64,000 bases of DNA from Solirubrobacter pauli (lineage in GTDB: Bacteria > Actinomycetota > Thermoleophilia > Solirubrobacterales > Solirubrobacteraceae). The position numbers and the translations under genes are program-made. The stretch lies in contig NZ_RBIL01000002.1 of NCBI RefSeq assembly GCF_003633755.1, positions 1,054,001 through 1,118,000 of the forward strand, in the 5' to 3' direction. Of the stretch, positions 1 to 64,000 are shown one piece after another (positions within the stretch are counted from its first letter, which is position 1; every line of letters begins with the position of its first letter). The notes beneath the pieces are model-generated. The model ran no database searches. It had not been told where the DNA came from and saw only the letters and a program-made list of their open reading frames with translations.

Positions 1-2574
1 CTGGAAGGGCTGTGCCCGTTCCACGACGAGCGCTCGCCGTCGTTCGGCATCAACCCGACGGAGAAGGTCTACTACTGCTTCGGCTGCGGCGCGGGCGGCG
101 ACGTCTTCAAGTTCGTCATGGAGACGGAGAACCTGAACTTCGGCGAGGCCCTGGAGTCGCTCGCGGAGCGGTACCGCGTGCCGCTCGAGCGCGAGTCGGA
201 GGACCCGCGGGAGGCTGAGCGCCGGCAGCGGCGCGACCGGCTGCTCGCCCTGCTCGAGCGCACGGCGGCCTACTACGTGCGCGTGCTGTGGGAGTCGCCC
301 GAGGCCGAGGAGGCGCGCGCCTACCTGCAGTCGCGTGGGCTCGAGGAGGGTGCGCTGCGGGCGTTCCGGGTCGGGTACGCGCCGGACACGTGGGATCGCG
401 TGGTGCTCGGGTCGCGGAAGGCCGGTTACGGGGAAGGCGAGCTGGTGGCGGCGGGGTTGGCCTCGCGCTCCAGCCGCGGCACGCTGATCGATCGCTTCCG
501 CGGGCGGATCACGTTCCCGCTGGCCGACGAGCGCGGCCGCGTGCTCGGCTTCGGCGCGCGGGCGATGAAGCCTGACGACAAGCCGAAGTACCTCAACACG
601 TCCGAGAGCGAGCTGTTCCACAAGGGGCGGATCGTCTACGGCGCCGATCTGGCCCGCGCCGCGGCGGCCAAGGCGGGGCGCGTGGTGCTCGTGGAGGGCT
701 ACACCGACGTGATCGCGCTGCACCAGGCGGGCGTGCCGGAGGTCGTCGCGCAGATGGGCACGGCGCTGACCGACGCCCAGGTCGACGCGATCGCGCGGCT
801 CGCGCCCAAGGCGTTGTTCTGCCAGGACCCGGACCGCGCCGGCCAGGAGTCGGTCGCGAAGGGGATCGCGGCCCTGCGCACGCACAACAAAGGCCGGTCG
901 ACGCGCGCCGTCGAGTTCCGCATCGTGCGGCTACCGCTGGGCGAGGACCCGGCGGACGTCGTCCAGAAGGCCGGCGCCGAGCGGATGCGCGAGCTGCTGG
1001 AGAAGGCGATCCCGATCGAGCGCTTCGAGGTCGAGCGTGCGCTGGAGCAGCCCGACTCGAGCACGGACGACATGCTCTCCGCCATCAAGCCGATCATCGC
1101 GTCGATGTCGGCGACGCTGCTCCGTGACGAGCTCGTGCGCCTGGTCGCGGACCGCTTCGCGATGCGCCCGGAGCTCGTCAACCAGCTCCTGCAGGCGCCG
1201 GACACCCGGCAGCCGCCGTTCACCGCGCGCTCGCGCGGCGACATGCGCGGGCGCGGCGAGCCCGGCCGCGGCGGCAATCCGCCGCGTGCCGGCTGGACCC
1301 GGGGCGGAGCGGGCCAGCAACGGCCGGCGGGCGGCGGCTACGCCCAGGGCGGCAATGGCCAGGACGGCGGCTATGCCCAAGGAGGGGGCGGACCGCGGCC
1401 CGGAGGCCAAGCGGCACCGCGACAGGCCGGTGCCGGGCAGCACCCGAGCGCGCAGGCGGGCGGCGGGCAAGCGCATACGCAGAATCCGCACCCGGGCGCC
1501 GGTCAGGGGCAGTCGCACCCGGGCGCCGGGCAAGGGCAGACGCACTCGGGCGCCGGTCAGGGGCAGTCGCACCCGGGCGCCGCTCAGGGGCAGCCGCCGT
1601 TGCCGCCGGACGCCGGGCAAGCGCAGCCGCGACCCGCGGCCCCCGATCACGCGCACGCCGCGCAACACGGGCAGCGTGAGGCCGGGGCGGGTCCCGCGGC
1701 TCCTCAGCCGGGCACCGGGGGCGCCGCAACGCCCGCGAACTCGACCGGGCTGGACGCCCACCCGCCGGGCCCGCAGAGCTTTCCGGGCACGTCCGGCACC
1801 GTCGGCGCGCCCGCGGACCCGTTCGCCGATGGGCCGCCTCCGCCCGAGTGGGACGGGTTCTCCGGCGGGGAGGACGTCGACCCGGGGGGATTCGGGTCGC
1901 CTGACGAATGGGCGGACGCTTCGGGAGCCGTCGATCCAGGCCCCGTGGGACCGCCTCCGGGCGCCTGGGAGCAGCCTCCGCCCGCTGGATGGTCGCCGCA
2001 ACCGCCGGCGCAGCAGCAGGGCTGGCAGCGCGACTGGCAGCCGCGCGGTGGCGGTGGCCGCCGGGACCAGCGGGGCGGCGGTCGTGGCGGCTGGCGGGGT
2101 GGCGGCGGTGGTCGCGACCGCGACCGGTACCGGCGCGACGATCCGATCCCCGATCCGATCGATCCCCAGGCTGCGCTGGCGATGCGGGAGCGGCACGAGC
2201 ACGCGTTCCTGGCGTTCTGCATCGCGCTACCCGAGGAAGGCGAGCGACGACTGGCGGACTTCGACGTCGAGGACTACTTCTCCGCGCCGGCGACGCGCCG
2301 GGCGGCGGCGTACCTGCGAGGGCGGCTGCGCTCGCCCACGGCGCATCTTCCCGCGGGCGACGAGAACCTCGCGCGGGTGATCGCGAAGCTCGTGGTCGAC
2401 TCCGGGATGCTCGAGGCCACCTCAGCGAAGTTCGAGCTCGAAGCGCTGCAGCTGGAGCTGCACCGGATCGAGCGGCGGATCTCCAACGCGCGGGTCAGCG
2501 GCGCCGCTGGCGTCAGCGAGCTTGCCGTGGAGCGCCAGCGAGTGCTCAACGAGATCCGCACGCGCCTTACCTGA
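1..2574 (+). CDS. dnaG: DNA primase DnaG (5' end outside window)
   Basis: Primase that makes RNA primers at the replication fork. The reading frame is open from base 1, so the first few dozen residues are missing. Counting from base 1, the CHC2-type zinc ligands are Cys5, His8, Cys26 and Cys29. The Toprim acidic residues are Glu232 in VLVEGYTDV and Asp276/Asp278 in CQDPDRAG. Residues about 714-857 resemble the C-terminal DnaB-binding domain. Between about residues 402 and 714 lies a low-complexity linker rich in Gly, Gln, Pro, His and Ala. With it the protein exceeds 850 residues, against about 600 for typical DnaG. The linker has a tandem repeat and is presumably disordered. The next gene is an HNH protein, not rpoD. 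Confidence 0.97.
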   Translation: MEGLCPFHDERSPSFGINPTEKVYYCFGCGAGGDVFKFVMETENLNFGEALESLAERYRVPLERESEDPREAERRQRRDRLLALLERTAAYYVRVLWESPEAEEARAYLQSRGLEEGALRAFRVGYAPDTWDRVVLGSRKAGYGEGELVAAGLASRSSRGTLIDRFRGRITFPLADERGRVLGFGARAMKPDDKPKYLNTSESELFHKGRIVYGADLARAAAAKAGRVVLVEGYTDVIALHQAGVPEVVAQMGTALTDAQVDAIARLAPKALFCQDPDRAGQESVAKGIAALRTHNKGRSTRAVEFRIVRLPLGEDPADVVQKAGAERMRELLEKAIPIERFEVERALEQPDSSTDDMLSAIKPIIASMSATLLRDELVRLVADRFAMRPELVNQLLQAPDTRQPPFTARSRGDMRGRGEPGRGGNPPRAGWTRGGAGQQRPAGGGYAQGGNGQDGGYAQGGGGPRPGGQAAPRQAGAGQHPSAQAGGGQAHTQNPHPGAGQGQSHPGAGQGQTHSGAGQGQSHPGAAQGQPPLPPDAGQAQPRPAAPDHAHAAQHGQREAGAGPAAPQPGTGGAATPANSTGLDAHPPGPQSFPGTSGTVGAPADPFADGPPPPEWDGFSGGEDVDPGGFGSPDEWADASGAVDPGPVGPPPGAWEQPPPAGWSPQPPAQQQGWQRDWQPRGGGGRRDQRGGGRGGWRGGGGGRDRDRYRRDDPIPDPIDPQAALAMRERHEHAFLAFCIALPEEGERRLADFDVEDYFSAPATRRAAAYLRGRLRSPTAHLPAGDENLARVIAKLVVDSGMLEATSAKFELEALQLELHRIERRISNARVSGAAGVSELAVERQRVLNEIRTRLT
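1489..1596 (+). repeat. 27-bp tandem repeat in dnaG linker (4 copies)
   Basis: Four imperfect in-frame copies of a 27-base unit encode HPGAGQGQS-like nonapeptides: HPGAGQGQS, HPGAGQGQT, HSGAGQGQS, HPGAAQGQP. The 27-base period keeps frame, so copy-number change would lengthen or shorten the linker without breaking the primase. Confidence 0.85.
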
Positions 2575-2582
2575 TTCCGTCC

Positions 2583-2608
2583 GCCATGCGAACTAGTGTT
2601 CGCATGGC
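2583..2608. promoter_or_regulatory. 26-bp perfect inverted repeat containing LexA-box-like core
   Basis: Arms of 11 bases (GCCATGCGAAC and GTTCGCATGGC) flank TAGT. The core CGAACTAGTGTTCG fits the CGAAC-N4-GTTCG form of Gram-positive/actinobacterial LexA boxes. It starts 8 bases after the dnaG stop and covers two of the three candidate ATG codons of the HTH-HNH gene. It could be an operator (LexA, or autoregulation by the HTH protein) or a dnaG transcript hairpin. No T-run follows, which argues against a classical terminator. Confidence 0.6.
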
Positions 2609-3296
2609 TATGAACCGCGAGACGCTCGCCGAGATGCTGGCCGCCGGTCGCTCGATCGAGTCGATCGCTCGGGAGACGGGCAAGGCGCCGTCCACCGTCG
2701 GGTACTGGGTGAACAAGCACGGGTTGGTCTCGCAGCACGCGGCGAAGCACGCCACCCGTGGTGGGATCGAACGCGACCAGCTTCAAGGGCTCGTCGAGGA
2801 GGGGTTGTCGATCCGGCAGATCGCGGACCGCTGCGGGGTGAGTCCCACCACCGTGCGGCATTGGCTGCGTCGGCACGAGCTGCGCACCCAGCCGGCGCGC
2901 TACTCGCGACGAGATGCCCCGAAGCCGGAGCAGCTCCACCGCGAGTGCGAGCGTCACGGCTGGGGTGCGTTCGTGCGGGTGGGCGCCGTGGGTCACTACC
3001 GCTGCGCGCGATGCAACTCAGAGGGCGTGAGTGAACGGCGCAGGCGCTTGAAGGAGATCCTCGTGGCCGAGGCCGGGGGATGCTGCGTGGTTTGCGGATT
3101 CGATGCGTATCTCGGGGCGCTGCAATTCCACCACCGGGATCCCTCGACCAAGGCCTTCGAGGTCAGCGGACGCGGAATCACGCGCTCGCTCCAGCGACTT
3201 CGCTTGGAGGCGGCGAAATGCGTGCTACTGTGCGCGAACTGCCACGCGATGGCGGAGGCGGGGATGCTTGACGTCCCCACTCAGAGTCATCCGTAG
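2604..3296 (+). CDS. Double helix-turn-helix / HNH nuclease-fold protein
   Basis: About 230 residues. Two successive HTH segments (about residues 3-45, with GRSIESIARETGKAPSTVGY, and 55-100, with GLSIRQIADRCGVSPTTVRH) are followed by a Zn-finger/HNH module. CVVC at about 160, FHHRD at about 177 and LCANCH at about 210 fit an HNH fold with Cys4-type zinc ligands. It probably binds DNA and may nick or cut it; the target is unknown. Starts at 2586, 2604 and 2610 are all in frame and none has a clear ribosome-binding site, so a leaderless transcript is possible. All three lie in or beside the LexA-box-like palindrome, which suggests damage-inducible or autoregulated expression. It lies between dnaG and tRNA-Asn. 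Confidence 0.8.
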   Translation: MAMNRETLAEMLAAGRSIESIARETGKAPSTVGYWVNKHGLVSQHAAKHATRGGIERDQLQGLVEEGLSIRQIADRCGVSPTTVRHWLRRHELRTQPARYSRRDAPKPEQLHRECERHGWGAFVRVGAVGHYRCARCNSEGVSERRRRLKEILVAEAGGCCVVCGFDAYLGALQFHHRDPSTKAFEVSGRGITRSLQRLRLEAAKCVLLCANCHAMAEAGMLDVPTQSHP

Positions 3297-3320
3297 CGGG
3301 TGGTACAACTGAAGTCTCCT

Positions 3321-3392
<72 letters not shown>

Positions 3393-3399
3393 CTTTGAG

Positions 3400-3436
3400 A
3401 GGGTCCGTGTCAGTCCTGGCACGGACCCTTTCTTTT
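3400..3436 (+). terminator. Intrinsic terminator of tRNA-Asn
   Basis: AGGGTCCGTG and CACGGACCCT form a 10-bp stem, extended by further pairs inside, followed by TTTCTTTT. It begins 8 bases after the tRNA. It is the only hairpin with a T-run that I saw in this window. Confidence 0.92.
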
Positions 3437-3613
3437 GGCCTCTCACCCGCCGAAAGACCTACCTTCCTGGAGGTAGTTGGCACATCTGTTTGCCCGTGGA
3501 CGTTAGTTTGCAGGCGTAAACGGCTAAAGAGCACACATGTCAGGGGGCGGGGCGTCCCTCGCGCGGAGGTTCGGCGTGGAGCCCGTCTCGCAATGGATGT
3601 GTGGGAGGTACGA

Positions 3614-5755
3614 ATGCGGAAGCAGGCCGTTGCGGCACTGCTCACGTTGGCGGGATGTGTCGGCATCCCCGCCGCTGCGCAAGCGCAGGAGGCGACGCCC
3701 ACGGCGACGCCGACGCCCCAGCCGGGGGCGGAGAAGTTCGAGAAGGTCACGCTGAACGACTTTCCGGGCGAGCCGATGAACCTCGCGGTGCTGCCGGACG
3801 GGCGGGTGTTGCACACGGCGCGGACGGGCGAGCTGCGGATTCATGATCCGGAGTCCGGGCGGAACATCCTGGCGGCCAAGTTCGACGTGTACTCGCACGA
3901 CGAGGAAGGGCTGCAGAGCGTCGCGATCAACCCGCTGACGTTCGCGAAGGACAAGTGGGTCTACGCGTACTACTCGCCGCCGCAGAACACGCCGGCGGAC
4001 AACCCGGCCACGCCGGGCTTCAACGAGGGTGACGCGCCGGACGAGGGTCCCGCGGCGGCGTTCCTGCCGTTCAAGGGCGTGATCCGGCTGTCGCGCTTCA
4101 AGCTCAAGGGCAACCGGCTGGACCTGAAGACCGAGCAGAAGATCATGGACGTGCCGGTCGACCGTGGCCAGTGCTGCCACGTGGGCGGCAACATCGAGTT
4201 CGACGTCAAGGGCAACCTGTACCTGTCGACGGGCGACGACACGAACCCGTTCTTCTCGGACGGCTACACGCCGGTCGACGACGCGCCGGGGCGCAACCCG
4301 GTGTTCGACGCGCGTCGTAGCGCGGGCAACACGAACGACCTGCGCGGCAAGATCCTGCGGATCAAGCCGAAGACGAACAAGCCGGGCTACACGGTGCCGA
4401 AGGGCAACCTGTTCCCGAAGGGCAAGGCGAAGACCAAGCCCGAGATCTACGCGATGGGCCTGCGCAACCCGTACCGCTTCGGCATCGACCCCAAGAGCGG
4501 GACGCTGTACGTCGGCGACTACTCGCCGGATGCGGAGAAGCCCGATCCCAACCGGGGTCCCGCGGGCCACGGGCGCTGGATCATCATCAAGGAGCCGGCG
4601 AACTATGGCTGGCCGTACTGCGTGACGCCGACGCTGGCGTACAACGACTACGACTTCCGCACGCGCCTGTCGGGCCCGAAGTTCGACTGCAAGGCGCCGA
4701 AGAACGAGTCACCCCACAACACGGGCCTGACGACGCTGCCGCCGGTCGCGCGGCCGGACATCTGGTACTCGTACATCCTCTCGCCGCACTTCCCGGAGCT
4801 CGAGGTCGAGGGCCCGGAGGGCAACGGCGGCATCGCGCCGATGGGTGGCCCGGCGTACGAGCCGGTCAAGGGCAACAAGTCGCCGTTCCGCTTCCCGAAC
4901 TCGTACGCGGGCAAGCCGCTGTTCTACGAGTGGTCGCGCGACTACATCAAGATGATCGAGCTCAACAAGGCCGGTCGCCAGAAGGAGATCGACGGGTTCG
5001 CGCCGTTCGTGGACAACCCGATGGACGTCGAGTGGGGCCCTGACGGCTCCCTGTACGTGCTCGAGTACGGCGACGGCTACTTCGCCGAGAACCCGGACGC
5101 ACAGCTGTCGAAGATCAACTACGTGCGCAACAACCGCTCGCCGGTCGTGAAGGTCCAGGCGACCCCGCAGGGTGGTGCGGCGCCGCTCGAAGTGCAGTTC
5201 ACCTCCAAGGGCACGATCGACCCCGACGGCGACTCGCTCAAGCTCGAGTGGGACTTCGACGCCGACGGCAAGGTCGACAGCCGCCAGCCGAACCCGAAGT
5301 TCACGTTCACGAAGAACGGCGAGTACCGGGCGACGCTGAAGGTGACCGACAAGACGAAGCGCTCGGCGTCCGCGGACGTGCGCATCCTCGTCGGCAACCA
5401 GGTGCCGGTGCTCGAGCTGCTCACGGACCCGAAGCCGAACGATCCGGCCAAGCCGTTCCAGTTCGGCCAGACGGTCACCTACGAGGTCAAGGTGACCGAC
5501 GACCAGCCGGTCGACTGCTCGAAGGTCACCGTGGCGTACATCCTCGGCCATGAGCGCCACGGGCATCCGCAGAACACGTACGGCGGCTGCTCGGGCACGA
5601 TCACGATCCCGCTCGACGCCGGCCACGCCGGCGCGGCCAACCTGAGCGCCATCCTCGGCGCTTCCTACACGGACCCGGGTGGCAACGGCCAGGCCGGCCT
5701 GACCGGCACCACCCAGGTGCAGTTCACGCCGCCGGCTGCCCCGCACGGGAACTAG
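3614..5755 (+). CDS. Secreted PQQ-dependent sugar dehydrogenase-like protein with PKD domain
   Basis: 713 residues from an ATG preceded by GGGAGG at 5-base spacing. A Sec signal peptide (about residues 1-27, ending AAAQAQ) is followed by a short Thr/Pro linker. Residues about 40-500 form a beta-propeller of the soluble glucose/sorbosone dehydrogenase type (motifs LRGKILRIKP, MGLRNPYRFGIDP, NYGWPYC) with a vicinal cysteine motif QCCH at about 186. A PKD domain spans about 510-594, then a beta-rich tail. It probably oxidises sugars or polyols, or binds glycans, outside the cell; the electron acceptor is not evident. It is a shorter paralogue of the N-terminal part of the giant protein at 24825-30572. 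Its 3' end overlaps the convergent glycosyltransferase gene by 32 bases. Confidence 0.88.
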   Translation: MRKQAVAALLTLAGCVGIPAAAQAQEATPTATPTPQPGAEKFEKVTLNDFPGEPMNLAVLPDGRVLHTARTGELRIHDPESGRNILAAKFDVYSHDEEGLQSVAINPLTFAKDKWVYAYYSPPQNTPADNPATPGFNEGDAPDEGPAAAFLPFKGVIRLSRFKLKGNRLDLKTEQKIMDVPVDRGQCCHVGGNIEFDVKGNLYLSTGDDTNPFFSDGYTPVDDAPGRNPVFDARRSAGNTNDLRGKILRIKPKTNKPGYTVPKGNLFPKGKAKTKPEIYAMGLRNPYRFGIDPKSGTLYVGDYSPDAEKPDPNRGPAGHGRWIIIKEPANYGWPYCVTPTLAYNDYDFRTRLSGPKFDCKAPKNESPHNTGLTTLPPVARPDIWYSYILSPHFPELEVEGPEGNGGIAPMGGPAYEPVKGNKSPFRFPNSYAGKPLFYEWSRDYIKMIELNKAGRQKEIDGFAPFVDNPMDVEWGPDGSLYVLEYGDGYFAENPDAQLSKINYVRNNRSPVVKVQATPQGGAAPLEVQFTSKGTIDPDGDSLKLEWDFDADGKVDSRQPNPKFTFTKNGEYRATLKVTDKTKRSASADVRILVGNQVPVLELLTDPKPNDPAKPFQFGQTVTYEVKVTDDQPVDCSKVTVAYILGHERHGHPQNTYGGCSGTITIPLDAGHAGAANLSAILGASYTDPGGNGQAGLTGTTQVQFTPPAAPHGN

Positions 5756-6929
5756 CCGTCGCGACGGTCGCGGCCCAGCGCTCCAGCTGGGCCGCGGCCT
5801 CCGCGGGCCCTGGGTGCAGCCGCGCCCAGTCCGCGAGCTCGCCCGCCCGCTCGCGCAAAGCGCGGGACCGCAGAGCCCGCCGGACGGCCAGCCGCACGCC
5901 CGACGGCGTGCCGAACCGCGGCGCGAGCCGCACGCCGACGCCCGCCCAGTCCACGCGCGCGGCCGTCTCGGCCATGTCCCCGGCCGCCGGGCAGATCAGC
6001 ACCGGCACGCCGCTCGCCAGCGCCCGGGCGACCGTCCCGTGCCCGCCATGGCAGATCACCAGGTCGCAGTGCGGCATCGTCCCCGCATAGGACATCCACG
6101 GCACCAGGACCGCATTGGCCGGGGCCGGACGGTCCTCCGGCGCGATCGCGATGACGCGCACCGCCTCGTCCGCCAGCCCGGTCAGCGCCGCGTCGATCAA
6201 CGATCCCGACGGGTCCTGCGACGTCGAGGGCGCCACCAGCACGACCGGGCCCGAGCCCGCCGGCGGCGCGACCGCCGGGCCGCCCGGCTCCCAGAGCATC
6301 GGCCCGATGACCCGCGTCCACGCCGGCCAGACGCGCGGGTACTCGAGCTGCGGGAACGTCCCGATCATCGTCAGCCCGCGCGACAGGCCCGTGTGCGGGT
6401 ACGGCAGCGGGGGCAACCCGAGCCGTGCGCGGCAGTCGTTGTACTCGAGGCGCCCCTGCTCGAGCCCCTTGGCGACGAGCCGGTCGGTCTTCGCCCACAG
6501 GGCACGCCCGACGCGCGTACGGGGCAGCCGCGCACCGATCGAGAACGGCGGGAACCCGGGCGGGAGGTACGGGAACACGTGCGGGACGAGCGTCGCCACC
6601 GGCACGCCCTCGAGCTCGCACGCGAGCACCGGCGCGGCCGTGAGGATGTCGCTGACGGCGACGTCGGGCGCGAACGACCGCACGAAGTCGCGCGTCGTGA
6701 CCGCCGCCCGCGCCGCCGCCTCGTACGGCTTCAGCGGCACCTCGCGGGTGGGGAAGACCTGGTACTCGGGCGCGGCCGCGAACGTCATCCCGGCCGCCTC
6801 GGCGGGCTCGCGCCAGCGCGCCCACGTCTCGATCCCCACCTCGTGTCCGCGCGCGACGAGCTCGGCGCCGAGCGCCAGCACCGGGAACGCGTGCCCCGGA
6901 TCGCCGAACGCTCCGAGCAGGACCCTCAC
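5724..6929 (-). CDS. UGT/MGT-type glycosyltransferase
   Basis: 401 residues from a GTG start. GT-B fold: N-terminal LLGAFGDPGHAFPVLALG is the acceptor-side motif, and C-terminal DLVICHGGHGTVARAL (about 285-300) is the nucleotide-sugar-binding motif of family 1 glycosyltransferases acting on lipids or small molecules. The start overlaps the GNAT stop as GTGA (6926-6929), so the two are probably translationally coupled. The open frame runs on upstream to 7322 but that part is the GNAT gene in another frame. Acceptor substrate unknown. A second member of the family is at 23592-24731. Confidence 0.85.
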   Translation of the reverse strand: MRVLLGAFGDPGHAFPVLALGAELVARGHEVGIETWARWREPAEAAGMTFAAAPEYQVFPTREVPLKPYEAAARAAVTTRDFVRSFAPDVAVSDILTAAPVLACELEGVPVATLVPHVFPYLPPGFPPFSIGARLPRTRVGRALWAKTDRLVAKGLEQGRLEYNDCRARLGLPPLPYPHTGLSRGLTMIGTFPQLEYPRVWPAWTRVIGPMLWEPGGPAVAPPAGSGPVVLVAPSTSQDPSGSLIDAALTGLADEAVRVIAIAPEDRPAPANAVLVPWMSYAGTMPHCDLVICHGGHGTVARALASGVPVLICPAAGDMAETAARVDWAGVGVRLAPRFGTPSGVRLAVRRALRSRALRERAGELADWARLHPGPAEAAAQLERWAATVATASSRAGQPAA

Positions 6930-7411
6930 GGCAGATCCCGCGCGTAGCCGACCATCTGCAGGCCGACCCACGGGTGCCACTCGGTCCGTCCGTCCCGTGC
7001 CCACCCACGCGCGCGGTAGAACGCCTCGGCCGGCGCGCCGTCCGGCGTCCACAGGATCTCGCTCACGAACCCGCGCACGACCATCTCCGCCTCGGCACGC
7101 GAGAGCAGCGCGCCGGCGATGCCCTCCCGCCAGCGCGACGGGTGCGTGAACACGAGGCCGACGTGCGCCACGTCCGCCGCCACGTCCGACGGCCGGAACG
7201 CCACCGTGGCCACGAGCCGCCCGGACGGCTCGAACGCCCCCTCGATCCACGCCTCCGGCCGTAGGTACTTGTTCGCCCAGCCGGGAGGTGCGTCGGGGAC
7301 CGCCCAGCCCTTCGGCGTCCACTCCAGGTACGTCTCGTCGCAGGCGCGCGCGAGGGCCGTCAGCGCGTCCGCGTCCGCGCCGGTCAGGGCCCGCAGCGCG
7401 AGGTCCTTCAC
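6926..7411 (-). CDS. GNAT family N-acetyltransferase
   Basis: 161 residues, GTG start. GNAT pattern: LVATVAFRP, then VGLVFTHPSRWREGIAGALL, a variant of the acetyl-CoA pyrophosphate loop, and AEAFYRARGWARDGRTEW near the end. It overlaps both neighbours by four bases as GTGA and is the middle gene of an LLM oxidoreductase-GNAT-glycosyltransferase operon. This suggests joint modification of one small molecule (inference). Confidence 0.85.
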   Translation of the reverse strand: MKDLALRALTGADADALTALARACDETYLEWTPKGWAVPDAPPGWANKYLRPEAWIEGAFEPSGRLVATVAFRPSDVAADVAHVGLVFTHPSRWREGIAGALLSRAEAEMVVRGFVSEILWTPDGAPAEAFYRARGWARDGRTEWHPWVGLQMVGYARDLP

Positions 7412-8448
7412 TCGACCAGCTCGGCGATCGCGCGCAGCTGCGCGACGCGGTCCTCGAAGCTCCAGGCCATGGGGGAGACCATCAGCGTGCCGACGCCGGA
7501 CTGCTTGTAGACCTGCAGGCGCTCCCGGACGACGTCGCGCGGGCCGACGAGCGCGACCGTGTCGATCAGCTCGCCCGGCAGCGACGCGGCCGCCTCGTCC
7601 TTCTTGCCCGCGAGGTAGAGCTCCTGGACGGTGTCCGCGGCCTCCTCGAAGCCGTACCGGCGGATCAGCGCGTTGTAGAAGTTCTGCTTGCGCGAGCCCA
7701 TCCCACCCGTGTAGAGCGCGACGTAGTGGCGCATCGCGTCGCGCGCGCTCTCCAGATCGTCGCTGACCATCGCGGTGACGGTGGGGACGATGTCGAAGTC
7801 GTCGAAGCCCTTGCCGCCGCCCGCGCGGGTGAAGCCCTCCTCCAGCAGCGGCCGGAACTCGCCCACGTGCTCGGGCGAGAACAGCGTGGGCAGCCAGCCG
7901 TCGGCGATCTCGGCGGCGAGCGTCGTGTTCTTCGGCCCGATCGCGGCGATGTAGATCGGGATCCGCTCCTGGACGGGCGCGATCGTGAGCTTGAGCGCCT
8001 TGCCCGGGCCGTCGGGCAGGGGCAGCTGCAGCGTCTCGCCCTCGTAGACGAGCCGCTCGCGCGACAGCGCCAGCCGGACGACGTCCACGTACTCGCGCGT
8101 CCGCAGCAGCTGCTTCGCGAACCGCTGGCCGTGCCAGCCCTCCGCCACCTGCGGACCGCTCGAGCCGATCCCGAGCAGCATGCGGCCGTCGCTCAGCTGG
8201 TCGATCGTCGCCGCCGTCATGGCGGTCATCGCCGGGCTGCGGCCCGGCATCTGGAAGATCGCCGAGCCGAGCTTGATCGTGGTGGTCGCCTGCGCGAGCC
8301 ACGCGAGGATGGTCGCCGCGTCCGAGCCGTACGCCTCGGCGGTCCAGACGCTGTCGTAGCCGAGCCGCTCCGCCTCCAGCACCAGCTCGAGCTGCTGCTG
8401 GGCCGTGAGCCCGAGTCCCCAGTATCCGATGTGCAAGCCCAGCTTCAC
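7408..8448 (-). CDS. LLM-class F420-dependent oxidoreductase
   Basis: 346 residues, luciferase-like TIM barrel. N-terminal LGLHIGYWGLG and RLGYDSVWTAEAYGSDAAT, plus GRMLLGIGSSGPQVAEGWHG, match actinobacterial F420-dependent LLM enzymes. The usual length is about 340. First gene of a three-gene operon with GTGA overlaps. It implies that the host makes coenzyme F420. Substrate unknown. Confidence 0.9.
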   Translation of the reverse strand: MKLGLHIGYWGLGLTAQQQLELVLEAERLGYDSVWTAEAYGSDAATILAWLAQATTTIKLGSAIFQMPGRSPAMTAMTAATIDQLSDGRMLLGIGSSGPQVAEGWHGQRFAKQLLRTREYVDVVRLALSRERLVYEGETLQLPLPDGPGKALKLTIAPVQERIPIYIAAIGPKNTTLAAEIADGWLPTLFSPEHVGEFRPLLEEGFTRAGGGKGFDDFDIVPTVTAMVSDDLESARDAMRHYVALYTGGMGSRKQNFYNALIRRYGFEEAADTVQELYLAGKKDEAAASLPGELIDTVALVGPRDVVRERLQVYKQSGVGTLMVSPMAWSFEDRVAQLRAIAELVE

Positions 8449-8462
8449 AGCTGGGCAAGCTA

Positions 8463-8837
8463 TCAGCGCGCCGCGCCGATCCGGTCCACGAGCCGCAGCA
8501 GGTGCAGGGGCGAGAACGGCTTGGTGAGGAACAGGTCCGCGCCGGCCTCCTGGGCGCCGCGCTCGACGACGTCGCCCGAGTCGCCGGTGAGCATCACGAT
8601 CGTCGCGCTGGCCGTCAACGGGTCGCTGCGCAGGCGCCGGCAGGTCTCGATCCCGTTCAGGCGCGGCATGTCGACGTCCAGGAAGACGATCTCCGGGCGC
8701 GCGGTGAGCGCCCGCTCCACGGCCTCCAGCCCGTCACCGGCCTCCTGCAGCCGGTAGCCCGAGATGTCCTCGAGGGTGGTGGCGATCAGCTTGCGGATCA
8801 TCGGATCGTCGTCGACGATCAGGATCGTCCGCGTCAC
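8463..8837 (-). CDS. Single-domain response regulator (receiver)
   Basis: 124 residues from a GTG start. CheY-like receiver: acidic pair in ILIVDDDPMIRK, phospho-acceptor Asp in FLDVDMPRLNG, Thr in VMLTGDSGD, Lys in LTKPFSPLHLL. There is no output domain. The start overlaps the HD-GYP stop as GTGA, so it is translated with that enzyme and probably forms a stand-alone receiver partner for it. No histidine kinase is adjacent. Confidence 0.92.
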   Translation of the reverse strand: MTRTILIVDDDPMIRKLIATTLEDISGYRLQEAGDGLEAVERALTARPEIVFLDVDMPRLNGIETCRRLRSDPLTASATIVMLTGDSGDVVERGAQEAGADLFLTKPFSPLHLLRLVDRIGAAR

Positions 8838-9598
8838 AGGGCACCCCGCAGCCGCGCGAACTGCTCGTCCGGGATCTGGTCGAACGCGTCGACCACGGTC
8901 GGATCGAACTGCGTGCCCGAGAACCGCCGGATCTCCGCGCGCGCCTCGTCCCACGGTGAAGCCGGCCGGTACGGGCGGTCCGTGGTGAGCGCGTCGAGCG
9001 TGTCGGCGACCGAGAACACGCGCGCGGCGAGCGGGATCTCCTCGCCCGCGAGCCCGTCCGGGTAGCCGGTGCCGTCCCAGCGCTCGTGGTGGTGGCGGAC
9101 GACGAGCTTGCCTTCGCCCAGGAAGTCCACGTCGCGCAGGATCTCGGCTCCGACGACCGGATGCTGCGCGATCAGCGCGTATTCCTCGTCGGTCAGCTTG
9201 CTCGTCTTGAAGAGGATCGCGTCCGGGACGGCGACCTTGCCGATGTCGTGCAGCAGGAAGCCGAACTCGATCTGCGGCGACTCCTCGAGGCTCAGGCCGA
9301 CCGCGCGGGCGAGCTCCATGCCGTACGCGGTGACCCGCTCGGCGTGCTTGCCGGTGTACGCGTCACGCGCCTCGACGGCGTTCGAGAGCGCGCGGACGGT
9401 GGCGCGGTAGGAGCGGCGGAGCTCCTGCGCGCGCGTGCGTTCCTGCTTGAACACCTCGCGCAGATCGGCCGCGTAGCGCTCCAGTTGACGCTGTCGGGAC
9501 GCAGCCTGCTGCTCCGTGCGCTCAAGGCGTGCACGGAGGAGAGGAACGGTGTCCTCTTCAATACCGGCGCTCAAATCTCCACCATCGGGGCCCGCCAA
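8834..9598 (-). CDS. HD-GYP domain phosphodiesterase
   Basis: 254 residues. An N-terminal coiled coil (about 15-65, rich in Arg, Gln, Glu) precedes an HD-GYP domain: NAVEARDAYTGKHAERV, FLLHDIGKVAVPD (HD pair), HHHERWDGTGYPDGL (HHE and GYP signatures), ADTLDALTTDRPYR. Known family members hydrolyse cyclic di-GMP. It has no receiver of its own; the downstream overlapping gene supplies one. Expected to be cytosolic. Confidence 0.92.
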   Translation of the reverse strand: MAGPDGGDLSAGIEEDTVPLLRARLERTEQQAASRQRQLERYAADLREVFKQERTRAQELRRSYRATVRALSNAVEARDAYTGKHAERVTAYGMELARAVGLSLEESPQIEFGFLLHDIGKVAVPDAILFKTSKLTDEEYALIAQHPVVGAEILRDVDFLGEGKLVVRHHHERWDGTGYPDGLAGEEIPLAARVFSVADTLDALTTDRPYRPASPWDEARAEIRRFSGTQFDPTVVDAFDQIPDEQFARLRGAL

Positions 9599-9655
9599 CG
9601 CTCGAACTAGCCTACTGGGGGCTGAAACGCAGTGGCGCGCGGGATCTTGCTGTCA

Positions 9656-9675
9656 TTGACACGCATCCGTGTCAA
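9656..9675. promoter_or_regulatory. Inverted repeat upstream of HD-GYP operon
   Basis: TTGACACG and CGTGTCAA separated by CATC, 58 bases upstream of the HD-GYP start. TTGACA on either strand also resembles a -35 element, so an operator overlapping a promoter is possible. It lies between two minus-strand genes and could otherwise be a weak terminator, but no T-run follows. Confidence 0.4.
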
Positions 9676-9746
9676 CAGGCGGTTTTGTCAGGCAGAAGAC
9701 GGCCTGGCGCCCGGCCGCTCCGCGGCAGCCGGGCGGGGAACCGGGG

Positions 9747-10457
9747 TCAGCGCCAGCGGAACTTGGGACCGGCGGGCCGGTCGGGCGGCGTGAGGTTGAC
9801 GATGTCGTCGAGGTGCTCGTCGAGCTCGGTGGCGATCTTGTCGCGCTGCGCCTGCGTGAGGTGTCCGTCCTTGACCGCCGCGTCGAGCCGCTCGGTCGCC
9901 TTCGCCTTCAACGCCGCCTTCAGGCCGTCGACGGTCTTGCCGTTCGTCGCCTTGGCGATGTCGGCGAGCGACTTGCCGTCCCGCAGCTGATCGCGCAGCT
10001 GCTTCTGCGTGAGCCCGAGGTACTCCGCCGCGCCCTCGGCGCCGCCGAACCCGAAGCCGAACCCGTGCCCGCCGCGCCCACCGAAGCCCGGCCCACCCGG
10101 CGCCTTCGGGCCGTGCCCGCCGACGATCGGGCCGAGCCCGGGCAGCAGCGGAGCGCCGGACGCGAGCCGCTGCTTCGCGGCCTCGCCCTGCTCCTTCGTC
10201 AGCTTCCCGGCGGCGACCGCCGCGTCGATCCGCGCCCCCGCCGCGCCCTTGAGCGCCGTGTCGAGCTGGTCACGCGTGACGTTGAGCCGCTTGGCGACGT
10301 CGTCCAGGAACGCCTTCTGCTCGGCGGCCCGGTCGGCCTGCTTGGGCTTCTGCGCCGTCGAGGGCGCCTGGCCTGCGGCGTACGCCCCGCCACTACCGGC
10401 GAGGACCGCAAGCCCGGCCGCACCGGCGACCAGCTTGCGCTTTGCGGAGATGGGCAT
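9747..10457 (-). CDS. Exported helical protein, Gly-rich centre
   Basis: 236 residues. Signal sequence (KRKLVAGAAGLAVLAGSGGAYAAG, within residues 6-29) with likely cleavage after AYA. Two related helical modules (about 45-90 and 145-215) share the pattern of an LxxTxxQLxxxL helix followed by a KLTxxQ-type turn: KRLNVTRDQLDTAL with AGKLTKEQGEAAKQRL, and LGLTQKQLRDQL with DGHLTQAQRDKI. A Gly/Phe-rich stretch lies between them (GGRGGHGFGFGFGG). Similar proteins are common in actinobacteria, with no function I can name. Stand-alone gene; the tRNA with anticodon CAT diverges from it. Confidence 0.75.
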   Translation of the reverse strand: MPISAKRKLVAGAAGLAVLAGSGGAYAAGQAPSTAQKPKQADRAAEQKAFLDDVAKRLNVTRDQLDTALKGAAGARIDAAVAAGKLTKEQGEAAKQRLASGAPLLPGLGPIVGGHGPKAPGGPGFGGRGGHGFGFGFGGAEGAAEYLGLTQKQLRDQLRDGKSLADIAKATNGKTVDGLKAALKAKATERLDAAVKDGHLTQAQRDKIATELDEHLDDIVNLTPPDRPAGPKFRWR

Positions 10458-10528
10458 GAAAGGAACTTGAGCAAGCCTCCGTCAGAAACTCGTAAGAACG
10501 GGGGTAGGCTTTCGCGCCGAATCACATC

Positions 10529-10601
10529 GGGCCGGTAGCTCAGCGGTTAGAGCCGCGGACTCATAATCCGTAGGTCCCTGGTTCGAATCCAGGCCGGCCC
10601 A
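10529..10601 (+). tRNA. tRNA with anticodon CAT (elongator Met, or Ile2)
   Basis: Cloverleaf: acceptor GGGCCGG/CCGGCCC, D stem GCTC/GAGC, anticodon stem GCGGA/TCCGT with loop CTCATAA (anticodon 10562-10564), T stem CCTGG/CCAGG with loop TTCGAAT, discriminator A10601, no encoded CCA. It is not an initiator. Elongator tRNA-Met and lysidine-modified tRNA-Ile2 cannot be separated here without covariance models. A TAGGCT -10-like hexamer lies at 10505-10510. Confidence 0.93.
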
Positions 10602-10609
10602 TCGCCCGT

Positions 10610-10699
10610 CTAGCGCGTGGGATGTCCGCCTTGGGCCGCGAGCCGCGCGGCCGGCTCGCGTCGACCCGCGACGCCGAGCTTGCGGTACGCGTCCCAACC
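10610..10699 (-). pseudogene. Remnant of a LuxR-type HTH C-terminus
   Basis: On the minus strand an open stretch of 29 codons ends in TAG and encodes DAYRKLGVAGRREPAARL followed by a short Gly/His tail. This matches the last helix and tail of LuxR/GerE output domains (compare VYRKLDVSCRSDAVARG in the regulator at the end of this window). An in-frame stop lies immediately upstream at 10700-10702 and nothing N-terminal to it is recognisable. It is likely the decayed end of a lost regulator next to a tRNA. Confidence 0.45.
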
Positions 10700-10789
10700 C
10701 TAGGGCGGTGCGAAGCGGATCCCTAGACGTGCACCCGAGACTTTCGCGTTCGCGCCAAATTCGGGCCGATCGCGTGGTGATATGGGCAG

Positions 10790-12754
10790 ATGCCCCGGAG
10801 CCGTCGTGCCGTCCTGACCCTCTCTCTGTGCCTCGCCACCCTGCCGGCGTCGGCGCTCGGCGCGGGCGCCGCGCACGCCGCCGCCTGGCTACCCGGGCCG
10901 ACGCTGACGCAGTCGTCGGTGTACGCCCCGCCGCAGACGGCCATCGGCGCCGATGACGGCGCGTTGGTCCTGACGACCGAGATCGACACGTTCGGCTCGC
11001 CGATCCCGTCGGTGGTCGTGCGGCGCCTCGCACCCGACGGCGCGCAGCTCGCGCAGCTCACCATCGGCAAGGGATACGGCGTCGACGCCGTCGCCCTGCC
11101 GGGCGGTGGCTACCGCATCGCCTGGGTCTCGCCGGGTCCGCCGACCAACCAGCTGGTGCTGGCGACGGTCGACGCCGCCGGTCGGGTCTCCGGGGTGCGT
11201 CCCGCCACGAGCGTGGAGGCGATCAGCGGCCCGCCGGTCGGCGCGGTCGCGGCCAACGGGTCCGCCGTCCTCGCCTACAACCCACAGCCCGGTCCGGGCG
11301 ATCCGCGGCGGCTGCGCGTGCTGCAGGTCGCCGCCGACGGCGGGGCGGCGCCGATCGCCGACCTCGGTCCGGTCGCGCCCAACTCGACGGCGCTGCAGCT
11401 CGTCCGCGCGAACGATGGGAGCGCGCGGCTGCTGTGGGAGCGGCCCGCTCCGGGGAACACGGTCGAGCAGATGGTGGGACGGGTCAGCGCCGCCGGCGTA
11501 GGCACATCGGCCGTGCTCGACGACGCGGTGGTCGCCGACACGGCCGAGCTGGTCGTCGGCGGTGGTGACCCGATCGTCTCGTGGCTGGCGCCGGGCAACG
11601 TCGCCAACTCCGGCGATGTGCTCGTGAGCCGGCTGCCGTCGAGCGGCCCGATCGGCGGCGCGGCCACGACGGTCGCCACCGGGATCTCGGCGATCGGCGG
11701 CAGCGTCGACGTCGCGGTCGCGGCCGACGGGACGGCGACCGTCGTGTGGCCGCGCTTCGAGCCGAGCACGGTCACCTCGTCGCTCCACTCACGCCAGTTC
11801 ACCCCGAGCGGCGCGCTCGGTCCCGAGCGCGAGATCTCGCCGCCGACGGGCTTCGTCGAGCTTGACGCCACCCCGCGGGTGCGGATCGGACGCAACGGCA
11901 CCATGGTCGTGCAGTGGTTCCGCGGGTTCCCGGCGGTCGACGCCCAGCTGAAGGGTCTGAGCAAGGTGCTCGACAGCAGCGGCGCCGCCGCCGGTCCGGA
12001 GCTCCCGGTGCCGTACACGCTGCCGCTCGCGGCCATCCTCTCTCCTGGAGTCGTCGACGTCACGGTCGCGCCGTCGGGCACCGGGCTGCTGGTCGGGGCC
12101 GCGCCGACCGGCGGGCCGGCATCGGCGCTCCTCACGGCCCGCTTCGACAGCACACCGCCCACGCTCGTCCCGACCCTCCCGGCAACCGCGGTGCGCGGCA
12201 CGGCAGCGGCGTTCGCCGCGGGCGCGACCGACGGGTCCGGGATCGCGAAGATCACCTGGCAGTTCGGCGACGGCGCGAGCGCCGACGGCGCCGACGTCAC
12301 GCACGTCTACGGGGCTGCCGGGCCGCAGACCGTGACCGTGACCGCGACCGACGCGGCCGGTGAGAGCACATCGGTGACGCGGGGGATCGCGGTGAGCGAC
12401 CCGCCGCCAGGACCCGCGGCGACGCCCACGCCCAGCCCCGGGCCGAGCCTGGCGTCGGCCAAGCTGCGTGTGACGAAGGCGACCCGCAAGGGCGCCCGCG
12501 TCACGGTGTCGGGCACGATCGACCGCCGCGCGCGCGGGCAGGTCAGCGTGACGTGGTCGCAGAAGTCCGGCCGCAAGACCGTGAAGCGCACCGTGCGCGC
12601 GAAGATCAAGAAGGGCCGCTTCAGCGCGACGATCAAGCTGTCGCGGGCGCTGGCACGTTCCCGTGTCGCCGGCCGGCTGTCGGTGACCTACGCCGGCGAC
12701 CGCGTGCTCCGGCGCACGACCGTCACGCGCTCGGTGAAAGCGCCTGCGAGATGA
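10790..12754 (+). CDS. Secreted PKD-domain beta-rich protein
   Basis: 654 residues. Sec signal peptide (about 1-31, ending AHAAA). Residues 35-450 are repetitive beta-strand segments suggesting a propeller or sandwich, with no catalytic motif recognised. A PKD domain spans about 460-535 (ITWQFGDGASADGADVTHVY), followed by a Pro/Thr linker (PAATPTPSPGPS). A basic Ig-like C-terminal module of about 100 residues (KLRVTKATRKGARVTVSGTI) follows. Such C-terminal modules recur on Thermoleophilia exoproteins. Function unknown, probably surface or extracellular. Confidence 0.75.
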   Translation: MPRSRRAVLTLSLCLATLPASALGAGAAHAAAWLPGPTLTQSSVYAPPQTAIGADDGALVLTTEIDTFGSPIPSVVVRRLAPDGAQLAQLTIGKGYGVDAVALPGGGYRIAWVSPGPPTNQLVLATVDAAGRVSGVRPATSVEAISGPPVGAVAANGSAVLAYNPQPGPGDPRRLRVLQVAADGGAAPIADLGPVAPNSTALQLVRANDGSARLLWERPAPGNTVEQMVGRVSAAGVGTSAVLDDAVVADTAELVVGGGDPIVSWLAPGNVANSGDVLVSRLPSSGPIGGAATTVATGISAIGGSVDVAVAADGTATVVWPRFEPSTVTSSLHSRQFTPSGALGPEREISPPTGFVELDATPRVRIGRNGTMVVQWFRGFPAVDAQLKGLSKVLDSSGAAAGPELPVPYTLPLAAILSPGVVDVTVAPSGTGLLVGAAPTGGPASALLTARFDSTPPTLVPTLPATAVRGTAAAFAAGATDGSGIAKITWQFGDGASADGADVTHVYGAAGPQTVTVTATDAAGESTSVTRGIAVSDPPPGPAATPTPSPGPSLASAKLRVTKATRKGARVTVSGTIDRRARGQVSVTWSQKSGRKTVKRTVRAKIKKGRFSATIKLSRALARSRVAGRLSVTYAGDRVLRRTTVTRSVKAPAR

Positions 12755-12833
12755 GCGGCGGGCACGGGTGACGAGCGGCGAACGCGTCTCGACGTCGCGC
12801 CGCTGCCGCGCAAGGGGCTGAGCGGTGATGGTC

Positions 12834-12872
12834 GGCGCGGTGGGCCGGCTTCTTATCCGAACCCACCGCGCC
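12834..12872 (+). terminator. Hairpin downstream of PKD protein
   Basis: GGCGCGGTGGG and CCCACCGCGCC form a perfect 11-bp stem around a 17-base loop, 80 bases after the stop codon. No T-run follows. Confidence 0.55.
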
Positions 12873-13055
12873 AATCCTTGCCGGTCGCCGCGGGAGGAGA
12901 GAGTTTCGCGACGACGACTCGCACATCGTGGGACGCCGAAGCCGTGACTCCAACCGACCCTTGGTCTAAGCCGATCCGACCAGCGGTCTAGCGGCCCCGC
13001 ATACCTCGAGCTTCGCCCGCCCGCGGACGGCGATCTCCAGTCCGCGAGAACGACG

Positions 13056-13088
13056 ACCGCCGCCCCGGCGAGCAGCCGGAGCGGCGGT
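13056..13088 (-). terminator. Hairpin downstream of two-TM membrane protein
   Basis: ACCGCCGCCCCGG and CCGGAGCGGCGGT pair at 12 of 13 positions around a 7-base loop. It sits 23 bases beyond the stop of the minus-strand gene at 13112. No T-run. Confidence 0.5.
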
Positions 13089-13111
13089 GGTGCGCGGAGG
13101 GGGCCGGAGGC

Positions 13112-13669
13112 TCAGGCGGAAGCCACCGCAGCCGAGCCCGCCTGGGTGCGGCTCCCCTGACGCTTGGTGGCGGGGATGAGGACGCGGAGGGTCAGGACGC
13201 CGAAGCCGAGACCCGCGAGGAGCATCGCGACGCCCATGACGAGGGCGAAGAGCGCGACCTGCTCGGCGAAGTAGGCGGTGTTCAGGGCCGTCGTGAGGGC
13301 GGTCTCGGTCACCCACAGGTTGCGGAGCCCGTTCTCGACGGGCTTGCCGGCCTGGTCCTTGGCGGCCGCGGCTTCGTCGTTGGTGTCCTTGCCGTCGGCG
13401 GTGAGGAAGCGGCCCATCTCGCTGTAGGTCTTGCCGCCGGTGGACTCGAGGGTGTGTGTGCGCATGACCTTGGCGAAGGCCTGCGCCTCGGCGCCGGTGT
13501 CGACCAGCTGGCCGGGGATCGTCGAGTCCTCGGTGCCGACGATCTTCTCGGCCGCGAGGTTGTCGCGGACGTAGCCGCGGCCGTCGAGGCCCATGTAGAT
13601 GGCGCCGATGCCGAAGGCGATCAACACGACGCTGGCGGCGATCCCGCCGTACTGGTAGAGCTTGCGCAT
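13112..13669 (-). CDS. Two-TM membrane protein with large external domain
   Basis: 185 residues. TM1 about 8-28 (GGIAASVVLIAFGIGAIYMG) and TM2 about 138-162 (VALFALVMGVAMLLAGLGFG). A predicted extracytoplasmic domain of about 105 residues lies between them, with conserved-looking DSTIPGQLVDTG and KVMRTHTLESTGGKTYSEMG. The start has a purine-rich leader (GAGAGGGAA). Related short proteins occur in other actinobacteria without assigned function. Stand-alone gene. Confidence 0.7.
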   Translation of the reverse strand: MRKLYQYGGIAASVVLIAFGIGAIYMGLDGRGYVRDNLAAEKIVGTEDSTIPGQLVDTGAEAQAFAKVMRTHTLESTGGKTYSEMGRFLTADGKDTNDEAAAAKDQAGKPVENGLRNLWVTETALTTALNTAYFAEQVALFALVMGVAMLLAGLGFGVLTLRVLIPATKRQGSRTQAGSAAVASA

Positions 13670-13995
13670 TTCCCTCTCGCTCCTTGTGACTGCGGTGGTG
13701 GGTGACTGCCATCACTCTGCCGTCGGGGAGGGGCCGTGCCATGGGGGTTCTGGCGCGGATCGGTTGCGGGAAACCCGCGACGTCGTCGCGGCTGAGGCAC
13801 CACGACCGCCCGGCCGCGCTGACCGGCTGCGAGCTCCGGCCGAGGCCGCTCCGTCAGCCGGAGCGGCGACCGACGCCTGGGGCGCGTCGACCGTGCCATC
13901 CGGGGTGACCGCGGGTTGCGCGTGCGGATCGGCCGAGCCCCGCATCCGTGCTGGTTGCGGTTGCCGCCCGTCGGCGCGCGCGGGACGGTGGAGCC
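13670..13995. other. Divergent intergenic region with inverted repeats
   Basis: 326 bases between the divergent membrane protein and flavodoxin genes. No credible ORF. Two inverted repeats are visible: GCGGG-AAA-CCCGC at 13766-13778 and GCCGCTCCG-TCAGC-CGGAGCGGC at 13845-13867. Either could be an operator for the divergent promoters. I looked for DosR-like boxes and found none. Confidence 0.5.
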
Positions 13996-14496
13996 ATGTC
14001 CTCTGTCCTCGTCGCCTACGCCTCCAAGCACGGCTCAACCGGCGAGATCGCCGCGGCGATCGCGGAACGCTTGAACGCCCGCGGGCTGCAGGCGAGCTGC
14101 GTCCCCGCCGACCAGGTCGACGACCTCACGCCCTATGACGCCGTGATCGTCGGCAGCGCGGTCTATGCCGGCCGCTGGCGCGCCGACGCGCGCCGTTTCC
14201 TGCGTCACTTCCGCCACGAGCTCGCGCACCGGCCGTTCTGGATGTTCAGCTCCGGTCCGGTGGGAGATCCAGCCGACGACAACCCGAAGTGGCTGGAGCC
14301 GTCCGGGATCGTCAAGCAGGCCGAGGCGCTCGGCGTGCGTGGCCACACCGTGTTCGGCGGCAGCGTGCCGGACGAGCCGCACGGCATGATGCTCCGCTCG
14401 ATGGCCCGCAGCACGCCGCCGGAGTTCCGCGACCGGCGGGACTGGGACGCGATCGGCGACTGGGCCGAGTCCGTCGCCGCCGCCTTGCAGCCGTAG
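13996..14496 (+). CDS. Flavodoxin-domain protein (HemG-like)
   Basis: 166 residues from ATG with GGTGGAG just upstream. The FMN phosphate loop is YASKHGSTGEIA near the N-terminus, followed by DAVIVGSAVYAGRWRADARR and FSSGPVGDP, typical of the flavodoxin domain related to menaquinone-dependent protoporphyrinogen oxidase. In actinobacteria such proteins are often stress or hypoxia linked. It ends in a strong bidirectional hairpin shared with the convergent alcohol dehydrogenase. Confidence 0.85.
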   Translation: MSSVLVAYASKHGSTGEIAAAIAERLNARGLQASCVPADQVDDLTPYDAVIVGSAVYAGRWRADARRFLRHFRHELAHRPFWMFSSGPVGDPADDNPKWLEPSGIVKQAEALGVRGHTVFGGSVPDEPHGMMLRSMARSTPPEFRDRRDWDAIGDWAESVAAALQP

Positions 14497-14536
14497 GCGC
14501 TCCCGGCGCGCGGGGCTGTCCCGCGCGCCGGGCGCC
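14496..14536. terminator. Strong bidirectional hairpin
   Basis: GGCGC-TC-CCGGCGCGCGGG pairs with CCCGCGCGCCGGGCGCC: 17 base pairs with one 2-base bulge around GCTGTC. It fills the gap between the convergent flavodoxin and alcohol dehydrogenase genes. Confidence 0.75.
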
Positions 14537-14541
14537 ACGTG

Positions 14542-15612
14542 TCAGGCGCCGATGGTCGCGCCGAGCTCGCCGGCGGTCGCCGCGCCGCTTCCCGACGCCA
14601 TGCGGAACACGAGGCGTGGGGCGGGTGCGCTGCCGTCGAGCACCTGCTCGATCGCCGCGTTGACGTCCTCGAGCGGGCGCTCGGCGTACTCGAGCGTGGT
14701 CAGGCCGCGGCGGTGCAGTTCGAAGACCTCCTCGAGGTCGTGCCGGGTGCCGACGATCGAGCCGTGGATGTCGAGCCCGCCGAGCACGGTCTCGAAGATC
14801 GGCAGCTGGATGTGGTTGTCGGCGGGGAGGCCGACGAAGACCAGCTTGCCGCCGCGCGCGAGGGACCCGTAGGCCTGCTCGAACGCCTTCGGGCTGACCG
14901 CGGTTGAGATCGCGGCGTCGGCGCCCCCGAGGCGCTGGATGGCGGCGATCGGATCCTCCTCGAGCGGGTTGACGAGGTGCTCGGCGCCGACCGCACTCGC
15001 GCTCTCCAGGCGGGCCTGGTTGATGTCCACGGCGATCACGGACGCGCCGGTGATGCGCGCGTACTGCACGGCGAGGTGGCCGAGGCCGCCGACGCCGAAG
15101 ACCGCGACCAGGCTGGCCGAGCGGGCCCCGGAGTCCTTGACCGCCTTGTAGGTGGTGACGCCCGCGCAGGTCAGCGGCGAGGCGTCGGCCGGGTCGATCC
15201 CGTCGGGTACGCGGACGACGTGGCGGGCGTAGCCGATCGCGTACTCGGCGAAGCCGCCGTTGAGCGCGTAGCCCATGTTCTTCTGCTCAAGGCAGAGCGT
15301 CTCGCGGCCGCTGTTGCAGTAGCGGCAGGTGCCGCACGCGTAGCCGAGCCACGGCAGCGCGACGCGCATGCCCGGCTCGAGCCCGTACATCGGCCCGCTG
15401 CCGAGCCGCTCGACGATGCCGACTCCCTCGTGCCCGGGGATGAACGGCGGCGACGGCTTCACCGGCCACTCGCCGCGGGCGGCATGGATGTCGGTGTGGC
15501 AGAGCCCGCAGGTCTCGACGCGGACGAGCACCTGACCCTGGCCGGGTTGGGGAACAGGCAGCTCCTCGATCTGGAGTGGACGGTCGAAGCTGCGGACGAC
15601 GGCGGCCTTCAT
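14542..15612 (-). CDS. Zinc-dependent alcohol dehydrogenase (AdhP-like)
   Basis: 356 residues from ATG with GGAGG a few bases upstream. An in-frame extension to 15774 is open but lacks a ribosome-binding site. Catalytic zinc: CGLCHTD and GHEGVGIVE. Structural zinc: CGTCRYCNSGRETLC. Rossmann motif: GVGGLGHLAVQYA, with Asp in VIAVDIN favouring NAD(H). It interconverts alcohols and aldehydes. Divergent from an ABC exporter and part of a group of stress-type genes. Confidence 0.93.
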   Translation of the reverse strand: MKAAVVRSFDRPLQIEELPVPQPGQGQVLVRVETCGLCHTDIHAARGEWPVKPSPPFIPGHEGVGIVERLGSGPMYGLEPGMRVALPWLGYACGTCRYCNSGRETLCLEQKNMGYALNGGFAEYAIGYARHVVRVPDGIDPADASPLTCAGVTTYKAVKDSGARSASLVAVFGVGGLGHLAVQYARITGASVIAVDINQARLESASAVGAEHLVNPLEEDPIAAIQRLGGADAAISTAVSPKAFEQAYGSLARGGKLVFVGLPADNHIQLPIFETVLGGLDIHGSIVGTRHDLEEVFELHRRGLTTLEYAERPLEDVNAAIEQVLDGSAPAPRLVFRMASGSGAATAGELGATIGA

Positions 15613-15748
15613 GCGGCCTCCTTCACGGTCGGTGGGCGGTGCCTCGAGCGTCGCAGCGGCCTCGCGCGCCGCCATCGGTAGGAGGCCGCCGCGCACTGCG
15701 GGAAAGCGCGGATGGACCAGAGCGGCCGCGCTTGGCACGATCGACGCC

Positions 15749-16630
15749 ATGATCGAGCTCGACCGCTTGACCAAGCGCTACGGCGACGCGCGCGGGATCG
15801 AGGACGTGTCGCTGCGCATCGGCGCTGGGGAGGTGTTCGGCTTCCTCGGCCCCAACGGCGCCGGCAAGACGACCACGATCCGCACGATGCTCGGCCTGCT
15901 GCGGGCCACCCGCGGGCACGCGCGCGTGTTCGGGCTCGACAGCCGCACCGACGCCCGCGCGGTGCACGCCCGGCTGGGCAACCTGCCCGGCGACTTCGCC
16001 TACGAGCCCCGGCTGACCGGGCGCGAGCTGCTGCGCTACCTGGCCGACCTGCGCGGCCTGCGCGACCTCGGCCGCGCCGAGGAGCTGGCCGCCCGCTTCC
16101 AGGCCGAGCTCGACCGGCCGCTCGGGCAGCTCTCACGCGGCAACCGGCAGAAGGTCGGGCTCGTGCAGGCCGCCTTCCACGACCCCGAGCTGCTCGTGCT
16201 CGACGAGCCCACGAGCGGCCTCGACCCGCTGATGCAGGAGGCGTTCCTGCAATTCGTGGCCGACGAGCGCGAGCGCGGACGCACGGTGCTGCTGTCCTCG
16301 CACGACCTGGACGAGGTCGAGCGCGTGTGCGACCGCGTCGCGATCATCCGCGAAGGGCGCCTGATCGCGGTCGAGGACGTCGCCGGGATCATCGGCCGCG
16401 CGTACCGCCACGTGACGCTCGAGCTCGCCGAGCGCGTGGACCCCGACGAGTTCCGCCGCCTGCCGGGCGTGATCGACCTGGTCTCGGACGGACGGCGCGT
16501 CACTTTCAAGGCCACGGGCGACCTCGACGCGGTCATCAAGGCCGCGGCGCGCCACACCGTGGTGGACCTCGAGCTCGTGCATCCCACGCTGGAAGAGGTC
16601 TTCCTCACCTACTACGGAGGGACCACGTGA
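15749..16630 (+). CDS. ABC transporter ATP-binding protein
   Basis: 293 residues. Walker A GPNGAGKTT, signature LSRGN, Walker B LLVLDEPTSGLDP, and switch His in LSSHDLDEVE. The C-terminal about 80 residues resemble the extension of ABC-2 drug/lipid exporter ATPases (HPTLEEVFLTYYGG at the end). It overlaps the permease start as GTGA. Confidence 0.93.
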   Translation: MIELDRLTKRYGDARGIEDVSLRIGAGEVFGFLGPNGAGKTTTIRTMLGLLRATRGHARVFGLDSRTDARAVHARLGNLPGDFAYEPRLTGRELLRYLADLRGLRDLGRAEELAARFQAELDRPLGQLSRGNRQKVGLVQAAFHDPELLVLDEPTSGLDPLMQEAFLQFVADERERGRTVLLSSHDLDEVERVCDRVAIIREGRLIAVEDVAGIIGRAYRHVTLELAERVDPDEFRRLPGVIDLVSDGRRVTFKATGDLDAVIKAAARHTVVDLELVHPTLEEVFLTYYGGTT

Positions 16631-17412
16631 GCCCGCTGCGAGCGGTGGTGCGCCGCGGCCTGCGTGACCATCGCCGCGTCCTGCTGACCTGGGGCGCGCC
16701 GCTGAGCGCGATGGGCGCGCTGATGGCGCTGCTGTGGCCCTCGATCGAGGGGTCGGTGGACACGCTGCTCGACAGCTATCCCGACCAGCTCAAGGAGGCC
16801 TTCAACATCCGCGCCCTGGACAGCGTCGAGGCCTACATCGACGCGGAGCTGCTCAGCCTCATCGTGCCGCTCGCGCTGGCCGTGCTGGGCGTTCGGGCGA
16901 TCGTCCGGGCGCTTTCGGGCGCGGAGGAGCGCGGGTACCTGGACCTCGTGCTGACCACGCCGGTCGCGCGCAGGACGCTGGTCGCGGGCGCGCTCGTGGT
17001 CGCGGCGGTGGTCGTGGCGGCGGTGCTGGCGATGATGACCGGCGTCACCTGGCTGGCGGCATCGGTGGTGGGCGCAGACCCGTCGCTCGTGATCCTCGGC
17101 CGGGGGATGGCCAACGTCTGGCCGCTCGCCGTCTTCTTCGCCGGGCTCGCCGCGCTCGGCTGCGGCTGGGCGCACTCGGGCGGGCCGGTGCTCGCCGCGG
17201 CGTCGGGCGTGCTCGTCGGCATGTACCTCCTCGACCTGCTGGGCAAGCTCGCCGACGCGGTCGAGCCGCTGCGGTACCTGTCGGTGTTCAAGTACTACGG
17301 CTCGGCGATCCAGGACGGGATCGACCCAGTCGCCTTCGTCGGCGTCACGCTGACGGGTGTGCTGCTGGCCGCGGTCGGTGCGTGGGCGTTCGAACGGCGC
17401 GACGTGCGCTGA
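16627..17412 (+). CDS. ABC-2 type permease
   Basis: 261 residues from GTG. About six hydrophobic segments, for example PLSAMGALMALLW, LIVPLALAVLGVRAIV, GALVVAAVVVAAVLAMMTGV and VFFAGLAALGCGWA. It contains the ABC-2 permease hallmark EERGYLDLVLTTPVARRTLV. It pairs with the preceding ATPase as an exporter; substrate unknown. Confidence 0.88.
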   Translation: MSPLRAVVRRGLRDHRRVLLTWGAPLSAMGALMALLWPSIEGSVDTLLDSYPDQLKEAFNIRALDSVEAYIDAELLSLIVPLALAVLGVRAIVRALSGAEERGYLDLVLTTPVARRTLVAGALVVAAVVVAAVLAMMTGVTWLAASVVGADPSLVILGRGMANVWPLAVFFAGLAALGCGWAHSGGPVLAAASGVLVGMYLLDLLGKLADAVEPLRYLSVFKYYGSAIQDGIDPVAFVGVTLTGVLLAAVGAWAFERRDVR

Positions 17413-17552
17413 GCCCGCGTGCTCGGCGCCGCTGTCGCGGTCCGTGGCCGATCACCGGCTGACGCGACCGCCGCTCGACGGCGGAGAACGACGGACCCAC
17501 CCGCGGCAGGACTGCGGTTGTGCACCCCGCGGCCGAGTGGGACGCTGCCAAC

Positions 17553-18452
17553 ATGACCGATCGGCCGCACCCGGTCCTGGTGGGCATCGACGGCACCGCC
17601 TCCGGCCTGGAGGCCGTCGCGCTCGGGGGCGCGCTGGCGGTGCTCACCGGCTCACCGGTGGTGCTCGGCGCCGTCCACTCGTTCGAGGGCGAGTCGTGGC
17701 CCACGCCCGCCATGGCCGATCGCTGGCTGTCCGAGGCCGGACAACGGCTCGGCGGCTTCGTCCCGCGCACGAACGTCGCGATCCCGTCGACGAGCCCCTC
17801 CCGAGGGCTGAACCACCTGGCCGCCGTCGAGGACGCGCGGTTGATCGTGCTCGGCTCGAGCCGCCATGGGCCGATCGGCCGGGTCCTGACGGGATCGACC
17901 ACGCGCCGCGTCACGCACGGTGCGCCCTGCGCCGTGGCCGTCGCGCCTCACGGCTGGGCGGTCCGGTCCGGCGAGGTACCGCTCGTCTTCGGCGCGGGCG
18001 TCACCGGTGCACCGGAGGCCCGCGCGGCGCTGGCGCTGGCGGCGGAGCTGGCCGCTTCGGCGCGGGCGGCGGTCCACGCCTGGTCGGTGGTGCACGTGCC
18101 GCCGCCGGCCCATCCGATGTTCGCCGCCACCAGCTACGAGGGCTGGCGCCGACGACAACGCCGGGATGCCGAGCGGGACGCGCGCGAGCTGATCGACGCC
18201 GTCGCGCCCGCCACGGGCGTCGAGCTCACCGTCGTCGAGGGCGACCCGGTCGAGACGCTCGCCGCGGCGTCCGTCGACCTGGACCTGCTGGTCATCGGCT
18301 CTCGCCGCTACGGACCGATCCGACGGGTGCTGCTCGGTGGCGTGTCGACGCCGCTGATCGACTGCGCGCATTGCCCACTGGTCGTCGTGCCGCGCGGGGT
18401 CCATGCCGATCCGATCGAGATCGCTGGCGTCGGTGCGGTCACCCACGCCTAG
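17553..18452 (+). CDS. Tandem-domain universal stress protein
   Basis: 299 residues from the internal ATG; a GTG 33 bases upstream is also in frame. Two UspA domains. The first starts PVLVGIDGTASGLEAV and ends with the ATP-site motif GSSRHGPIGRVLTGSTTRR. The second has GSRRYGPIRRVLLGGVSTPL. The G-2x-G-9x-G(S/T) pattern indicates ATP-binding members. Its 3' end overlaps the P-type ATPase start by about 50 bases. Confidence 0.9.
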   Translation: MTDRPHPVLVGIDGTASGLEAVALGGALAVLTGSPVVLGAVHSFEGESWPTPAMADRWLSEAGQRLGGFVPRTNVAIPSTSPSRGLNHLAAVEDARLIVLGSSRHGPIGRVLTGSTTRRVTHGAPCAVAVAPHGWAVRSGEVPLVFGAGVTGAPEARAALALAAELAASARAAVHAWSVVHVPPPAHPMFAATSYEGWRRRQRRDAERDARELIDAVAPATGVELTVVEGDPVETLAAASVDLDLLVIGSRRYGPIRRVLLGGVSTPLIDCAHCPLVVVPRGVHADPIEIAGVGAVTHA

Positions 18453-20250
18453 GGAGCCGCCCGCCCGGCTCGTCGCCGCCGCGGTGCTGGCCGCGATCGT
18501 CGCCGGGGCCGTGCTCGCGTGGACGGGTGCCGGCGACACCGCCCGTCTGGTCTGGACGGGTGCGGTGGTCGTCGCGCTGGTCCCGCTGAGCGTCAGCGTC
18601 GCCCGGGAGCTGCGCTCCGGTCGTGTCGGCGCGGACGTGATCGCGCTGCTGGCCATGGCCGGGGCGCTCGTGCTCGGCGAGGAGCTGGCGGGCGCGGTGA
18701 TCGCGCTCATGCTCGCCGGCGGGACCGCGCTCGAGCAGACCGCGCAGCGGCGCGCACGTCGCGACCTCACCGCGTTGGTCGAGCACGCGCCGCGGGTCGC
18801 CCATCGGCGTGCGGGGGACGTGCTGGTCGAGGTGGCGGTCGATGCGCTCGTGCCCGGCGACGTCGTCGTGGTGCGGCCGGGGGAGGTCGTGCCGGTGGAC
18901 GGGTTCGTCGAGCAGGCCCCGGCGGTTCTGGACGAGTCGGCGTTGACGGGCGAGGCGCTCCCGGTCACGCGCGGCGCCGGCGAGCCCGTGCGCAGCGGGG
19001 TGGTGTGCTGTGGTTCCGCGTTCACGCTGGTGGCGACGCGGACCGTCGCCGACTCGGCCTACTCCGTGCTGCTCGGGCTCGTGCGTGGCGCGGAGCGCGA
19101 GCGGGCGCCGTTCGTGCGGCTCGCGGACCGCTACGCCGCGCACTTCCTCGTGCTCACGCTCGTCCTTGCCGGCGGCGCGTGGGCGGTCAGCGGCGATCCG
19201 GTGCGGGCGCTGGCGGTGCTCGTGGTGGCGACGCCCTGCCCGTTGATCCTGGCGGCGCCGATCGCGATCGTCTGCGCGATGTCGCGCTCGGCGCGTGCGG
19301 GCGTCGTCGTCAAGGACGGGGGCACGATCGAGCGCCTCGCGCGGGCCCGCACCGTCCTGATCGACAAGACCGGGACGCTGACGCTGGGCGAGCCGGCGGT
19401 GGAACGCGTCGAGACGACCGCGGAACACGGCCCGGACGAGGTGCTGCGGTTGGCCGCGTCGCTCGAGCAGGTCTCCGTCCACGGCATCGCCGAGGCGATC
19501 GTCCACGACGCCGAGCAGCGCGGACTGCACCTCACCCTGCCCCAGGACGTTCACGAGTCGCCCGGGCAGGGCTTGGAGGGCACCGTGGACGGCCGGCACC
19601 TCGCCGCCGGGAGCGAGGCCTACCTACGCTCGCAGGGCGCCGAGCCCTCGTTCTCCACCGGCTCGGGCGCGCCGGCGCACGTCGCCGTCGACGGGCGCGC
19701 GGTCGGCATGATCGTCCTCGCCGACCGCCTGCGTGACGACGCCGCCGCCGCGGTGCGCGCGCTCAGGGCCGCAGGGGTGCACGAGGTGGTGATGGCGACC
19801 GGTGACCGGCGCGAGCGCGCGGAGGTCGTCGGCCGTCGCGCCGGCGTGGACCGGGTGTACGCGGAGCTCGATCCCGGCGACAAGCTCGCGCTCGTGCGGG
19901 AAGCGCAGGAGCGGCCGGTCGTGATGGTCGGCGACGGCGTCAACGACGCTCCGGCGCTTGCCCTTGCAGACGTCGGCGTGGCGATGGGTGTCGCCGGCGC
20001 CACGGCGGCGGCGGAGGCGGCGGACGCCGTGATCGTCGTCGACCGGCTCGACCGGCTCGCCGACGCCGTCCGCATCAGCGCCCGAGCGCTGGCGATCGCC
20101 CGCCAGAGCGTCCTCGTCGGGATGGGCCTGTCGCTCGTGGCGATGATCGCCGCGGCGGCGGGGCTGCTCCCGCCGCTCGCGGGTGCGGTGCTTCAGGAGG
20201 CCATCGACGTGGCCGTGATCCTCAACGCCTTGCGCGCACTTCGTGGTTGA
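18403..20250 (+). CDS. P1B-type heavy-metal ATPase without HMA domain
   Basis: 615 residues. Metal motif TPCPLILAAPIA in the translocation helix, TGEALP actuator loop, DKTGTLT phosphorylation site, GDGVNDAPAL hinge. There is no N-terminal metal-binding domain. The nucleotide-domain SEHP motif of CadA/CopA pumps is replaced by SVHGIAEAI: His kept, Pro lost. The last helix (QEAIDVAVILNALRAL) differs from the DMG...N motif of Zn/Cd pumps, so the metal cannot be assigned. Start 18403 overlaps the preceding gene by 50 bases; GTG at 18433 is an alternative. A stress-linked cation pump next to a universal stress protein, as seen in dormancy-type clusters of other actinobacteria. Confidence 0.85.
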   Translation: MPIRSRSLASVRSPTPREPPARLVAAAVLAAIVAGAVLAWTGAGDTARLVWTGAVVVALVPLSVSVARELRSGRVGADVIALLAMAGALVLGEELAGAVIALMLAGGTALEQTAQRRARRDLTALVEHAPRVAHRRAGDVLVEVAVDALVPGDVVVVRPGEVVPVDGFVEQAPAVLDESALTGEALPVTRGAGEPVRSGVVCCGSAFTLVATRTVADSAYSVLLGLVRGAERERAPFVRLADRYAAHFLVLTLVLAGGAWAVSGDPVRALAVLVVATPCPLILAAPIAIVCAMSRSARAGVVVKDGGTIERLARARTVLIDKTGTLTLGEPAVERVETTAEHGPDEVLRLAASLEQVSVHGIAEAIVHDAEQRGLHLTLPQDVHESPGQGLEGTVDGRHLAAGSEAYLRSQGAEPSFSTGSGAPAHVAVDGRAVGMIVLADRLRDDAAAAVRALRAAGVHEVVMATGDRRERAEVVGRRAGVDRVYAELDPGDKLALVREAQERPVVMVGDGVNDAPALALADVGVAMGVAGATAAAEAADAVIVVDRLDRLADAVRISARALAIARQSVLVGMGLSLVAMIAAAAGLLPPLAGAVLQEAIDVAVILNALRALRG

Positions 20251-20449
20251 GGCGGCGCGGGCGCTCCTCGTGCACGCGGTGGTAGCGGTCGTGCACGAGG
20301 ACGGACGCGTCGGCCGCCATCGTGAAGGCGCAGGCGCAGGCGGCGCGGGTCGCGGCACTCGCGTCGGGATGCTCCGACAGCGGCGCGTCCGCGCCGTCGC
20401 GCCGCACGATCCACTCGTGCGCTCGGGGTTCGACGTGCAACAGCAGCAT
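20222..20449 (-). CDS. Small DUF2188-like protein
   Basis: 75 residues from ATG. The pattern EWIVRRDGADAPLSEH, an Ala-rich helix, then ASVLVHDRYHRVHEERP resembles short DUF2188 proteins (Trp-Val-Arg-Arg strand, helix, Val-His-Asp strand). It overlaps the ATPase 3' end by 29 bases, tail to tail. Function unknown. Confidence 0.55.
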   Translation of the reverse strand: MLLLHVEPRAHEWIVRRDGADAPLSEHPDASAATRAACACAFTMAADASVLVHDRYHRVHEERPRRLNHEVRARR

Positions 20450-20593
20450 GGGTCTCACGCTACGCCCGCGAACGCCGGCGTCCATCGGGGACACGCCGCA
20501 GCCGCGTCCGCAGAAGTCCGCAACCGGCCGGTCATCGGTGCTCGGCGGCGACGCCGATCGCGACCAGGGGGTGGTCCGCCGGTCGCGGACATG

Positions 20594-21517
20594 TCACGCG
20601 GCCGTCGTCGTCGTGGCGTCGCCGACGAGGGTGCCGAGCGGCGTCTCGACGCCACGCGGCACGATGATCACCGGGCAGTGGGCGGCGCGCAGCACGCGGC
20701 CGCTGACGCCGCCGGCGAGCACGGACTGCAGCGGCCCGTAGCCGCGGGAGCCCATGACGAGCAGGTCGAGGTGCTCGCTGTAGGCCGTCAGCAACTCGGC
20801 CGGGTCGCCTGTGAGGCGCTTGCTGGTCGTCCTGATGTCGTTCGGCAGCTCGGCGACGAGCGTGTCGAGGCGCTCCTGCACGTGCCGGTCGACGTCGACC
20901 CGCAGCGAGGCGACGCTCGGGCCGCCCATGAGCGCCGGCGTGCCGTACGCGTCGGCGTCGGCGACGCCGATCACGACGAGCTCGGCGTCCAGGACGCGCG
21001 CCAGCTCGGCCGCCGAGGCGACCGCCGTGCGCGCTTCGGGTGTGCCGTTGTAGGCCGCGCCGACGCGGCGGATCGGCTCGGCGTGGGTGCGGTGGTCCTT
21101 GGGGACGACGGCCACCGCGCACGGCGAGCCGTGGATCAGGCGCTCGCCGGTGCTCCCGGGGAGCACGCGCCGGGCGCGGCCGGTGTGGGAGGAGCCGACG
21201 ACGAGCAGGGCCGCGTCCTCGGCCTCCGCCATCGCGTGCAGCGCGTGGGCCGGCGAGGTGTTCGCCGCGATCTTGACGGTCGAACGCTGCTCGGGCAGCC
21301 CGTCGAGGCGCGTGCGCATCTCCCGCACGAGCGTCAGCGACTCGTCGCGGAGCGCCTCGCGGAACGCGGTGCTCGCCGCGCGGCTGGGCAGGTCGGAGTA
21401 GGGGTACGCGTTCGCGATCACGAGCTGCGCGCCCGTGGCGTCCGCGAGCTGGCGTGCGAAGGCGATGGCGTCCTCGGACCGCTCGCTGGCGTCGACGCCG
21501 ATGAGGATGGTGCTCAC
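20594..21517 (-). CDS. Tandem-domain universal stress protein
   Basis: 307 residues, ATG preceded by GGAGGCACC. Domain 1 starts TILIGVDASERSEDAI and has GSSHTGRARRVLPGSTGERL. Domain 2 has GSRGYGPLQSVLAGGVSGRV. Both carry ATP-binding motifs. Paralogue of the protein at 17553-18452, in opposite orientation. Confidence 0.92.
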   Translation of the reverse strand: MSTILIGVDASERSEDAIAFARQLADATGAQLVIANAYPYSDLPSRAASTAFREALRDESLTLVREMRTRLDGLPEQRSTVKIAANTSPAHALHAMAEAEDAALLVVGSSHTGRARRVLPGSTGERLIHGSPCAVAVVPKDHRTHAEPIRRVGAAYNGTPEARTAVASAAELARVLDAELVVIGVADADAYGTPALMGGPSVASLRVDVDRHVQERLDTLVAELPNDIRTTSKRLTGDPAELLTAYSEHLDLLVMGSRGYGPLQSVLAGGVSGRVLRAAHCPVIIVPRGVETPLGTLVGDATTTTAA

Positions 21518-21547
21518 GGTGCCTCCTTGGCTGGATCGGGTGGTACG

Positions 21548-21565
21548 GCGAAGCTATGGCTTCGC
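21548..21565. promoter_or_regulatory. Inverted repeat upstream of universal stress protein
   Basis: GCGAAGC-TATG-GCTTCGC, 31 bases upstream of the start codon at 21517. The position suits an operator or leader hairpin. Confidence 0.35.
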
Positions 21566-21708
21566 GCCGCCCGCGCCATCCGCCGTCGTCCGCTGAGCGG
21601 GTCCGTACCTTCCCGCGTCTGCTCAGACCTCCTTGACGACGGACGTGCGCATCGCCGACGACGGCGGCGGCTTCGGCCCGCAAGGGTGATCCCGCCTACG
21701 ATCTGGCG

Positions 21709-22152
21709 ATGAACTGGCAGGTCTACCTCTCGGGCGAGATCCACACGGACTGGCGCGACCGCATCGCGCAGGGCACGGCGGCCGCCGGCCTCGACCTTCG
21801 GCTCACCGCGCCGGTGACCGACCACGCCGCCTCCGACGCGGCGGGCACGGCGGTCCTGGGGGAGCAGGAGCGTCCGTTCTGGAACGACCACCTCGGCGCC
21901 GGCGTCAACGCGATCCGCACGCGGACCCTGATCGAGCGCGCCGACGTCGTGGTCGTCCGGTTCGGGGAGCAGTACCGCCAGTGGAACGCCGCGTTCGACG
22001 CCGGGTACGCCGCTGCGCTGGGCAAGCCGCTGATCACGCTGCACCCACCGGAGCACGACCACGCGCTCAAGGAGGTCGACCGCGCCGCGCTGGCGGTGGC
22101 CCGCGAGCCCGAGCAGGTGGTCGAGATCCTGCGCTACGTCCTCGCTGCGTGA
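21709..22152 (+). CDS. ytoQ: YtoQ family protein
   Basis: 147 residues. The N-terminus NWQVYLSGEIHTDWRDRI and later GEQYRQWNAAFDAGYAAALGKPLI match the YtoQ family, which has a nucleoside 2-deoxyribosyltransferase-like fold. Biochemical role not established. Convergent with the LysR gene. Confidence 0.85.
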   Translation: MNWQVYLSGEIHTDWRDRIAQGTAAAGLDLRLTAPVTDHAASDAAGTAVLGEQERPFWNDHLGAGVNAIRTRTLIERADVVVVRFGEQYRQWNAAFDAGYAAALGKPLITLHPPEHDHALKEVDRAALAVAREPEQVVEILRYVLAA

Positions 22153-22155
22153 GGC

Positions 22156-23031
22156 TCAGCCGGCGGCCGTCGCGGCCGCCGTGCCCAGCGCGGTGAGCAG
22201 CGCGGCGACCGCGGGCGGGTCGGGCGGCTCGCCGTAGGTCGCCGCGTACACGCGGCGCGGCAGGCCGGGCAGCCGGGTGGCGACGACGCCGTCGGCGTGA
22301 TGGGCGCGCAGGGCGAGGCCGGGCAGCGTCGCCACGCACAGGCCCGCGGCGACGAGCGACTGGATCAGCGCGATGTCGTCGGACTCGAAGCCGATGCGCG
22401 GCTCGAAGCCCGCGTGCTCGCAGAGCGCGAGCAGGTGGCCGCGACAGCGCGGGCAGCCCGCGACCCAGGTCGCGCCGCGGAGATCGGCGAGGCCTTCGAC
22501 GGCGCGGTCGGCGATGACGTGCATCGGGTCGTCGAGCAGGTGGCGCAGGCGGATCCCGGGCAGCTCGTCCTCGGCGTCGTCGTAGCGGAACACGAGCGCC
22601 ACCTCGACACGGCCGGTCCGCAGCAGCGTCAGCGCCTCGGGCGGGTGGGTGTCGATCGAGCTGACCTCCAGCCCAGGGTGCTCCCGTGCGAGCTCCGCCG
22701 CGGCGGGCAGCACCAGCGCCCCGATCGCGGAGGCGAAGCCGGCCAGGCGGACCCGTCCGGCGGTCAGGCCGACGTGCGCGGCGAGCTCCGCGTCGGCCGC
22801 GTCGAGGCGGCCGATGATCTCCGCCGCCCGGCCGGCCAGCAGCTGCCCGGCCTGGGTCAGCCGGACTCCGCGTCCGGCCCGCTGCAGTAGCTTCGCGCCG
22901 GTCTCGGCCTCGAGCCGTGCCAGGTGGTGGCTGACCGACGACTGCGAGTAGTCCAGCGCGCGCGCCGCGGCGGTGACGGTCCCATGGCGGGCGACCGCGT
23001 CGAGCACGCGCAGCCGCGTGACGTCCAGCAT
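22156..23031 (-). CDS. LysR-family transcriptional regulator
   Basis: 291 residues from ATG at 23031; an ATG at 23070 would add 13 residues. N-terminal winged HTH: RLRVLDAVARHGTVTAAARA, then SQSSVSHHLARLEAETG. The rest is a substrate-binding-like effector domain. It is divergent from a VOC protein across a 74-base spacer that holds an ATCGAT-rich palindrome, so it probably controls that gene and itself. Effector unknown. Confidence 0.9.
   Translation of the reverse strand: MLDVTRLRVLDAVARHGTVTAAARALDYSQSSVSHHLARLEAETGAKLLQRAGRGVRLTQAGQLLAGRAAEIIGRLDAADAELAAHVGLTAGRVRLAGFASAIGALVLPAAAELAREHPGLEVSSIDTHPPEALTLLRTGRVEVALVFRYDDAEDELPGIRLRHLLDDPMHVIADRAVEGLADLRGATWVAGCPRCRGHLLALCEHAGFEPRIGFESDDIALIQSLVAAGLCVATLPGLALRAHHADGVVATRLPGLPRRVYAATYGEPPDPPAVAALLTALGTAAATAAG
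22161..22181 (+). terminator. Hairpin after ytoQ
   Basis: CGGCGGCC and GGCCGCCG around GTCGC, 9 bases after the ytoQ stop and inside the last codons of the convergent LysR gene. Confidence 0.5.
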
Positions 23032-23048
23032 CGATCGATCGTATCGAT
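23030..23048. promoter_or_regulatory. ATCGAT-repeat palindrome, probable LysR site
   Basis: ATCGATCGATCGTATCGAT contains three ATCGAT hexamers and is nearly self-complementary. It lies at the LysR start codon, about 60 bases from the divergent VOC gene start. LysR proteins usually bind interrupted palindromes in such spacers. Confidence 0.45.
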
Positions 23049-23105
23049 GGGTGAGGTCGACAACTGGCATTGGACAGATGCGCCGCGGACGGAAAGGCTA
23101 CGGGC

Positions 23106-23546
23106 ATGACGCTGCTGCGGATGGACAACGTGCTGGTCGTCGTCGAGGACCTCGAAGGGGCGATGGCGTTCTTCGAGGAGCTCGGGATGGAGGTCGAGGG
23201 CCAGACGCAGGTGGAAGGGCCCTGGGCGGACAAGGTCGTCGGCCTCGAGGGCGTCCGCGCCGACATCGTCATGCTGCGCACGCCGGACGGCCACGGACGG
23301 GTGGAGCTGTCGCGGTTCCACCACCCGCCGGCGGTCCGGGTCGGGCAGGAGGACGCGCCGTCGAACGCGCTCGGGCTCCGCCGCATCATGTTCCTCGTCG
23401 AAGGCCTGGACGACGTGGTCGCGCGCCTGCGCGCGCACGGGGCCGAGCTCGTGGACGAGATCGCGCAGTACGAGGACCGGTACCGGCTGTGCTTCGTGCG
23501 TGGGCCCGAGGGGATCGTCGTCGGACTGTCCGAGCGGCTCTCCTGA
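23106..23546 (+). CDS. VOC/glyoxalase-family protein
   Basis: 146 residues from ATG. Two beta-alpha-beta-beta-beta modules: DNVLVVVEDLEGAMAFFEEL and LGLRRIMFLVEGLDDVVARL, ending with FVRGPEGIVVGL, the usual glutamate-containing end of the VOC fold. Possible isomerase, dioxygenase or resistance protein. Divergent from, and probably controlled by, the LysR protein. Confidence 0.85.
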   Translation: MTLLRMDNVLVVVEDLEGAMAFFEELGMEVEGQTQVEGPWADKVVGLEGVRADIVMLRTPDGHGRVELSRFHHPPAVRVGQEDAPSNALGLRRIMFLVEGLDDVVARLRAHGAELVDEIAQYEDRYRLCFVRGPEGIVVGLSERLS

Positions 23547-23591
23547 AGCGCCCGTCGGGAATGCGGTGACGCGCGCCGGCGTCTGCCGGAT

Positions 23592-24731
23592 GTGCGCATC
23601 CTCGTCACCACCACCGGGTCGCCCGGTCACGTCGGCCCGCTGCTCCCGTTCCTCGACGCGATCCGTGCCGCCGGCGGCGAGACGCTCGTGGCCACCCGGT
23701 CCTCGCTGGCCCACACGGTCGCCGCGCACGGGTACGCGGCATGGCCGGTGGGGGAGGCCCGGGCCGCGGAGCGCGCCGCGGCGTTCGCGGCCGCGCGCGG
23801 GCTGTCGAGCGCGGCGGCGAACGAGCATGCGCTGACGGAGGTGTTCGCCGGGCTCGACGCACGGGCCGCGCTCGCGGGCACGTTCGACGCGATCGCCGGT
23901 TGGCGGCCCGACGTGGTCCTGTCGGAGGCGAGCGAGTTCGCCGGCCGCGTGGCGGCCGCCCACGTCGGGCTGCCGTTCGTGAAGCTCTCGATCACGCAGT
24001 ACGCGGTCGAGCACGACGTCCTTCCGGCGACCGACGCCGCGCTCGCCCGGTTGCGTGCCACCCACGGGCTGCGGGCAGCCGGCGGTGCTCGCTCCGCGCA
24101 GTTCACGCTGCTGCCGCCGCTGCTCGAGCGACCGGGCCAGCCCGGTCCGCCCGGCCTCCAGCGCTTCCGGGAGCGTGAAGCCCCGTCGGCCGGGAGGAGC
24201 CGCCGGTCGGGCACCGATCCGCTCGTGTACCTCACGTTCGGCACGGCGGCGCCGCAGATGGGCTGCTTCCCGGAGCGCTACCGGTCGGCGATCGACGCGC
24301 TCGCGCTGTTGCCGATCCAGCTGCTCGTGACCACCGGCCGCGACCGCGATCCCGGGGAGCTCGGAGCCACGCCCGCGAACGTGCAGGTACGGCGCTGGGC
24401 CGATCACGCGGAGGTGCTGGGCCGGGCGTCGGCGGTCGTCTGCCACGGCGGGACCGGGACGGTGCGTGGCGCGCTCGCCGCGGGCGTGCCGCTCGTGATC
24501 ACGCCGATGTTCGCCGACCAGCTCGACAACGCCGTGCGCGTCCACGCGCTCGGGGCCGGCGTGCACGTCCAGCACGGGCAGACCGGACTGGCGGACGCCG
24601 TGCGGGCGGTGCTCGGCGACCGGCGGTACGCGGACCGCGCCGCGACCGTGGCGGCCGACATCCGGGCGCTGCCGACGGTCGACCGGGCCGCGTCGGTCCT
24701 GCGCGGCTGGGCCGCACGCGCCGCCGCGTGA
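23592..24731 (+). CDS. UGT/MGT-type glycosyltransferase
   Basis: 379 residues from GTG. N-terminal ILVTTTGSPGHVGPLLPFLD and C-terminal ASAVVCHGGTGTVRGALAAG with PMFADQLDNAVRV are the acceptor-side and nucleotide-sugar motifs of GT-B family 1 enzymes. Same family as 5724-6929 but not tandem with it. Ends before a bidirectional terminator. Confidence 0.88.
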   Translation: MRILVTTTGSPGHVGPLLPFLDAIRAAGGETLVATRSSLAHTVAAHGYAAWPVGEARAAERAAAFAAARGLSSAAANEHALTEVFAGLDARAALAGTFDAIAGWRPDVVLSEASEFAGRVAAAHVGLPFVKLSITQYAVEHDVLPATDAALARLRATHGLRAAGGARSAQFTLLPPLLERPGQPGPPGLQRFREREAPSAGRSRRSGTDPLVYLTFGTAAPQMGCFPERYRSAIDALALLPIQLLVTTGRDRDPGELGATPANVQVRRWADHAEVLGRASAVVCHGGTGTVRGALAAGVPLVITPMFADQLDNAVRVHALGAGVHVQHGQTGLADAVRAVLGDRRYADRAATVAADIRALPTVDRAASVLRGWAARAAA

Positions 24732-24787
24732 CAAGACGCCGCTCGGGGGACACCGGCTCGTGCACGCCGGCGCCCCCCGTCGCGGAG

Positions 24788-24815
24788 CGCGCTCCGGGGT
24801 CACCCCCGGAGCGCG
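24788..24815. terminator. Bidirectional terminator
   Basis: CGCGCTCCGGGG and CCCCGGAGCGCG, 12 perfect pairs around TCAC, between the convergent glycosyltransferase and the giant secreted protein. Confidence 0.75.
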
Positions 24816-24824
24816 GGTCCCCCC

Positions 24825-27800
24825 TTAGGGAGTCGTGGACGACAGCGTGAAGACCACGGTCTTCCCGTAGCTGCCGCGCAGCAGCGGCTCATCCGCCGCG
24901 ATGGACTGCTTGATGTCGATCGGCACGACCTTCGTGGCGACCGGCGTCGGGAACGTCGCCAGCGTCAGCGGCGTGCCGCTCAGCGCCGCGAAGGCGGCGC
25001 TGCCCGAACGCAGCTGCACCGGCTGGGCCAGCGCCGAGGAGCCGTTGACCAGGCGGCCCGGAGCGGTGGTGCTCGGGTCGCGGACGGTCAGGGCCGCGGC
25101 GTTCGCGCTCGACGTCACGGTGGCGCTGAGCGTGCCCGTGTAGTCCTTCGCCTGGCCCGGGATGAACGGGCCGAGGTCGCGGGACGTGGCGTTGAGCGTC
25201 AGGCCGAGCACCGTGGGCACGGAGCCCACGATGTCCACCGGGACGCTCGTGCTGTCGGTCGGCGCGGCCGCGACGGTGATCGCCGCCAGCGTCTTGGTCG
25301 ACGAGCCGCCGTTGGCGTCCGTGACCTTGACCACCGGCGTGTAGCTGCCGGCCGTGGTGTAGGTGAACGTCGGGTTCTGGCCGTTCGTCTCGAACGTGCC
25401 GTCGCCGTTCAGGTCCCACGCGTAGGTGAGCGCGTCACCGTCGGCGTCGGTCGCGGTGGCGGTGAAGGCCACCTGCAGCGGGGCGTTGCCCGTGGTCTTG
25501 TCCGACGTGGCCGTCCCGATCACCGGGTTGGCGTTGGTCGGGGCGACACCGCAGGCCGCGGAGGCGAGCTTGCCCGCCGCGATCTCGATGCCGGCCGCGA
25601 TGTGCGAGCGGATGCCCGCCTCGCTGTACGAGGCCTGGGTGTGACCCATGCCCGTGTAGAACGAGCGGCCGCCGTCGAACTTCTTGCACCACGCGATCGG
25701 GTGGTCGTCGTCCGTCGTGTTGCCGTCGTTCTCGTCGTACGTCGACTCGTCCATCTTCAGGAGCACGTGGACGCCGTCGGTGTTGCGCGGGTTGTAGTCG
25801 TCCCCGCCGCCGTTGACGACCGGGTTGACCGGCGACTGGTAGTTGTACCACTCGTCCGTCCGCGTCCAGGTGTCCGGCAGGCCGGCCGTGGACGGGTCCG
25901 TCTTGTCCTCGCGGATGACGTTCGCCGTGGGCGTGCCGGCCGGGTGGTTGCGGAAGTACGCGCCGACCAGCTGGCCGTACCAGGCCCAGCCGTACTCGCC
26001 GTCGGCCGCCGCGTGGAGGCCGAAGTAGCCCTTGCCCGAGCGGATGAACCGCTCGAACGCGGCCTGCTGCGTGTCGGTGAGGAAGTCACCGGTGGTGGAG
26101 TTGAAGACCACCACGTCGAACTTGCTCAGGATCGCGTCCGTGAACAGCGAGCCGTCCTCGGAGACGTCCACCTGCCAGTTGCGGTCGGTGCCGAGCGCCT
26201 GGATGGCGGCGATCGACGCCGGGATGTGGTCGTGCCGGAAGCCCGCCGTCTTGGAGAAGACGAGGACCCGCAGCTTCTTGGTGGTGTCGGTGGCCGCCAG
26301 GACCGTGACGGGGATGTCACGGGTGGCGGTGCCGCCCTTGCCGTCGGTGACGGTCAGCTTGACCGTCTTGGCGCCGGCGGTGGTGAACGTGGTGGACGCC
26401 GTGGCGCCCGTCGCGTCCGCCGTGCCGTTGCCGTCGAAGTCCCACGAGTAGGACAGCGTGTCGTTGTCGGCATCGGTGGCCGCCGCCGTGAACGACGTGG
26501 CCAGCGGAGCGACGCCCGACGTCGGCGAAGCCGTGGCGGTGGTGATCACCGGGGTGGCGTTCGTCGGACCGCCGGTGCCGCCGCAGCCAGCCTGGCCGTT
26601 GACCTTGAAGTAGTCGAAGGTCACGGTCTTGCCGGCGCCGGCCGCCTGCACGCCAAGCGTGAAGATGCCGAACTTCGGCGCGGTCTGCGTGTTGGCGACG
26701 GTCGCGAACGTCGACACCCAGGTGGTGCCGTCGAACGAGTACTCGCCCTTGTACGTCGTGCCCGTCTTCGTCAGGCGCAGGTAGAAGTCCGTCGACCCCG
26801 TGGGGACGGCGGTTCCGGTGGCCTGCGGCTGCGGGTTCTGGGTCGCCCCACCCTGCTCGGAGCGCAGCTCGATCCGGTTGATCCGCGTCTGGTTGACGTC
26901 GGAGATCGCGTCGAGCTTGACGTAGTTGTCGTCGTCGGTGTAGATGATCAGGCCGCCCTGGCTGTAGCCGCCGGTGATCGTGCCGGAGAGCTTCGTCTCG
27001 AGGACGTAGTCGCCGCCGGCGTGATCGGCGGACTGCAGCAGCAGGTTGCGCGTGCCCGACGGGTCGCTGGTGGTGTTGATGTCACCTTCGACCGTGGTGA
27101 ACGTGATGCCACCGTTGGCGACGCTGTACTTGGTCGCGTCCTCGCGGACGATCGCGTTCCAGCGGTTCTTGTTCAGCGTCGTGCCGGTGAAGTCGTCACC
27201 CGGGGTGAGCGGGGCGGGCACGTTGTCGCCTTCGAGCGTCACGTAGTCGAACTTCGCGTTGACGACCGTCGTGGCGGCGTTCGAGAGGGCGAAGACGCCG
27301 ACCTTGGCGTTCGCCGGGAGGGCGGCGCTCTGGCCGACCGGGGTCCACGTCGTGCCGTCCACCGAGTACTCACCGGTGATGGTGGTGCCGTTGGACTTCA
27401 CGCGCATGAACACGTCGTTGGCGAACGTGGACGCGAGGTTGCCCGTCGCGTCGGCGCTGCCGTTGCGCGGCGTGCCCGCGACCTCGTTGATGAACTCGAA
27501 CTTCTCGACCGGGGTCGTGGCGCTGGCGGCGTTCGTCGAGACGCGATCGAACTTCGTGTAGTTGTCGTCGTCGCCGTAGACGATGATGCCCGCCTGCTGG
27601 TACTGCACCAGGCCCTTGAAGTTGAGCTTGGTGGTGAACGTCCAGGCGCCGGACGGAGCCGTGCGCAGGACGATGTTCTTGGCGTTGTTGGCCGTCTGGT
27701 AGACGTCGCCGGCCGCGGCCGGGATCGTCAGCACGCCGTCGGCGACGGTGAGCGTCTGATCACGCCGCACGACCTCCCAGCCGGAGCCGAGGTCGCCGCC

Positions 27801-30572
27801 GTTGAAGTCGTCCTTGTAGCCGTTGATGCAGCCCGCGGCCGCGGTGACGTTCACGGTGACGGTCTTGGTGGTCGAGCCGCCCTGGCCGTCGCTCACGACG
27901 ACCGTGGCGTTGTAGGTGCCCGCGTTGGCGTACGTGTAGGAGGGATCCTCGGCGGTCGACGTGTCCGTCGTGGTGCCGGGGACGCCGAAGTCCCACGCGT
28001 AGGTCAGCGTGCCGCCGTCGCTGTCGGTGGCGGTCGTGTCGAACTTGACCGTCAGCGGCGCGGTGCCGCTGATCGGGGTGGCCGTGACGGCGACCTCGGG
28101 GGAGGCGGTGGTGGCCGCGCCCTTGCCGACGAACTCGAACCAGTTGACGTTGAACAGGTTCTGCGTGCTGCCGCGGTTGCGGAACACGAGGAAGAGCTCG
28201 TGCGTCCCGCTCGGCGGGTTGGTCAGGTTCAGCTGGACATCCGTGAACTTCTGCCAGTCGCCCGTCGGGGCGATCGTGGCGGTCGTGCCCACCAGCGTGC
28301 CGGTCGGCGAGTCGAGGCGGACCTCGATCGTGCCGCCCGCGCCGGCGCTCGCCACGCGGAAGCGCAGCGCGTTGATGTTCTTGAGGTTGACGGGCTTGTA
28401 GGAGACGTAGTCGCCGTCCTCGATGAAGCCGAGGTTCAGGCCGCCACCCGCGACGTCCGTCGTGGTCTCGGTGGTGACGCCCTTGTCACCGTTGGTGCCG
28501 CCGTCGGCGACGCGGCCCGTGGAGGCGAAGAACTCCGCCTGCTTCTGCTTGGGCTGCAGGATCGCCTGCGCGCGGCCGGTGAGGGCCGGGACGCCACCGG
28601 CGCCGCCCTTGTCGGTGTAGGCCACCGAGACGACCGTGAACGTGTTGGCCTCGGGGCCGTGGCCGGACGCGAGCCCGGAGTTCAGGGTGCCTTCGCAGCC
28701 GGTCGCGCTCGACAGGTCGTGCGCGTGCTGGTCATGGCCGAGCGAGATCTTGACGGTCAGGTTGGCGCAGTCGATGCCGTTGCCGGTCGACCCGTCCTCC
28801 GGATCCGTGACGGAGATCTTGTAGGGGATCTTGTCCGTGAACGAGGCGGCCTGGCCGTCCTCCGGGAACTCGATCGTGACCACGGGCTCGCGGTTGCCGA
28901 CCGTGATCTGGATGTTCGAGACGGCCGTGAGGCCGGTGGAGTCCTTCACGGTCAGCTTGGCGGTGTAGGCGCCGTTCTGCGTGTAGGTGAAGGACGGGTT
29001 GGCCTGCGTGGAGTCGACGGTGCCGTCGGAGTTGAAGTCCCACGCGTAGGTGATCGCGCCACCCTCGGGGTCGCTGGAGCCCGCGGAGCTGAAGTTGACC
29101 GCCAGCGGCGCGAGGCCGTTCGTCTTGTCGGCGGCCGCCACGGCGGTCGGGGCCTTGTCACCGGCGGTGTAGTCGATGCGGTAGACGCCCGAGTCGGCGT
29201 TGTTGCCGTTGAAGCCGGAGCCCCACTCGATGACGTAGAGCGCGCCGTCCGGACCGAAGTCGAGGTCCATCGGACGCTTGTAGCCCGTGCCCAGCGCGAA
29301 GCTCTGGATGTTGCTCATGCCACCGGTGCTGCTCAGGTCGGTGGTCTTGATCCAGCCGTTGTTCCACTCGGCGATGAACCACTTGTCGTCGTAGAACGCC
29401 GGGAACTTGCGGTCCGAGACGAGGTTCGGGTCGTAGTGGTAGCGCGGGCCGCCCATCGGGGCGCCGCCGGTGCCGAGGCCCGTGTAACGCGGGTCGGTCT
29501 CGCTGAAGCCCATCCACGCGGTCGCGCCCTTGGCGGGCGGAAGGTCCGTCAGGCCGGTGTTGTTCGGCGAGTCGTTCTTCGGGTTCGCGCAGTCGAACTT
29601 GGCGCCCGACGTCGAGGTCGCGAAGTTGTAGTCGTTGTACGGGGTGTTGTCCCGGATGCAGTACGGCCAGCCGTAGTTGCCCGAGCTGGTGAGCACGTTG
29701 TACTCGACCGAGCCCTGCGGGCCGCGGTTGGCGTTGCCCGTGCTGGCGTCAGGGCCGTAGTCGCCCATCAGGACCCAGCCCGTCTCGGGATCGACGGTCA
29801 GGCGGAACGGGTTGCGGAAGCCCATGCCGAAGATCTCGGGGCGGGTCTTGTCGCTCGCGGCGAACAGGTTGCCCGGCGGGATCGTGTACGTGTTGCCCAC
29901 GCCTGGAGCGCCCGTGGGGTTGTCGACCGGCTTGATCCGGAGGATCTTGCCGTTGAGGTCGTTGGTGTTGGCCGCCGTGCGCTGCGCGTCCCAGGCCTCA
30001 CGGCCGGAGCGCTCGTCGATCGGGTTGAAGCCGTTCGAGTCGAACGGGTTCGTGTTGTCGCCGGTCGAGATGTAGAGGCTGCCGTCAGGACCGAAGTAGA
30101 GCGAGCCGGACGAGTGGCAGCACTGGCCGCGCTGGTGCTGGAAGGTGAGGATGCGCTGCTCAGAGGCGAGGTCGAGCGTGTCGCCGTTGACCTTGAAGCG
30201 CGAGATGACCTGCGTGTTCGAGCTGTCGGGCAGCTGCGAGTAGAAGAGGTAGACCCACTTGCTCGTCGCGAAGTCCGGCGCGAGCTGCAGGCCGAGCAGG
30301 CCGTTCTCCTGGCTGTTGGTGACCGGCACGGTGCCGGCCGTCACGGTCTGGCGCGTCTCCGGCTTCCAGATCATCAGCCGTCCGTCGCGTTCGATGTAGA
30401 AGACGCGCCCGTCGTTGGCGACGTCCAGCTCCATCGGGTTCTGCGTGTTGTCGTCCAGCGTGACCTTCTGGAAGTCACCTGCTACTGGCGTCTGCGCCTG
30501 GGCCGTCGTTGCCGATGCCCAAAGCGAGCACGCCGCGACCGCGGCCGCAAGGGCCGCCCTTCTCCGTGCCAT
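24825..30572 (-). CDS. Giant secreted PQQ-dehydrogenase/PKD/ThuA multidomain protein
   Basis: 1915 residues, ATG after AGGAGGAGAGG. Signal peptide 1-26. Approximate order: PQQ-type sugar dehydrogenase propeller (33-468, with QCCH); PKD1 (471-561); Ig-like segment (564-678); CBM6-like domain (681-814, GFIEDGDYVSYKPVNL); PKD2 (821-911); two LamG/DUF1349-like beta sandwiches (914-1127 and 1124-1327, both with an IIVYGDDDNYTKFD-type strand); PKD3 (1338-1427); ThuA trehalose-utilisation domain (1430-1671, RVLVFSKTAGFRHDHI, GYFGLHAAADGEYGWAWYG, GMGHTQASYSE); PKD4 (1684-1767); C-terminal beta domain. Family knowledge suggests extracellular binding and oxidation or conversion of sugars. No anchor motif seen. 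It is an extended paralogue of 3614-5755. Confidence 0.9.
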   Translation of the reverse strand: MARRRAALAAAVAACSLWASATTAQAQTPVAGDFQKVTLDDNTQNPMELDVANDGRVFYIERDGRLMIWKPETRQTVTAGTVPVTNSQENGLLGLQLAPDFATSKWVYLFYSQLPDSSNTQVISRFKVNGDTLDLASEQRILTFQHQRGQCCHSSGSLYFGPDGSLYISTGDNTNPFDSNGFNPIDERSGREAWDAQRTAANTNDLNGKILRIKPVDNPTGAPGVGNTYTIPPGNLFAASDKTRPEIFGMGFRNPFRLTVDPETGWVLMGDYGPDASTGNANRGPQGSVEYNVLTSSGNYGWPYCIRDNTPYNDYNFATSTSGAKFDCANPKNDSPNNTGLTDLPPAKGATAWMGFSETDPRYTGLGTGGAPMGGPRYHYDPNLVSDRKFPAFYDDKWFIAEWNNGWIKTTDLSSTGGMSNIQSFALGTGYKRPMDLDFGPDGALYVIEWGSGFNGNNADSGVYRIDYTAGDKAPTAVAAADKTNGLAPLAVNFSSAGSSDPEGGAITYAWDFNSDGTVDSTQANPSFTYTQNGAYTAKLTVKDSTGLTAVSNIQITVGNREPVVTIEFPEDGQAASFTDKIPYKISVTDPEDGSTGNGIDCANLTVKISLGHDQHAHDLSSATGCEGTLNSGLASGHGPEANTFTVVSVAYTDKGGAGGVPALTGRAQAILQPKQKQAEFFASTGRVADGGTNGDKGVTTETTTDVAGGGLNLGFIEDGDYVSYKPVNLKNINALRFRVASAGAGGTIEVRLDSPTGTLVGTTATIAPTGDWQKFTDVQLNLTNPPSGTHELFLVFRNRGSTQNLFNVNWFEFVGKGAATTASPEVAVTATPISGTAPLTVKFDTTATDSDGGTLTYAWDFGVPGTTTDTSTAEDPSYTYANAGTYNATVVVSDGQGGSTTKTVTVNVTAAAGCINGYKDDFNGGDLGSGWEVVRRDQTLTVADGVLTIPAAAGDVYQTANNAKNIVLRTAPSGAWTFTTKLNFKGLVQYQQAGIIVYGDDDNYTKFDRVSTNAASATTPVEKFEFINEVAGTPRNGSADATGNLASTFANDVFMRVKSNGTTITGEYSVDGTTWTPVGQSAALPANAKVGVFALSNAATTVVNAKFDYVTLEGDNVPAPLTPGDDFTGTTLNKNRWNAIVREDATKYSVANGGITFTTVEGDINTTSDPSGTRNLLLQSADHAGGDYVLETKLSGTITGGYSQGGLIIYTDDDNYVKLDAISDVNQTRINRIELRSEQGGATQNPQPQATGTAVPTGSTDFYLRLTKTGTTYKGEYSFDGTTWVSTFATVANTQTAPKFGIFTLGVQAAGAGKTVTFDYFKVNGQAGCGGTGGPTNATPVITTATASPTSGVAPLATSFTAAATDADNDTLSYSWDFDGNGTADATGATASTTFTTAGAKTVKLTVTDGKGGTATRDIPVTVLAATDTTKKLRVLVFSKTAGFRHDHIPASIAAIQALGTDRNWQVDVSEDGSLFTDAILSKFDVVVFNSTTGDFLTDTQQAAFERFIRSGKGYFGLHAAADGEYGWAWYGQLVGAYFRNHPAGTPTANVIREDKTDPSTAGLPDTWTRTDEWYNYQSPVNPVVNGGGDDYNPRNTDGVHVLLKMDESTYDENDGNTTDDDHPIAWCKKFDGGRSFYTGMGHTQASYSEAGIRSHIAAGIEIAAGKLASAACGVAPTNANPVIGTATSDKTTGNAPLQVAFTATATDADGDALTYAWDLNGDGTFETNGQNPTFTYTTAGSYTPVVKVTDANGGSSTKTLAAITVAAAPTDSTSVPVDIVGSVPTVLGLTLNATSRDLGPFIPGQAKDYTGTLSATVTSSANAAALTVRDPSTTAPGRLVNGSSALAQPVQLRSGSAAFAALSGTPLTLATFPTPVATKVVPIDIKQSIAADEPLLRGSYGKTVVFTLSSTTP

Positions 30573-30606
30573 AAGCCTCTCCTCCTGTGATTCGACTGGC
30601 GGTGCA

Positions 30607-30636
30607 ACTATTGCCGGTCGAACGTCAGACTGTCAA
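30607..30636 (-). promoter_or_regulatory. Candidate promoter of the giant secreted protein gene
   Basis: On the minus strand TTGACA (30631-30636) is followed after 18 bases by AATAGT (30607-30612), a 4/6 match to TATAAT. That would leave a leader of about 30 bases carrying the strong ribosome-binding site. The downstream half is weak. Confidence 0.4.
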
Positions 30637-30676
30637 GCTGTAAGACAATCCTGGACGGACGGTTAGCGGAGGATGA

Positions 30677-30698
30677 GAGCCCGCAACGTAGCGGGCTC
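30677..30698 (-). terminator. Hairpin downstream of chemoreceptor gene
   Basis: GAGCCCGC-AACGTA-GCGGGCTC, 58 bases beyond the stop codon at 30757 and before the promoter of the next minus-strand gene. Confidence 0.6.
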
Positions 30699-30756
30699 CC
30701 AGCACTTTGGCACTGTACCGGTGGCCGGGCCGATCAAAAGCCTGGCGCGGTCGCGG

Positions 30757-32592
30757 TCACGCGGCGCTGACGGTGAAGCGGGCGACGAGCGAGTTCAGAT
30801 GCTCGGCGGTCGCGGACAGCGTCTGCGCCGACGCGGCGATCTCCTGGGCGGACGCGCTGGTCTGCTGCGTGGAGGCGGAGACCTGCTCCACGGACGCGCT
30901 CGACTCCTCGGCCACGGCGGCGACGTCCACGACCTCGCTCTCGGCCCGGGACGCCTCCGCGCTGATCTGGTCGACGGCGGTCGTGATCTCGCCGACGCGG
31001 GCGGTCATGTCCTCGACCGCGGTGCCGATCGCTTCGAAGGCCTCGCGCGTGCGCTCGACGGTGGCGACGCCGTCCTGCGTGCGCTGCGTGCCGTCGCTGA
31101 CGACGCCGACCACGCGGCTGGTCTCGGCCTGCATCTCGCCGATCAGCGCGCTGATCTCCGACGCGGCGCTCTGCGACTCCTCGGCGAGCTTGCGGACCTC
31201 CTCGGCCACGACGGCGAACCCGCGTCCCTGCTCACCGGCGCGTGCGGCCTCGATCGCGGCGTTGAGGGCGAGCAGGTTGGTCTGCTCGGCGAGGCCGGTG
31301 ATGGTGCCGACGATCCCGCCGATGCGCTCGCTGCGCGCGTTGAGCTCGCCGATCGCGCTGCCGACGGCGGCCGAGGACTCGGCGACCTCGCGCATCGCGG
31401 CGCTGGCGGACTCGGCCGCGTCGACGCCCTCGAGGGCGACGCCGCGCGCGTCCTCGGCGGCCCGGGCGGTGTGGGTCGCGACCTCGGCGCTCGTCGCCGC
31501 CGACGCGGAGGCCTGCTGGACCGCCTCGCGGGCCACCTCGACGCCGCGGACCTGGCGCTCGGCGCCGTGCGCGACCTCGGTCACGGCGGCGGCGATCTCG
31601 GACACCGCGCGCCCGGTCTCCTCGGACGTCGCGGCCATCTGCTGGGAGGCCGACGCGACGGTCGCGGCCTGCACGGCCATCTCGGCGACGGTGTCGGCGA
31701 GCTGCGCGCGCATGGCGTTGTAGGCGTCGACGGACCGCACCGTGGCGTTGCGGATGGCGCCGACGGCCTCGGCGACGTCGCCGATCTCGTCGTTGGACGT
31801 GCGGTGCAGCTCCGGCGTGATCGGCTGGACCGGCACCGTCAGGTCGCCCTCGGCCACCCGGCCGAGCGCCGCCGCCAGGTCGGCGGTGCAGTGGTCGCGC
31901 AACAGCTGCAGGCGGTTGAGGACCTCGTTGACGGTCCTGGTGATGCGCCGCGCGAACCACAGCGCGAGGGCGAACCCGACGGCGATCGCGGCGAGGATGA
32001 CGAGCAGCGCGCGCGTCGTCGCCGCCGAGGCGGAGGCCTGGATGTGCTCGTGCGCCGTCTTGCCCGCGGCCACCTTGGCCTCGAAGAGCGTCGTGAACGA
32101 GCCGGCGACGTTCGCGGCGGCCGGGATCGCCTCGGCCTTGTTGACCGCGTACGCCTCCTGGGTCTTGTTCGCGTTGGAGAGCCCGATCACCTGGTTGCGC
32201 GCCTCGCGGTAGGTGGCGATCTGGGCCACGAGGGTCTTGAACTGGTCCTGGAGCTGCGCGTCCCCGGCGAGTGTCGGCTCGACTCTGGCGAGGTTGCTGT
32301 CGATCGTGGCGACGTTCTTGTTGATCTTCGCCTCGACCTCGGCCTTGGCGGCCGCCGACGTCTCCAGCGTGTGGTTGTTCACGAACGCGCGGTTCTCGTT
32401 GAACTTCGCGCGGGCGGTGCCGAGCTCGGACAGCGGTACGACGGCCTGGGAGTACAGGCGGTCGGCTTCGTCGTTGGCCGACTTGATGTCACTGATGCCG
32501 AAGGCGCCGACGGTGCCGGTGAACGCCAGCAGCACGGCGGATCCGGCCAGCAGCTTGCCGCGCAAGCCGAAGCGCGTGGGGATGACGGACAA
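30757..32592 (-). CDS. Methyl-accepting chemotaxis protein
   Basis: 611 residues from TTG, supported by AGGAGA nine bases upstream. TM1 about 12-33, a four-helix-bundle type periplasmic sensor (about 34-190), TM2 about 192-213, HAMP (about 214-300), then a cytoplasmic signalling coiled coil. The conserved hairpin tip is [20 protein letters not shown], followed by [18 protein letters not shown]. No CheW, CheA or flagellar gene lies nearby, so it is an orphan receptor here. No C-terminal CheR-docking pentapeptide. Confidence 0.95.
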
Positions 32593-32701
32593 GGGGACTA
32601 TCTCCTACGGGTTGGGCATGGTCACCCGGGTCATCGGCCCGTCATCGCTGGTTTACGTCAGGCCTCCATCAAGAAATCGCCAAGCGCTCATCTTCGTCTC
32701 A

Positions 32702-33874
32702 TCAAGCGGCGACCAGCAGGCCGGTGGCGAACATCAGCCCGATCCCGCCGAGCATGCCGGCGACCGCGCCGGGGTGCAGGACACGTCCGTCGTCGTCGCG
32801 CAGGGAGGGCAAGAGCGTGATGATCACCTGGACGATCGCGCCGGCGCCGAACCCGAACAGCAGGGCGGCGATCGAGGGGGTGTAGGCGCCGGCGCCGATC
32901 CACGCGCCGAGCACCGCGGGACCGCCGGCGAGGAGGCCGAGCGCCGCCAGGCGCGGCAACGTCGTGCGCTGGCGGGCGATCGGCGCCACGATCGCGAGAC
33001 CCTCGGTGGTGTTGTGAAGGGCGAAGCCGACGACCAGGAAGGCGCCGAGCGCGAGCGCGCCGGCCGAGTACGCGGCGCCGATCGCGACGCCCTCCCCGAG
33101 GTTGTGCAGGCCGATGCCGGTGGCGATCAGGAGCGCGAGCCTCGTCCCCGAGGCGCCCGCCGCCCGCCGCGAGAGCCAGGCGGAGACGCCGCTGAGCAGC
33201 AGGTACGCGACGCCGGCGCCGACGAGCACCAGCGCCGCGCCGCCGAACGCCTGAGACCCTTCGGCGGCCAGCTCGAACCCTTCGAACGCGGCGTCGACGC
33301 CGAGGAACGCCAGCAGCCCGATCGTGAGCGCCATCAGCACCCGCAGCCAGGCGGGCGGGATGCGCCGCAGCCACGGCAGCCACAACATCCCGAGCGCGAC
33401 CGGGATCACGCCGACGTAGACGCCGAGTAGCGCCATCAGCCCGAAGAAGCCCGCGTCGGCGTGTGGGGTCTCGACGGCGGCCGGGATCTCGTGCACGACC
33501 GTGCCGCCGGACGCGGTCACCAGCGCGACCTCGTAGGCCTCGCCTTCGACCCAGGGCTGCTGGACGCGCACCGTCGCGGTCTGCAGCCGGCCGATCGGCT
33601 GCGCCGCACCCTCGAACTGCGCGAACGCGTCGTTGACGACCACCTGCGCGACCGTGACGGCGTCCGGACCGTCGTTGCGCAGCGTGAGCTCGATGCTGCC
33701 GGGCGCGAGCACGGTGCGCTCGACCGCGAGCTCCTCGACCGGCGGTCCCACGCGCTCACCGATGCCCGGCGCGTCGAGCGCGGCGAACACGGCGACCGCG
33801 GCGGCCACCAGCAGCAAGGGCACGAGCCCGGCGACCCAGGCCGGCACGCGCAGCGAGCGGGTCACGGCGCCCAT
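32702..33874 (-). CDS. ZIP-family metal transporter with extracytoplasmic beta domain
   Basis: 390 residues. TM1 (VAGLVPLLLVAAAVAVFAAL) is followed by an external domain of about 100 residues (LAPGSIELTLRNDGPDAVTV), then about seven further TM helices. Binuclear metal motifs HNLGEGVAIG and HNTTEGLAIV identify ZIP. Its ATG overlaps the stop of the multicopper oxidase gene by one base (TGATG), so the two form an operon. The N-terminal cupredoxin-like external domain is unusual for ZIP proteins and may receive metal from, or deliver it to, the oxidase (inference). Confidence 0.9.
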   Translation of the reverse strand: MGAVTRSLRVPAWVAGLVPLLLVAAAVAVFAALDAPGIGERVGPPVEELAVERTVLAPGSIELTLRNDGPDAVTVAQVVVNDAFAQFEGAAQPIGRLQTATVRVQQPWVEGEAYEVALVTASGGTVVHEIPAAVETPHADAGFFGLMALLGVYVGVIPVALGMLWLPWLRRIPPAWLRVLMALTIGLLAFLGVDAAFEGFELAAEGSQAFGGAALVLVGAGVAYLLLSGVSAWLSRRAAGASGTRLALLIATGIGLHNLGEGVAIGAAYSAGALALGAFLVVGFALHNTTEGLAIVAPIARQRTTLPRLAALGLLAGGPAVLGAWIGAGAYTPSIAALLFGFGAGAIVQVIITLLPSLRDDDGRVLHPGAVAGMLGGIGLMFATGLLVAA

Positions 33875-34890
33875 CAGGAGACCTCGAAGATGCCCTGCCA
33901 GCCGAGCTCGGTGAACTCGGACTGGTGCGCGTGGAACATGTACTGGCCGGGATGGGCGAACCGCCACTCGGCGATCCCGCGCTGGCCCTGGCAGAGCATC
34001 ACGGTGTCGGTCAGCTCGGCCGGGGTCCTCGACGTGCCCGTCGGGTAGTAGTCGAACAGGTTCCCGTGCAGGTGGAACGAGTTGATGAGGTCGTACTCGA
34101 GGACGTTGACGATGTAGACCCGCACCAGCTCGCCGAGCTTCGCGGTGATCGGCCGGTCCATGTAGGCGAAGCCGACGGTGTTGGCGGCGTAGACCTCGTT
34201 GGCGCGGTCGAAGTTGGTGTCGAAGCCGTTCATGACCATCACCAACTCGTCGGCGTCCTCGCGCCCGTCCTCGGGGTCGACGATGAACGCGCCGTAGAGG
34301 CCCTTCGCGATGTGCTCGGCGAGCGGCCGGACGTGGCAGTGGTACAGGTGCAGCCCGGCGGGGAGCGCGTCGAACTCGTAGACGGTGCTGCCGCCCGGCT
34401 CGATCTGCCCGGCGCCGATGCCCGGCACGCCGTCCATCTCGGCCGGGTGGATGCCGTGGAAGTGGATCGTGTGCGGGTGGGCGGACCCGTTGTTGAACGT
34501 GATCCGCAGCCGTTCGCCTTCCCGCGCGCGCAGCGTCGGGCCGGGGATCCGGCCGTTGTAGGTCCAGGCGGCGAACTTCACGCCCGGCATGACCTCGATC
34601 TCCTTGTCGATCGCGTTCAACGTCCACTCGCGCAGGACGCGCCCGGTCGGGAGGCGGCGGGTCGTGCCCCAGTCGAAGTCGCGCACGAGCTCGTGCGGGT
34701 CGAAGCCGTTGGCGACGTGGTCGACGGCGACGTGGTCGCGGAAGTTCGCATGCCCTCCGTTGCCGTGGGCGCCCGCATGGCCGTGCTGGGCGGCATGGCC
34801 GCGCGCCGCCGACCCGTGGACGAGCGCCCCGGCGGCGGCCACGAGCGGAACGCCTCCGGCGATCAGGCCGCGACGAGTTAGTTCTGCCAC
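33874..34890 (-). CDS. Two-domain multicopper oxidase, Tat-like signal
   Basis: 338 residues, GTG start. Twin-arginine signal (LTRRGLIAGGVPLVAAAG) then a His-rich segment (HAAQHGHAGAHGNGGH). Copper motifs in domain 1: HPHTIHFHGIH and LYHCHVRPLAEHIAKGLYG (Cys and two His of a type 1 site, Leu in the axial position). In domain 2: SFHLHGNLFDYYP and MFHAHQSEF without Cys. So only domain 1 has type 1 copper (type C layout), and the trinuclear site would form between subunits of a trimer. Likely periplasmic or external metal or phenol oxidase. Operon with ZIP; divergent from a thioredoxin-fold lipoprotein. Confidence 0.9.
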   Translation of the reverse strand: MAELTRRGLIAGGVPLVAAAGALVHGSAARGHAAQHGHAGAHGNGGHANFRDHVAVDHVANGFDPHELVRDFDWGTTRRLPTGRVLREWTLNAIDKEIEVMPGVKFAAWTYNGRIPGPTLRAREGERLRITFNNGSAHPHTIHFHGIHPAEMDGVPGIGAGQIEPGGSTVYEFDALPAGLHLYHCHVRPLAEHIAKGLYGAFIVDPEDGREDADELVMVMNGFDTNFDRANEVYAANTVGFAYMDRPITAKLGELVRVYIVNVLEYDLINSFHLHGNLFDYYPTGTSRTPAELTDTVMLCQGQRGIAEWRFAHPGQYMFHAHQSEFTELGWQGIFEVS

Positions 34891-34902
34891 GGCAGCGATT
34901 GT

Positions 34903-34913
34903 GGCATACCTAA
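34903..34913 (-). promoter_or_regulatory. Weak DtxR/MntR-like half-site upstream of MCO-ZIP
   Basis: The minus strand reads TTAGGTATGCC 13 bases upstream of the oxidase start. The first six bases match an IdeR/DtxR half-site but the second half does not. A CTGCC-AC-GGCAG repeat overlaps the start codon at 34884-34895. Confidence 0.2.
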
Positions 34914-34972
34914 TCCGGCTGGGTCAACGAAGGACGACTACACGCGTCGTAGATCGATTACCCTGGCGGCCG

Positions 34973-35977
34973 ATGCCTCTCCGAACCCTCATCGTCGCGC
35001 TCGTCCTCGCCACCCTCGTCGGGGCGTGCGGGGGAAGCGAGCCGGCCCCGCCGTCCGACCCGGTCGAGCAGGTGCCCGACGCGCCCGGCCTGCGGGAGGC
35101 CGTGCGCGACGCGCGGACGCCCGACGCGGCGTCGTTCCCGCCGGCGGAGGGCAAGACGCTGCAGCAGCTCGGGGACCAGATCGCCGCCGGCCCGCAGGCC
35201 GCGCTGGCGACCTCGGTGCTGACGACCGGCACGAGCCGGTTCACGTTCGGCATGATCGGCCAGGACGGCCGGCCGATCTACGGACCGACCGCCGTCTACG
35301 TCGCGCCGACGCCGAGCGACCCGGCGCAGGGCCCGTTCGTCGCCCCGGCGGACGTCCTGATCACCCAGGACCGCTACAAGTCCAAGCAGGCGGCGACGGA
35401 GACCGATCCGTTCGCGGCGGTCTACTCGGCGGACGTCAAGTTCGAGAAGCCGGGGCAGTGGGCGGTGCTCGTGGCCACTCGCGGCAGCGCCGGCGTGGTC
35501 GGCGCGCCCACCCAGGTGCAGGTCAAGGCCAAGGCCGCCGACAAGGTGCCGGACGTGGGCGAGCCGGCGCCGCGCGTCGCGACCGACACGCTGGAGACCG
35601 TCAAGGGCGACAAGGCCCTGCTCGACACGCGTGATCCGGCCAGCGACATGCACGAGGACTTCGCGAAGGTCGTCGGGAAGAAGCCGGTCGCGCTGCTGTT
35701 CGCGACGCCGCAGCTGTGCCAGTCGCGCGTGTGCGGGCCGGTCGCCGACATCGCGCTGCAGCTGCGCGCGAAGTACGGCGACGAGATGGAGTTCATCCAC
35801 CAGGAGGTGTGGGTGGACAACAACCAGCAGAAGGGCCTGCGGCCGCCGCTGCAGGCCTTCAACCTGCCGAGTGAGCCGTGGCTGTTCGTGGTCGACCGCC
35901 GCGGGCGGATCACGGCACGCCTGGAAGGGTCGTTCGGCGTCGACGCGTTCGAAGCTGCGGTGAGGACCGGCCTGTAG
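34973..35977 (+). CDS. Lipoprotein with thioredoxin-like domain
   Basis: 334 residues from ATG. Lipobox LVGAC gives a lipid-anchored Cys at about 19. Residues 45-190 form a beta domain of unknown role. The C-terminal domain (about 205-334) is a thioredoxin fold with ATPQLCQSRVCGPVADI: the cysteine pair is C-x4-C rather than C-x2-C, as in Sco1-like or other copper/redox chaperones. It overlaps the next gene by one base (TAGTG). Probably an external redox or metallochaperone partner of the two downstream membrane proteins (inference). Confidence 0.8.
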   Translation: MPLRTLIVALVLATLVGACGGSEPAPPSDPVEQVPDAPGLREAVRDARTPDAASFPPAEGKTLQQLGDQIAAGPQAALATSVLTTGTSRFTFGMIGQDGRPIYGPTAVYVAPTPSDPAQGPFVAPADVLITQDRYKSKQAATETDPFAAVYSADVKFEKPGQWAVLVATRGSAGVVGAPTQVQVKAKAADKVPDVGEPAPRVATDTLETVKGDKALLDTRDPASDMHEDFAKVVGKKPVALLFATPQLCQSRVCGPVADIALQLRAKYGDEMEFIHQEVWVDNNQQKGLRPPLQAFNLPSEPWLFVVDRRGRITARLEGSFGVDAFEAAVRTGL

Positions 35978-37356
35978 TGCGGCGCCTCGGTCCCGCGCTG
36001 GTCGCGGGGCTCATCGGCGTGCTGGCGGCTCCGCCCGTCGCGCACGCCCATGGGCTCGTCCAGCGCCAGCAGCTGCCGATCCCGCAGTGGCTGTTCGCGT
36101 GGTCGGCGGCCGCCGTGCTGGTGATCTCGTTCTTCGCGCTGGCGGTGCTGTGGCCGCAGCCGCGGCTCGAGCACGCCGGGTGGCGGCGGCTGCCCGGCGG
36201 GCGCGCCCTCGCGAGCGGGGCGGTGCAGGCGGTGTGCGGCGCCGTCGGCGTCGCGCTGCTGGTCGTCACGGTGCTCGCGGGCTACCTGGGCAGCGCGTCG
36301 GCGCTGGACAACTTCGCCCCGACGTTCGTGATGATCACGTTCTGGGTCGGGTTGGTATTCACGTCGATCCTGTTCGGCGACGTGTTCCGGGCCTTCAGCC
36401 CGTGGCGCGCGCTCGGCCGCGTCCTGCCGCAGCGCCGCCGGCCGTACCCGGACCGGCTGGGTCGCTGGCCCGCGGCGATCCTGCTGTTCGCGTTCGTGTG
36501 GATCGAGCTCGTGTCGGGCTGGAGCGAGGACCCGCCGATGCTCGCGACCGCGATCGTCGGCTACACGGTGCTCACGCTCGCCGCCCAGATGGTCTACGGC
36601 GTCGAGACGTGGACGAGCCGCGGCGAGGCCTTCGCGGTCTACTTCGGGCTGTTCGCCCGCATGGCGCCGTTTCAGACGCGCGACGGCGCGGTGGGCGTGC
36701 GGCGGCCGCTGACCGGGCTGACGACGCTCGACCGCGCGCCCGGGACGGTCGCGTTCGTCGCGGTCATGATCGGCACGGTCAGCTTCGACGGCCTCAGCCA
36801 GGGGCCGCTGTGGCAGGACGTCTCGAACGCGATCGTCGACGCGCTCGGCTTCCTCGGGACGCTCACGGCGGCCAAGGTGGCGGGCACGCTCGGCCTGCTG
36901 CTCGGCGTGCTGGTGATCGCCGGCTTCTACCGGCTCGGCATCGAGGGCGCCCGCTCGGTCGGCGGCGGGTTCTCGCTGCGGCGGCTCGCGGACGCGTTCG
37001 TGCACTCGCTGATCCCGATCGCCGCGGTCTACGTCGCCGCGCACTACCTGACGTTCCTAGTGTTCGAGGGCCAGGCGATCATCTACCTCGCCTCGGACCC
37101 GTTCGGGCAGGGCTGGGACCTGCTCGGCACGGTCGACGGCGGCATCGACTACACGATCTTCCCGCAGGAGGACACGTGGTACGTGCAGGTCGCGGTGGTC
37201 GTGCTCGGGCACGTCGCCGGGCTCGTGCTCGCCCACGACCGGGCGCTCGTGCTCTACAAGGACCGCCGGATGGCGGCGCGGTCGCAGTACTGGATGCTCG
37301 GCGTCATGGTCGGCTTCACGTCGCTCGCCCTCTGGCTCCTGGCGCAGGCGGCGTGA
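35977..37356 (+). CDS. Polytopic membrane protein, fenitrothion-hydrolase-like family (copy 1)
   Basis: 459 residues from GTG. A signal-like first helix ends in AHAHGLVQRQQLPIP, then about 11-12 TM helices. Conserved with copy 2: HGLV...LPIP.WLF.W near the N-terminus, FGDVF.AF.PWRA.GR, YGV.TW..RGEAF.VYF.LF.RM, and GHVA.L.LAHDRALVL with RSQYWMLGVMV at the end. Some homologues are labelled fenitrothion hydrolase, but nothing here shows a hydrolase site. Conserved His residues could bind metal or haem. Middle gene of a coupled three-gene operon. Confidence 0.8.
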   Translation: MRRLGPALVAGLIGVLAAPPVAHAHGLVQRQQLPIPQWLFAWSAAAVLVISFFALAVLWPQPRLEHAGWRRLPGGRALASGAVQAVCGAVGVALLVVTVLAGYLGSASALDNFAPTFVMITFWVGLVFTSILFGDVFRAFSPWRALGRVLPQRRRPYPDRLGRWPAAILLFAFVWIELVSGWSEDPPMLATAIVGYTVLTLAAQMVYGVETWTSRGEAFAVYFGLFARMAPFQTRDGAVGVRRPLTGLTTLDRAPGTVAFVAVMIGTVSFDGLSQGPLWQDVSNAIVDALGFLGTLTAAKVAGTLGLLLGVLVIAGFYRLGIEGARSVGGGFSLRRLADAFVHSLIPIAAVYVAAHYLTFLVFEGQAIIYLASDPFGQGWDLLGTVDGGIDYTIFPQEDTWYVQVAVVVLGHVAGLVLAHDRALVLYKDRRMAARSQYWMLGVMVGFTSLALWLLAQAA

Positions 37357-38768
37357 GACGCGCGGCGGTGCTCGGCGCGGCGGTGGCCGCGCTGCTGGTC
37401 GCGCCCGCGAGCGCGCTCGCCCACGGGCTCGTCGGCAAGGCCGACCTCCCGATCCCGCTGTGGCTGTTCATCTGGGCGGCCGGGGCGGTGCTCGCGGTCT
37501 CGTTCGCGGGGTTGGCGGTGGCCTGGTCGCGCCCGCGGTTGGAGGAGGACCGCTTCCGGCCGCTACCGGACGCCGTCTCGCGCGTGCTGACGAGCCGTGC
37601 GGTCGAGGTCGTCTGCGGTGCGGTCGGCGTCGCGCTGCTCATGATCGTCGTCCTCTGCGGGCTGGTCGGCGCCCAGGTCGCCGGCCAGAGCCTCACGCCG
37701 ACGTTCGTGTACGTCGCCTTCTGGCTCGGCTTCGTGCCGCTCAGCGTGCTGCTCGGCGACGTCTTCGCGGCGTTCAACCCGTGGCGGGCGGTCGGGCGCG
37801 CCGTCGGCCGGCTGCTGCGGCGCGTGGACACCGAGCCGCTCGCCTATCCCGCGCGGCTGGGCTACTACCCGGCCGCGCTCGGCCTGCTGGCGTTCGCGGC
37901 CCTGGAGCTGATCTCCGCCCGCGGCGACCGGCCGGCGACGATCGCCACCGCCACGCTCGTCTACTCCGCGGCCACGTGGCTGGCGATGGCCGTCTACGGC
38001 GTCGACGCCTGGACCCGCCGTGGGGAGGCGTTCAGCGTGTACTTCAACCTGTTCTCGCGAATGTCCGTCCTCGAGCGACGCGACCGGCGGATCGGCGTGC
38101 GGCCGGGGCTGTCCGGGCTCGCGCGCCAGGAGCCGCAGCCGGGGATCGTGGCGGTCGTGATGGTGATGATCGGCACGGTGACCTTCGACGGCGTCAGCTT
38201 CGGGCAGACGTGGCTGAAGAACACGCGCGGGCCGATCGGGTCGCTGATCGACGCCGGGCTCGAGCCGCGCTACGCCGTGGAGCTCGTCTACGCGCTGGGG
38301 ATGACCGCGATCGTGCTGGTCATCATCGCGCTCTACCAGCTGGCGGTCGCCGGAGCGCGCACGGCCGACCGGTCGTTCACGACCCGCGACCTCGCGCGTC
38401 GCTTCGCCCCGTCGCTCGTGCCGATCGCGTTCGCGTACGTCGCCGCGCACTACGTGAGCCTGCTGCTGTTCCAGGGCCAGCTGATCCTGCCGCTGCTCTC
38501 CGACCCGGCGGGCCAGGGCTGGGATCTGCTCGGCGTCGCCGATGGCGACGTGAACTACTCGTTCATCAGCCCAGAGACGTTCTGGTACCTGCAGACGGCG
38601 CTGGTCGTCGGCGGGCACGTCGCCGCGCTGGCGCTCGCGCACGACCGCGCGCTGGTGCTGTTCGGCGACAGCCGGCGCGCGCGGCGGTCGCAGTACTGGA
38701 TGCTCGGCGTGATGGTGATCTTCACCGTGCTGGCGCTGTGGCTGCTGTCGGAGGCGGCGGAGGGCTAA
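37353..38768 (+). CDS. Polytopic membrane protein, fenitrothion-hydrolase-like family (copy 2)
   Basis: 471 residues, GTG overlapping the previous stop as GTGA. Tandem paralogue of copy 1 with the same signal-like start (LAHGLVGKADLPIP), helix order and C-terminal AHDRALVLF...RRSQYWMLGVMV. The divergence is large enough to suggest an old duplication and a heterodimer. Its TAA stop shares three bases with the convergent M56 peptidase stop. Confidence 0.8.
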   Translation: MRRAAVLGAAVAALLVAPASALAHGLVGKADLPIPLWLFIWAAGAVLAVSFAGLAVAWSRPRLEEDRFRPLPDAVSRVLTSRAVEVVCGAVGVALLMIVVLCGLVGAQVAGQSLTPTFVYVAFWLGFVPLSVLLGDVFAAFNPWRAVGRAVGRLLRRVDTEPLAYPARLGYYPAALGLLAFAALELISARGDRPATIATATLVYSAATWLAMAVYGVDAWTRRGEAFSVYFNLFSRMSVLERRDRRIGVRPGLSGLARQEPQPGIVAVVMVMIGTVTFDGVSFGQTWLKNTRGPIGSLIDAGLEPRYAVELVYALGMTAIVLVIIALYQLAVAGARTADRSFTTRDLARRFAPSLVPIAFAYVAAHYVSLLLFQGQLILPLLSDPAGQGWDLLGVADGDVNYSFISPETFWYLQTALVVGGHVAALALAHDRALVLFGDSRRARRSQYWMLGVMVIFTVLALWLLSEAAEG

Positions 38769-39619
38769 GCCTCGCGCAGCAGCCGATCGGCCGCGCGGCC
38801 CAACAGCCCGGCGGGCACGCACGCGGCGGCCAGGACCAGCAGCGCGAGCGGGGCGCCGAGCGCGGTCGTCAGCGGGAGGCACAGCTCGGTCGGCACGGGC
38901 CGCAGCAGGTAGACGGTCGCGCCGGCGAGCGCGAGCAGGATCGCGCCGGCCGCGGCGAGCGGCAGGCCGTGGCGCGGGCGGCGCGTCTCGCCGAGCAGGA
39001 AGCGCACCCGCTCGCCGTCGGCGCCCGCGCCGGCGCGGCCGTGCACTTCGAAGGCGAGCAGGGCGGAGGCCAGCGGCTGCGCCCCCGTGTCGCGCATCGC
39101 CACCGCGTCGGCGGCCAGCTCGGACACGGTCGCGTGCGCACGGGCCGTCTTGCGCAGGGCGGGGATGAACCAGAACCCGTCGCAGACCGCTTGCACGAGC
39201 GCGCGGCGCAACGGGTCGTGGCGCTGCGCGTGGTGGCGCTCATGCGCGAGCACGCAGCGCAGCTCGCGCTCGTCCAGCAGCTCGACCAGCGCGCTGCTGA
39301 TGTAGATCCGCGGACGCAGGAAGCCGAGCGTGAACGCGTGCGCGCGGCGGCTGGCGATCACGCGCACCTGGGTGCCGAGCACGGTGCGCGGCTCACTCGG
39401 CAGGCGAGCGGCGAACGCCCGCTGCCGGTGCGCCTGGCGCGCCAGCGAGCCGGCCATCAGCACGAGCACGAGGGCCTCGAGCGCGAGCACCAGCGCGACG
39501 GGGCTGGAGTCGTGGAAGCGCAGCACGTCGACGCCGACCAGGAGCATCGTCGCGAGCACGGTCGCGCCGAGCGCGCAGACCGCGAGCTCCAGGCCGACGA
39601 GGGGGCTGCGCCGGGTCAC
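38765..39619 (-). CDS. M56-family (BlaR1/MecR1-like) membrane metallopeptidase
   Basis: 284 residues from GTG. TM helices at the N-terminus (two) and C-terminus (two). Zinc site LAHERHHAQRHD (HExxH) with downstream Glu in SELAADAVAMRD. There is no penicillin-binding sensor domain. Overlaps BlaI as GTGA. In known systems such peptidases relieve BlaI-type repression after a signal. Last gene of the ArsR-CadA-BlaI-M56 unit. Confidence 0.88.
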   Translation of the reverse strand: MTRRSPLVGLELAVCALGATVLATMLLVGVDVLRFHDSSPVALVLALEALVLVLMAGSLARQAHRQRAFAARLPSEPRTVLGTQVRVIASRRAHAFTLGFLRPRIYISSALVELLDERELRCVLAHERHHAQRHDPLRRALVQAVCDGFWFIPALRKTARAHATVSELAADAVAMRDTGAQPLASALLAFEVHGRAGAGADGERVRFLLGETRRPRHGLPLAAAGAILLALAGATVYLLRPVPTELCLPLTTALGAPLALLVLAAACVPAGLLGRAADRLLREA

Positions 39620-39990
39620 TGCTTCGCGCGGCGCTGCAGCGCCCGCCGGTGCGCGGGCTCCAGCTGCGAGAAGCGGCGCGCGAACTCGGTCAGCACGAGG
39701 TCCCCGTAGGCGTCCACCAGCGCGTCGACCTCGGCCTCCGAGCGCGCCTGCATGTACTCCTCGCGCGGGACCGCGGCGACGTAGACGTCCTTCTTGCCCT
39801 CGCGGCGGCGATCCAGGAAGCCCTTGCTGTCCAGCCGCCGCATCACCGTGAGGATCGTCGTGTACGAGCGCGGGGCGTCCTCGCCGAGAGCGAGCGCGTC
39901 GGTGACCGAGCGGACCGTCGCCTCCTCCTGCGCCCACACCTCGGACATGATCTTCGTCTCGAGCTCGTGCAGCGCGGGGTGATTCGGCAT
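39616..39990 (-). CDS. BlaI/MecI-family repressor
   Basis: 124 residues. Winged HTH: ALHELETKIMSEVWAQEEAT and SYTTILTVMRRLDSKGFLDR, then a C-terminal dimerisation helix. It lies only 7 bases downstream of the CadA stop, so it has no obvious promoter of its own and should be co-transcribed with the metal pump. No beta-lactamase gene nearby. Confidence 0.9.
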   Translation of the reverse strand: MPNHPALHELETKIMSEVWAQEEATVRSVTDALALGEDAPRSYTTILTVMRRLDSKGFLDRRREGKKDVYVAAVPREEYMQARSEAEVDALVDAYGDLVLTEFARRFSQLEPAHRRALQRRAKQ

Positions 39991-39997
39991 TCGCGGG

Positions 39998-42103
39998 TCA
40001 GCGTAGCTGTCGCATGGCGTTGAGCGTCACCAGCAGCGACATGCCCATGTCGGCGGCGACGGCGACCACGAGCGTCACCAACCCGAACGGCGCCAGCGCG
40101 ACGAACACGGCCTTGACCGCGAGCGAGGCGACGACGTTGACGGCCATGATGCTACGGGCCCGGCGGGCGAGCGTGAACGCTTCGGGCAGCGCGCCGAGGC
40201 GGTCGGACAGAAGCGCGACGTCGGCGTTGGCGAGCGCGACGTCCGAGCCCGCTGCGCCCATCGCGATCCCGACCCGTGCCGCGGCGAGGGCGGGCGCGTC
40301 GTTGACGCCGTCGCCCACCATCGCGACGTCGCCGAGGTCGCGCACGTGGGCGAGCTTGTCCGCCGGGAGCAGCCCCGCGTGGACCTCGTCGATCCCGGTC
40401 CGGCGCGCGACCGCACGGGCGACCGGCTCGCTGTCGCCGGTGAGCATCACCGCCCGCAGCGGCTGCAGGCGGCGCGCGAGGTCCTCCGCGTCCGGCCGCA
40501 GCTGGTCGGCCAGGCCGAACACGGCGAGCAGGCGGTCGCCCTCACCGAGCGCGATCGCGGTCTGCCCGGCGGCGTGCAGCTCGGCCACGACCTCGGGAAG
40601 CTGCCCGAGCCGGTCGTGCATCAGGCGCGGGCCGCCGGCCCACAGCGCGCGCCCGTCGACGGTCGCGGTGGCACCGCGGCCGGGCAGCGCCACGAAGCGC
40701 TGCGCGAGCGGGACCGCGAGGCCGCGGTCGCGCGCCGCCCGGCGCAGCGCGGCCGCGAGCGGATGCTCCGAGTCGGCCTCGACGGCGGCGACCAGCGCGA
40801 GCGCATGGTCCTCGTCGGGCGCCACCACGCGCTGCAGGACGGGCAGGCCGAGCGTCAGCGTGCCGGTCTTGTCGAGCGCGATCGCGCGGACGCGGGCCAG
40901 GTCCTCCAGCGCCTGGCCGCCCGTGATCAGGATCCCGCGCCGCGCGGCGCTGCCGACCGCCGACACCACCGCGACCGGCACGGAGATGACGAGCGAGCAC
41001 GGGCAGGCGACGATCAGCAGCGCGAGCGCGCGGTAGAGCCACGTGTCGCCGTCGCCGCCCAGCAGCAGCGGAACGGTGGCCAGCGTCAGCGCGGCGGCGA
41101 ACACGATCGGCGTGTAGAACGCGGCGAAGCGGTCGATGAAGCGCTCGGCGGGCGCGCGGCTGCCCTGCGCCTCCTCGACGAGCGCGGCCACCCGCGACAG
41201 CGTCGAGTCCTCCGCCGCCCGCGTGGTGCGGGCCACCAGCGCGCCGGTCGTGTTCAACGTGCCCGCGAACAGCTCGTCCCCGGCCTGCTTGTCGACCGGG
41301 ACGGACTCGCCGGTGATCGGCGCCTGGTCCACGCTCGAGGCGCCGTCCGCCACGACCGCGTCCAGCGGGATCCGCTCGCCGGCCCGGATCGCGATCCGCG
41401 TGCCGGCGGGCACGTCCTCGACGGGGACGAGGGTCCCGTCCATCAGTCGCGCGCGGGTGGGAGCGAGGTCCATCAGCGAGACGACCGTGCGGCGGCTGCG
41501 CTCGAGTGCCAGCCCCTCCAGCCCGGTTCCCACCGCGAACAGCACGAGCACCCACGCGCCCTCGGCGTACTCGCCGATGCCCACGGCGCCGACCGCGGCG
41601 AGCGCCATCAGCACGTTCATGTCGAGACGTGCGCGCCGGAGGGCGAGCGCGGCCGCGCGGGCGATCGGCCAGCCGCCGACGGCCATCGACAGCAGGTAGA
41701 GCGGCTCGGCGACCGCGCGCGGGGCGGAGGCGAGCGAGGCCACAACGGCGACCGCGAGCAGACCGACGGAGAGCGTGGTGGAGAGCGCGCGGACGTCCCG
41801 TCGCCAGAAGGGCGTGGGGTCGGCGACGACGCGGCGGGTCGCGGGCTGCGCGCGGTAGCCGGCGCGCGCGACCGCGCTCGTGATCGTCGCGTCGAGCGCC
41901 TCGCCCATGACCGCCATCGAGCCGTTGCCGAACGAGACCTGCGCAGATGTCACCCCGGGCAGGGCGGCGACGGCCTGCTCGACGGTCTTCGCGCAGGCGC
42001 CGCAGTCCATGCCCTCGACGCGGAACCGGCGCGCGCCCACGCTCGCCGGCGTGGGTGACGGCGGCGGCGCGGTCGGCGCCATCGGCAGCTCGATCGGGTT
42101 CAC
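39998..42103 (-). CDS. Zn/Cd/Pb-type P1B ATPase (CadA/ZntA-like)
   Basis: 701 residues from GTG overlapping the ArsR stop as GTGA. HMA domain with GMDCGACAKTV; actuator TGES; ACPCSLVISVP in the translocation helix; DKTGTLT; canonical SEHPLA nucleotide motif; GDGVNDAPAL. The C-terminal Lys (SLAVKAVFVAL) and DMGMSLLVTLNAMR match the P1B-2 Zn/Cd/Pb group. Exports divalent soft metals. Regulated by the adjacent CadC-type repressor. Confidence 0.93.
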   Translation of the reverse strand: MNPIELPMAPTAPPPSPTPASVGARRFRVEGMDCGACAKTVEQAVAALPGVTSAQVSFGNGSMAVMGEALDATITSAVARAGYRAQPATRRVVADPTPFWRRDVRALSTTLSVGLLAVAVVASLASAPRAVAEPLYLLSMAVGGWPIARAAALALRRARLDMNVLMALAAVGAVGIGEYAEGAWVLVLFAVGTGLEGLALERSRRTVVSLMDLAPTRARLMDGTLVPVEDVPAGTRIAIRAGERIPLDAVVADGASSVDQAPITGESVPVDKQAGDELFAGTLNTTGALVARTTRAAEDSTLSRVAALVEEAQGSRAPAERFIDRFAAFYTPIVFAAALTLATVPLLLGGDGDTWLYRALALLIVACPCSLVISVPVAVVSAVGSAARRGILITGGQALEDLARVRAIALDKTGTLTLGLPVLQRVVAPDEDHALALVAAVEADSEHPLAAALRRAARDRGLAVPLAQRFVALPGRGATATVDGRALWAGGPRLMHDRLGQLPEVVAELHAAGQTAIALGEGDRLLAVFGLADQLRPDAEDLARRLQPLRAVMLTGDSEPVARAVARRTGIDEVHAGLLPADKLAHVRDLGDVAMVGDGVNDAPALAAARVGIAMGAAGSDVALANADVALLSDRLGALPEAFTLARRARSIMAVNVVASLAVKAVFVALAPFGLVTLVVAVAADMGMSLLVTLNAMRQLR

Positions 42104-42459
42104 GCCGGCGTGCCCACGAGCCCACGGGCGACGGCGGCCAGCTGCGTGCCGAGCTCGGTCAGCTCGTACATGACCATCCGGCCGTCCTTGCGCGAGCGCG
42201 CGACGCCGAGCTGCTTGAGCTGGCGCGCGTGGTGGCTGACGAGCTTCTCCTCGCGCCCGACGATCCACGCGAGGTCGCACACGCAGCAGCTGCCGCCCTC
42301 GGCGAGGGAGAGCACCACGGCCAGCCGCGTCGGGTCGGTCAGCGCCTTGAACGGCAGCGCCGACGCCTCGAGGCGCTCCGGCCCCGGGAGCGAGGCGCGC
42401 ACAGCCTCGGCCTTCGGCAGGTCCAGGCACAGCAGGTCGCAGGTGTCGCGCTCGGGCAT
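42100..42459 (-). CDS. ArsR/CadC-type metal-sensing repressor
   Basis: 119 residues from ATG at 42459. An ATG at 42480 is in frame but lies inside the operator palindrome. Winged HTH: DPTRLAVVLSLAEGG, KLVSHHARQLKQLGVAR. Candidate metal ligands: two N-terminal cysteines (CDLLCLD) and CCVCDL at the start of helix 3, the arrangement of CadC-like alpha3N sensors for Cd/Pb/Zn. Controls the CadA operon and probably the divergent CDF gene. Confidence 0.92.
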   Translation of the reverse strand: MPERDTCDLLCLDLPKAEAVRASLPGPERLEASALPFKALTDPTRLAVVLSLAEGGSCCVCDLAWIVGREEKLVSHHARQLKQLGVARSRKDGRMVMYELTELGTQLAAVARGLVGTPA

Positions 42460-42475
42460 GCCGACCAGTCTAAGC

Positions 42476-42493
42476 CACATTCGTACGAATGTG
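42476..42493. promoter_or_regulatory. Perfect 18-bp palindrome, ArsR/CadC operator
   Basis: CACATTCGTACGAATGTG is fully self-complementary and sits between the divergent ArsR and CDF genes. A further half-site CGAATGT follows at 42494-42500, and a TACTAT -10-like hexamer for the CDF gene at 42505-42510. The imperfect-palindrome form with ATTCG/CGAAT arms resembles known ArsR/SmtB operators. Confidence 0.75.
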
Positions 42494-42543
42494 CGAATGT
42501 CAGCTACTATCGCGGTAGTACCAACGGATCAGAGAGGCGCTCG

Positions 42544-43473
42544 ATGGGCCACGACCACGCACACGACTCCGAAGGGCACGCGCACGGCATCGACGCGTCG
42601 GCCGACCGCACGCCGCTGCTGGTCGCCTTCGGGCTGATCGCGAGCTTCATGCTCGTCGAGGTGGTCGTCGGCCTGCTCGCCGGCTCGCTCGCGCTGCTCT
42701 CGGACGCCGCGCACATGCTCACCGACGCGGGCGCGATCCTGCTCGCGCTGGTCGCCGCGCAGCTGGCCGCACGCCCGGCGAAGGGCGCCTTCACCTTCGG
42801 CTGGCGCCGGGCCGAGATCCTCTCCGCGCAGGTCAACGGCGCGGTGCTGCTGGCGCTGGCGGCCTACATCGTGTTCGACGCGGTGCGCCGGCTGTCCGAC
42901 CCGCCGGACGTCGACGGCGGGCTCGTCGCGACCGTGGGCGTGCTCGGCGCGCTGGTCAACGTCGCCGCCGCCTGGTCGATCGCCCGCGCCCAGCGGCAGT
43001 CGCTGAACGTGGCCGGCGCGCGGGCGCACGTGATGATGGACCTGCTCGGCTCGGTCGGCGCGACCGCCGCCGGTGTGATCGTGCTGGCGACCGGGTTCGA
43101 CGCCGCCGACCCGCTGATCGCGCTGCTGATCTCCGTGCTGATGATCCGCTCGGCCTGGGCGCTGCTGCGCGACTCTGGGCGGGTGCTGCTCGAGGCGGCG
43201 CCGGCGGGCGCCGACCCCGGCGAGATCGGGCGGGCGATCGCACGCGTGCCGAGCGTCACCCAGGTCCACGACCTGCACGTCTGGGAGGTGACGTCGGGGT
43301 TCGTCGCGCTGTCCGCGCACCTCGTGGTCGATCGCGACGCCGACTGCCACGCGATCCGCCTGGACGTCGAGACGGTGCTGCGCGACCGCTTCGGGATCGA
43401 GCACACCACGCTGCAGACCGACCACGTGGCCGGCCCGGCGCTGCTGGCGATTCAGCCGGCCGTCGTCCCGTAG
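42544..43473 (+). CDS. CDF-family zinc/cation exporter
   Basis: 309 residues. His-rich N-terminus (MGHDHAHDSEGHAHG), six TM helices, transport-site motifs SDAAHMLTD and HVMMD, and a cytoplasmic C-terminal domain (VTQVHDLHVWEVTSG). CzcD/ZitB-like proton antiporter for Zn and similar ions. Divergent from the CadC gene across the palindrome, so probably induced by the same metals. Confidence 0.93.
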   Translation: MGHDHAHDSEGHAHGIDASADRTPLLVAFGLIASFMLVEVVVGLLAGSLALLSDAAHMLTDAGAILLALVAAQLAARPAKGAFTFGWRRAEILSAQVNGAVLLALAAYIVFDAVRRLSDPPDVDGGLVATVGVLGALVNVAAAWSIARAQRQSLNVAGARAHVMMDLLGSVGATAAGVIVLATGFDAADPLIALLISVLMIRSAWALLRDSGRVLLEAAPAGADPGEIGRAIARVPSVTQVHDLHVWEVTSGFVALSAHLVVDRDADCHAIRLDVETVLRDRFGIEHTTLQTDHVAGPALLAIQPAVVP

Positions 43474-43859
43474 GCGAGCCGGCTGATCGCGCGCAGCGAG
43501 GCCTCCGGTCCTGGCCAGTGCTCGCGCAGCAGCTCCGGCCCGCCCGAGCGCAGCACCGCGCGCAGGACGAGCGCGACGATGATCGCGTCGTCCAGCTGGC
43601 CCGCGACCGGGATGAAGTCGGGGACGAGGTCGATCGGCATCGCCAGGTACGCGACCAGCGCGGCCAGCAGCAGCTTGCGCCGCCGCGGGACGCGCGCGTC
43701 GCCGAGCAGCCGCCGGAAGAGCACGATGCAGTCGGGGATGAAGCCGGCGAAGGCGCGCGCGTCCTGCCGGCGCCCGGCGGCGACGAGCACGAGGACGAAG
43801 CCCGCGTAGATCAGCAGCGTCGCCGCGACCGCGATTCCGATCACCTGCCCGGTGCCCAT
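43452..43859 (-). CDS. DUF1232/YkvA-family membrane protein
   Basis: 135 residues. N-terminal TM (VIGIAVAATLLIYAGFVLVLV), then the DUF1232 signature YLAMPIDLVPDFIPVAGQLDD. Function not known. Overlaps the CDF gene tail to tail by 22 bases. Confidence 0.85.
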   Translation of the reverse strand: MGTGQVIGIAVAATLLIYAGFVLVLVAAGRRQDARAFAGFIPDCIVLFRRLLGDARVPRRRKLLLAALVAYLAMPIDLVPDFIPVAGQLDDAIIVALVLRAVLRSGGPELLREHWPGPEASLRAISRLAYGTTAG

Positions 43860-43862
43860 CGC

Positions 43863-44597
43863 TCAGATGCTGGCAGCGATCGTCCTCCCGCCGGCGACCA
43901 GCAACGCCACGTCGGTCCCGACCGCGATCAGGCTGAAGCCCGCGTCGATCGCCGCGGGCACCTGCGCGGGCGTCGGGCAGAACGTGCCGGCGGCCTTGCC
44001 CGCCCCGTGCGCCGCGGCGACGACGCGTGCCGTCGCCGCCCGGAGCTCCGGATGGTCCCACGCGCGGAAGCAGCCGAGCGCGTACGACAGGTCCGACGGG
44101 CCGACGAACAGCACGTCGACCCCGTCGACGCCCGCGATCCCGTCGCACGCGGCGACTGCCGCCGGCGACTCGATCTGGACCACGCCGAGGGGTCGTCGGT
44201 CGAGCGCGTCGGGGTCGAGCCCGAAGCCCGCGCCGCGCGTGCCCAGCGCCACGCCGCGCGCGCCGGGCGCGGCGCCGTAGCGCAGGGCCGCCGCCCACGC
44301 GTCGGCCTCCGCCGCCGAGTCGACGCGCGGCGCGACGATGCCCTCGGCGCCGAGGTCGAGTGCGCGGGTGGTGCGCTCCCGCGCCGTCGACTCGACCCGC
44401 ACGAGCGCGTGCGCGCCGCCGCGCTCGGCGGCCAGCAGCTGCGGGAGGACCCGCGACTCGTCGCCGGCGCCGTGCTCGAGGTCGACGATCACGAAGTCGA
44501 GCCCCGCGCGGGCGAGCGCCTCGACGGCGACCGCGGACCCGAGCGCCGCGAACGATCCGACCAGCACCTCGCCGGCGGCGAGCCGCCTCTTGATCAC
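43863..44597 (-). CDS. HpcH/HpaI-family aldolase
   Basis: 244 residues from GTG overlapping the aminotransferase stop as GTGA. Motifs FVIVDLEHGAGD, GAEGIVAPRVDSAAEADAW, VVQIESPAAV and DVLFVGPSDLSYALG match class II metal-dependent aldolases of the HpcH/HpaI/citrate-lyase superfamily. It probably cleaves a 2-keto-3-deoxy acid. The context is a sugar/inositol catabolic region. Confidence 0.88.
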   Translation of the reverse strand: MIKRRLAAGEVLVGSFAALGSAVAVEALARAGLDFVIVDLEHGAGDESRVLPQLLAAERGGAHALVRVESTARERTTRALDLGAEGIVAPRVDSAAEADAWAAALRYGAAPGARGVALGTRGAGFGLDPDALDRRPLGVVQIESPAAVAACDGIAGVDGVDVLFVGPSDLSYALGCFRAWDHPELRAATARVVAAAHGAGKAAGTFCPTPAQVPAAIDAGFSLIAVGTDVALLVAGGRTIAASI

Positions 44598-45460
44598 GCG
44601 CGCGCCAGCGCGTCGACCGCCGCGCGCAGCGCCTCCTCGGCCGCCTCGAGCGAGCGGTCCACGTCGTCGGTGGTGTGCGCCGCGCCGATGTGGCTGCGGC
44701 CGAGGCTCTCGGGCATCTCGAACACGCCGCGCTTGATCAGCTCGCGCCGGTAGCGGCCGAACAGCGCGTCGTCGTTGCGCAGCACGTCTTCGTAGGTCTC
44801 CAGCGGCCCGTCCATGAAGCAGAGCACGAACAGCGAGCCGAACCCGCCGACGACCGCGGGCACGCCGACCCGCGCCGCGACCTCCGCGAGGCCGGTCCGC
44901 ATCCGGTCGCCGAGCTTGAACAGGTGCTCGTGCACCGAGCCGTCCTCGAGCAGCTCGATCGTCGCCAGGCCGGCCTCGACCGCGGCCGCGTTGCCGTTGT
45001 ACGTGCCGCCGTAGTGGACGTCGCCGTCGGCGGTGGTGGTGTAGCGCTCCATGTACTCCCGTCGGCCGCCGACCGCGGCGAGCGGGAAGCCGTTGGCGAT
45101 CGCCTTGCCCATGGTCGTGAGGTCGGGCATCACACCGCTCACAGCCTGGTAGCCGCCGATGTGATGCCGGAAGCCGGTGATGACCTCGTCGAAGATCAGC
45201 AGCGTGCCGGTCTGATGGCAGAGTTGGCGCAGGCCTTCGAGGAAGCCGGGGCGGGGGAGCAGGCCGGGCGAGTTGTGGGCGACGGGTTCGACGATGATCG
45301 CGGCGACGTCCTCGACGTGGCGCGTGAGCGTCTCGCGCACGTCCTCGAGGTCGTTGAAGCGGCACACGAGCGTGGCGTCCACCGCCGCCTCGAGCATGCC
45401 GGCGGAGTGCGGATCGCGCGCGCCGACGCCCTCCGGGCGGCTCAGGACGTTGCGGAGTGC
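44594..45460 (-). pseudogene. Class III aminotransferase, 5' part missing (GSAM-like)
   Basis: Homology of PLP-dependent class III aminotransferases (glutamate-1-semialdehyde aminomutase-like) runs from about 45460 to the stop: NDLEDVRETL, IIVEPVAHNSPGLLP, LLIFDEVITGFRHHIGG and PLP Lys in MGKAIANGFPLAAVGG. About the first third, including most of the N-terminal domain, is absent. Upstream codons to 45601 belong to the antisense of an IolD fragment, not to the family. The break coincides within a few bases with the start of IolD homology on the other strand: one deletion, or a mis-join in assembly. Confidence 0.8.
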
Positions 45461-45962
45461 GGCGCTCGGCATCCGCCTGCACGAGGGGCCGGACCCGGAG
45501 GTCTTCGTGATCGTCGGCGACGGCAGCCTGCTGATGGCGCCCGCCGAGCTGCTCACGGCGGTGCAGGCCGACCTGAAGGCGACCGTGGTCGTCATCGACA
45601 ACGCGGGCTACGGCTCGATCGACGCGCTGGCGCAGGATTCGGTCGGCGTCAGCGTCGGCAACCGCTTCGTCGACGGTGGCGGACACGACCTGTGGGTCGA
45701 CATCGCGCAGCTCGCGACGGCGTTCGGCTGCGCAGGTGTCCTGGCCGAGGACGCGACCGCGCTGGCACGGGCGCTCGACGCCGCGCGCGCCGGGACCGAG
45801 ACGACCGTCATCCACTGCCCGGTCGCCGACGGCGAGATCCCGCCGTCCGGCGCGTTCTGGGACCTCGGCCTGCCCGAGACCGCGGCCGACGCCGCCGTGC
45901 GCGCACGGGTCACGGCCGGGATCGAGCGCCGGCGGGCCTCCGGCCAGCGCCCCTTCGTCTGA
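45459..45962 (+). pseudogene. iolD: IolD C-terminal fragment (TPP enzyme), 5' part missing
   Basis: From AALGIRLHEGPDPEVFVIVG the frame matches the C-terminal TPP-binding domain of IolD, which hydrolyses 3D-trihydroxycyclohexane-1,2-dione in myo-inositol catabolism. GDGSLLM and DNAGYGSIDAL give the GDG...N cofactor motif. Only about 168 of roughly 600 residues are present, with no start or ribosome-binding site. The next gene is IolE-like, supporting the assignment. The upstream codons in this frame (45273-45458) are antisense to the aminotransferase. Confidence 0.8.
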
Positions 45963-45980
45963 CCTCCTCCCCCCGCGAGA

Positions 45981-46015
45981 GGCCGGGATCGGCTCCCCCT
46001 CAGCCGATCCCGGCC
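45981..46015. terminator. Bidirectional terminator
   Basis: GGCCGGGATCGGCT and AGCCGATCCCGGCC, 14 perfect pairs around a 7-base loop, between the convergent iolD fragment and IolE-like gene; it overlaps the latter's stop codon. Confidence 0.8.
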
Positions 46016-46881
46016 GCCCGTAGCCGCTGCACGCTGCGGCGCACGTCCGCGGCGGGATCGCCGGCGGCGCCGGGCACACGGTCCTGCTCGACGGTCGCGA
46101 ACCCCGCGTAGCCGATCGTGTCCAGCACCTGGCGCACCGCGACCAGGTCGAGCAGGCCGTCACCGACCGGGCAGAAGACGTTCGCCGCGATCGCGTCCCA
46201 GAACCCAAGGCCGCGGTCGCGCACGGCGCCGTCGACGTCCTTGAGGTGCAGGTGCTCGACCCGCGGGCCGTACCGGAGCAACTGCGCGGCGGGATCGCCG
46301 CCGGCGTAGAGCGCGTGGCCGGTGTCCAGGCACAGGCCCGCCTCGACGGCCGGGATCGCGTCGAGCAGGCGGTCGACCTCGTCCTCGAACTCGACGTAGC
46401 CGCCCGCGTGCGGGTGGACCACGGCGCGCACGCCGACCGCGGCGGCGCGCTCGGCGGCGCGGCGGACCACGTCGACCAGCGCCGTCCAGTCGGCGGCGCC
46501 CAGGCGCGGCGCGGCGTCGGAGCGGCCGGCGGTGCGCGCTCGCGGCTCGCTCGGCCGGTCGATCAGGACGAGCCTCGTGCCGCCCGTCGCGGTGATCGCC
46601 GCGAGCGCCGCATCCACGGCGGCGAGGACGGCGGGGTGCGCGGCGGGGCGGTGCAGGTCGTCGAACACGAACGTGCCGACGGCACCGAGGCCACGGGCGC
46701 GCAACGCGGCCCGTGCGGCGCCCGGCTCGCTCGGCAGGTAGCCGACCGGGCCGAGCTCGGTCCAGCACAGCCCGGCGCCGGCGATGCCGTCGAGCACGAC
46801 GTCCGGAGGCGGGTTGCCGGGCGTGTCGGCGAAGTCGACGCCCCAGGACACGGGCCCGCCGGCGAGGTGGATGACGCTCAT
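46000..46881 (-). CDS. IolE-like sugar-phosphate isomerase / inosose dehydratase
   Basis: 293 residues from ATG; an in-frame TTG 12 bases upstream is less likely. TIM-barrel AP-endonuclease-2 superfamily: GGPVSWGVDFADTPG at the N-terminus, VVHPHAGGYVEFEDEVDRLL, LCLDTGHALYAGGDP, VEHLHLKDVDG and ATVEQDRV. The order and the C-terminal DR/GLGFWDA segment fit 2-keto-myo-inositol dehydratases. Beside an iolD fragment. Confidence 0.85.
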   Translation of the reverse strand: MSVIHLAGGPVSWGVDFADTPGNPPPDVVLDGIAGAGLCWTELGPVGYLPSEPGAARAALRARGLGAVGTFVFDDLHRPAAHPAVLAAVDAALAAITATGGTRLVLIDRPSEPRARTAGRSDAAPRLGAADWTALVDVVRRAAERAAAVGVRAVVHPHAGGYVEFEDEVDRLLDAIPAVEAGLCLDTGHALYAGGDPAAQLLRYGPRVEHLHLKDVDGAVRDRGLGFWDAIAANVFCPVGDGLLDLVAVRQVLDTIGYAGFATVEQDRVPGAAGDPAADVRRSVQRLRAAGIG

Positions 46882-47034
46882 GAAGAGATTCAATCACCGG
46901 AGGACCGCGCGTGTCCAGCCCGGGTTCGCGCTTGCCGCCGACCCATCCCCTATTGTTGCGGCCGGACCCACCAATGAAAGTGCCCCGGCGGCGCGCCACA
47001 CGCCCCGGGGCCGGCACAGGAGACAGAACCTCCC

Positions 47035-47544
47035 ATGCATCCAGACCGTACCGCCGATCCGGCGCGGCATGCGGGCACGGCCCGCGGCCTCGGCGTGTGC
47101 GACGCCCTGCGCGTCGAGCTCACCGCCCGCCACCGGCCCGGCCTCGAGCACACGCTGGACGAGCGCACCGCCGCCCTGCGGCGGCAGTTGCACGCGCGGG
47201 TCGCGACGCCGGACACGGCCACCGCGCCGCCTGACGACCCGGAGCGCTCCCGCCTGCGCGAGGAGCTGCGGCTGCTCGAGCGCATGCGCGCTGGGCTGCC
47301 CGACCCGCCGGCGGGGCCGTTCGTGCTGCTCGGCCCGTCCGGGCTCGTGCTCGAGCTCGTGGCCGACAGCCTGCACGCCGCCGTCGGCGCGCTCGCCGCG
47401 GGGTTGCAGGAAGGAGGCGCGCATCCGGCCTCGGCCACCGCCACGCTGGAAGCCGCCGGCGCCTGGATCACGACCGCGCTGGATTGCCGCGCCGTGGAGG
47501 CGTTCAGCCTGGACGCAGGCGTGGACCCGGTGCACGCCTGGTAA
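47035..47544 (+). CDS. Hypothetical Ala/Leu/Arg-rich helical protein
   Basis: 169 residues. ATG with AGGAGA about 11 bases upstream. No family recognised. A predicted helical or coiled-coil middle (PERSRLREELRLLERMRAGL) is followed by a hydrophobic segment (AGPFVLLGPSGLVLELVADS) and Ala-rich helices. Codon use looks genuine and a hairpin follows the stop. Divergent from the IolE-like gene. Confidence 0.55.
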   Translation: MHPDRTADPARHAGTARGLGVCDALRVELTARHRPGLEHTLDERTAALRRQLHARVATPDTATAPPDDPERSRLREELRLLERMRAGLPDPPAGPFVLLGPSGLVLELVADSLHAAVGALAAGLQEGGAHPASATATLEAAGAWITTALDCRAVEAFSLDAGVDPVHAW

Positions 47545-47558
47545 GGCGCCGGAACGCA

Positions 47559-47589
47559 AACGGGGCGCCCCGGTCAGGGACGCCCCGTT
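47559..47589 (+). terminator. Hairpin after hypothetical gene
   Basis: AACGGGGCG and CGCCCCGTT around 13 bases, 14 bases after the stop codon. No T-run follows. Confidence 0.6.
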
Positions 47590-47683
47590 CACTGAGGAGG
47601 AGGGGTGCACGCTGCGGAGGAGGGGATTCCAACAACGCGACACCCCGGTTGTTCCCAGGCATCCGCGTCCGCAATCACCTTCG

Positions 47684-48079
47684 TCAACTTCCGTCGCGCA
47701 ACACCGGCTTGCCGGCCGCGGCCCAGGCCTGGAACCCACCGTCGAGGTCCGTCGCCCGGTGGAAGCCGAGATCCTGCAGGGTCGCCGCGGCGAGGCTCGA
47801 CTGGTAGCCCTCGTTGCACACGACGACGATGCGGCGGTCGAGGTCGCCGCTGAGCCGGGGGTCGTTATGGCCGGACGCAGGGTCGCAGCGCCACTCGAGC
47901 ACGTTGCGCGGGTGGAAGATCGCGTCCGGGATCAAGCCGTCGCGGCGGCGCTGCAGCTCCGACCGGACGTCGACGAGCACCGCGCCGTCGCGCACGGCGG
48001 CGTCGACGTCGTCCACCGTCACCCGGTCCAGCCGCGCGCGGGCGCGCTCCAGCAGATCGGCGATCGTCGTCCGCGTCAC
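47684..48079 (-). CDS. Rhodanese-like sulfurtransferase
   Basis: 131 residues, GTG start. Single rhodanese domain: VLVDVRSELQRRRDGLI, the active-site loop VVCNEGYQSSLAAATLQDLG with catalytic Cys, and DLDGGFQAWAAAGKPV. It may pass sulfane sulfur to an acceptor. It lies 27 bases downstream of the Xaa-Pro peptidase gene and may be the last member of that operon. Confidence 0.9.
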   Translation of the reverse strand: MTRTTIADLLERARARLDRVTVDDVDAAVRDGAVLVDVRSELQRRRDGLIPDAIFHPRNVLEWRCDPASGHNDPRLSGDLDRRIVVVCNEGYQSSLAAATLQDLGFHRATDLDGGFQAWAAAGKPVLRDGS

Positions 48080-48106
48080 GCGTCCGTTGTAGCGGCGCGT
48101 GCATCG

Positions 48107-48990
48107 CTAGGCCACGATCCGCATCCCGTGGTCGGTGCGGTTGAGCCGCCGGCCACCGTCCTCGGTGGCGACGACGATGTCCTCGATCCGCACGCCGAAC
48201 CGGCCCGGCAGGTAGATCCCGGGCTCGATCGAGAAGCACATGCCGGGCTCGATCAGGTGCGTCTCGCCCTCGACCATGTACGGCGGCTCGTGCGTGGTGA
48301 GCCCGATGCCGTGTCCGACGCGGTGGATGAAGTGCTCGCCGTAGCCGGCGTCGGTGATCACGCGTCGCGCGGCTCGGTCGATCTCCTGGCAGGCGACACC
48401 CGGGCGGACGGCCTCGAACCCGGCCTGCTGCGCTGCGCGGACGATGTCGTGGACCTTGCGCTCCTCGTCGCTGGGCTCGCCGACGTGGACGGTGCGGGTG
48501 GTGTCCGAGCCGTAGCCGTCCTCGAGACCGCCGAAGTCGAGCACGACCATGTCGCCCTGCTCGATCACGCGGTCGCTCATCTCGTGGTGGGGGTTGGCGC
48601 CGTTGGGGCCGGAGCCGACCACGGTGAAGTCGACCTGGGAGTGGCCGTGCTCGCGCAGGAAGCCGGCGAGGTCGGCGGCGATCTCGCGCTCGGTGCGGCC
48701 CTCGAAGCGCACGTCGGCGATCGCCTCGAAGCTCGCGTCCGCGGCTTCCCCGGCGGCCGCGAGGCGCTCGATCTCGTCCTCGCCCTTGATCGCGCGCAGC
48801 ATCGGCATCGCCGCGGTCATCGACGCGTAGCGCGAGTCGGGCAGCACGCCCTGGAGGCCGAGCACGTGCATCGCCCAGGCGGAGTCCGAGATCGCGTAGC
48901 GGCCGCGCGGCTCCAGCAGCGCGGCGGTGGCGCGGCCCCGCGCTCGAGCCGCTGCGCGAAGTCGTGCGCGGTGAACGTCGCGGCGGTCAT
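48107..48990 (-). pseudogene. Xaa-Pro peptidase (M24B) with internal deletion and frameshift
   Basis: ATG at 48990, overlapping the M20 gene as ATGA, begins MTAATFTAHDFAQRLER, a normal N-terminus. Near 48935 the homology jumps, in another frame, to TAALLEPRGRYAISDS, which belongs about 100 residues further into the family, so most of the N-terminal creatinase-like domain is missing. The pita-bread catalytic domain is complete: VVLDFGGLEDGYGSDTT, HRVGHGIGL, FSIEPGIYLPGRFGVRIED. A shorter product could start at ATG 48871 (254 residues). It resembles the deletion-type break at 45,459 and could be an assembly error. Confidence 0.75.
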
Positions 48991-50366
48991 CGGACGGCGC
49001 GCGCGTAGTTCTCCAGGAACAGCGCCTCCGAGAGCGCGAGGTGCTCGATCTCGGACGGGTCCACGCTCTCGTTGGGCGCGTGGATCAGGCACTGGGGCTC
49101 CTCGACGCCGAGCAGCATGATCTCCGCGTCGGGGTAGGTCTCGGCGAACACGTTGCAGAGCGGGATCGACCCACCCTGGCCCTCCGTGGTCTGCTCGTGC
49201 CCGTACGCCTCCTCCATCGCGGCCTTCATCGCTTCGTAGCCGGGGCCCGACAGCGAGCCGACGAACGGGTCGCCGACCGCGACGCGCTCGATCGAGCAGC
49301 GCAGCCCCCAGGGAACGCGCGCCTCCAGGTGGGCGATCATCGCGTCCTGCGCCGCGTTGCCGGTCACCCCGTTCGGGATCCGGAGGCTGATGCGCGCGGC
49401 GGCGGACGCCTGCACGGCCGCCGAGGAGCCGACGACGGGCGGCACGTCGATGCCCAGGACGGTGGCCGACGGCCGCGCCCACAGCATGTCGGCGACGCTG
49501 CCGTCGCCCATCAGCTCGACGCCGTCGAGCACGTTGGCGTCCGAGCGGAACTGCTCCGCGGCGTAGTCGACGCCGGTCCAGACGCCGGTGTTGTCGAGCC
49601 CGTCGACGGTCGTGTTGCCCTGCGCGTCGTGCAGGGTGGCGAGCAGCTGGATCAGGCCGACCACGGGATCCGGGGCGGGGCCGCCGAACATGCCGGAGTG
49701 CATCGGGCTGGCCAGCGCGTCGACGCGGACGTCGATGCTCGTCATCCCGCGCAGGGTCGTCGTCAGCGTCGGCACGCCGACGGCGAAGTTGCCCGTGTCG
49801 ACGACGAGGATCGTGTCCGCGCGCAGCAGCTCGACGTTGTCGGGGACGAACGCTTCCAGCCCGCCCGTGCCCTGCTCCTCGGAGCCCTCGCAGATCAGCT
49901 TGATCCCGCAGGGGAAGCCGCCGTTGGCCCGCAGCGCCCGCAGCGCGGTGAGGTGCATGACGATGTTGCCCTTGCAGTCGGCGCTGCCGCGGCCGTACCA
50001 GCGCCCGTCGCGCTCGGTGAGCTCGAACACGGGCACGGTCCAGGCGTCCTCGCCGAGCGGCGGCTGGACGTCATAGTGGCAGTAGAGTAGGACCGTCGGC
50101 GCGCCGTGGGGCGCCGGGTAGTGCCCGTGGACGCAGTGCGAGCCGTCGGGCGTCAGCGAAGCTTGGACGTCCTGCAGGCCGACCTCGGTGAACGCGTCGA
50201 CCACCCAGTCGGCGGCCTTCTTGCACTCCTCGGGCGGGTACTGCTTCGGGTCGGCGACGGACTGGAAGGCCACGAGCTCGGCGAGGTCGTCCTTCGCCTG
50301 TCCCATCAGCTCGCCGACCGTGTCACGGAGGGTCTTGACCGGCACCGGTGCTCCTTTCGTGCTCAT
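48987..50366 (-). CDS. M20-family dipeptidase
   Basis: 459 residues. Metal ligands in LLYCHYDVQPPL, YGRGSADCKGNI, CEGSEEQGTGG, the Asp in VVDTGNFAVG, and the C-terminal His in CLIHAPNE. Dimerisation insert about 215-330. Hydrolyses dipeptides or similar amides in the cytosol. ATGA overlaps on both sides tie it to an MFS transporter and a Xaa-Pro peptidase. Confidence 0.92.
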   Translation of the reverse strand: MSTKGAPVPVKTLRDTVGELMGQAKDDLAELVAFQSVADPKQYPPEECKKAADWVVDAFTEVGLQDVQASLTPDGSHCVHGHYPAPHGAPTVLLYCHYDVQPPLGEDAWTVPVFELTERDGRWYGRGSADCKGNIVMHLTALRALRANGGFPCGIKLICEGSEEQGTGGLEAFVPDNVELLRADTILVVDTGNFAVGVPTLTTTLRGMTSIDVRVDALASPMHSGMFGGPAPDPVVGLIQLLATLHDAQGNTTVDGLDNTGVWTGVDYAAEQFRSDANVLDGVELMGDGSVADMLWARPSATVLGIDVPPVVGSSAAVQASAAARISLRIPNGVTGNAAQDAMIAHLEARVPWGLRCSIERVAVGDPFVGSLSGPGYEAMKAAMEEAYGHEQTTEGQGGSIPLCNVFAETYPDAEIMLLGVEEPQCLIHAPNESVDPSEIEHLALSEALFLENYARAVR

Positions 50367-51847
50367 GCCGCCACCTGCTCGCGAGCGGGCGGAACCGGGA
50401 TCGTGTGCAAGCTCGCGGCGGCGCCGGCCGCACGGTCGAGCGCGTGGGCGCGCCGCAGCCGCAGCCGCCGCAGCAGCACGACCAGCGCGACGCCGAGCGC
50501 CGCCCACACCGTCATCAGCACGCACGCGTCCCCGAGCCCGGAGGCGAGCGCGTCGGCGTCGCCGGCGCCGTCGGACGCGGCCGAGTTGATGCCGGCGTTG
50601 AACACGGTCGCCACGACCGCGACGGCGACCGCCGCCCCGATGTAGCGGGCCATGTTCGAGATGCCGGACGCCTGGCCGACCTGGTCGGCCGACACCGCCG
50701 CGGTCGAGCCGGACGAGGCCGGGCCGTTGGCCAGCCCGAGCCCGATCGCGAGCCCGACCATCGGGGCGACGAACGCGGCGTAGGTCCACGACGACTCGAC
50801 GAAGGCGAGCACGCCGAACCCCGCGGCCGCGAGCAGGAAGCCGAGGCCGACGGCCCGCGCGCCGCCGATCTTGACGGCGAGCGGCGTGATCACCGGCGTG
50901 ATGGCGATCATCGCGGCGGCCGCCGGCAGGGTCGCCAGGCCGGCCTCGAACGCCGACATCCCGAACCCGGCCGGGTCCTGGAAGTACAGGCTCAGCACGT
51001 ACATCAGCGCGTTGATCGTGCCGGCGACGATCAGGATCGCCAGCGTCGCGCCGACCAGCACGCCGTTGCGCAGCAGGCTGAGGTTCACCAGCGGCGCCTC
51101 GGCCCGGCGCTCGACCAGCACGAACACCACGGTCGCCACGATCCCGACCGCGAAGCAGCCGAGCGTGGCGGCGGAGGCCCAGCCCCAGTCGTTGCCCTTG
51201 CTGAACGCCAGCACGACCGGCGAGAGCGCGAGCGCGATCAGCGCCGTCCCGGCCCAGTCGATCGCGCGCGAGCGCTCGGTGTCACGCGACTCCGCGACCG
51301 TGCGCAGCGTGAGCGGGACGCACGCGAGCGCGATCCCGGCGTCGATCCAGAACAGCCCCTGCCACCCGGTGGACTCGACGAGCAGCCCGCCGACGAGCGG
51401 GCCCATGGCCGCGCCCGCGGCCGACGCGGCGCCCCACAGCGTGATCGCCTTCATCTGCCCGGAGCCGGACGCGGCCACCGACAGCAGGCTCATGCCGCAA
51501 GCGAGGATCGTGGCCCCTGAAGCGCCCTGGATCATCCGGCCCGCCACGACGCCCGTCGCGCTGGTCGACAGCGCGATCAGCACGCATGAGCCGATGAACA
51601 GGGCCAGCCCGGCGAGGAAGATCTTCCGGCGCCCGAGCACGTCGCCCAGCGCGCCGGAGGTGACGATGACGGCCGCGCCGACGAGCGAGTAGCCCGTCAC
51701 CGCCCACTGCAGCTCGGCCACGGGCGCGCCGACGTCCTGGCTGATCGAGGGCAGCAGGATCGTCACGGCGGACGTGTTCGCGTTGACCACGAACGCCGAG
51801 ACGCACGCGGCGGCGAGGACGCCTTTGCCCGCGGCTCGGTCAGTCAT
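50363..51847 (-). CDS. MFS transporter, DHA2 (14-TM) family
   Basis: 494 residues, about 14 TM helices. Motif A variant GALGDVLGRRKIFLAG between TM2 and TM3, and motif C-like GAAMGPLVGGLLVE in TM5. Typically proton-driven export. Overlaps the neighbouring genes as ATGA, so it is part of the amino-acid/peptide operon. Confidence 0.9.
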   Translation of the reverse strand: MTDRAAGKGVLAAACVSAFVVNANTSAVTILLPSISQDVGAPVAELQWAVTGYSLVGAAVIVTSGALGDVLGRRKIFLAGLALFIGSCVLIALSTSATGVVAGRMIQGASGATILACGMSLLSVAASGSGQMKAITLWGAASAAGAAMGPLVGGLLVESTGWQGLFWIDAGIALACVPLTLRTVAESRDTERSRAIDWAGTALIALALSPVVLAFSKGNDWGWASAATLGCFAVGIVATVVFVLVERRAEAPLVNLSLLRNGVLVGATLAILIVAGTINALMYVLSLYFQDPAGFGMSAFEAGLATLPAAAAMIAITPVITPLAVKIGGARAVGLGFLLAAAGFGVLAFVESSWTYAAFVAPMVGLAIGLGLANGPASSGSTAAVSADQVGQASGISNMARYIGAAVAVAVVATVFNAGINSAASDGAGDADALASGLGDACVLMTVWAALGVALVVLLRRLRLRRAHALDRAAGAAASLHTIPVPPAREQVAA

Positions 51848-52308
51848 GGCTTCAGCGTCGCGTCGGTCTTGAGCGCGTTGACCTTCTCCTGGTACGGCGC
51901 CAGCTTGTCCGGGCAGTAGGTCTGCAGGATCAGCGCCTCGCCCTTGAGGATCCGCGGGTCGACGATGACGCCGCGGCGGCCGACGAACGATGCCCCGTTG
52001 GTGAGCGAGTCCAGCAGCGTCGCCTTGCCGAGCGCGTTGGCGGGGTTGGCGCACACCGGGCCACCGTCGTCGCCGAGCGTGGCGACGATCTGGTCCTGGT
52101 CGGCGGGCACCGGCAGCCCCGCCGACTCGAAGGCGGACGTCAGCTCCAGGGCCTTGTCCTGCGCCGCCTGGTTGTCCTGGGCGGTGTCGTAGACGATCAG
52201 CCCGACGATCGCGAGCACGGCGACCACCGCGCCGACGACGATGTACATGGTGCGATGGCTCGAGGGCGTCTGCGCCGGCGCCTCGGGCTTCGCGGCCGTG
52301 GCGCTCAT
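51844..52308 (-). CDS. Small single-TM protein of the permease operon
   Basis: 154 residues. A short cytoplasmic Pro/Ala segment, a TM at about 22-42 (YIVVGAVVAVLAIVGLIVYD), and an external domain of about 110 residues with two cysteines (GGPVCANPAN and LQTYCPDKL) that could form a disulfide. No family recognised. ATGA overlaps with both transporters suggest an accessory subunit (inference). Confidence 0.75.
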   Translation of the reverse strand: MSATAAKPEAPAQTPSSHRTMYIVVGAVVAVLAIVGLIVYDTAQDNQAAQDKALELTSAFESAGLPVPADQDQIVATLGDDGGPVCANPANALGKATLLDSLTNGASFVGRRGVIVDPRILKGEALILQTYCPDKLAPYQEKVNALKTDATLKP

Positions 52309-53759
52309 GCCGATGCCTCCTCCGACTTCCAGCTGGGCTTGCGGAACTTCAGGAACAGCCACGGCGGCAGCAGCCCGAGCAACACGGTGCCACCCAGGAT
52401 CAACCCGACGTACGCCGCGGTGCTGCCGTTCTCGAACTGCGACGGCGGGACGAAGCCGATCAGGATCGCGGCCGCCGAGGCGAGGAAGCCGACCACGCAC
52501 AGGAACGTCAGCGCCGGCGCCGTGTACCCGCGCTCGACCTCCGGCTGCCGCTTGCGCAGGTTGACCGCCGCGACGAACATCAGCAGGTAGACGACCAGAT
52601 ACACCTGGGTCGTCATCACGCTCAGGATCCAGTAGGCGCTCGACACGGACGGGATCAGCGCGTACATGAGCGCGATCACCGTCGTCACGGCGCCCTGCAC
52701 GCAGAGGATGTTGACCGCGACCTCGTGCTCGTTCTGCTTCTGGAAGAAGGGCGGCAGGTAGCCCTCGCGGCGGGCGATCATCAGCAGGCCCTTCGACGGC
52801 CCGGCCAGCCACGTGAGCATGCCGCCGGCCGACGCGCAGACGAGCGCGACCGCGACGATCGGGACGAGCCGCTCGATCCCGAAGTAGCCGAAGAACTCGC
52901 TGAACGCCTGCATCACGCCCGCCGTCAGGCTCAGCTGCTGCGCCGGGACGACCCAGCTGATGGCCAGCGCGGGCAGGATGAAGATCAGCAGCACGAGCCC
53001 CATCGCGAAGAACATCGCCTTCGGGAACTCGCTCTTCGGGTTCTTCAGCGACCCGACGTGGACCGAGTTCATCTCCATGCCGGAGTACGACAGGAAGTTG
53101 TTGACGATCAGGACGAGGCTGGCGATGCCGGTCCACTGTGGGACCAGATGGTCGGCGTCCATCGGCGCCGCCGACGAGTTGCCCTGCATGAGGAAGACGA
53201 TGCCGAGGATGACGAGCAGCGCGCCCGGGATGAGCGTGCCGATCAGCAGCCCGCTCGAGGCGAGCTTGGCGATCCCGCCGGTGCCGCCGCGGGCCGACAT
53301 GAACACGCCCAGCCAGAACACCAGCACGATCACGATGCCCGTGTAGACGCCGTTGGTCGCGAGGTCCGGGTTGAAGACGTAGGCCAAGGTGCTCGCGACG
53401 AACCCGAGCAGCGTCGGGTAGTAGAAGATCGTCATCGCGAACTGGCACCACACGGCCAGCAGACCCCACTTGGCGGACAGGCCCTCGCTGACCCAGCGGA
53501 ACACGCCGCCGGTCCAGCCCGAGGCGAGCTCCGCGGCCACGAGCGCCTGCGGCAGTAGGAAGATGATCGCCGGCACGACGTACAGGAACACGCACGTGAG
53601 GCCGTAGACGGCCATCGTCGGCGCGCTGCGCAGGCTCGCCACCGACGCGGTGGTCATGAACGCCAGCGTCACCCACGTGATGTACGTGGGCTTGACGATC
53701 GTGACCTTCGCAGCCGGTGCCGCGACTGAGCGGCCGGCCGGCACATCCATCGACGCCAT
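52305..53759 (-). CDS. APC-family amino acid permease (GadC-like)
   Basis: 484 residues from ATG with GGAGG upstream. About 12 TM helices; APC features include LPQALVAAELASGWTGGVFRW after TM2, GMEMNSVHVGSLKNPKSEFP and AGPSKGLLMIARREGYLPP. Closest to the glutamate:GABA antiporter group. First gene of a minus-strand operon with the small TM protein, MFS, M20 dipeptidase and Xaa-Pro peptidase. Confidence 0.9.
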   Translation of the reverse strand: MASMDVPAGRSVAAPAAKVTIVKPTYITWVTLAFMTTASVASLRSAPTMAVYGLTCVFLYVVPAIIFLLPQALVAAELASGWTGGVFRWVSEGLSAKWGLLAVWCQFAMTIFYYPTLLGFVASTLAYVFNPDLATNGVYTGIVIVLVFWLGVFMSARGGTGGIAKLASSGLLIGTLIPGALLVILGIVFLMQGNSSAAPMDADHLVPQWTGIASLVLIVNNFLSYSGMEMNSVHVGSLKNPKSEFPKAMFFAMGLVLLIFILPALAISWVVPAQQLSLTAGVMQAFSEFFGYFGIERLVPIVAVALVCASAGGMLTWLAGPSKGLLMIARREGYLPPFFQKQNEHEVAVNILCVQGAVTTVIALMYALIPSVSSAYWILSVMTTQVYLVVYLLMFVAAVNLRKRQPEVERGYTAPALTFLCVVGFLASAAAILIGFVPPSQFENGSTAAYVGLILGGTVLLGLLPPWLFLKFRKPSWKSEEASA

Positions 53760-53788
53760 GCGACACCTCCCAAGGTGCACTCGTGTGT

Positions 53789-53810
53789 CCGCACGGTCCC
53801 ATCCGTGCGG
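53789..53810 (-). promoter_or_regulatory. Inverted repeat in the permease operon leader
   Basis: CCGCACGG-TCCCAT-CCGTGCGG, 29 bases upstream of the permease start codon, with outer GTGTG/CACAC. It may be an operator or an attenuating leader hairpin. Confidence 0.45.
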
Positions 53811-53889
53811 GTCCCACACATCACCCGATGGGGGTGAAAACGGCTCTGGGGCGCGGTTTGAAGCTAACCCGCGCCGCCGGCCCGGTCGG

Positions 53890-54267
53890 TCACAGGTCCT
53901 CGACGTAGCGGTCGGCGTAGAACGTCATCGACTCGGGCCGGGCGCCGCGCAGCGCCTCCGCCGCCTGCGCCTTGGCCTGCTCGTCCTCGCCGACCATGAC
54001 GCCCACGACGTAGTGGCCGTCGCGCAGGTGCTGGGCGTACTCGCGCACGTGCTCGCCGTCGTCGCTGAACAGCGACTGCAGCTTGCGCACGAAGGAGCGG
54101 CCGTGCGCCTCTCCGTCGACGTCGATGCGCGCGAGGCCCCGCTCGCCGTGCAGCACGTCGTAGCCGAGGCCGGTCTGCTCGAGCCGCCGGCGCGCGGCGT
54201 CGCACGCGGTGTCGTCGGCGAAGACGGCGACCACGCTGCCGGTCGGGTAGGGGAAGGTGTCGGTCAT
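53890..54267 (-). CDS. Small general-stress-like protein
   Basis: 125 residues, soluble. Pattern SVVAVFADDTACDAARRRLEQTG and an internal HYVVGVMVGEDEQAKAQAAEAL resemble the ferredoxin-like repeats of YflT/GsiB-linked general stress proteins, but the match is loose. Last gene of a four-gene minus-strand group, 4 bases after the coiled-coil gene. Confidence 0.6.
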   Translation of the reverse strand: MTDTFPYPTGSVVAVFADDTACDAARRRLEQTGLGYDVLHGERGLARIDVDGEAHGRSFVRKLQSLFSDDGEHVREYAQHLRDGHYVVGVMVGEDEQAKAQAAEALRGARPESMTFYADRYVEDL

Positions 54268-54271
54268 CGGG

Positions 54272-54835
54272 TCACGCTCCTGAGAAGGCGGCTTTGCAGT
54301 CGGCGGAGATGGCTTGCAGCTGGGTGCGCACGGCGTTGGCGGACTCGCCGGAGAAGAGCGAGCCCAGGGCCGACAGGTACGCGCGGCCGCAGTCGGCGGC
54401 GATCTGCGCGTTGCCCTTGGCCACCTCCGCGTTGGCCCGCGCCTCGTCGACCTTGGCCTGAGCGTCGTCCCCGGCGGCCGCGGCGGCCGCCTGCGCGTCC
54501 TTGCCGGCCTGCTGGACGGTCGCCTTGGCCTGCTCGATGTCCTGCGTGATCGCGGCCACGTCCTCCTGCGTCGCGCCGACCTGCGCGACGAGCGCGTCGT
54601 AGGCGCCCTTGAGCGTGTCGCGCGCGGCGCCGCCGCTCTCCTGCGCCTCGGCGACCTGGGCCTGCATGTCGGCCACCTGCTGCTCGCTGCTGTCGAGGTC
54701 CGACTGCAGCGACAACGCCCAGACGAGCAGGCCGATGCTCACGAGCGTGAGGGCGACCGCGAGCCAGATCCACGCCTTGTTGTGGCCTGTCGGCGCGGTC
54801 GAGGTGGGAGTTGCCTGAGGTTCGGTCGTGGACAT
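54272..54835 (-). CDS. Membrane-anchored coiled-coil protein
   Basis: 187 residues, ATG with GGAG. Cytoplasmic Pro/Thr N-terminus, TM about 20-43 (AWIWLAVALTLVSIGLLVWA), then a long coiled coil (about 44-140: SEQQVADMQAQVAEAQ, AITQDIEQAKATVQQAG) and a small C-terminal domain with two cysteines (ADCGRAYLS, ISADCKAAF). No family assigned. It follows the MFS gene by 9 bases, so it may assist or scaffold the exporter. Confidence 0.7.
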   Translation of the reverse strand: MSTTEPQATPTSTAPTGHNKAWIWLAVALTLVSIGLLVWALSLQSDLDSSEQQVADMQAQVAEAQESGGAARDTLKGAYDALVAQVGATQEDVAAITQDIEQAKATVQQAGKDAQAAAAAAGDDAQAKVDEARANAEVAKGNAQIAADCGRAYLSALGSLFSGESANAVRTQLQAISADCKAAFSGA

Positions 54836-54844
54836 GTCGGCTCC

Positions 54845-56407
54845 TTAGGCGAGGGCCAGCTCCGCGCCGGCGGACGGCTTGGGATCGGGACGGCGCACCA
54901 TCCGGAAGCTGTTCGCGAGCCCGAGCAGGGCGGCGATCAGCGGGACGAGCAGCGCGACCTGCAGCGCCAGCGGCCGCGCGTCGGTGTTGATGGCGACGAT
55001 CTCGTCCTGGATCGCCGGCGGCTGGGCGGCGAGCTGCTCCTGCAGCGCGCTGTTGCTCATCACCTGCGCGTCGTCCTCGAGCGCGTCGGCGACCTGCTCC
55101 TGCGCCGCGGCCGGCAGCACGTCGCTGTCGCGCGCGAGCTGCGTGAACGCGATCGACAGCGTCGCGAGCATGATCGCGCCGCCGAACGCGAGGCCGAACG
55201 AGAGGCCGAACGAGCCCGCGGCCGAGTTGACGCCCGCGGCCTCGCTGACGCGCTCGTCGGACACGGGGGAGAGCGTGTAGTTGTTGAGCTGCGACACGAG
55301 CAGGCCGAAGCCCGCGCCCGCGACGATCAGCGGCGCGACGAGCGCCCAGCCCGAGCCGGCGCGGGGCACGATCGGCAACAGCGCGACCAACCCGAGCGAG
55401 AGCAGGGCCCAGCCGATGCGGATCACGCTCGCGGGACGTCGGCGGCCGGCGCGCCGACCGGCGAGCAACGCGGCGGCGAACATCGTCAGCGACAGCGGCG
55501 CGATCGTCAGGCCGGTCTCGAGCGCGTTGTACTCGAGCACCATCTGCAGGAAGATCGGCAGCGCGATCATCATCCCGCCGAGCGCGATGTTCTGCAGCAT
55601 CTGCGAGGTGAAGCCGAGCCGGAACAGGTCCGCCTTGAACAGGTCGGGGTCGAGCAGCGTCGGCTTGCCCGCGCGCTTGCGGCGCACGAGCCAGCGGGAC
55701 AGGGACACCAGCCCGACGAGCCCGACGGCGATCAGGAGGCCGACGAGCTCGCCGCCCTCCTGCCAGACGAGGATGCCGACGATCACGCCGCCCATCCCCA
55801 CCGCCGACAGCACCGCGCCGACGCCGTCGACGGTGCGCGCCCCGGTGTAGGGCACGTCCTTGACCCGGCCGAGCCCGAGCAGCACGCCCGCGATCACGAC
55901 GACCTCGAGCGCGAAGCCGACGCGCCACGACAGCGACGTGGTCAGGAAGCCGCCGAGCAGCGGCCCGACCGCGGCCGCGACCGCCGACGCCGCGCCGACG
56001 AGCGCGTAGGCCTGCTTCTGCGCGGCGCCCTCGAAGTTCCCGTGGATCAGCGACTGCATGGACGGCAGCAGCAGCGACGCGCCGAGCCCGCCGATGATCG
56101 CCCAGAACACGACGATCGCGAACAGCCCTTGCGACAGCGTCATCGCCAGCGCGCCGATCGCGTAGCCGAGCAGCCCGAGAACGAAGGCGCGCTTGCGGCC
56201 GATCAGGTCGGCGACCTTGCTGCCGATCAGGATGAACGCGGCGGACACGAGCGCCTCGAGCGCGATCGCGCCCTGGACGCCGCTGACGGTCGTCCCGAGG
56301 TCGTCGACGACGCTCGAGATCGACACGTTCATCAGCGACGTGTCGACCACGAGCACGAACATCGCCGCCGCGAGCAGCAGCGCGAGCCTGCGCTCACCGG
56401 CGGCCAT
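54845..56407 (-). CDS. MFS drug exporter, DHA2/EmrB-QacA type
   Basis: 520 residues, about 14 TM helices. Motif A GSKVADLIGRKRAFVLG; motif C GPLLGGFLTT; N-terminal MFVLVVDTSLMNVSI typical of DHA2. A large external loop (about 400-475) before the last TM is rich in Gln, Ala and Glu. Its start overlaps the P-type ATPase 3' end by 14 bases. Confidence 0.9.
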   Translation of the reverse strand: MAAGERRLALLLAAAMFVLVVDTSLMNVSISSVVDDLGTTVSGVQGAIALEALVSAAFILIGSKVADLIGRKRAFVLGLLGYAIGALAMTLSQGLFAIVVFWAIIGGLGASLLLPSMQSLIHGNFEGAAQKQAYALVGAASAVAAAVGPLLGGFLTTSLSWRVGFALEVVVIAGVLLGLGRVKDVPYTGARTVDGVGAVLSAVGMGGVIVGILVWQEGGELVGLLIAVGLVGLVSLSRWLVRRKRAGKPTLLDPDLFKADLFRLGFTSQMLQNIALGGMMIALPIFLQMVLEYNALETGLTIAPLSLTMFAAALLAGRRAGRRRPASVIRIGWALLSLGLVALLPIVPRAGSGWALVAPLIVAGAGFGLLVSQLNNYTLSPVSDERVSEAAGVNSAAGSFGLSFGLAFGGAIMLATLSIAFTQLARDSDVLPAAAQEQVADALEDDAQVMSNSALQEQLAAQPPAIQDEIVAINTDARPLALQVALLVPLIAALLGLANSFRMVRRPDPKPSAGAELALA

Positions 56408-59108
56408 GGGCCAGCTTCCGGATCTCCGACGCCACCAGCACCGTGAGCCCGGCGCCGAGGCAGATCAGCCACTGGTGGCCGGTCAGCGGCACCGTGTCCA
56501 GCACGCGCTGCAGGAACCCGAGCTCGGTCGTGAGGATGATCGCCACCGCCGACAGCAGGGACGCGATCACGAACGTGCGGTCGTTGAACGTGTCCAGGCT
56601 GAACACGGTGCGCCACTCGTCACGGGTCGCGAACGAGAACACCAGGTTCGAGACGGCGAACGTCGTCAACGCCATCGTCCGTGCGAGGTCCGCGCCGTGC
56701 TCGTGCTCGGCCCAGGCGGCCACGCCGAGCGTCGCTGTCGCCATCACGAGCCCGGCGACCACGAACCAGCGCGTGTCGGCGCGGTGCAGGATCGGCTGGT
56801 CGGGCTTGCGCGGGCGGCGCTCCATCACGCCCTCGCTCGCGTCCCCGTAGCCGAGGCCGATCGCCTGGAACACCTGCGTGGTGAAGTTCACCCACAGCGT
56901 CTGCATCGGCAGGAACGGGATCCCGGAGACGATGTTCAGGAGGCTCGCGCCGAGGAACGTCAGGACCATCCCGGCCAGCGCGCCCATCTGGAAGCGGATG
57001 TACTTGACGAGGTTGTCGTACAGCCGCCGGCCGAGCTCGATCGCCTTGACGATCGTGGCGAAGTTGTCGTCGGTGAGGATCATCGCGGCGGCCTCCTTGG
57101 AGACCTCGGTGCCGGTGATGCCCATCGCGATCCCGATGTCGGCGCGCTTGAGGGCCGGGGCGTCGTTGACGCCGTCGCCGGTCATGCCGACGACGTGGCC
57201 CTTGCGCTTGAGGATGTCCACGAGCCGGACCTTCTGCTCGGGCGTGACGCGGGCGATCACGCCGATGCCGTCGATCTCCGCGTCCGCCTGCTCCTCGCTG
57301 AGCGCGGCGAACTGGGCGCCGGTGATCGCGCGGCCGCGGATGCCGAGCTGCTGCGCGATCGCCTCCGCCGTGACGGCGTGGTCGCCGGTGATCATGCGCA
57401 CCTGGATGCCGGCGGCGTGGGCGGTCGCGATCGCCGCCTTGGCGGCCGGCCGCGGCGGGTCGACGATGCCGACGAGCGCGAGCAGCGTCAGGTCGGTCAT
57501 CAGCGCCAGCAGGTCGCTGCCGGGGTCGAACGCCTCCGGGGCGAAGTCCTTGCGCGCGGTCGCCATCACGCGCAGCCCCTGCTTGCCGAGCCGCTCGTTC
57601 TCGTCGAGGTAGCGCGTGCGGAAGCCGTCGTCGACGCGCGCGGCCAGCAGCGCGGGGTCCAGCCGCCAGGCGCTGCGGGCCAGCAGCTGGTCGGGCGCGC
57701 CCTTCACGAACGCGCGCACGACGTCCTGGCCGGACTCGTCGGTCATCCGGTGGAACGTCGCCATCAGCTTGTAGGCCGTGTCGAACGGAAGCTCGGCGAC
57801 GCGCGGGTAGCGCTCGCGCGTCTGGTCGAGGTCCAGGCCGCCCTTCTCGGCCAGCACGACGAGCGCGCCCTCGGTGGGGTCGCCGATCATCTCGCCCGCG
57901 TCCGTGAGGACGGCGTCGCAGGCCAGCGCGAGCGGCAGCATGAACGGCTCGAGATCGATCGGCGGCTCGCCCGCGACGTGCTTGATCCGGCCCTCGGTCG
58001 AGTAGCCGCTGCCCGAGACCGTGTAGCGCCGGCCCGGGATGGTGAGCTCGACCGCGGTCATCTGGTTGAGCGTCAGCGTCCCGGTCTTGTCCGAGCAGAT
58101 CGCCGAGGTGGCGCCGAGCGTCTCGGTCGAGCGCAGCCGCTTGACGATCGCGTTCGCGTCCGCGAGCAGGCGCGTGCCGCGCGACAGGATCGTCGTCACC
58201 ACGGCGGGCAGCCCGGTCGGGATCGCGGCGATCGAGAAGGCGACCGCGACCGTGAAGACTTCGGTGAAGCTCTGCCCGCGCCACATGTTGAGCACGACGG
58301 ACGCGACCAGCGCGAGGCCGGCGATGGTGACGAGCTGCTTGGTCAGCTTCTCCAGCTGCAGCGTCAGCGGGGACTTCGCCTCCTGCGTCTGCTGGAGCAT
58401 CCCGGAGATGTGCCCGACCTCGGTCCCCATCCCGGTCGCGGTGACGACGAACTCGCCCGTCCCGCGCGTGACGTTCGTGTTCATGTAGACCATGTCCGTG
58501 CGGTCGCCGAGCGCGGCGTCCGGCGCCGCGACCGACTCGACGCCCTTGCCCACGGGCACGCTCTCGCCCGTGAGGGCCGACTCGGCGACCTCCAGCGTCG
58601 CGGCCGCCAGCACGCGGCCGTCCGCCGGCACGACGTCACCGGCCTCGACGTTCACGACGTCACCGGGCACGAGCTCCTCGGCCGCCAGCTGCGTGAGCTT
58701 GCCGTCGCGGCGCACGCGCGCCTTGACGATCATCATCTTCGCCAGCGCCGCGACCGCCGCGGCGGCCTTGCCCTCCTGGTTGAGGCCGAGCACCGCGTTC
58801 AGCAGCGTCAGCAGCAGGATCATGATCCCCGTGCCGGGCTGCTTGACGGGGTAGATCGAGATCACGCCGGCCGCCAGGAGGACGATCTGCATCGGGTCCC
58901 GGTACTGGCGCAGGAACGCGTGCCAGCGGGGCTCGGCCTTGGCCTCGGCGAAGCGGTTGGGTCCGTAGCGGCGCAGGCGCTCGGCGGCTTCGGCGCTCGT
59001 CAGGCCCTGCTCGGGCACGACGTCGAGCTCGTGCGTGGCGCCTTCGCGCGAGAGCGCGTGCCAGGTGGGCACTTCGGCCGGGGTCGGCGGCGGGGCGGTG
59101 GTCGCCAT
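56394..59108 (-). CDS. P2-type cation ATPase with atypical ion-site residues
   Basis: 904 residues. N-terminal cation-ATPase domain, TGES, SDKTGTLTLNQM, KGAPDQLL, GDGVNDAPALKRAD and ten TM helices as in SERCA-like pumps. Side-chain positions that bind Ca2+ in SERCA differ. M4 reads AIPTGLPA instead of PEGLP. M5 MGALAGMV aligns with SSNVGEVV, losing Asn and Glu. M6 LWVNFTTQVFQA replaces the Asp of NLVTDGLPA with Gln. With no acidic ligand left, the ion is unlikely to be Ca2+. ATG at 59120 is an alternative start. Leads an operon with the MFS, coiled-coil and stress proteins. Confidence 0.9.
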   Translation of the reverse strand: MATTAPPPTPAEVPTWHALSREGATHELDVVPEQGLTSAEAAERLRRYGPNRFAEAKAEPRWHAFLRQYRDPMQIVLLAAGVISIYPVKQPGTGIMILLLTLLNAVLGLNQEGKAAAAVAALAKMMIVKARVRRDGKLTQLAAEELVPGDVVNVEAGDVVPADGRVLAAATLEVAESALTGESVPVGKGVESVAAPDAALGDRTDMVYMNTNVTRGTGEFVVTATGMGTEVGHISGMLQQTQEAKSPLTLQLEKLTKQLVTIAGLALVASVVLNMWRGQSFTEVFTVAVAFSIAAIPTGLPAVVTTILSRGTRLLADANAIVKRLRSTETLGATSAICSDKTGTLTLNQMTAVELTIPGRRYTVSGSGYSTEGRIKHVAGEPPIDLEPFMLPLALACDAVLTDAGEMIGDPTEGALVVLAEKGGLDLDQTRERYPRVAELPFDTAYKLMATFHRMTDESGQDVVRAFVKGAPDQLLARSAWRLDPALLAARVDDGFRTRYLDENERLGKQGLRVMATARKDFAPEAFDPGSDLLALMTDLTLLALVGIVDPPRPAAKAAIATAHAAGIQVRMITGDHAVTAEAIAQQLGIRGRAITGAQFAALSEEQADAEIDGIGVIARVTPEQKVRLVDILKRKGHVVGMTGDGVNDAPALKRADIGIAMGITGTEVSKEAAAMILTDDNFATIVKAIELGRRLYDNLVKYIRFQMGALAGMVLTFLGASLLNIVSGIPFLPMQTLWVNFTTQVFQAIGLGYGDASEGVMERRPRKPDQPILHRADTRWFVVAGLVMATATLGVAAWAEHEHGADLARTMALTTFAVSNLVFSFATRDEWRTVFSLDTFNDRTFVIASLLSAVAIILTTELGFLQRVLDTVPLTGHQWLICLGAGLTVLVASEIRKLAHGRR

Positions 59109-59166
59109 GCTGCGCAGCATCAGCCGTGAGGTGGGCCGGTGGCAATGAAGCGCGCCTGAGTCGCTC

Positions 59167-59184
59167 GGGGGTGCACGCACCCCC
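59167..59184. promoter_or_regulatory. 18-bp inverted repeat upstream of P-type ATPase
   Basis: GGGGGTGC-AC-GCACCCCC, 58 bases upstream of the ATPase start and beyond the terminator of the preceding gene. Candidate operator for the four-gene operon, or a second terminator hairpin. Confidence 0.4.
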
Positions 59185-59197
59185 GCCCCTCAACGAC

Positions 59198-59227
59198 GTC
59201 GCCCGCCCCGGGGTGGGGGCGGGCGAC
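59198..59227 (-). terminator. Terminator of glycine-zipper protein gene
   Basis: GTCGCCCGCCCC and GGGGCGGGCGAC, 12 perfect pairs around 6 bases, 32 bases after the stop codon at 59260. Confidence 0.7.
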
Positions 59228-59259
59228 GGGTCCGGCCGGGGGGACTGCCGGCAGGGGGC

Positions 59260-59754
59260 TCAGGCGACGGCGGCCGCACCGAGGGCGGCCCGGAGGCGCT
59301 CCTCGTCGTCCTCGCTGAGGGAGGTCTGCACGATCTCGCCGCCGAACGGCGCGAGGCGCTCGAGCACCTTGTCGCGCGCGCCGGCCTGGCCGAGCGCGAT
59401 CAGGGCGGCACCGCCCGGCGGCATCTTCGCGCCGAGCTGCTTGACGAGGTTGTCGTCGACGCCGGCGTCGGTCATCTTGCCCGCGACCGCTCCGGAGGCG
59501 GCGCCGATGGCCATGCCGAACAGCGGCACGAGGAACAGCAGCCCGATGAGACCGCCCCACATCGCGCCGCCCGCCGCGCCCGCTCCCGTGAGGCTCATCG
59601 CCTGGTGGAGCTTGATCTTGCCGTCGGGCTGGTGCTCGACGACCACTGCGTCTTCGAGCGTCAGCAAGTGCTCCTTGGTGGCCTGGATCAGCTCGGCCCG
59701 TACCCGTTCCGCGGTGGCGGCATCGGGATAGGCGATCGCTATGAGTGTGCTCAT
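59260..59754 (-). CDS. DUF1269-like glycine-zipper membrane protein
   Basis: 164 residues, ATG with AAGGAG. Ferredoxin-like N-terminus (LIAIAYPDAATAERVRAEL), then a Gly/Ala-rich hydrophobic segment (GAGAAGGAMWGGLIGLLFLV and MAIGAASGAVAGKMTDAGVD) with glycine-zipper spacing, then a helical end with GAALIALGQ. DUF1269 proteins are membrane-associated and stress-linked in bacteria. Divergent from the plus-strand small-protein operon. Confidence 0.8.
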   Translation of the reverse strand: MSTLIAIAYPDAATAERVRAELIQATKEHLLTLEDAVVVEHQPDGKIKLHQAMSLTGAGAAGGAMWGGLIGLLFLVPLFGMAIGAASGAVAGKMTDAGVDDNLVKQLGAKMPPGGAALIALGQAGARDKVLERLAPFGGEIVQTSLSEDDEERLRAALGAAAVA

Positions 59755-59885
59755 CGGACTCCTTTGGTCGACGGCCCGCAGTGTCGGCGCAACCCGTCCG
59801 CGCTGCCTCACCCGGATCGGATGATGTCCGTCCGCGGCGGCGCGGCGATGCTCGACCTCCGCTTCGGAGAGAGAAGGAGGCACCG

Positions 59886-60341
59886 GTGACGCAGGAACCG
59901 CTCGACGAGATGGGCCCGATCGACTACGCCGTCTTCGAATGGCCCGGCCGTCAGCCGCAGGGGGACGCGGTCCCGCTGCTGATCGACCTCGCGGACCGCG
60001 GCATCATCCGCATCCTCGACATCGCACTCATGGTCAAGGGCGAGGACGGCACCGTGGCCGCCGTCGACCTCGGCGACCTCGAAGGCCAAGGCAGCGCGTT
60101 CGAGCAGTTCGCCGGCGCGTCCTCCGGCCTGCTCGCGCAGGACGACCTCGACGAGGCCGCCGAGGCGCTCGCGCCCGGCACCTCCGCCGCGGTCCTCGTG
60201 TGGGAGAACCGCTGGGCCGCGCCGGTCGCGGTCGCCGTCCGCCGCTCGGGCGGCCAGCTCGTCGCGAGCGGCCGCATCCAGATCCAGGCCATCCTCGCCG
60301 CGCTGGAGGCGGAAGAGGCCGGCACCCCGTCCACGCTCTGA
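59886..60341 (+). CDS. DUF6325 family protein
   Basis: 151 residues from GTG with AAGGAGG upstream. Pattern GPIDYAVFEWPG, LIDLADRGIIRILDIALMVK, and VLVWENRWAAPVAVAVRRSGGQ is typical of DUF6325, widespread near SHOCT and membrane proteins in actinobacteria. Structurally akin to DUF1269. First gene of a plus-strand operon. Confidence 0.8.
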   Translation: MTQEPLDEMGPIDYAVFEWPGRQPQGDAVPLLIDLADRGIIRILDIALMVKGEDGTVAAVDLGDLEGQGSAFEQFAGASSGLLAQDDLDEAAEALAPGTSAAVLVWENRWAAPVAVAVRRSGGQLVASGRIQIQAILAALEAEEAGTPSTL

Positions 60342-60357
60342 GAGAGAAGGAGACACG

Positions 60358-60627
60358 ATGCCCGGACTCTTGCGCGGGATGGCCCGCACCGCGGTCGTCG
60401 CCGGCACGGCGACGGCCGTGAGCAACCGCGTGTCCCGCCGCCAGGCCAACCGATGGGCCCAGCAGGGAACGTATCCGCCGCAGTACGCGGAACCCGAGCC
60501 CGCCCCGGCGCCGTCGGCTCCGCCCGTGGACCCGGTCGAGCAGCTGCGCGAGCTCGCCAAGCTGCGCGACGACGGCATCCTCACCGAGGAGGAGTTCGCC
60601 GCCGAGAAGCGCAAGGTCCTGGGCTGA
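60358..60627 (+). CDS. SHOCT-domain small protein
   Basis: 89 residues, ATG with AGAAGGAG. A basic N-terminal helix (RGMARTAVVAGTATAVSNRV), a Pro-rich linker, and a C-terminal SHOCT motif (LRELAKLRDDGILTEEEFAA). SHOCT segments occur at the ends of membrane and oligomerising proteins. Second gene of the operon. Confidence 0.85.
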   Translation: MPGLLRGMARTAVVAGTATAVSNRVSRRQANRWAQQGTYPPQYAEPEPAPAPSAPPVDPVEQLRELAKLRDDGILTEEEFAAEKRKVLG

Positions 60628-60630
60628 GCG

Positions 60631-61062
60631 ATGGCCAAGACGCAGATGCCGCCCCGCACGACCGCCACGAGCGACAGCGGGGCCTGGACCGGCTGGATCA
60701 TCTTCGCCTCGCTGATGCTGGGCGTGGTCGGCTCGATCAACATCATCCAGGGCCTCGTGGCGTTGTCGCGCGACGACTACTTCCTGGTCCAGAGCGGCAA
60801 CGACCTGTTGCTGTTCGACTTCGTCGCCTGGGGCTGGGTGCTGATCGTCTGGGGCTGCCTGCAGGTGGCGGCCGCCGTCGGGCTGAACATGGGCATGGGC
60901 TGGTCGCGCTGGCTCGCGATCGGCATCGCGTCGATCGGCATCGTGATCCAGATGCTGTTCCTCTCCGCCTATCCCATCTGGTCGGCGATGATCATCGCGC
61001 TGGACGTGATCGTGGTCTACGCGCTCACCGCGCGCTGGGCGGAGGCCCGGGCGGGGTTGTAG
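60631..61062 (+). CDS. DUF7144-like four-TM membrane protein
   Basis: 143 residues, four TM helices (WIIFASLMLGVVGSINIIQG; FVAWGWVLIVWGCLQVAAAV; WLAIGIASIGIVIQMLFLSA; AMIIALDVIVVYALT). The pattern and the WSRWLAIGIA segment match small actinobacterial membrane proteins often found beside SHOCT and DUF6325 genes. Function unknown. Confidence 0.8.
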   Translation: MAKTQMPPRTTATSDSGAWTGWIIFASLMLGVVGSINIIQGLVALSRDDYFLVQSGNDLLLFDFVAWGWVLIVWGCLQVAAAVGLNMGMGWSRWLAIGIASIGIVIQMLFLSAYPIWSAMIIALDVIVVYALTARWAEARAGL

Positions 61063-61065
61063 GCG

Positions 61066-61878
61066 ATGATCGTCTGGCGGATCGCGGACGTGGCCTCGCG
61101 TCCCGCGCGCGGCGCGTGGAAGCTCGCCGGGCGCGCCGAGCGGAGCGCTCGCCACCGGGTGGTCGAGGGCAGCGGCCGGCTGACGCTCGTCTGCGTCGAC
61201 GCGGCGCTCGTGTCCCCGTACGCCAACGAGGTGGTGCAGCGGGTCGTCGACTCCCAGCTCGCCGAGCGCGCGGTGGCCCGTGCGCTCGGCGGCCGGCTGG
61301 TGGACGTCGTCGCGGCCGACCTCGTGCGCTTCCGGGTGGTCGAGCGCGTGGCGGACAACCTGGTCGTGCGCGCCGCGCTCGACCGGGCGCTGGATCGGCT
61401 GGGCGAGGCCGAGGTGCCGCAGCAGATCGCGGACCGGCTGCTGGCGAGCGGGATCGCCGACCGGCTCGTGGAGCGGGTGCTGGACGGGCCCGAGCTCGAG
61501 CGGATCGTCGAGCGGGCGCTCGACAGCCCGGGCGCCGAGCGCCTGGTGACCAACGCGCTGGCCACGCCGGGCGCCGAGCGGCTGATGGTCCGGGTCGTCG
61601 AGAGCCGGGTCGTCGAGGAGGCGAGCATGCGGCTGGCCGAGGACGTGGTCGGGCGGTTGCGGGCGAGCCCCGCGCTGTGGACGCTGATCGACGAGATCGC
61701 GCAGAGCCCGGCCGTGCTCGACGCGATCGCCCAGCAGAGCGCGGGCTTCGCCGACCAGGTCGGCGACGAGCTGCGTGAGCGCACGCGGCACGCCGACGAC
61801 CGGCTCGAGCGCGCGGCCTGGCGGCTGTTCCGCCGCCATCCCGCCGACGGCGCGCCGTCGACCCCGGGCGTGGCGTGA
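61066..61878 (+). CDS. Helical-repeat protein of unknown function
   Basis: 270 residues. From about residue 65 to 205 the chain is a run of short helical repeats of the form (A/E)RLV-R-L-SP-x-ER, for example ADRLVERVLDGPELERIVE, then RALDSPGAERLV and NALATPGAERLM. No TM or enzyme motif. Similar proteins precede RDD genes in other actinobacteria (recollection, not checked). The GTGA overlap with the RDD gene suggests they act together at the membrane. Confidence 0.65.
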   Translation: MIVWRIADVASRPARGAWKLAGRAERSARHRVVEGSGRLTLVCVDAALVSPYANEVVQRVVDSQLAERAVARALGGRLVDVVAADLVRFRVVERVADNLVVRAALDRALDRLGEAEVPQQIADRLLASGIADRLVERVLDGPELERIVERALDSPGAERLVTNALATPGAERLMVRVVESRVVEEASMRLAEDVVGRLRASPALWTLIDEIAQSPAVLDAIAQQSAGFADQVGDELRERTRHADDRLERAAWRLFRRHPADGAPSTPGVA

Positions 61879-62375
61879 CCGACGGGTCCGCGTCGCCGGT
61901 GTATGCCGGCCTGGCGACGCGGACCTTCGCGTTCGCGATCGACGCGCTCGTGATCAACGTCGTCGCGTGGTTCGTGGGGGTCGTGGTCGCGCTCGGCCTC
62001 TCGCTGCTGACGATCCCGGACGGCGTGATGACGGCCCTCGCGGCGATCGGCGCGGGGATCGCGTTGCTGTGGACGGCCGTCTACTTCGTGTTCTTCTGGT
62101 CGGGCACCGGGCAGACGATCGGGGATCGCCTGCTCGGGATCACCGTGCGCGACGCGGGCTCGCTGGAGGCGCTGTCGCTGCGACGGGCGGCGCTGCGGGT
62201 GCTGGTCCTGCCGCTGTCGGCGATCCCGTTGTGCGCGGGCTTCCTGATGATCCTGGTCGACCGCCGCCGCCGCGCGTTGCACGACCGGCTCGTGCACACC
62301 GTCGTGATCTACGCGGAGCCCGTGCGGGCGCGCCGCCCGGCGACGGTGTCAGCGGTCCGCGAGCGCGTCGCGTAG
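61875..62375 (+). CDS. RDD-family membrane protein
   Basis: 166 residues from GTG. RDD pattern: GLATRTFAFAIDALVINVVA (Arg and Asp of the first helix), GQTIGDRLLGITVRD, and LDRRRRALHDRLVHTVVIY-like end. Three to four TM helices. Role unknown. Last gene of the five-gene operon; overlaps the convergent glycine-zipper gene by 27 bases. Confidence 0.88.
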   Translation: MTDGSASPVYAGLATRTFAFAIDALVINVVAWFVGVVVALGLSLLTIPDGVMTALAAIGAGIALLWTAVYFVFFWSGTGQTIGDRLLGITVRDAGSLEALSLRRAALRVLVLPLSAIPLCAGFLMILVDRRRRALHDRLVHTVVIYAEPVRARRPATVSAVRERVA

Positions 62376-62825
62376 GTGCCGCTCCTGCTCGGGCGAGAGC
62401 TCCGAGCGCAGCGCCTCGACGGCGAGCCCGTGCAGCCCTTCGGCCACGTGGACCGCGGCCGCGCGGCCGCTGAGCACGAACAGCGCCGACGTGCCCGGTG
62501 TGACGCTCTCGCGCACGCGCTTGACGAAGTCGTCGGCGACGCCGAAGTCGGCCAGGCTGCCGGCGACCGCACCCGCGGCCGCGCCGAACGACGGCCCGGC
62601 GAGCGGCGTGAGGAAGATCAGCCCGAGGAACATGCCCCAGAACCCGTGCCACAGCCGGCCCGGCCCGTTCAGCGTGCCCAGCTCCCGCGTCGTCGGCGTC
62701 TGCCGGTCCGGTGGCCAGGCGACCAGCGCGGCGTCGTCGATCCCGCCGACCGTGCGGGCGAGCGGCGCGATCGCCGCCTCGGCCCCGTCGGGGCGCGGGA
62801 ACCGCCAGACCGTGAGCGTGTTCAC
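62349..62825 (-). CDS. DUF1269-like glycine-zipper protein
   Basis: 158 residues from GTG overlapping the LuxR stop as GTGA. N-terminal TVWRFPRPDGAEAAI, then WHGFWGMFLGLIFLTPLAGP and SFGAAAGAVAGSLADFGVAD: the same hydrophobic Gly/Ala layout and DFGV/DAGV turn as the protein at 59260. The C-terminus is amphipathic. Co-translated with the LuxR regulator. Confidence 0.78.
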   Translation of the reverse strand: MNTLTVWRFPRPDGAEAAIAPLARTVGGIDDAALVAWPPDRQTPTTRELGTLNGPGRLWHGFWGMFLGLIFLTPLAGPSFGAAAGAVAGSLADFGVADDFVKRVRESVTPGTSALFVLSGRAAAVHVAEGLHGLAVEALRSELSPEQERHLRDALADR

Positions 62826-64000
62826 GCCTCGCCGATCAGGCCGGCGCTGCGCCCACGGGCGACCGCGTCCGAGCGGCAGGACACGTCGAGCTTGCGGTAG
62901 ACCGCGAGCGCCTGCGTCTTGACCGTGTTGGTCGACACGTGCAGCCGCTGGCCGATCTCGCGGAACGACATGTGGCTCGGCAGCAGCCGCAGCACGCGCA
63001 GCTCCGCGTTGGTGAGCATCGGACCGTCGCCGGTGGCCGTCTCCGCGAAGGCGTCCGCCCGGGCCCAGCCGTCGTGGATCCAGCGTTCCAGCGTGCGGTC
63101 GCCGGGCACGCGGGGCTGCAGGTGCGCGGCGCGCGTGAGCCCGCCGCGCGCGGCCGGCCCGTCGCTGAGCAGGATCTCGGCGCGCGCGAGCCAGATCTCG
63201 GCCTCCGCGAGCACCCACGGCACGAAGTCGGTGCGCGCCGCGAGCAGCCGCCGCGCGTCGACGGCGTCGTGCCGCGCCTGCGCGATGTCCCCGCGCTGCG
63301 CGGCGACGACCGCGCCCGTGGCCAGCACGAGCGCCCGGACGGCGCCGGGCACGCCGGTCGTGAGCGCGGCGTGCGCCGTCGCCGCGCACTCGGCGGCCTC
63401 GTCCCAGGCGTCGCGGTCGGCGGCGGTGAGCGCGAGCTGCGCGTGCGCGAGCGCGGCGACGACCGGCAGCTCGTCCGCGCGGTCGGCGGCCTCTTCAAGC
63501 AGGGGCGCAGCGGCGTCCGCGTCGCCGCCGAGATGCGCGGCGACACCGGCCAGCAGCAGCGCCAGCGCGTGCCACGGGCTCCACGGCGGAAGCAGCGTCC
63601 GCGCCTGGGCGGCGTCCGCGGCCATGTCCTCGAGCCCGTGCTGGGCGAGGCACGCGCGCAGGAGCGCGACCGCAGCGGCGCCGTCGTCGCACGCGAAGCC
63701 CGGGGGAGCGACGAGCTGCGCGGCGCGTTCGTTCGCGGCCGTTGCGGCGGGGTGCGCGGCGCGCTCGCCGGCGCGCACGTCCGGCGTGGCGCCGACGGTG
63801 GCGCGTTCGTCGGCGGGCCCGCTGGGGGTGGCGGCGTGCGTGGCGCGGCCGTCCGCGGGTGCTGTGCGTGCGGCGAGTGCGCGTTCGGCCGCGTCCAGGG
63901 CGCGTTCGGCGGCGGCGCGGCGGCCCGTCAACAGGCGGTGTGTGGCGACGGCCAGCGCCAGCGGGGCATTCGCGGCCACGGCGCGGGCGTCGAAGCGGGG
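62822..64000 (-). CDS. LuxR-family regulator, MalT-like (N-terminus outside window)
   Basis: At least 392 residues; the frame stays open to the window edge. The last about 65 residues are a GerE/LuxR HTH (LTNAELRVLRLLPSHMSFRE and STNTVKTQALAVYRKLDVSC). Upstream are TPR-like alpha repeats, as in large ATP-dependent LuxR (LAL) regulators. An Ala-rich, repetitive insert with ERA motifs lies near the window edge. It probably controls the co-translated glycine-zipper gene. Confidence 0.85.
   Translation of the reverse strand, partial: PRFDARAVAANAPLALAVATHRLLTGRRAAAERALDAAERALAARTAPADGRATHAATPSGPADERATVGATPDVRAGERAAHPAATAANERAAQLVAPPGFACDDGAAAVALLRACLAQHGLEDMAADAAQARTLLPPWSPWHALALLLAGVAAHLGGDADAAAPLLEEAADRADELPVVAALAHAQLALTAADRDAWDEAAECAATAHAALTTGVPGAVRALVLATGAVVAAQRGDIAQARHDAVDARRLLAARTDFVPWVLAEAEIWLARAEILLSDGPAARGGLTRAAHLQPRVPGDRTLERWIHDGWARADAFAETATGDGPMLTNAELRVLRLLPSHMSFREIGQRLHVSTNTVKTQALAVYRKLDVSCRSDAVARGRSAGLIGEA

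Follow-up and report, generated by a model that had tools for sequence, protein, structure and literature searches.

The window, the whole 64-kb stretch of DNA analyzed here, contains dnaG, a gene encoding a protein with two helix-turn-helix (HTH) domains and an HNH domain, and tRNA-Asn(GTT), in that order; among named organisms, Solirubrobacter species have the loci closest to it. At the start of the HTH-HNH gene, the letters of 2583-2608 read GCCATGCGAAC-TAGT-GTTCGCATGGC. As the first-pass annotation had claimed, this is a perfect inverted repeat with 11-bp arms and a core of the CGAAC-N4-GTTCG form, here CGAAC-TAGT-GTTCG, and the 4-nt spacer TAGT is itself non-palindromic. The palindrome was also said to cover the start codons of the gene, which is correct for ATG 2586 and ATG 2604, both of which lie inside it, but alignment of orthologues points to ATG 2610, 1 base past the palindrome, as the true start. 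A reading of the palindrome as an intrinsic terminator was dropped because no T run follows it. The core, CGAACNNNNGTTCG, occurs as a single exact copy in the window, and the chance of one core site in any given 40-nt stretch is ~8e-5. As an observation on the neighboring gene, dnaG has a long repetitive Gly/Gln/Pro/His-rich insertion (GAGQGQSHP-type repeats; window 1200-2150) before its C-terminal part.

Table 1. Features of the HTH-HNH locus, with positions in the window.
Feature	Position	Strand	Basis or remark
Promoter element of the -26 type, CGTCCG	2578..2583	+	10-nt fixed spacing to the hexamer in orthologues
Inverted repeat, extended 11-bp arms and 4-nt spacer; almost certain LexA operator	2583..2608		Read directly
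LexA box core (LexA binding predicted), CGAACTAGTGTTCG	2589..2602		Identical core 5' of lexA, uvrA, dinB and dnaB; kept in orthologues
-10-like hexamer TAGTGT within the LexA box	2594..2599	+	Same CGTCCG-N10-TAGTGT spacing in other TAGT-class orthologues
Gene for the HTH-HTH-zinc ribbon-HNH protein, 228 aa if started at ATG 2610 (other candidate starts 2604, 2586)	2610..3296	+	Single-copy
First helix-turn-helix, P0001 residues 5-38	2616..2717	+	AlphaFold2 pLDDT 91-95; Pfam HTH matches
Second helix-turn-helix, residues 57-92	2772..2879	+	HTH_38 9.6e-16; AlphaFold2 model
Zinc ribbon, C115..H118..C134..C137	2946..3014	+	All four residues invariant in 31 sequences
HNH domain, G158-G159, C161..C164, H176-H177, C210..N212-C213-H214	3075..3257	+	Invariant or nearly so; PHROG 2255
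tRNA-Asn(GTT), with no second one found genome-wide; the HNH gene's constant partner	3321..3393	+	Orthologue loci

The assignment of the C-terminal domain comes from phage profiles, among which the PHROG 2255 HNH endonuclease matched at 1.9e-26, and from residue conservation. In an alignment of 31 sequences, H176, H177, C161, C206, C210 and C213 were invariant and C164 and H214 nearly so, and N212 was nearly invariant in the first orthologue alignment. Pfam and NCBIfam returned generic HTH matches only, plus an HNH match to the C-terminal part that fell below the cut-off (PF01844, 15.4 vs 21.4 bits). Structural comparison by VIA-align gave a Z of 6.6 to the HTH of DosR and covered the HTH part alone, and PADLOC matches were likewise to short HTH stretches. 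A Foldseek search with the model of the protein found nothing at E <= 0.001; its weak matches to HNH structures (Cap5, Gme HNH nickase, T4 EndoVII and the Cas9 HNH) are compatible in fold and prove nothing.

To place the palindrome among other sites, the core was counted in the 7.1-Mb genome (G000), where 14 sites were found against 4 for the reversed pattern (Poisson P(>=14|4) ~8e-5). Upstream of the only lexA gene, 27 nt from the start codon, stands CGAACACACGTTCG, with the same core as 2589-2602, and recA has a one-mismatch copy of the core, CGCACAGACGTTCG. The SOS-type core proposed in the first-pass annotation is therefore that of the genome's own lexA promoter and, but for one mismatch, of its recA promoter. 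Other core sites lie within ~45 nt of the starts of uvrA, dinB (Pol IV), dnaB, an AlkB-like gene, three small paralogues and a radical-SAM gene of the SplB-like type that appears to contain an intein; these genes were named by reading their translated sequences. Among relatives, the motif was present 5' of lexA in all 25 examined and perfect in 24. The HTH-HNH orthologues were scanned over 150 bp upstream at 35 loci from named genomes. A box with <=1 mismatch was present in 20 (14 perfect) and absent from the scanned region in 15, compared with a rate of 2.3% in control windows, and upstream conservation was similar in a second genome set. The palindrome motif is thus kept upstream of most orthologues, as the first-pass reading would have it.

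Because of the 14 versus 4 sites, the boxes at lexA, uvrA and dinB, the box at lexA in 25 of 25 relatives and the boxes at 20 of 35 orthologues, we infer that 2583-2608 is almost certainly the LexA operator of the HTH-HNH gene, with LexA binding predicted from sequence. The core and spacing are the same as in the Streptomyces venezuelae LexA/SOS box, tCGAAC-N4-GNNCGa, and so is the position 5' of lexA, uvrA and dinB, with one mismatch at recA (PMC9380542). Unlike that box, the one at 2583-2608 overlaps the -10 of an HTH-HNH gene, and the S. venezuelae paper makes no mention of an HNH gene as a LexA target (PMC9380542).

Several other loci met during the scan are recorded here in their own right. 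The dnaB gene (L005) starts 32 nt and the AlkB-like gene (L008) 14 nt after a perfect LexA box. Three related small proteins of about 100-125 aa, sharing 'RLRRAIQAGNL..AAAELG...DALGILL', each begin beside a perfect LexA box (L001, L003 and L006; G000:C1 near 309812, 559810 and 2971601) and form an apparent SOS-controlled family with no function assigned. In three genomes (G212, G107 and G142; loci L271, L272 and L273), a stretch of roughly 1.0-1.2 kb within one open frame interrupts the recA match around profile residue 197 and resembles a RecA intein.

The first-pass annotation recognized the LexA-type box at the start of the gene but missed a second, fixed-spacing element that overlaps it. 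The pattern CGTCCG-N10-[TG]A...T was found in 25/35 orthologues versus 1.9% of control windows, usually a few bases 5' of the start codon, which in the window is ATG 2610. It is better conserved than the LexA box, which in orthologues lies either on the -10 or just 5' of CGTCCG, and it is retained by some orthologues that have no box; neither element was present in the scanned region of 7 of the 35. The same element precedes recA (CGTCCGATGCTGCTCGTAGTTT, 7 nt 5' of the ATG) and lexA (CGTCCGCGAGGGGAGGTACCTT). Variants of it are seen repeatedly among the relatives. Genome-wide, CGTCCG-N10-KANNWT gave 134 matches vs 49 for the reversed pattern, which makes it too loose to define a regulon. At one of the small-protein loci (L003), the box at 1501-1514 has CGTCCG-N10-GAACAT flanks on both strands, a possible divergent damage promoter.

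If transcription is assumed to start ~7 nt after the -10, CGTCCG is centered near -26. The genome encodes a fused PafBC-like protein with two WYL domains and a WCX domain, whose HTH_PafC match is below threshold (26.7 bits vs a cut-off of 32), and this homologue probably activates the CGTCCG-N10-TAGTGT promoter. The consensus of mycobacterial PafBC/RecA-NDp promoters carries the letters TGTC, to which CGTCCG has partial similarity only. The promoter described here differs from the mycobacterial ones in its letters, CGTCCG and not TGTC, and in having a predicted activator. Mycobacterial PafBC acts near -26 (PMC11804915), and RecA-NDp and an SOS box occur together at some mycobacterial genes (PMC8223512). 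The resemblance lies in the element at about -26, its fixed distance to the -10 and its presence at recA and DNA-repair genes (PMC11804915, PMC8223512), and in its combination with SOS boxes at some genes (PMC8223512). Our search of the PafBC and LexA literature on actinobacteria found no study of Solirubrobacterales.

The gene had been described as placed right after primase, and in the window it is; across orthologues, however, the constant neighbor is not dnaG but a single-copy tRNA-Asn gene. tRNA-Asn(GTT) is beside the HNH gene at nearly every orthologue locus, usually 5-60 bp past the HNH stop codon and sometimes in convergent orientation. In one genome (G169), 7.7 kb separate dnaG from tRNA-Asn, and the HNH gene keeps with tRNA-Asn. 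Exactly one tRNA-Asn gene was found in 46/48 genomes and none in 2 by pattern search. In genomes without the HNH gene, tRNA-Asn is usually 41-90 bp after dnaG, and for this reason the dnaG-tRNA-Asn order is probably the older arrangement.

Other relatives also lie beside tRNA genes. Those with other N-termini are found beside tRNA-Lys, several of them with a LexA-type box, and others by tRNA-Asn or tRNA-Pro. Non-redundant viral relatives are in phage tRNA clusters and have a tRNA within 500 bp in 53/63 cases; tRNA density around them is 4.6/kb within 250 bp versus ~1/kb at 2-3 kb. The commonest type of nearest tRNA is tRNA-Asn (17/53). Individual loci are also of interest. One genome (G124, L384) has two HNH relatives, one by tRNA-Asn and one by tRNA-Lys with its own perfect LexA box, and in another (G029, L377, 3369-3445) the sequence of the tRNA-Lys(TTT) by an HNH relative is unusual and Leu-like. 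Two IMG/VR 'viral' contigs (L164 and L165) have the HNH gene by tRNA-Asn; their viral origin was dropped, since with tRNA-Asn at both and dnaG at L165 they are probably misassigned chromosomal fragments.

The tRNA-Asn gene itself varies with the presence of the nuclease gene. A canonical YCGAA anticodon stem was found in 5/24 nuclease-linked vs 17/21 unlinked genomes (p=8e-5) and, within one family, in 3/16 linked vs 17/19 unlinked (p=3e-5), in genomes that are not independent and with the empty loci inspected all from one family. These counts omit one genome (G077) with an HNH remnant and a divergent tRNA; when it is counted as empty, p=3e-4 and 1e-4. The remnant, LLCGNHPREVENGLR, lies by a tRNA-Asn gene with a still-divergent anticodon stem (L331). 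The 21 occupied genomes held 15 types of tRNA-Asn anticodon stem, versus 4 types in 20 for a tRNA-Leu(GAG) control. It is the anticodon stem alone that stands out, as overall divergence was similar for the two tRNAs (0.18 for tRNA-Leu and 0.20 for tRNA-Asn), and tRNA-Asn varies mainly in its anticodon stem and D-arm. With dnaG distance held constant, tRNA distance followed HNH distance (partial r 0.35, p=0.0002); with HNH distance held constant, the partial r of tRNA distance with dnaG distance was 0.03. Just 5' of the tRNA, part of its 5' end was repeated at 20/44 occupied vs 0/15 empty loci, and in the window itself such a copy was not significant. Some occupied loci keep a canonical anticodon stem, including that of the window, whose tRNA is near-canonical. 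tRNA-Lys could not serve as a clean second test because it varies widely in this order. Across related soil actinobacteria, then, the nuclease and tRNA-Asn appear to co-evolve.

Because the gene adjoins the only tRNA-Asn gene and appears to co-evolve with it, the data suggest a "homing" nuclease that is selfish, targets the tRNA and is tied into the response to damage. Our preferred explanation, to which we give a probability of roughly 0.6, is that the gene encodes a free-standing HNH nuclease of the homing type, similar to SegB, that is expressed upon DNA damage, targets the tRNA-Asn gene and is linked to an altered tRNA allele. The regulatory part of this explanation is well supported, and cleavage, target site and homing are predicted. 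LexA bound at 2583-2608 would repress the damage-type promoter by overlapping its -10, and because of this overlap the gene would be silent in healthy cells and induced along with recA, lexA, uvrA and dinB. Upon damage, RecA-driven cleavage of LexA, probably joined by PafBC, would turn the gene on. The two HTH domains would recognize a site in or near the single-copy tRNA-Asn gene, the HNH domain would nick or cut the allele that lacks the HNH gene, and RecA-dependent repair would copy in the nuclease gene together with the linked altered tRNA-Asn. Expression at the time of the SOS response would make cutting coincide with abundant RecA.

A stronger version may be put forward tentatively, as a possibility we would not yet bet on: a natural chromosomal cleave-and-rescue element, in which the nuclease cuts the sole tRNA-Asn gene and carries a recoded resistant copy, the LexA box and PafBC-type promoter time the cutting with recombination repair, and relatives with swapped DNA-binding domains do likewise at tRNA-Lys and in phage tRNA clusters.

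In function, SegB of T-even phages comes closest; it is located between tRNA genes (PMC2988022) and has been implicated in cutting tRNA-containing DNA (PMC13096335). In phage T6, the 3' end of segB and the 5' end of tRNA-Tyr share short homology, through which the segment is amplified by recombination (PMC13096335); short homology to a tRNA 5' end is thus a further likeness. SegB, however, is a phage-encoded GIY-YIG enzyme, whereas the protein described here is a chromosomal HNH protein with tandem HTH domains, beside an essential single-copy tRNA and under LexA-type control. The Mob-type free-standing HNH homing endonucleases of phage T4 are similar in joining HNH to a DNA-binding part and in their intergenic location (PMC2988022), but the DNA-binding part is another one and their known targets are not tRNA genes. 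MSMEG_1275, which is associated with programmed death of Mycobacterium smegmatis, is also an actinobacterial HNH nuclease in a DNA-damage context; it is set apart by an ArsR-type regulator, and the accessible sections of the paper describe no tRNA link (PMC9416677).

The distribution of the gene bears on whether it might instead be a resident of the SOS regulon. A domesticated nuclease, inherited vertically and controlled by LexA for repair, damage-induced death or control of the tRNA locus, would adjoin tRNA-Asn through closeness only. HNH distances correlate with dnaG distances (Mantel r 0.53, 0/2000 permutations), so inheritance is in large part vertical and the nuclease may have a resident function; regulation and catalytic residues are conserved, and DNA repair genes with a LexA link are typical members of the regulon. 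However, the gene is present in only 37/299 genomes of the class and missing from close congeners, with presence and absence differing within one genus and dnaG-tRNA-Asn loci both occupied and empty. In addition, two loci (L099 and L120) are grouped in the HNH tree with 100/99 support and separated by dnaG, relatives lie by tRNA-Lys and within phage tRNA clusters, and the tRNA co-varies. We consider domestication unlikely, and the distribution fits an element that is mostly vertical, frequently lost and occasionally transferred.

The concentration of variation in the anticodon stem and D-arm is what recognition of RNA would predict, and tRNA-Asn is single-copy, which could point to a damage-induced nuclease or toxin of the anticodon type that cleaves tRNA-Asn itself and spares the linked, resistant tRNA. 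Against this, the HNH fold and the pair of HTH domains, which bind DNA, favor a DNA target, and phage relatives sit among many tRNA types, as SegB-type homing nucleases do (PMC13096335); cleavage of the RNA is decidedly improbable. Still less can be said for the palindrome as an autoregulatory operator: it lies at the start of a gene for a protein with two HTH domains, but the same core is 5' of lexA (in 25/25 relatives), uvrA, dinB, dnaB and others, and several orthologues keep the gene without the box. That the palindrome is a functionless product of chance, as the scan of the 64-kb window might allow (no core enrichment, with 3 matches at <=1 mismatch vs 4.0 expected), is hardly credible given the genome-wide enrichment and the conservation in orthologues.

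Taken singly, neither LexA boxes nor homing nucleases associated with tRNA genes are new. In the literature searched, which covered few subscription journals, we found no precedent for a chromosomal HNH gene combined with an essential single-copy tRNA, a LexA/PafBC-type promoter and co-variation. Independently of the homing model, the LexA box and the PafBC-like damage promoter are a gain for Solirubrobacterales. If the model is true, this would be a homing-type element of a bacterial chromosome that sits on an essential single-copy tRNA gene and is driven by the SOS response. It would account for fast change in the otherwise rigid anticodon stem of a tRNA and would offer a tractable system for the dynamics of a selfish nuclease and its resistant allele.
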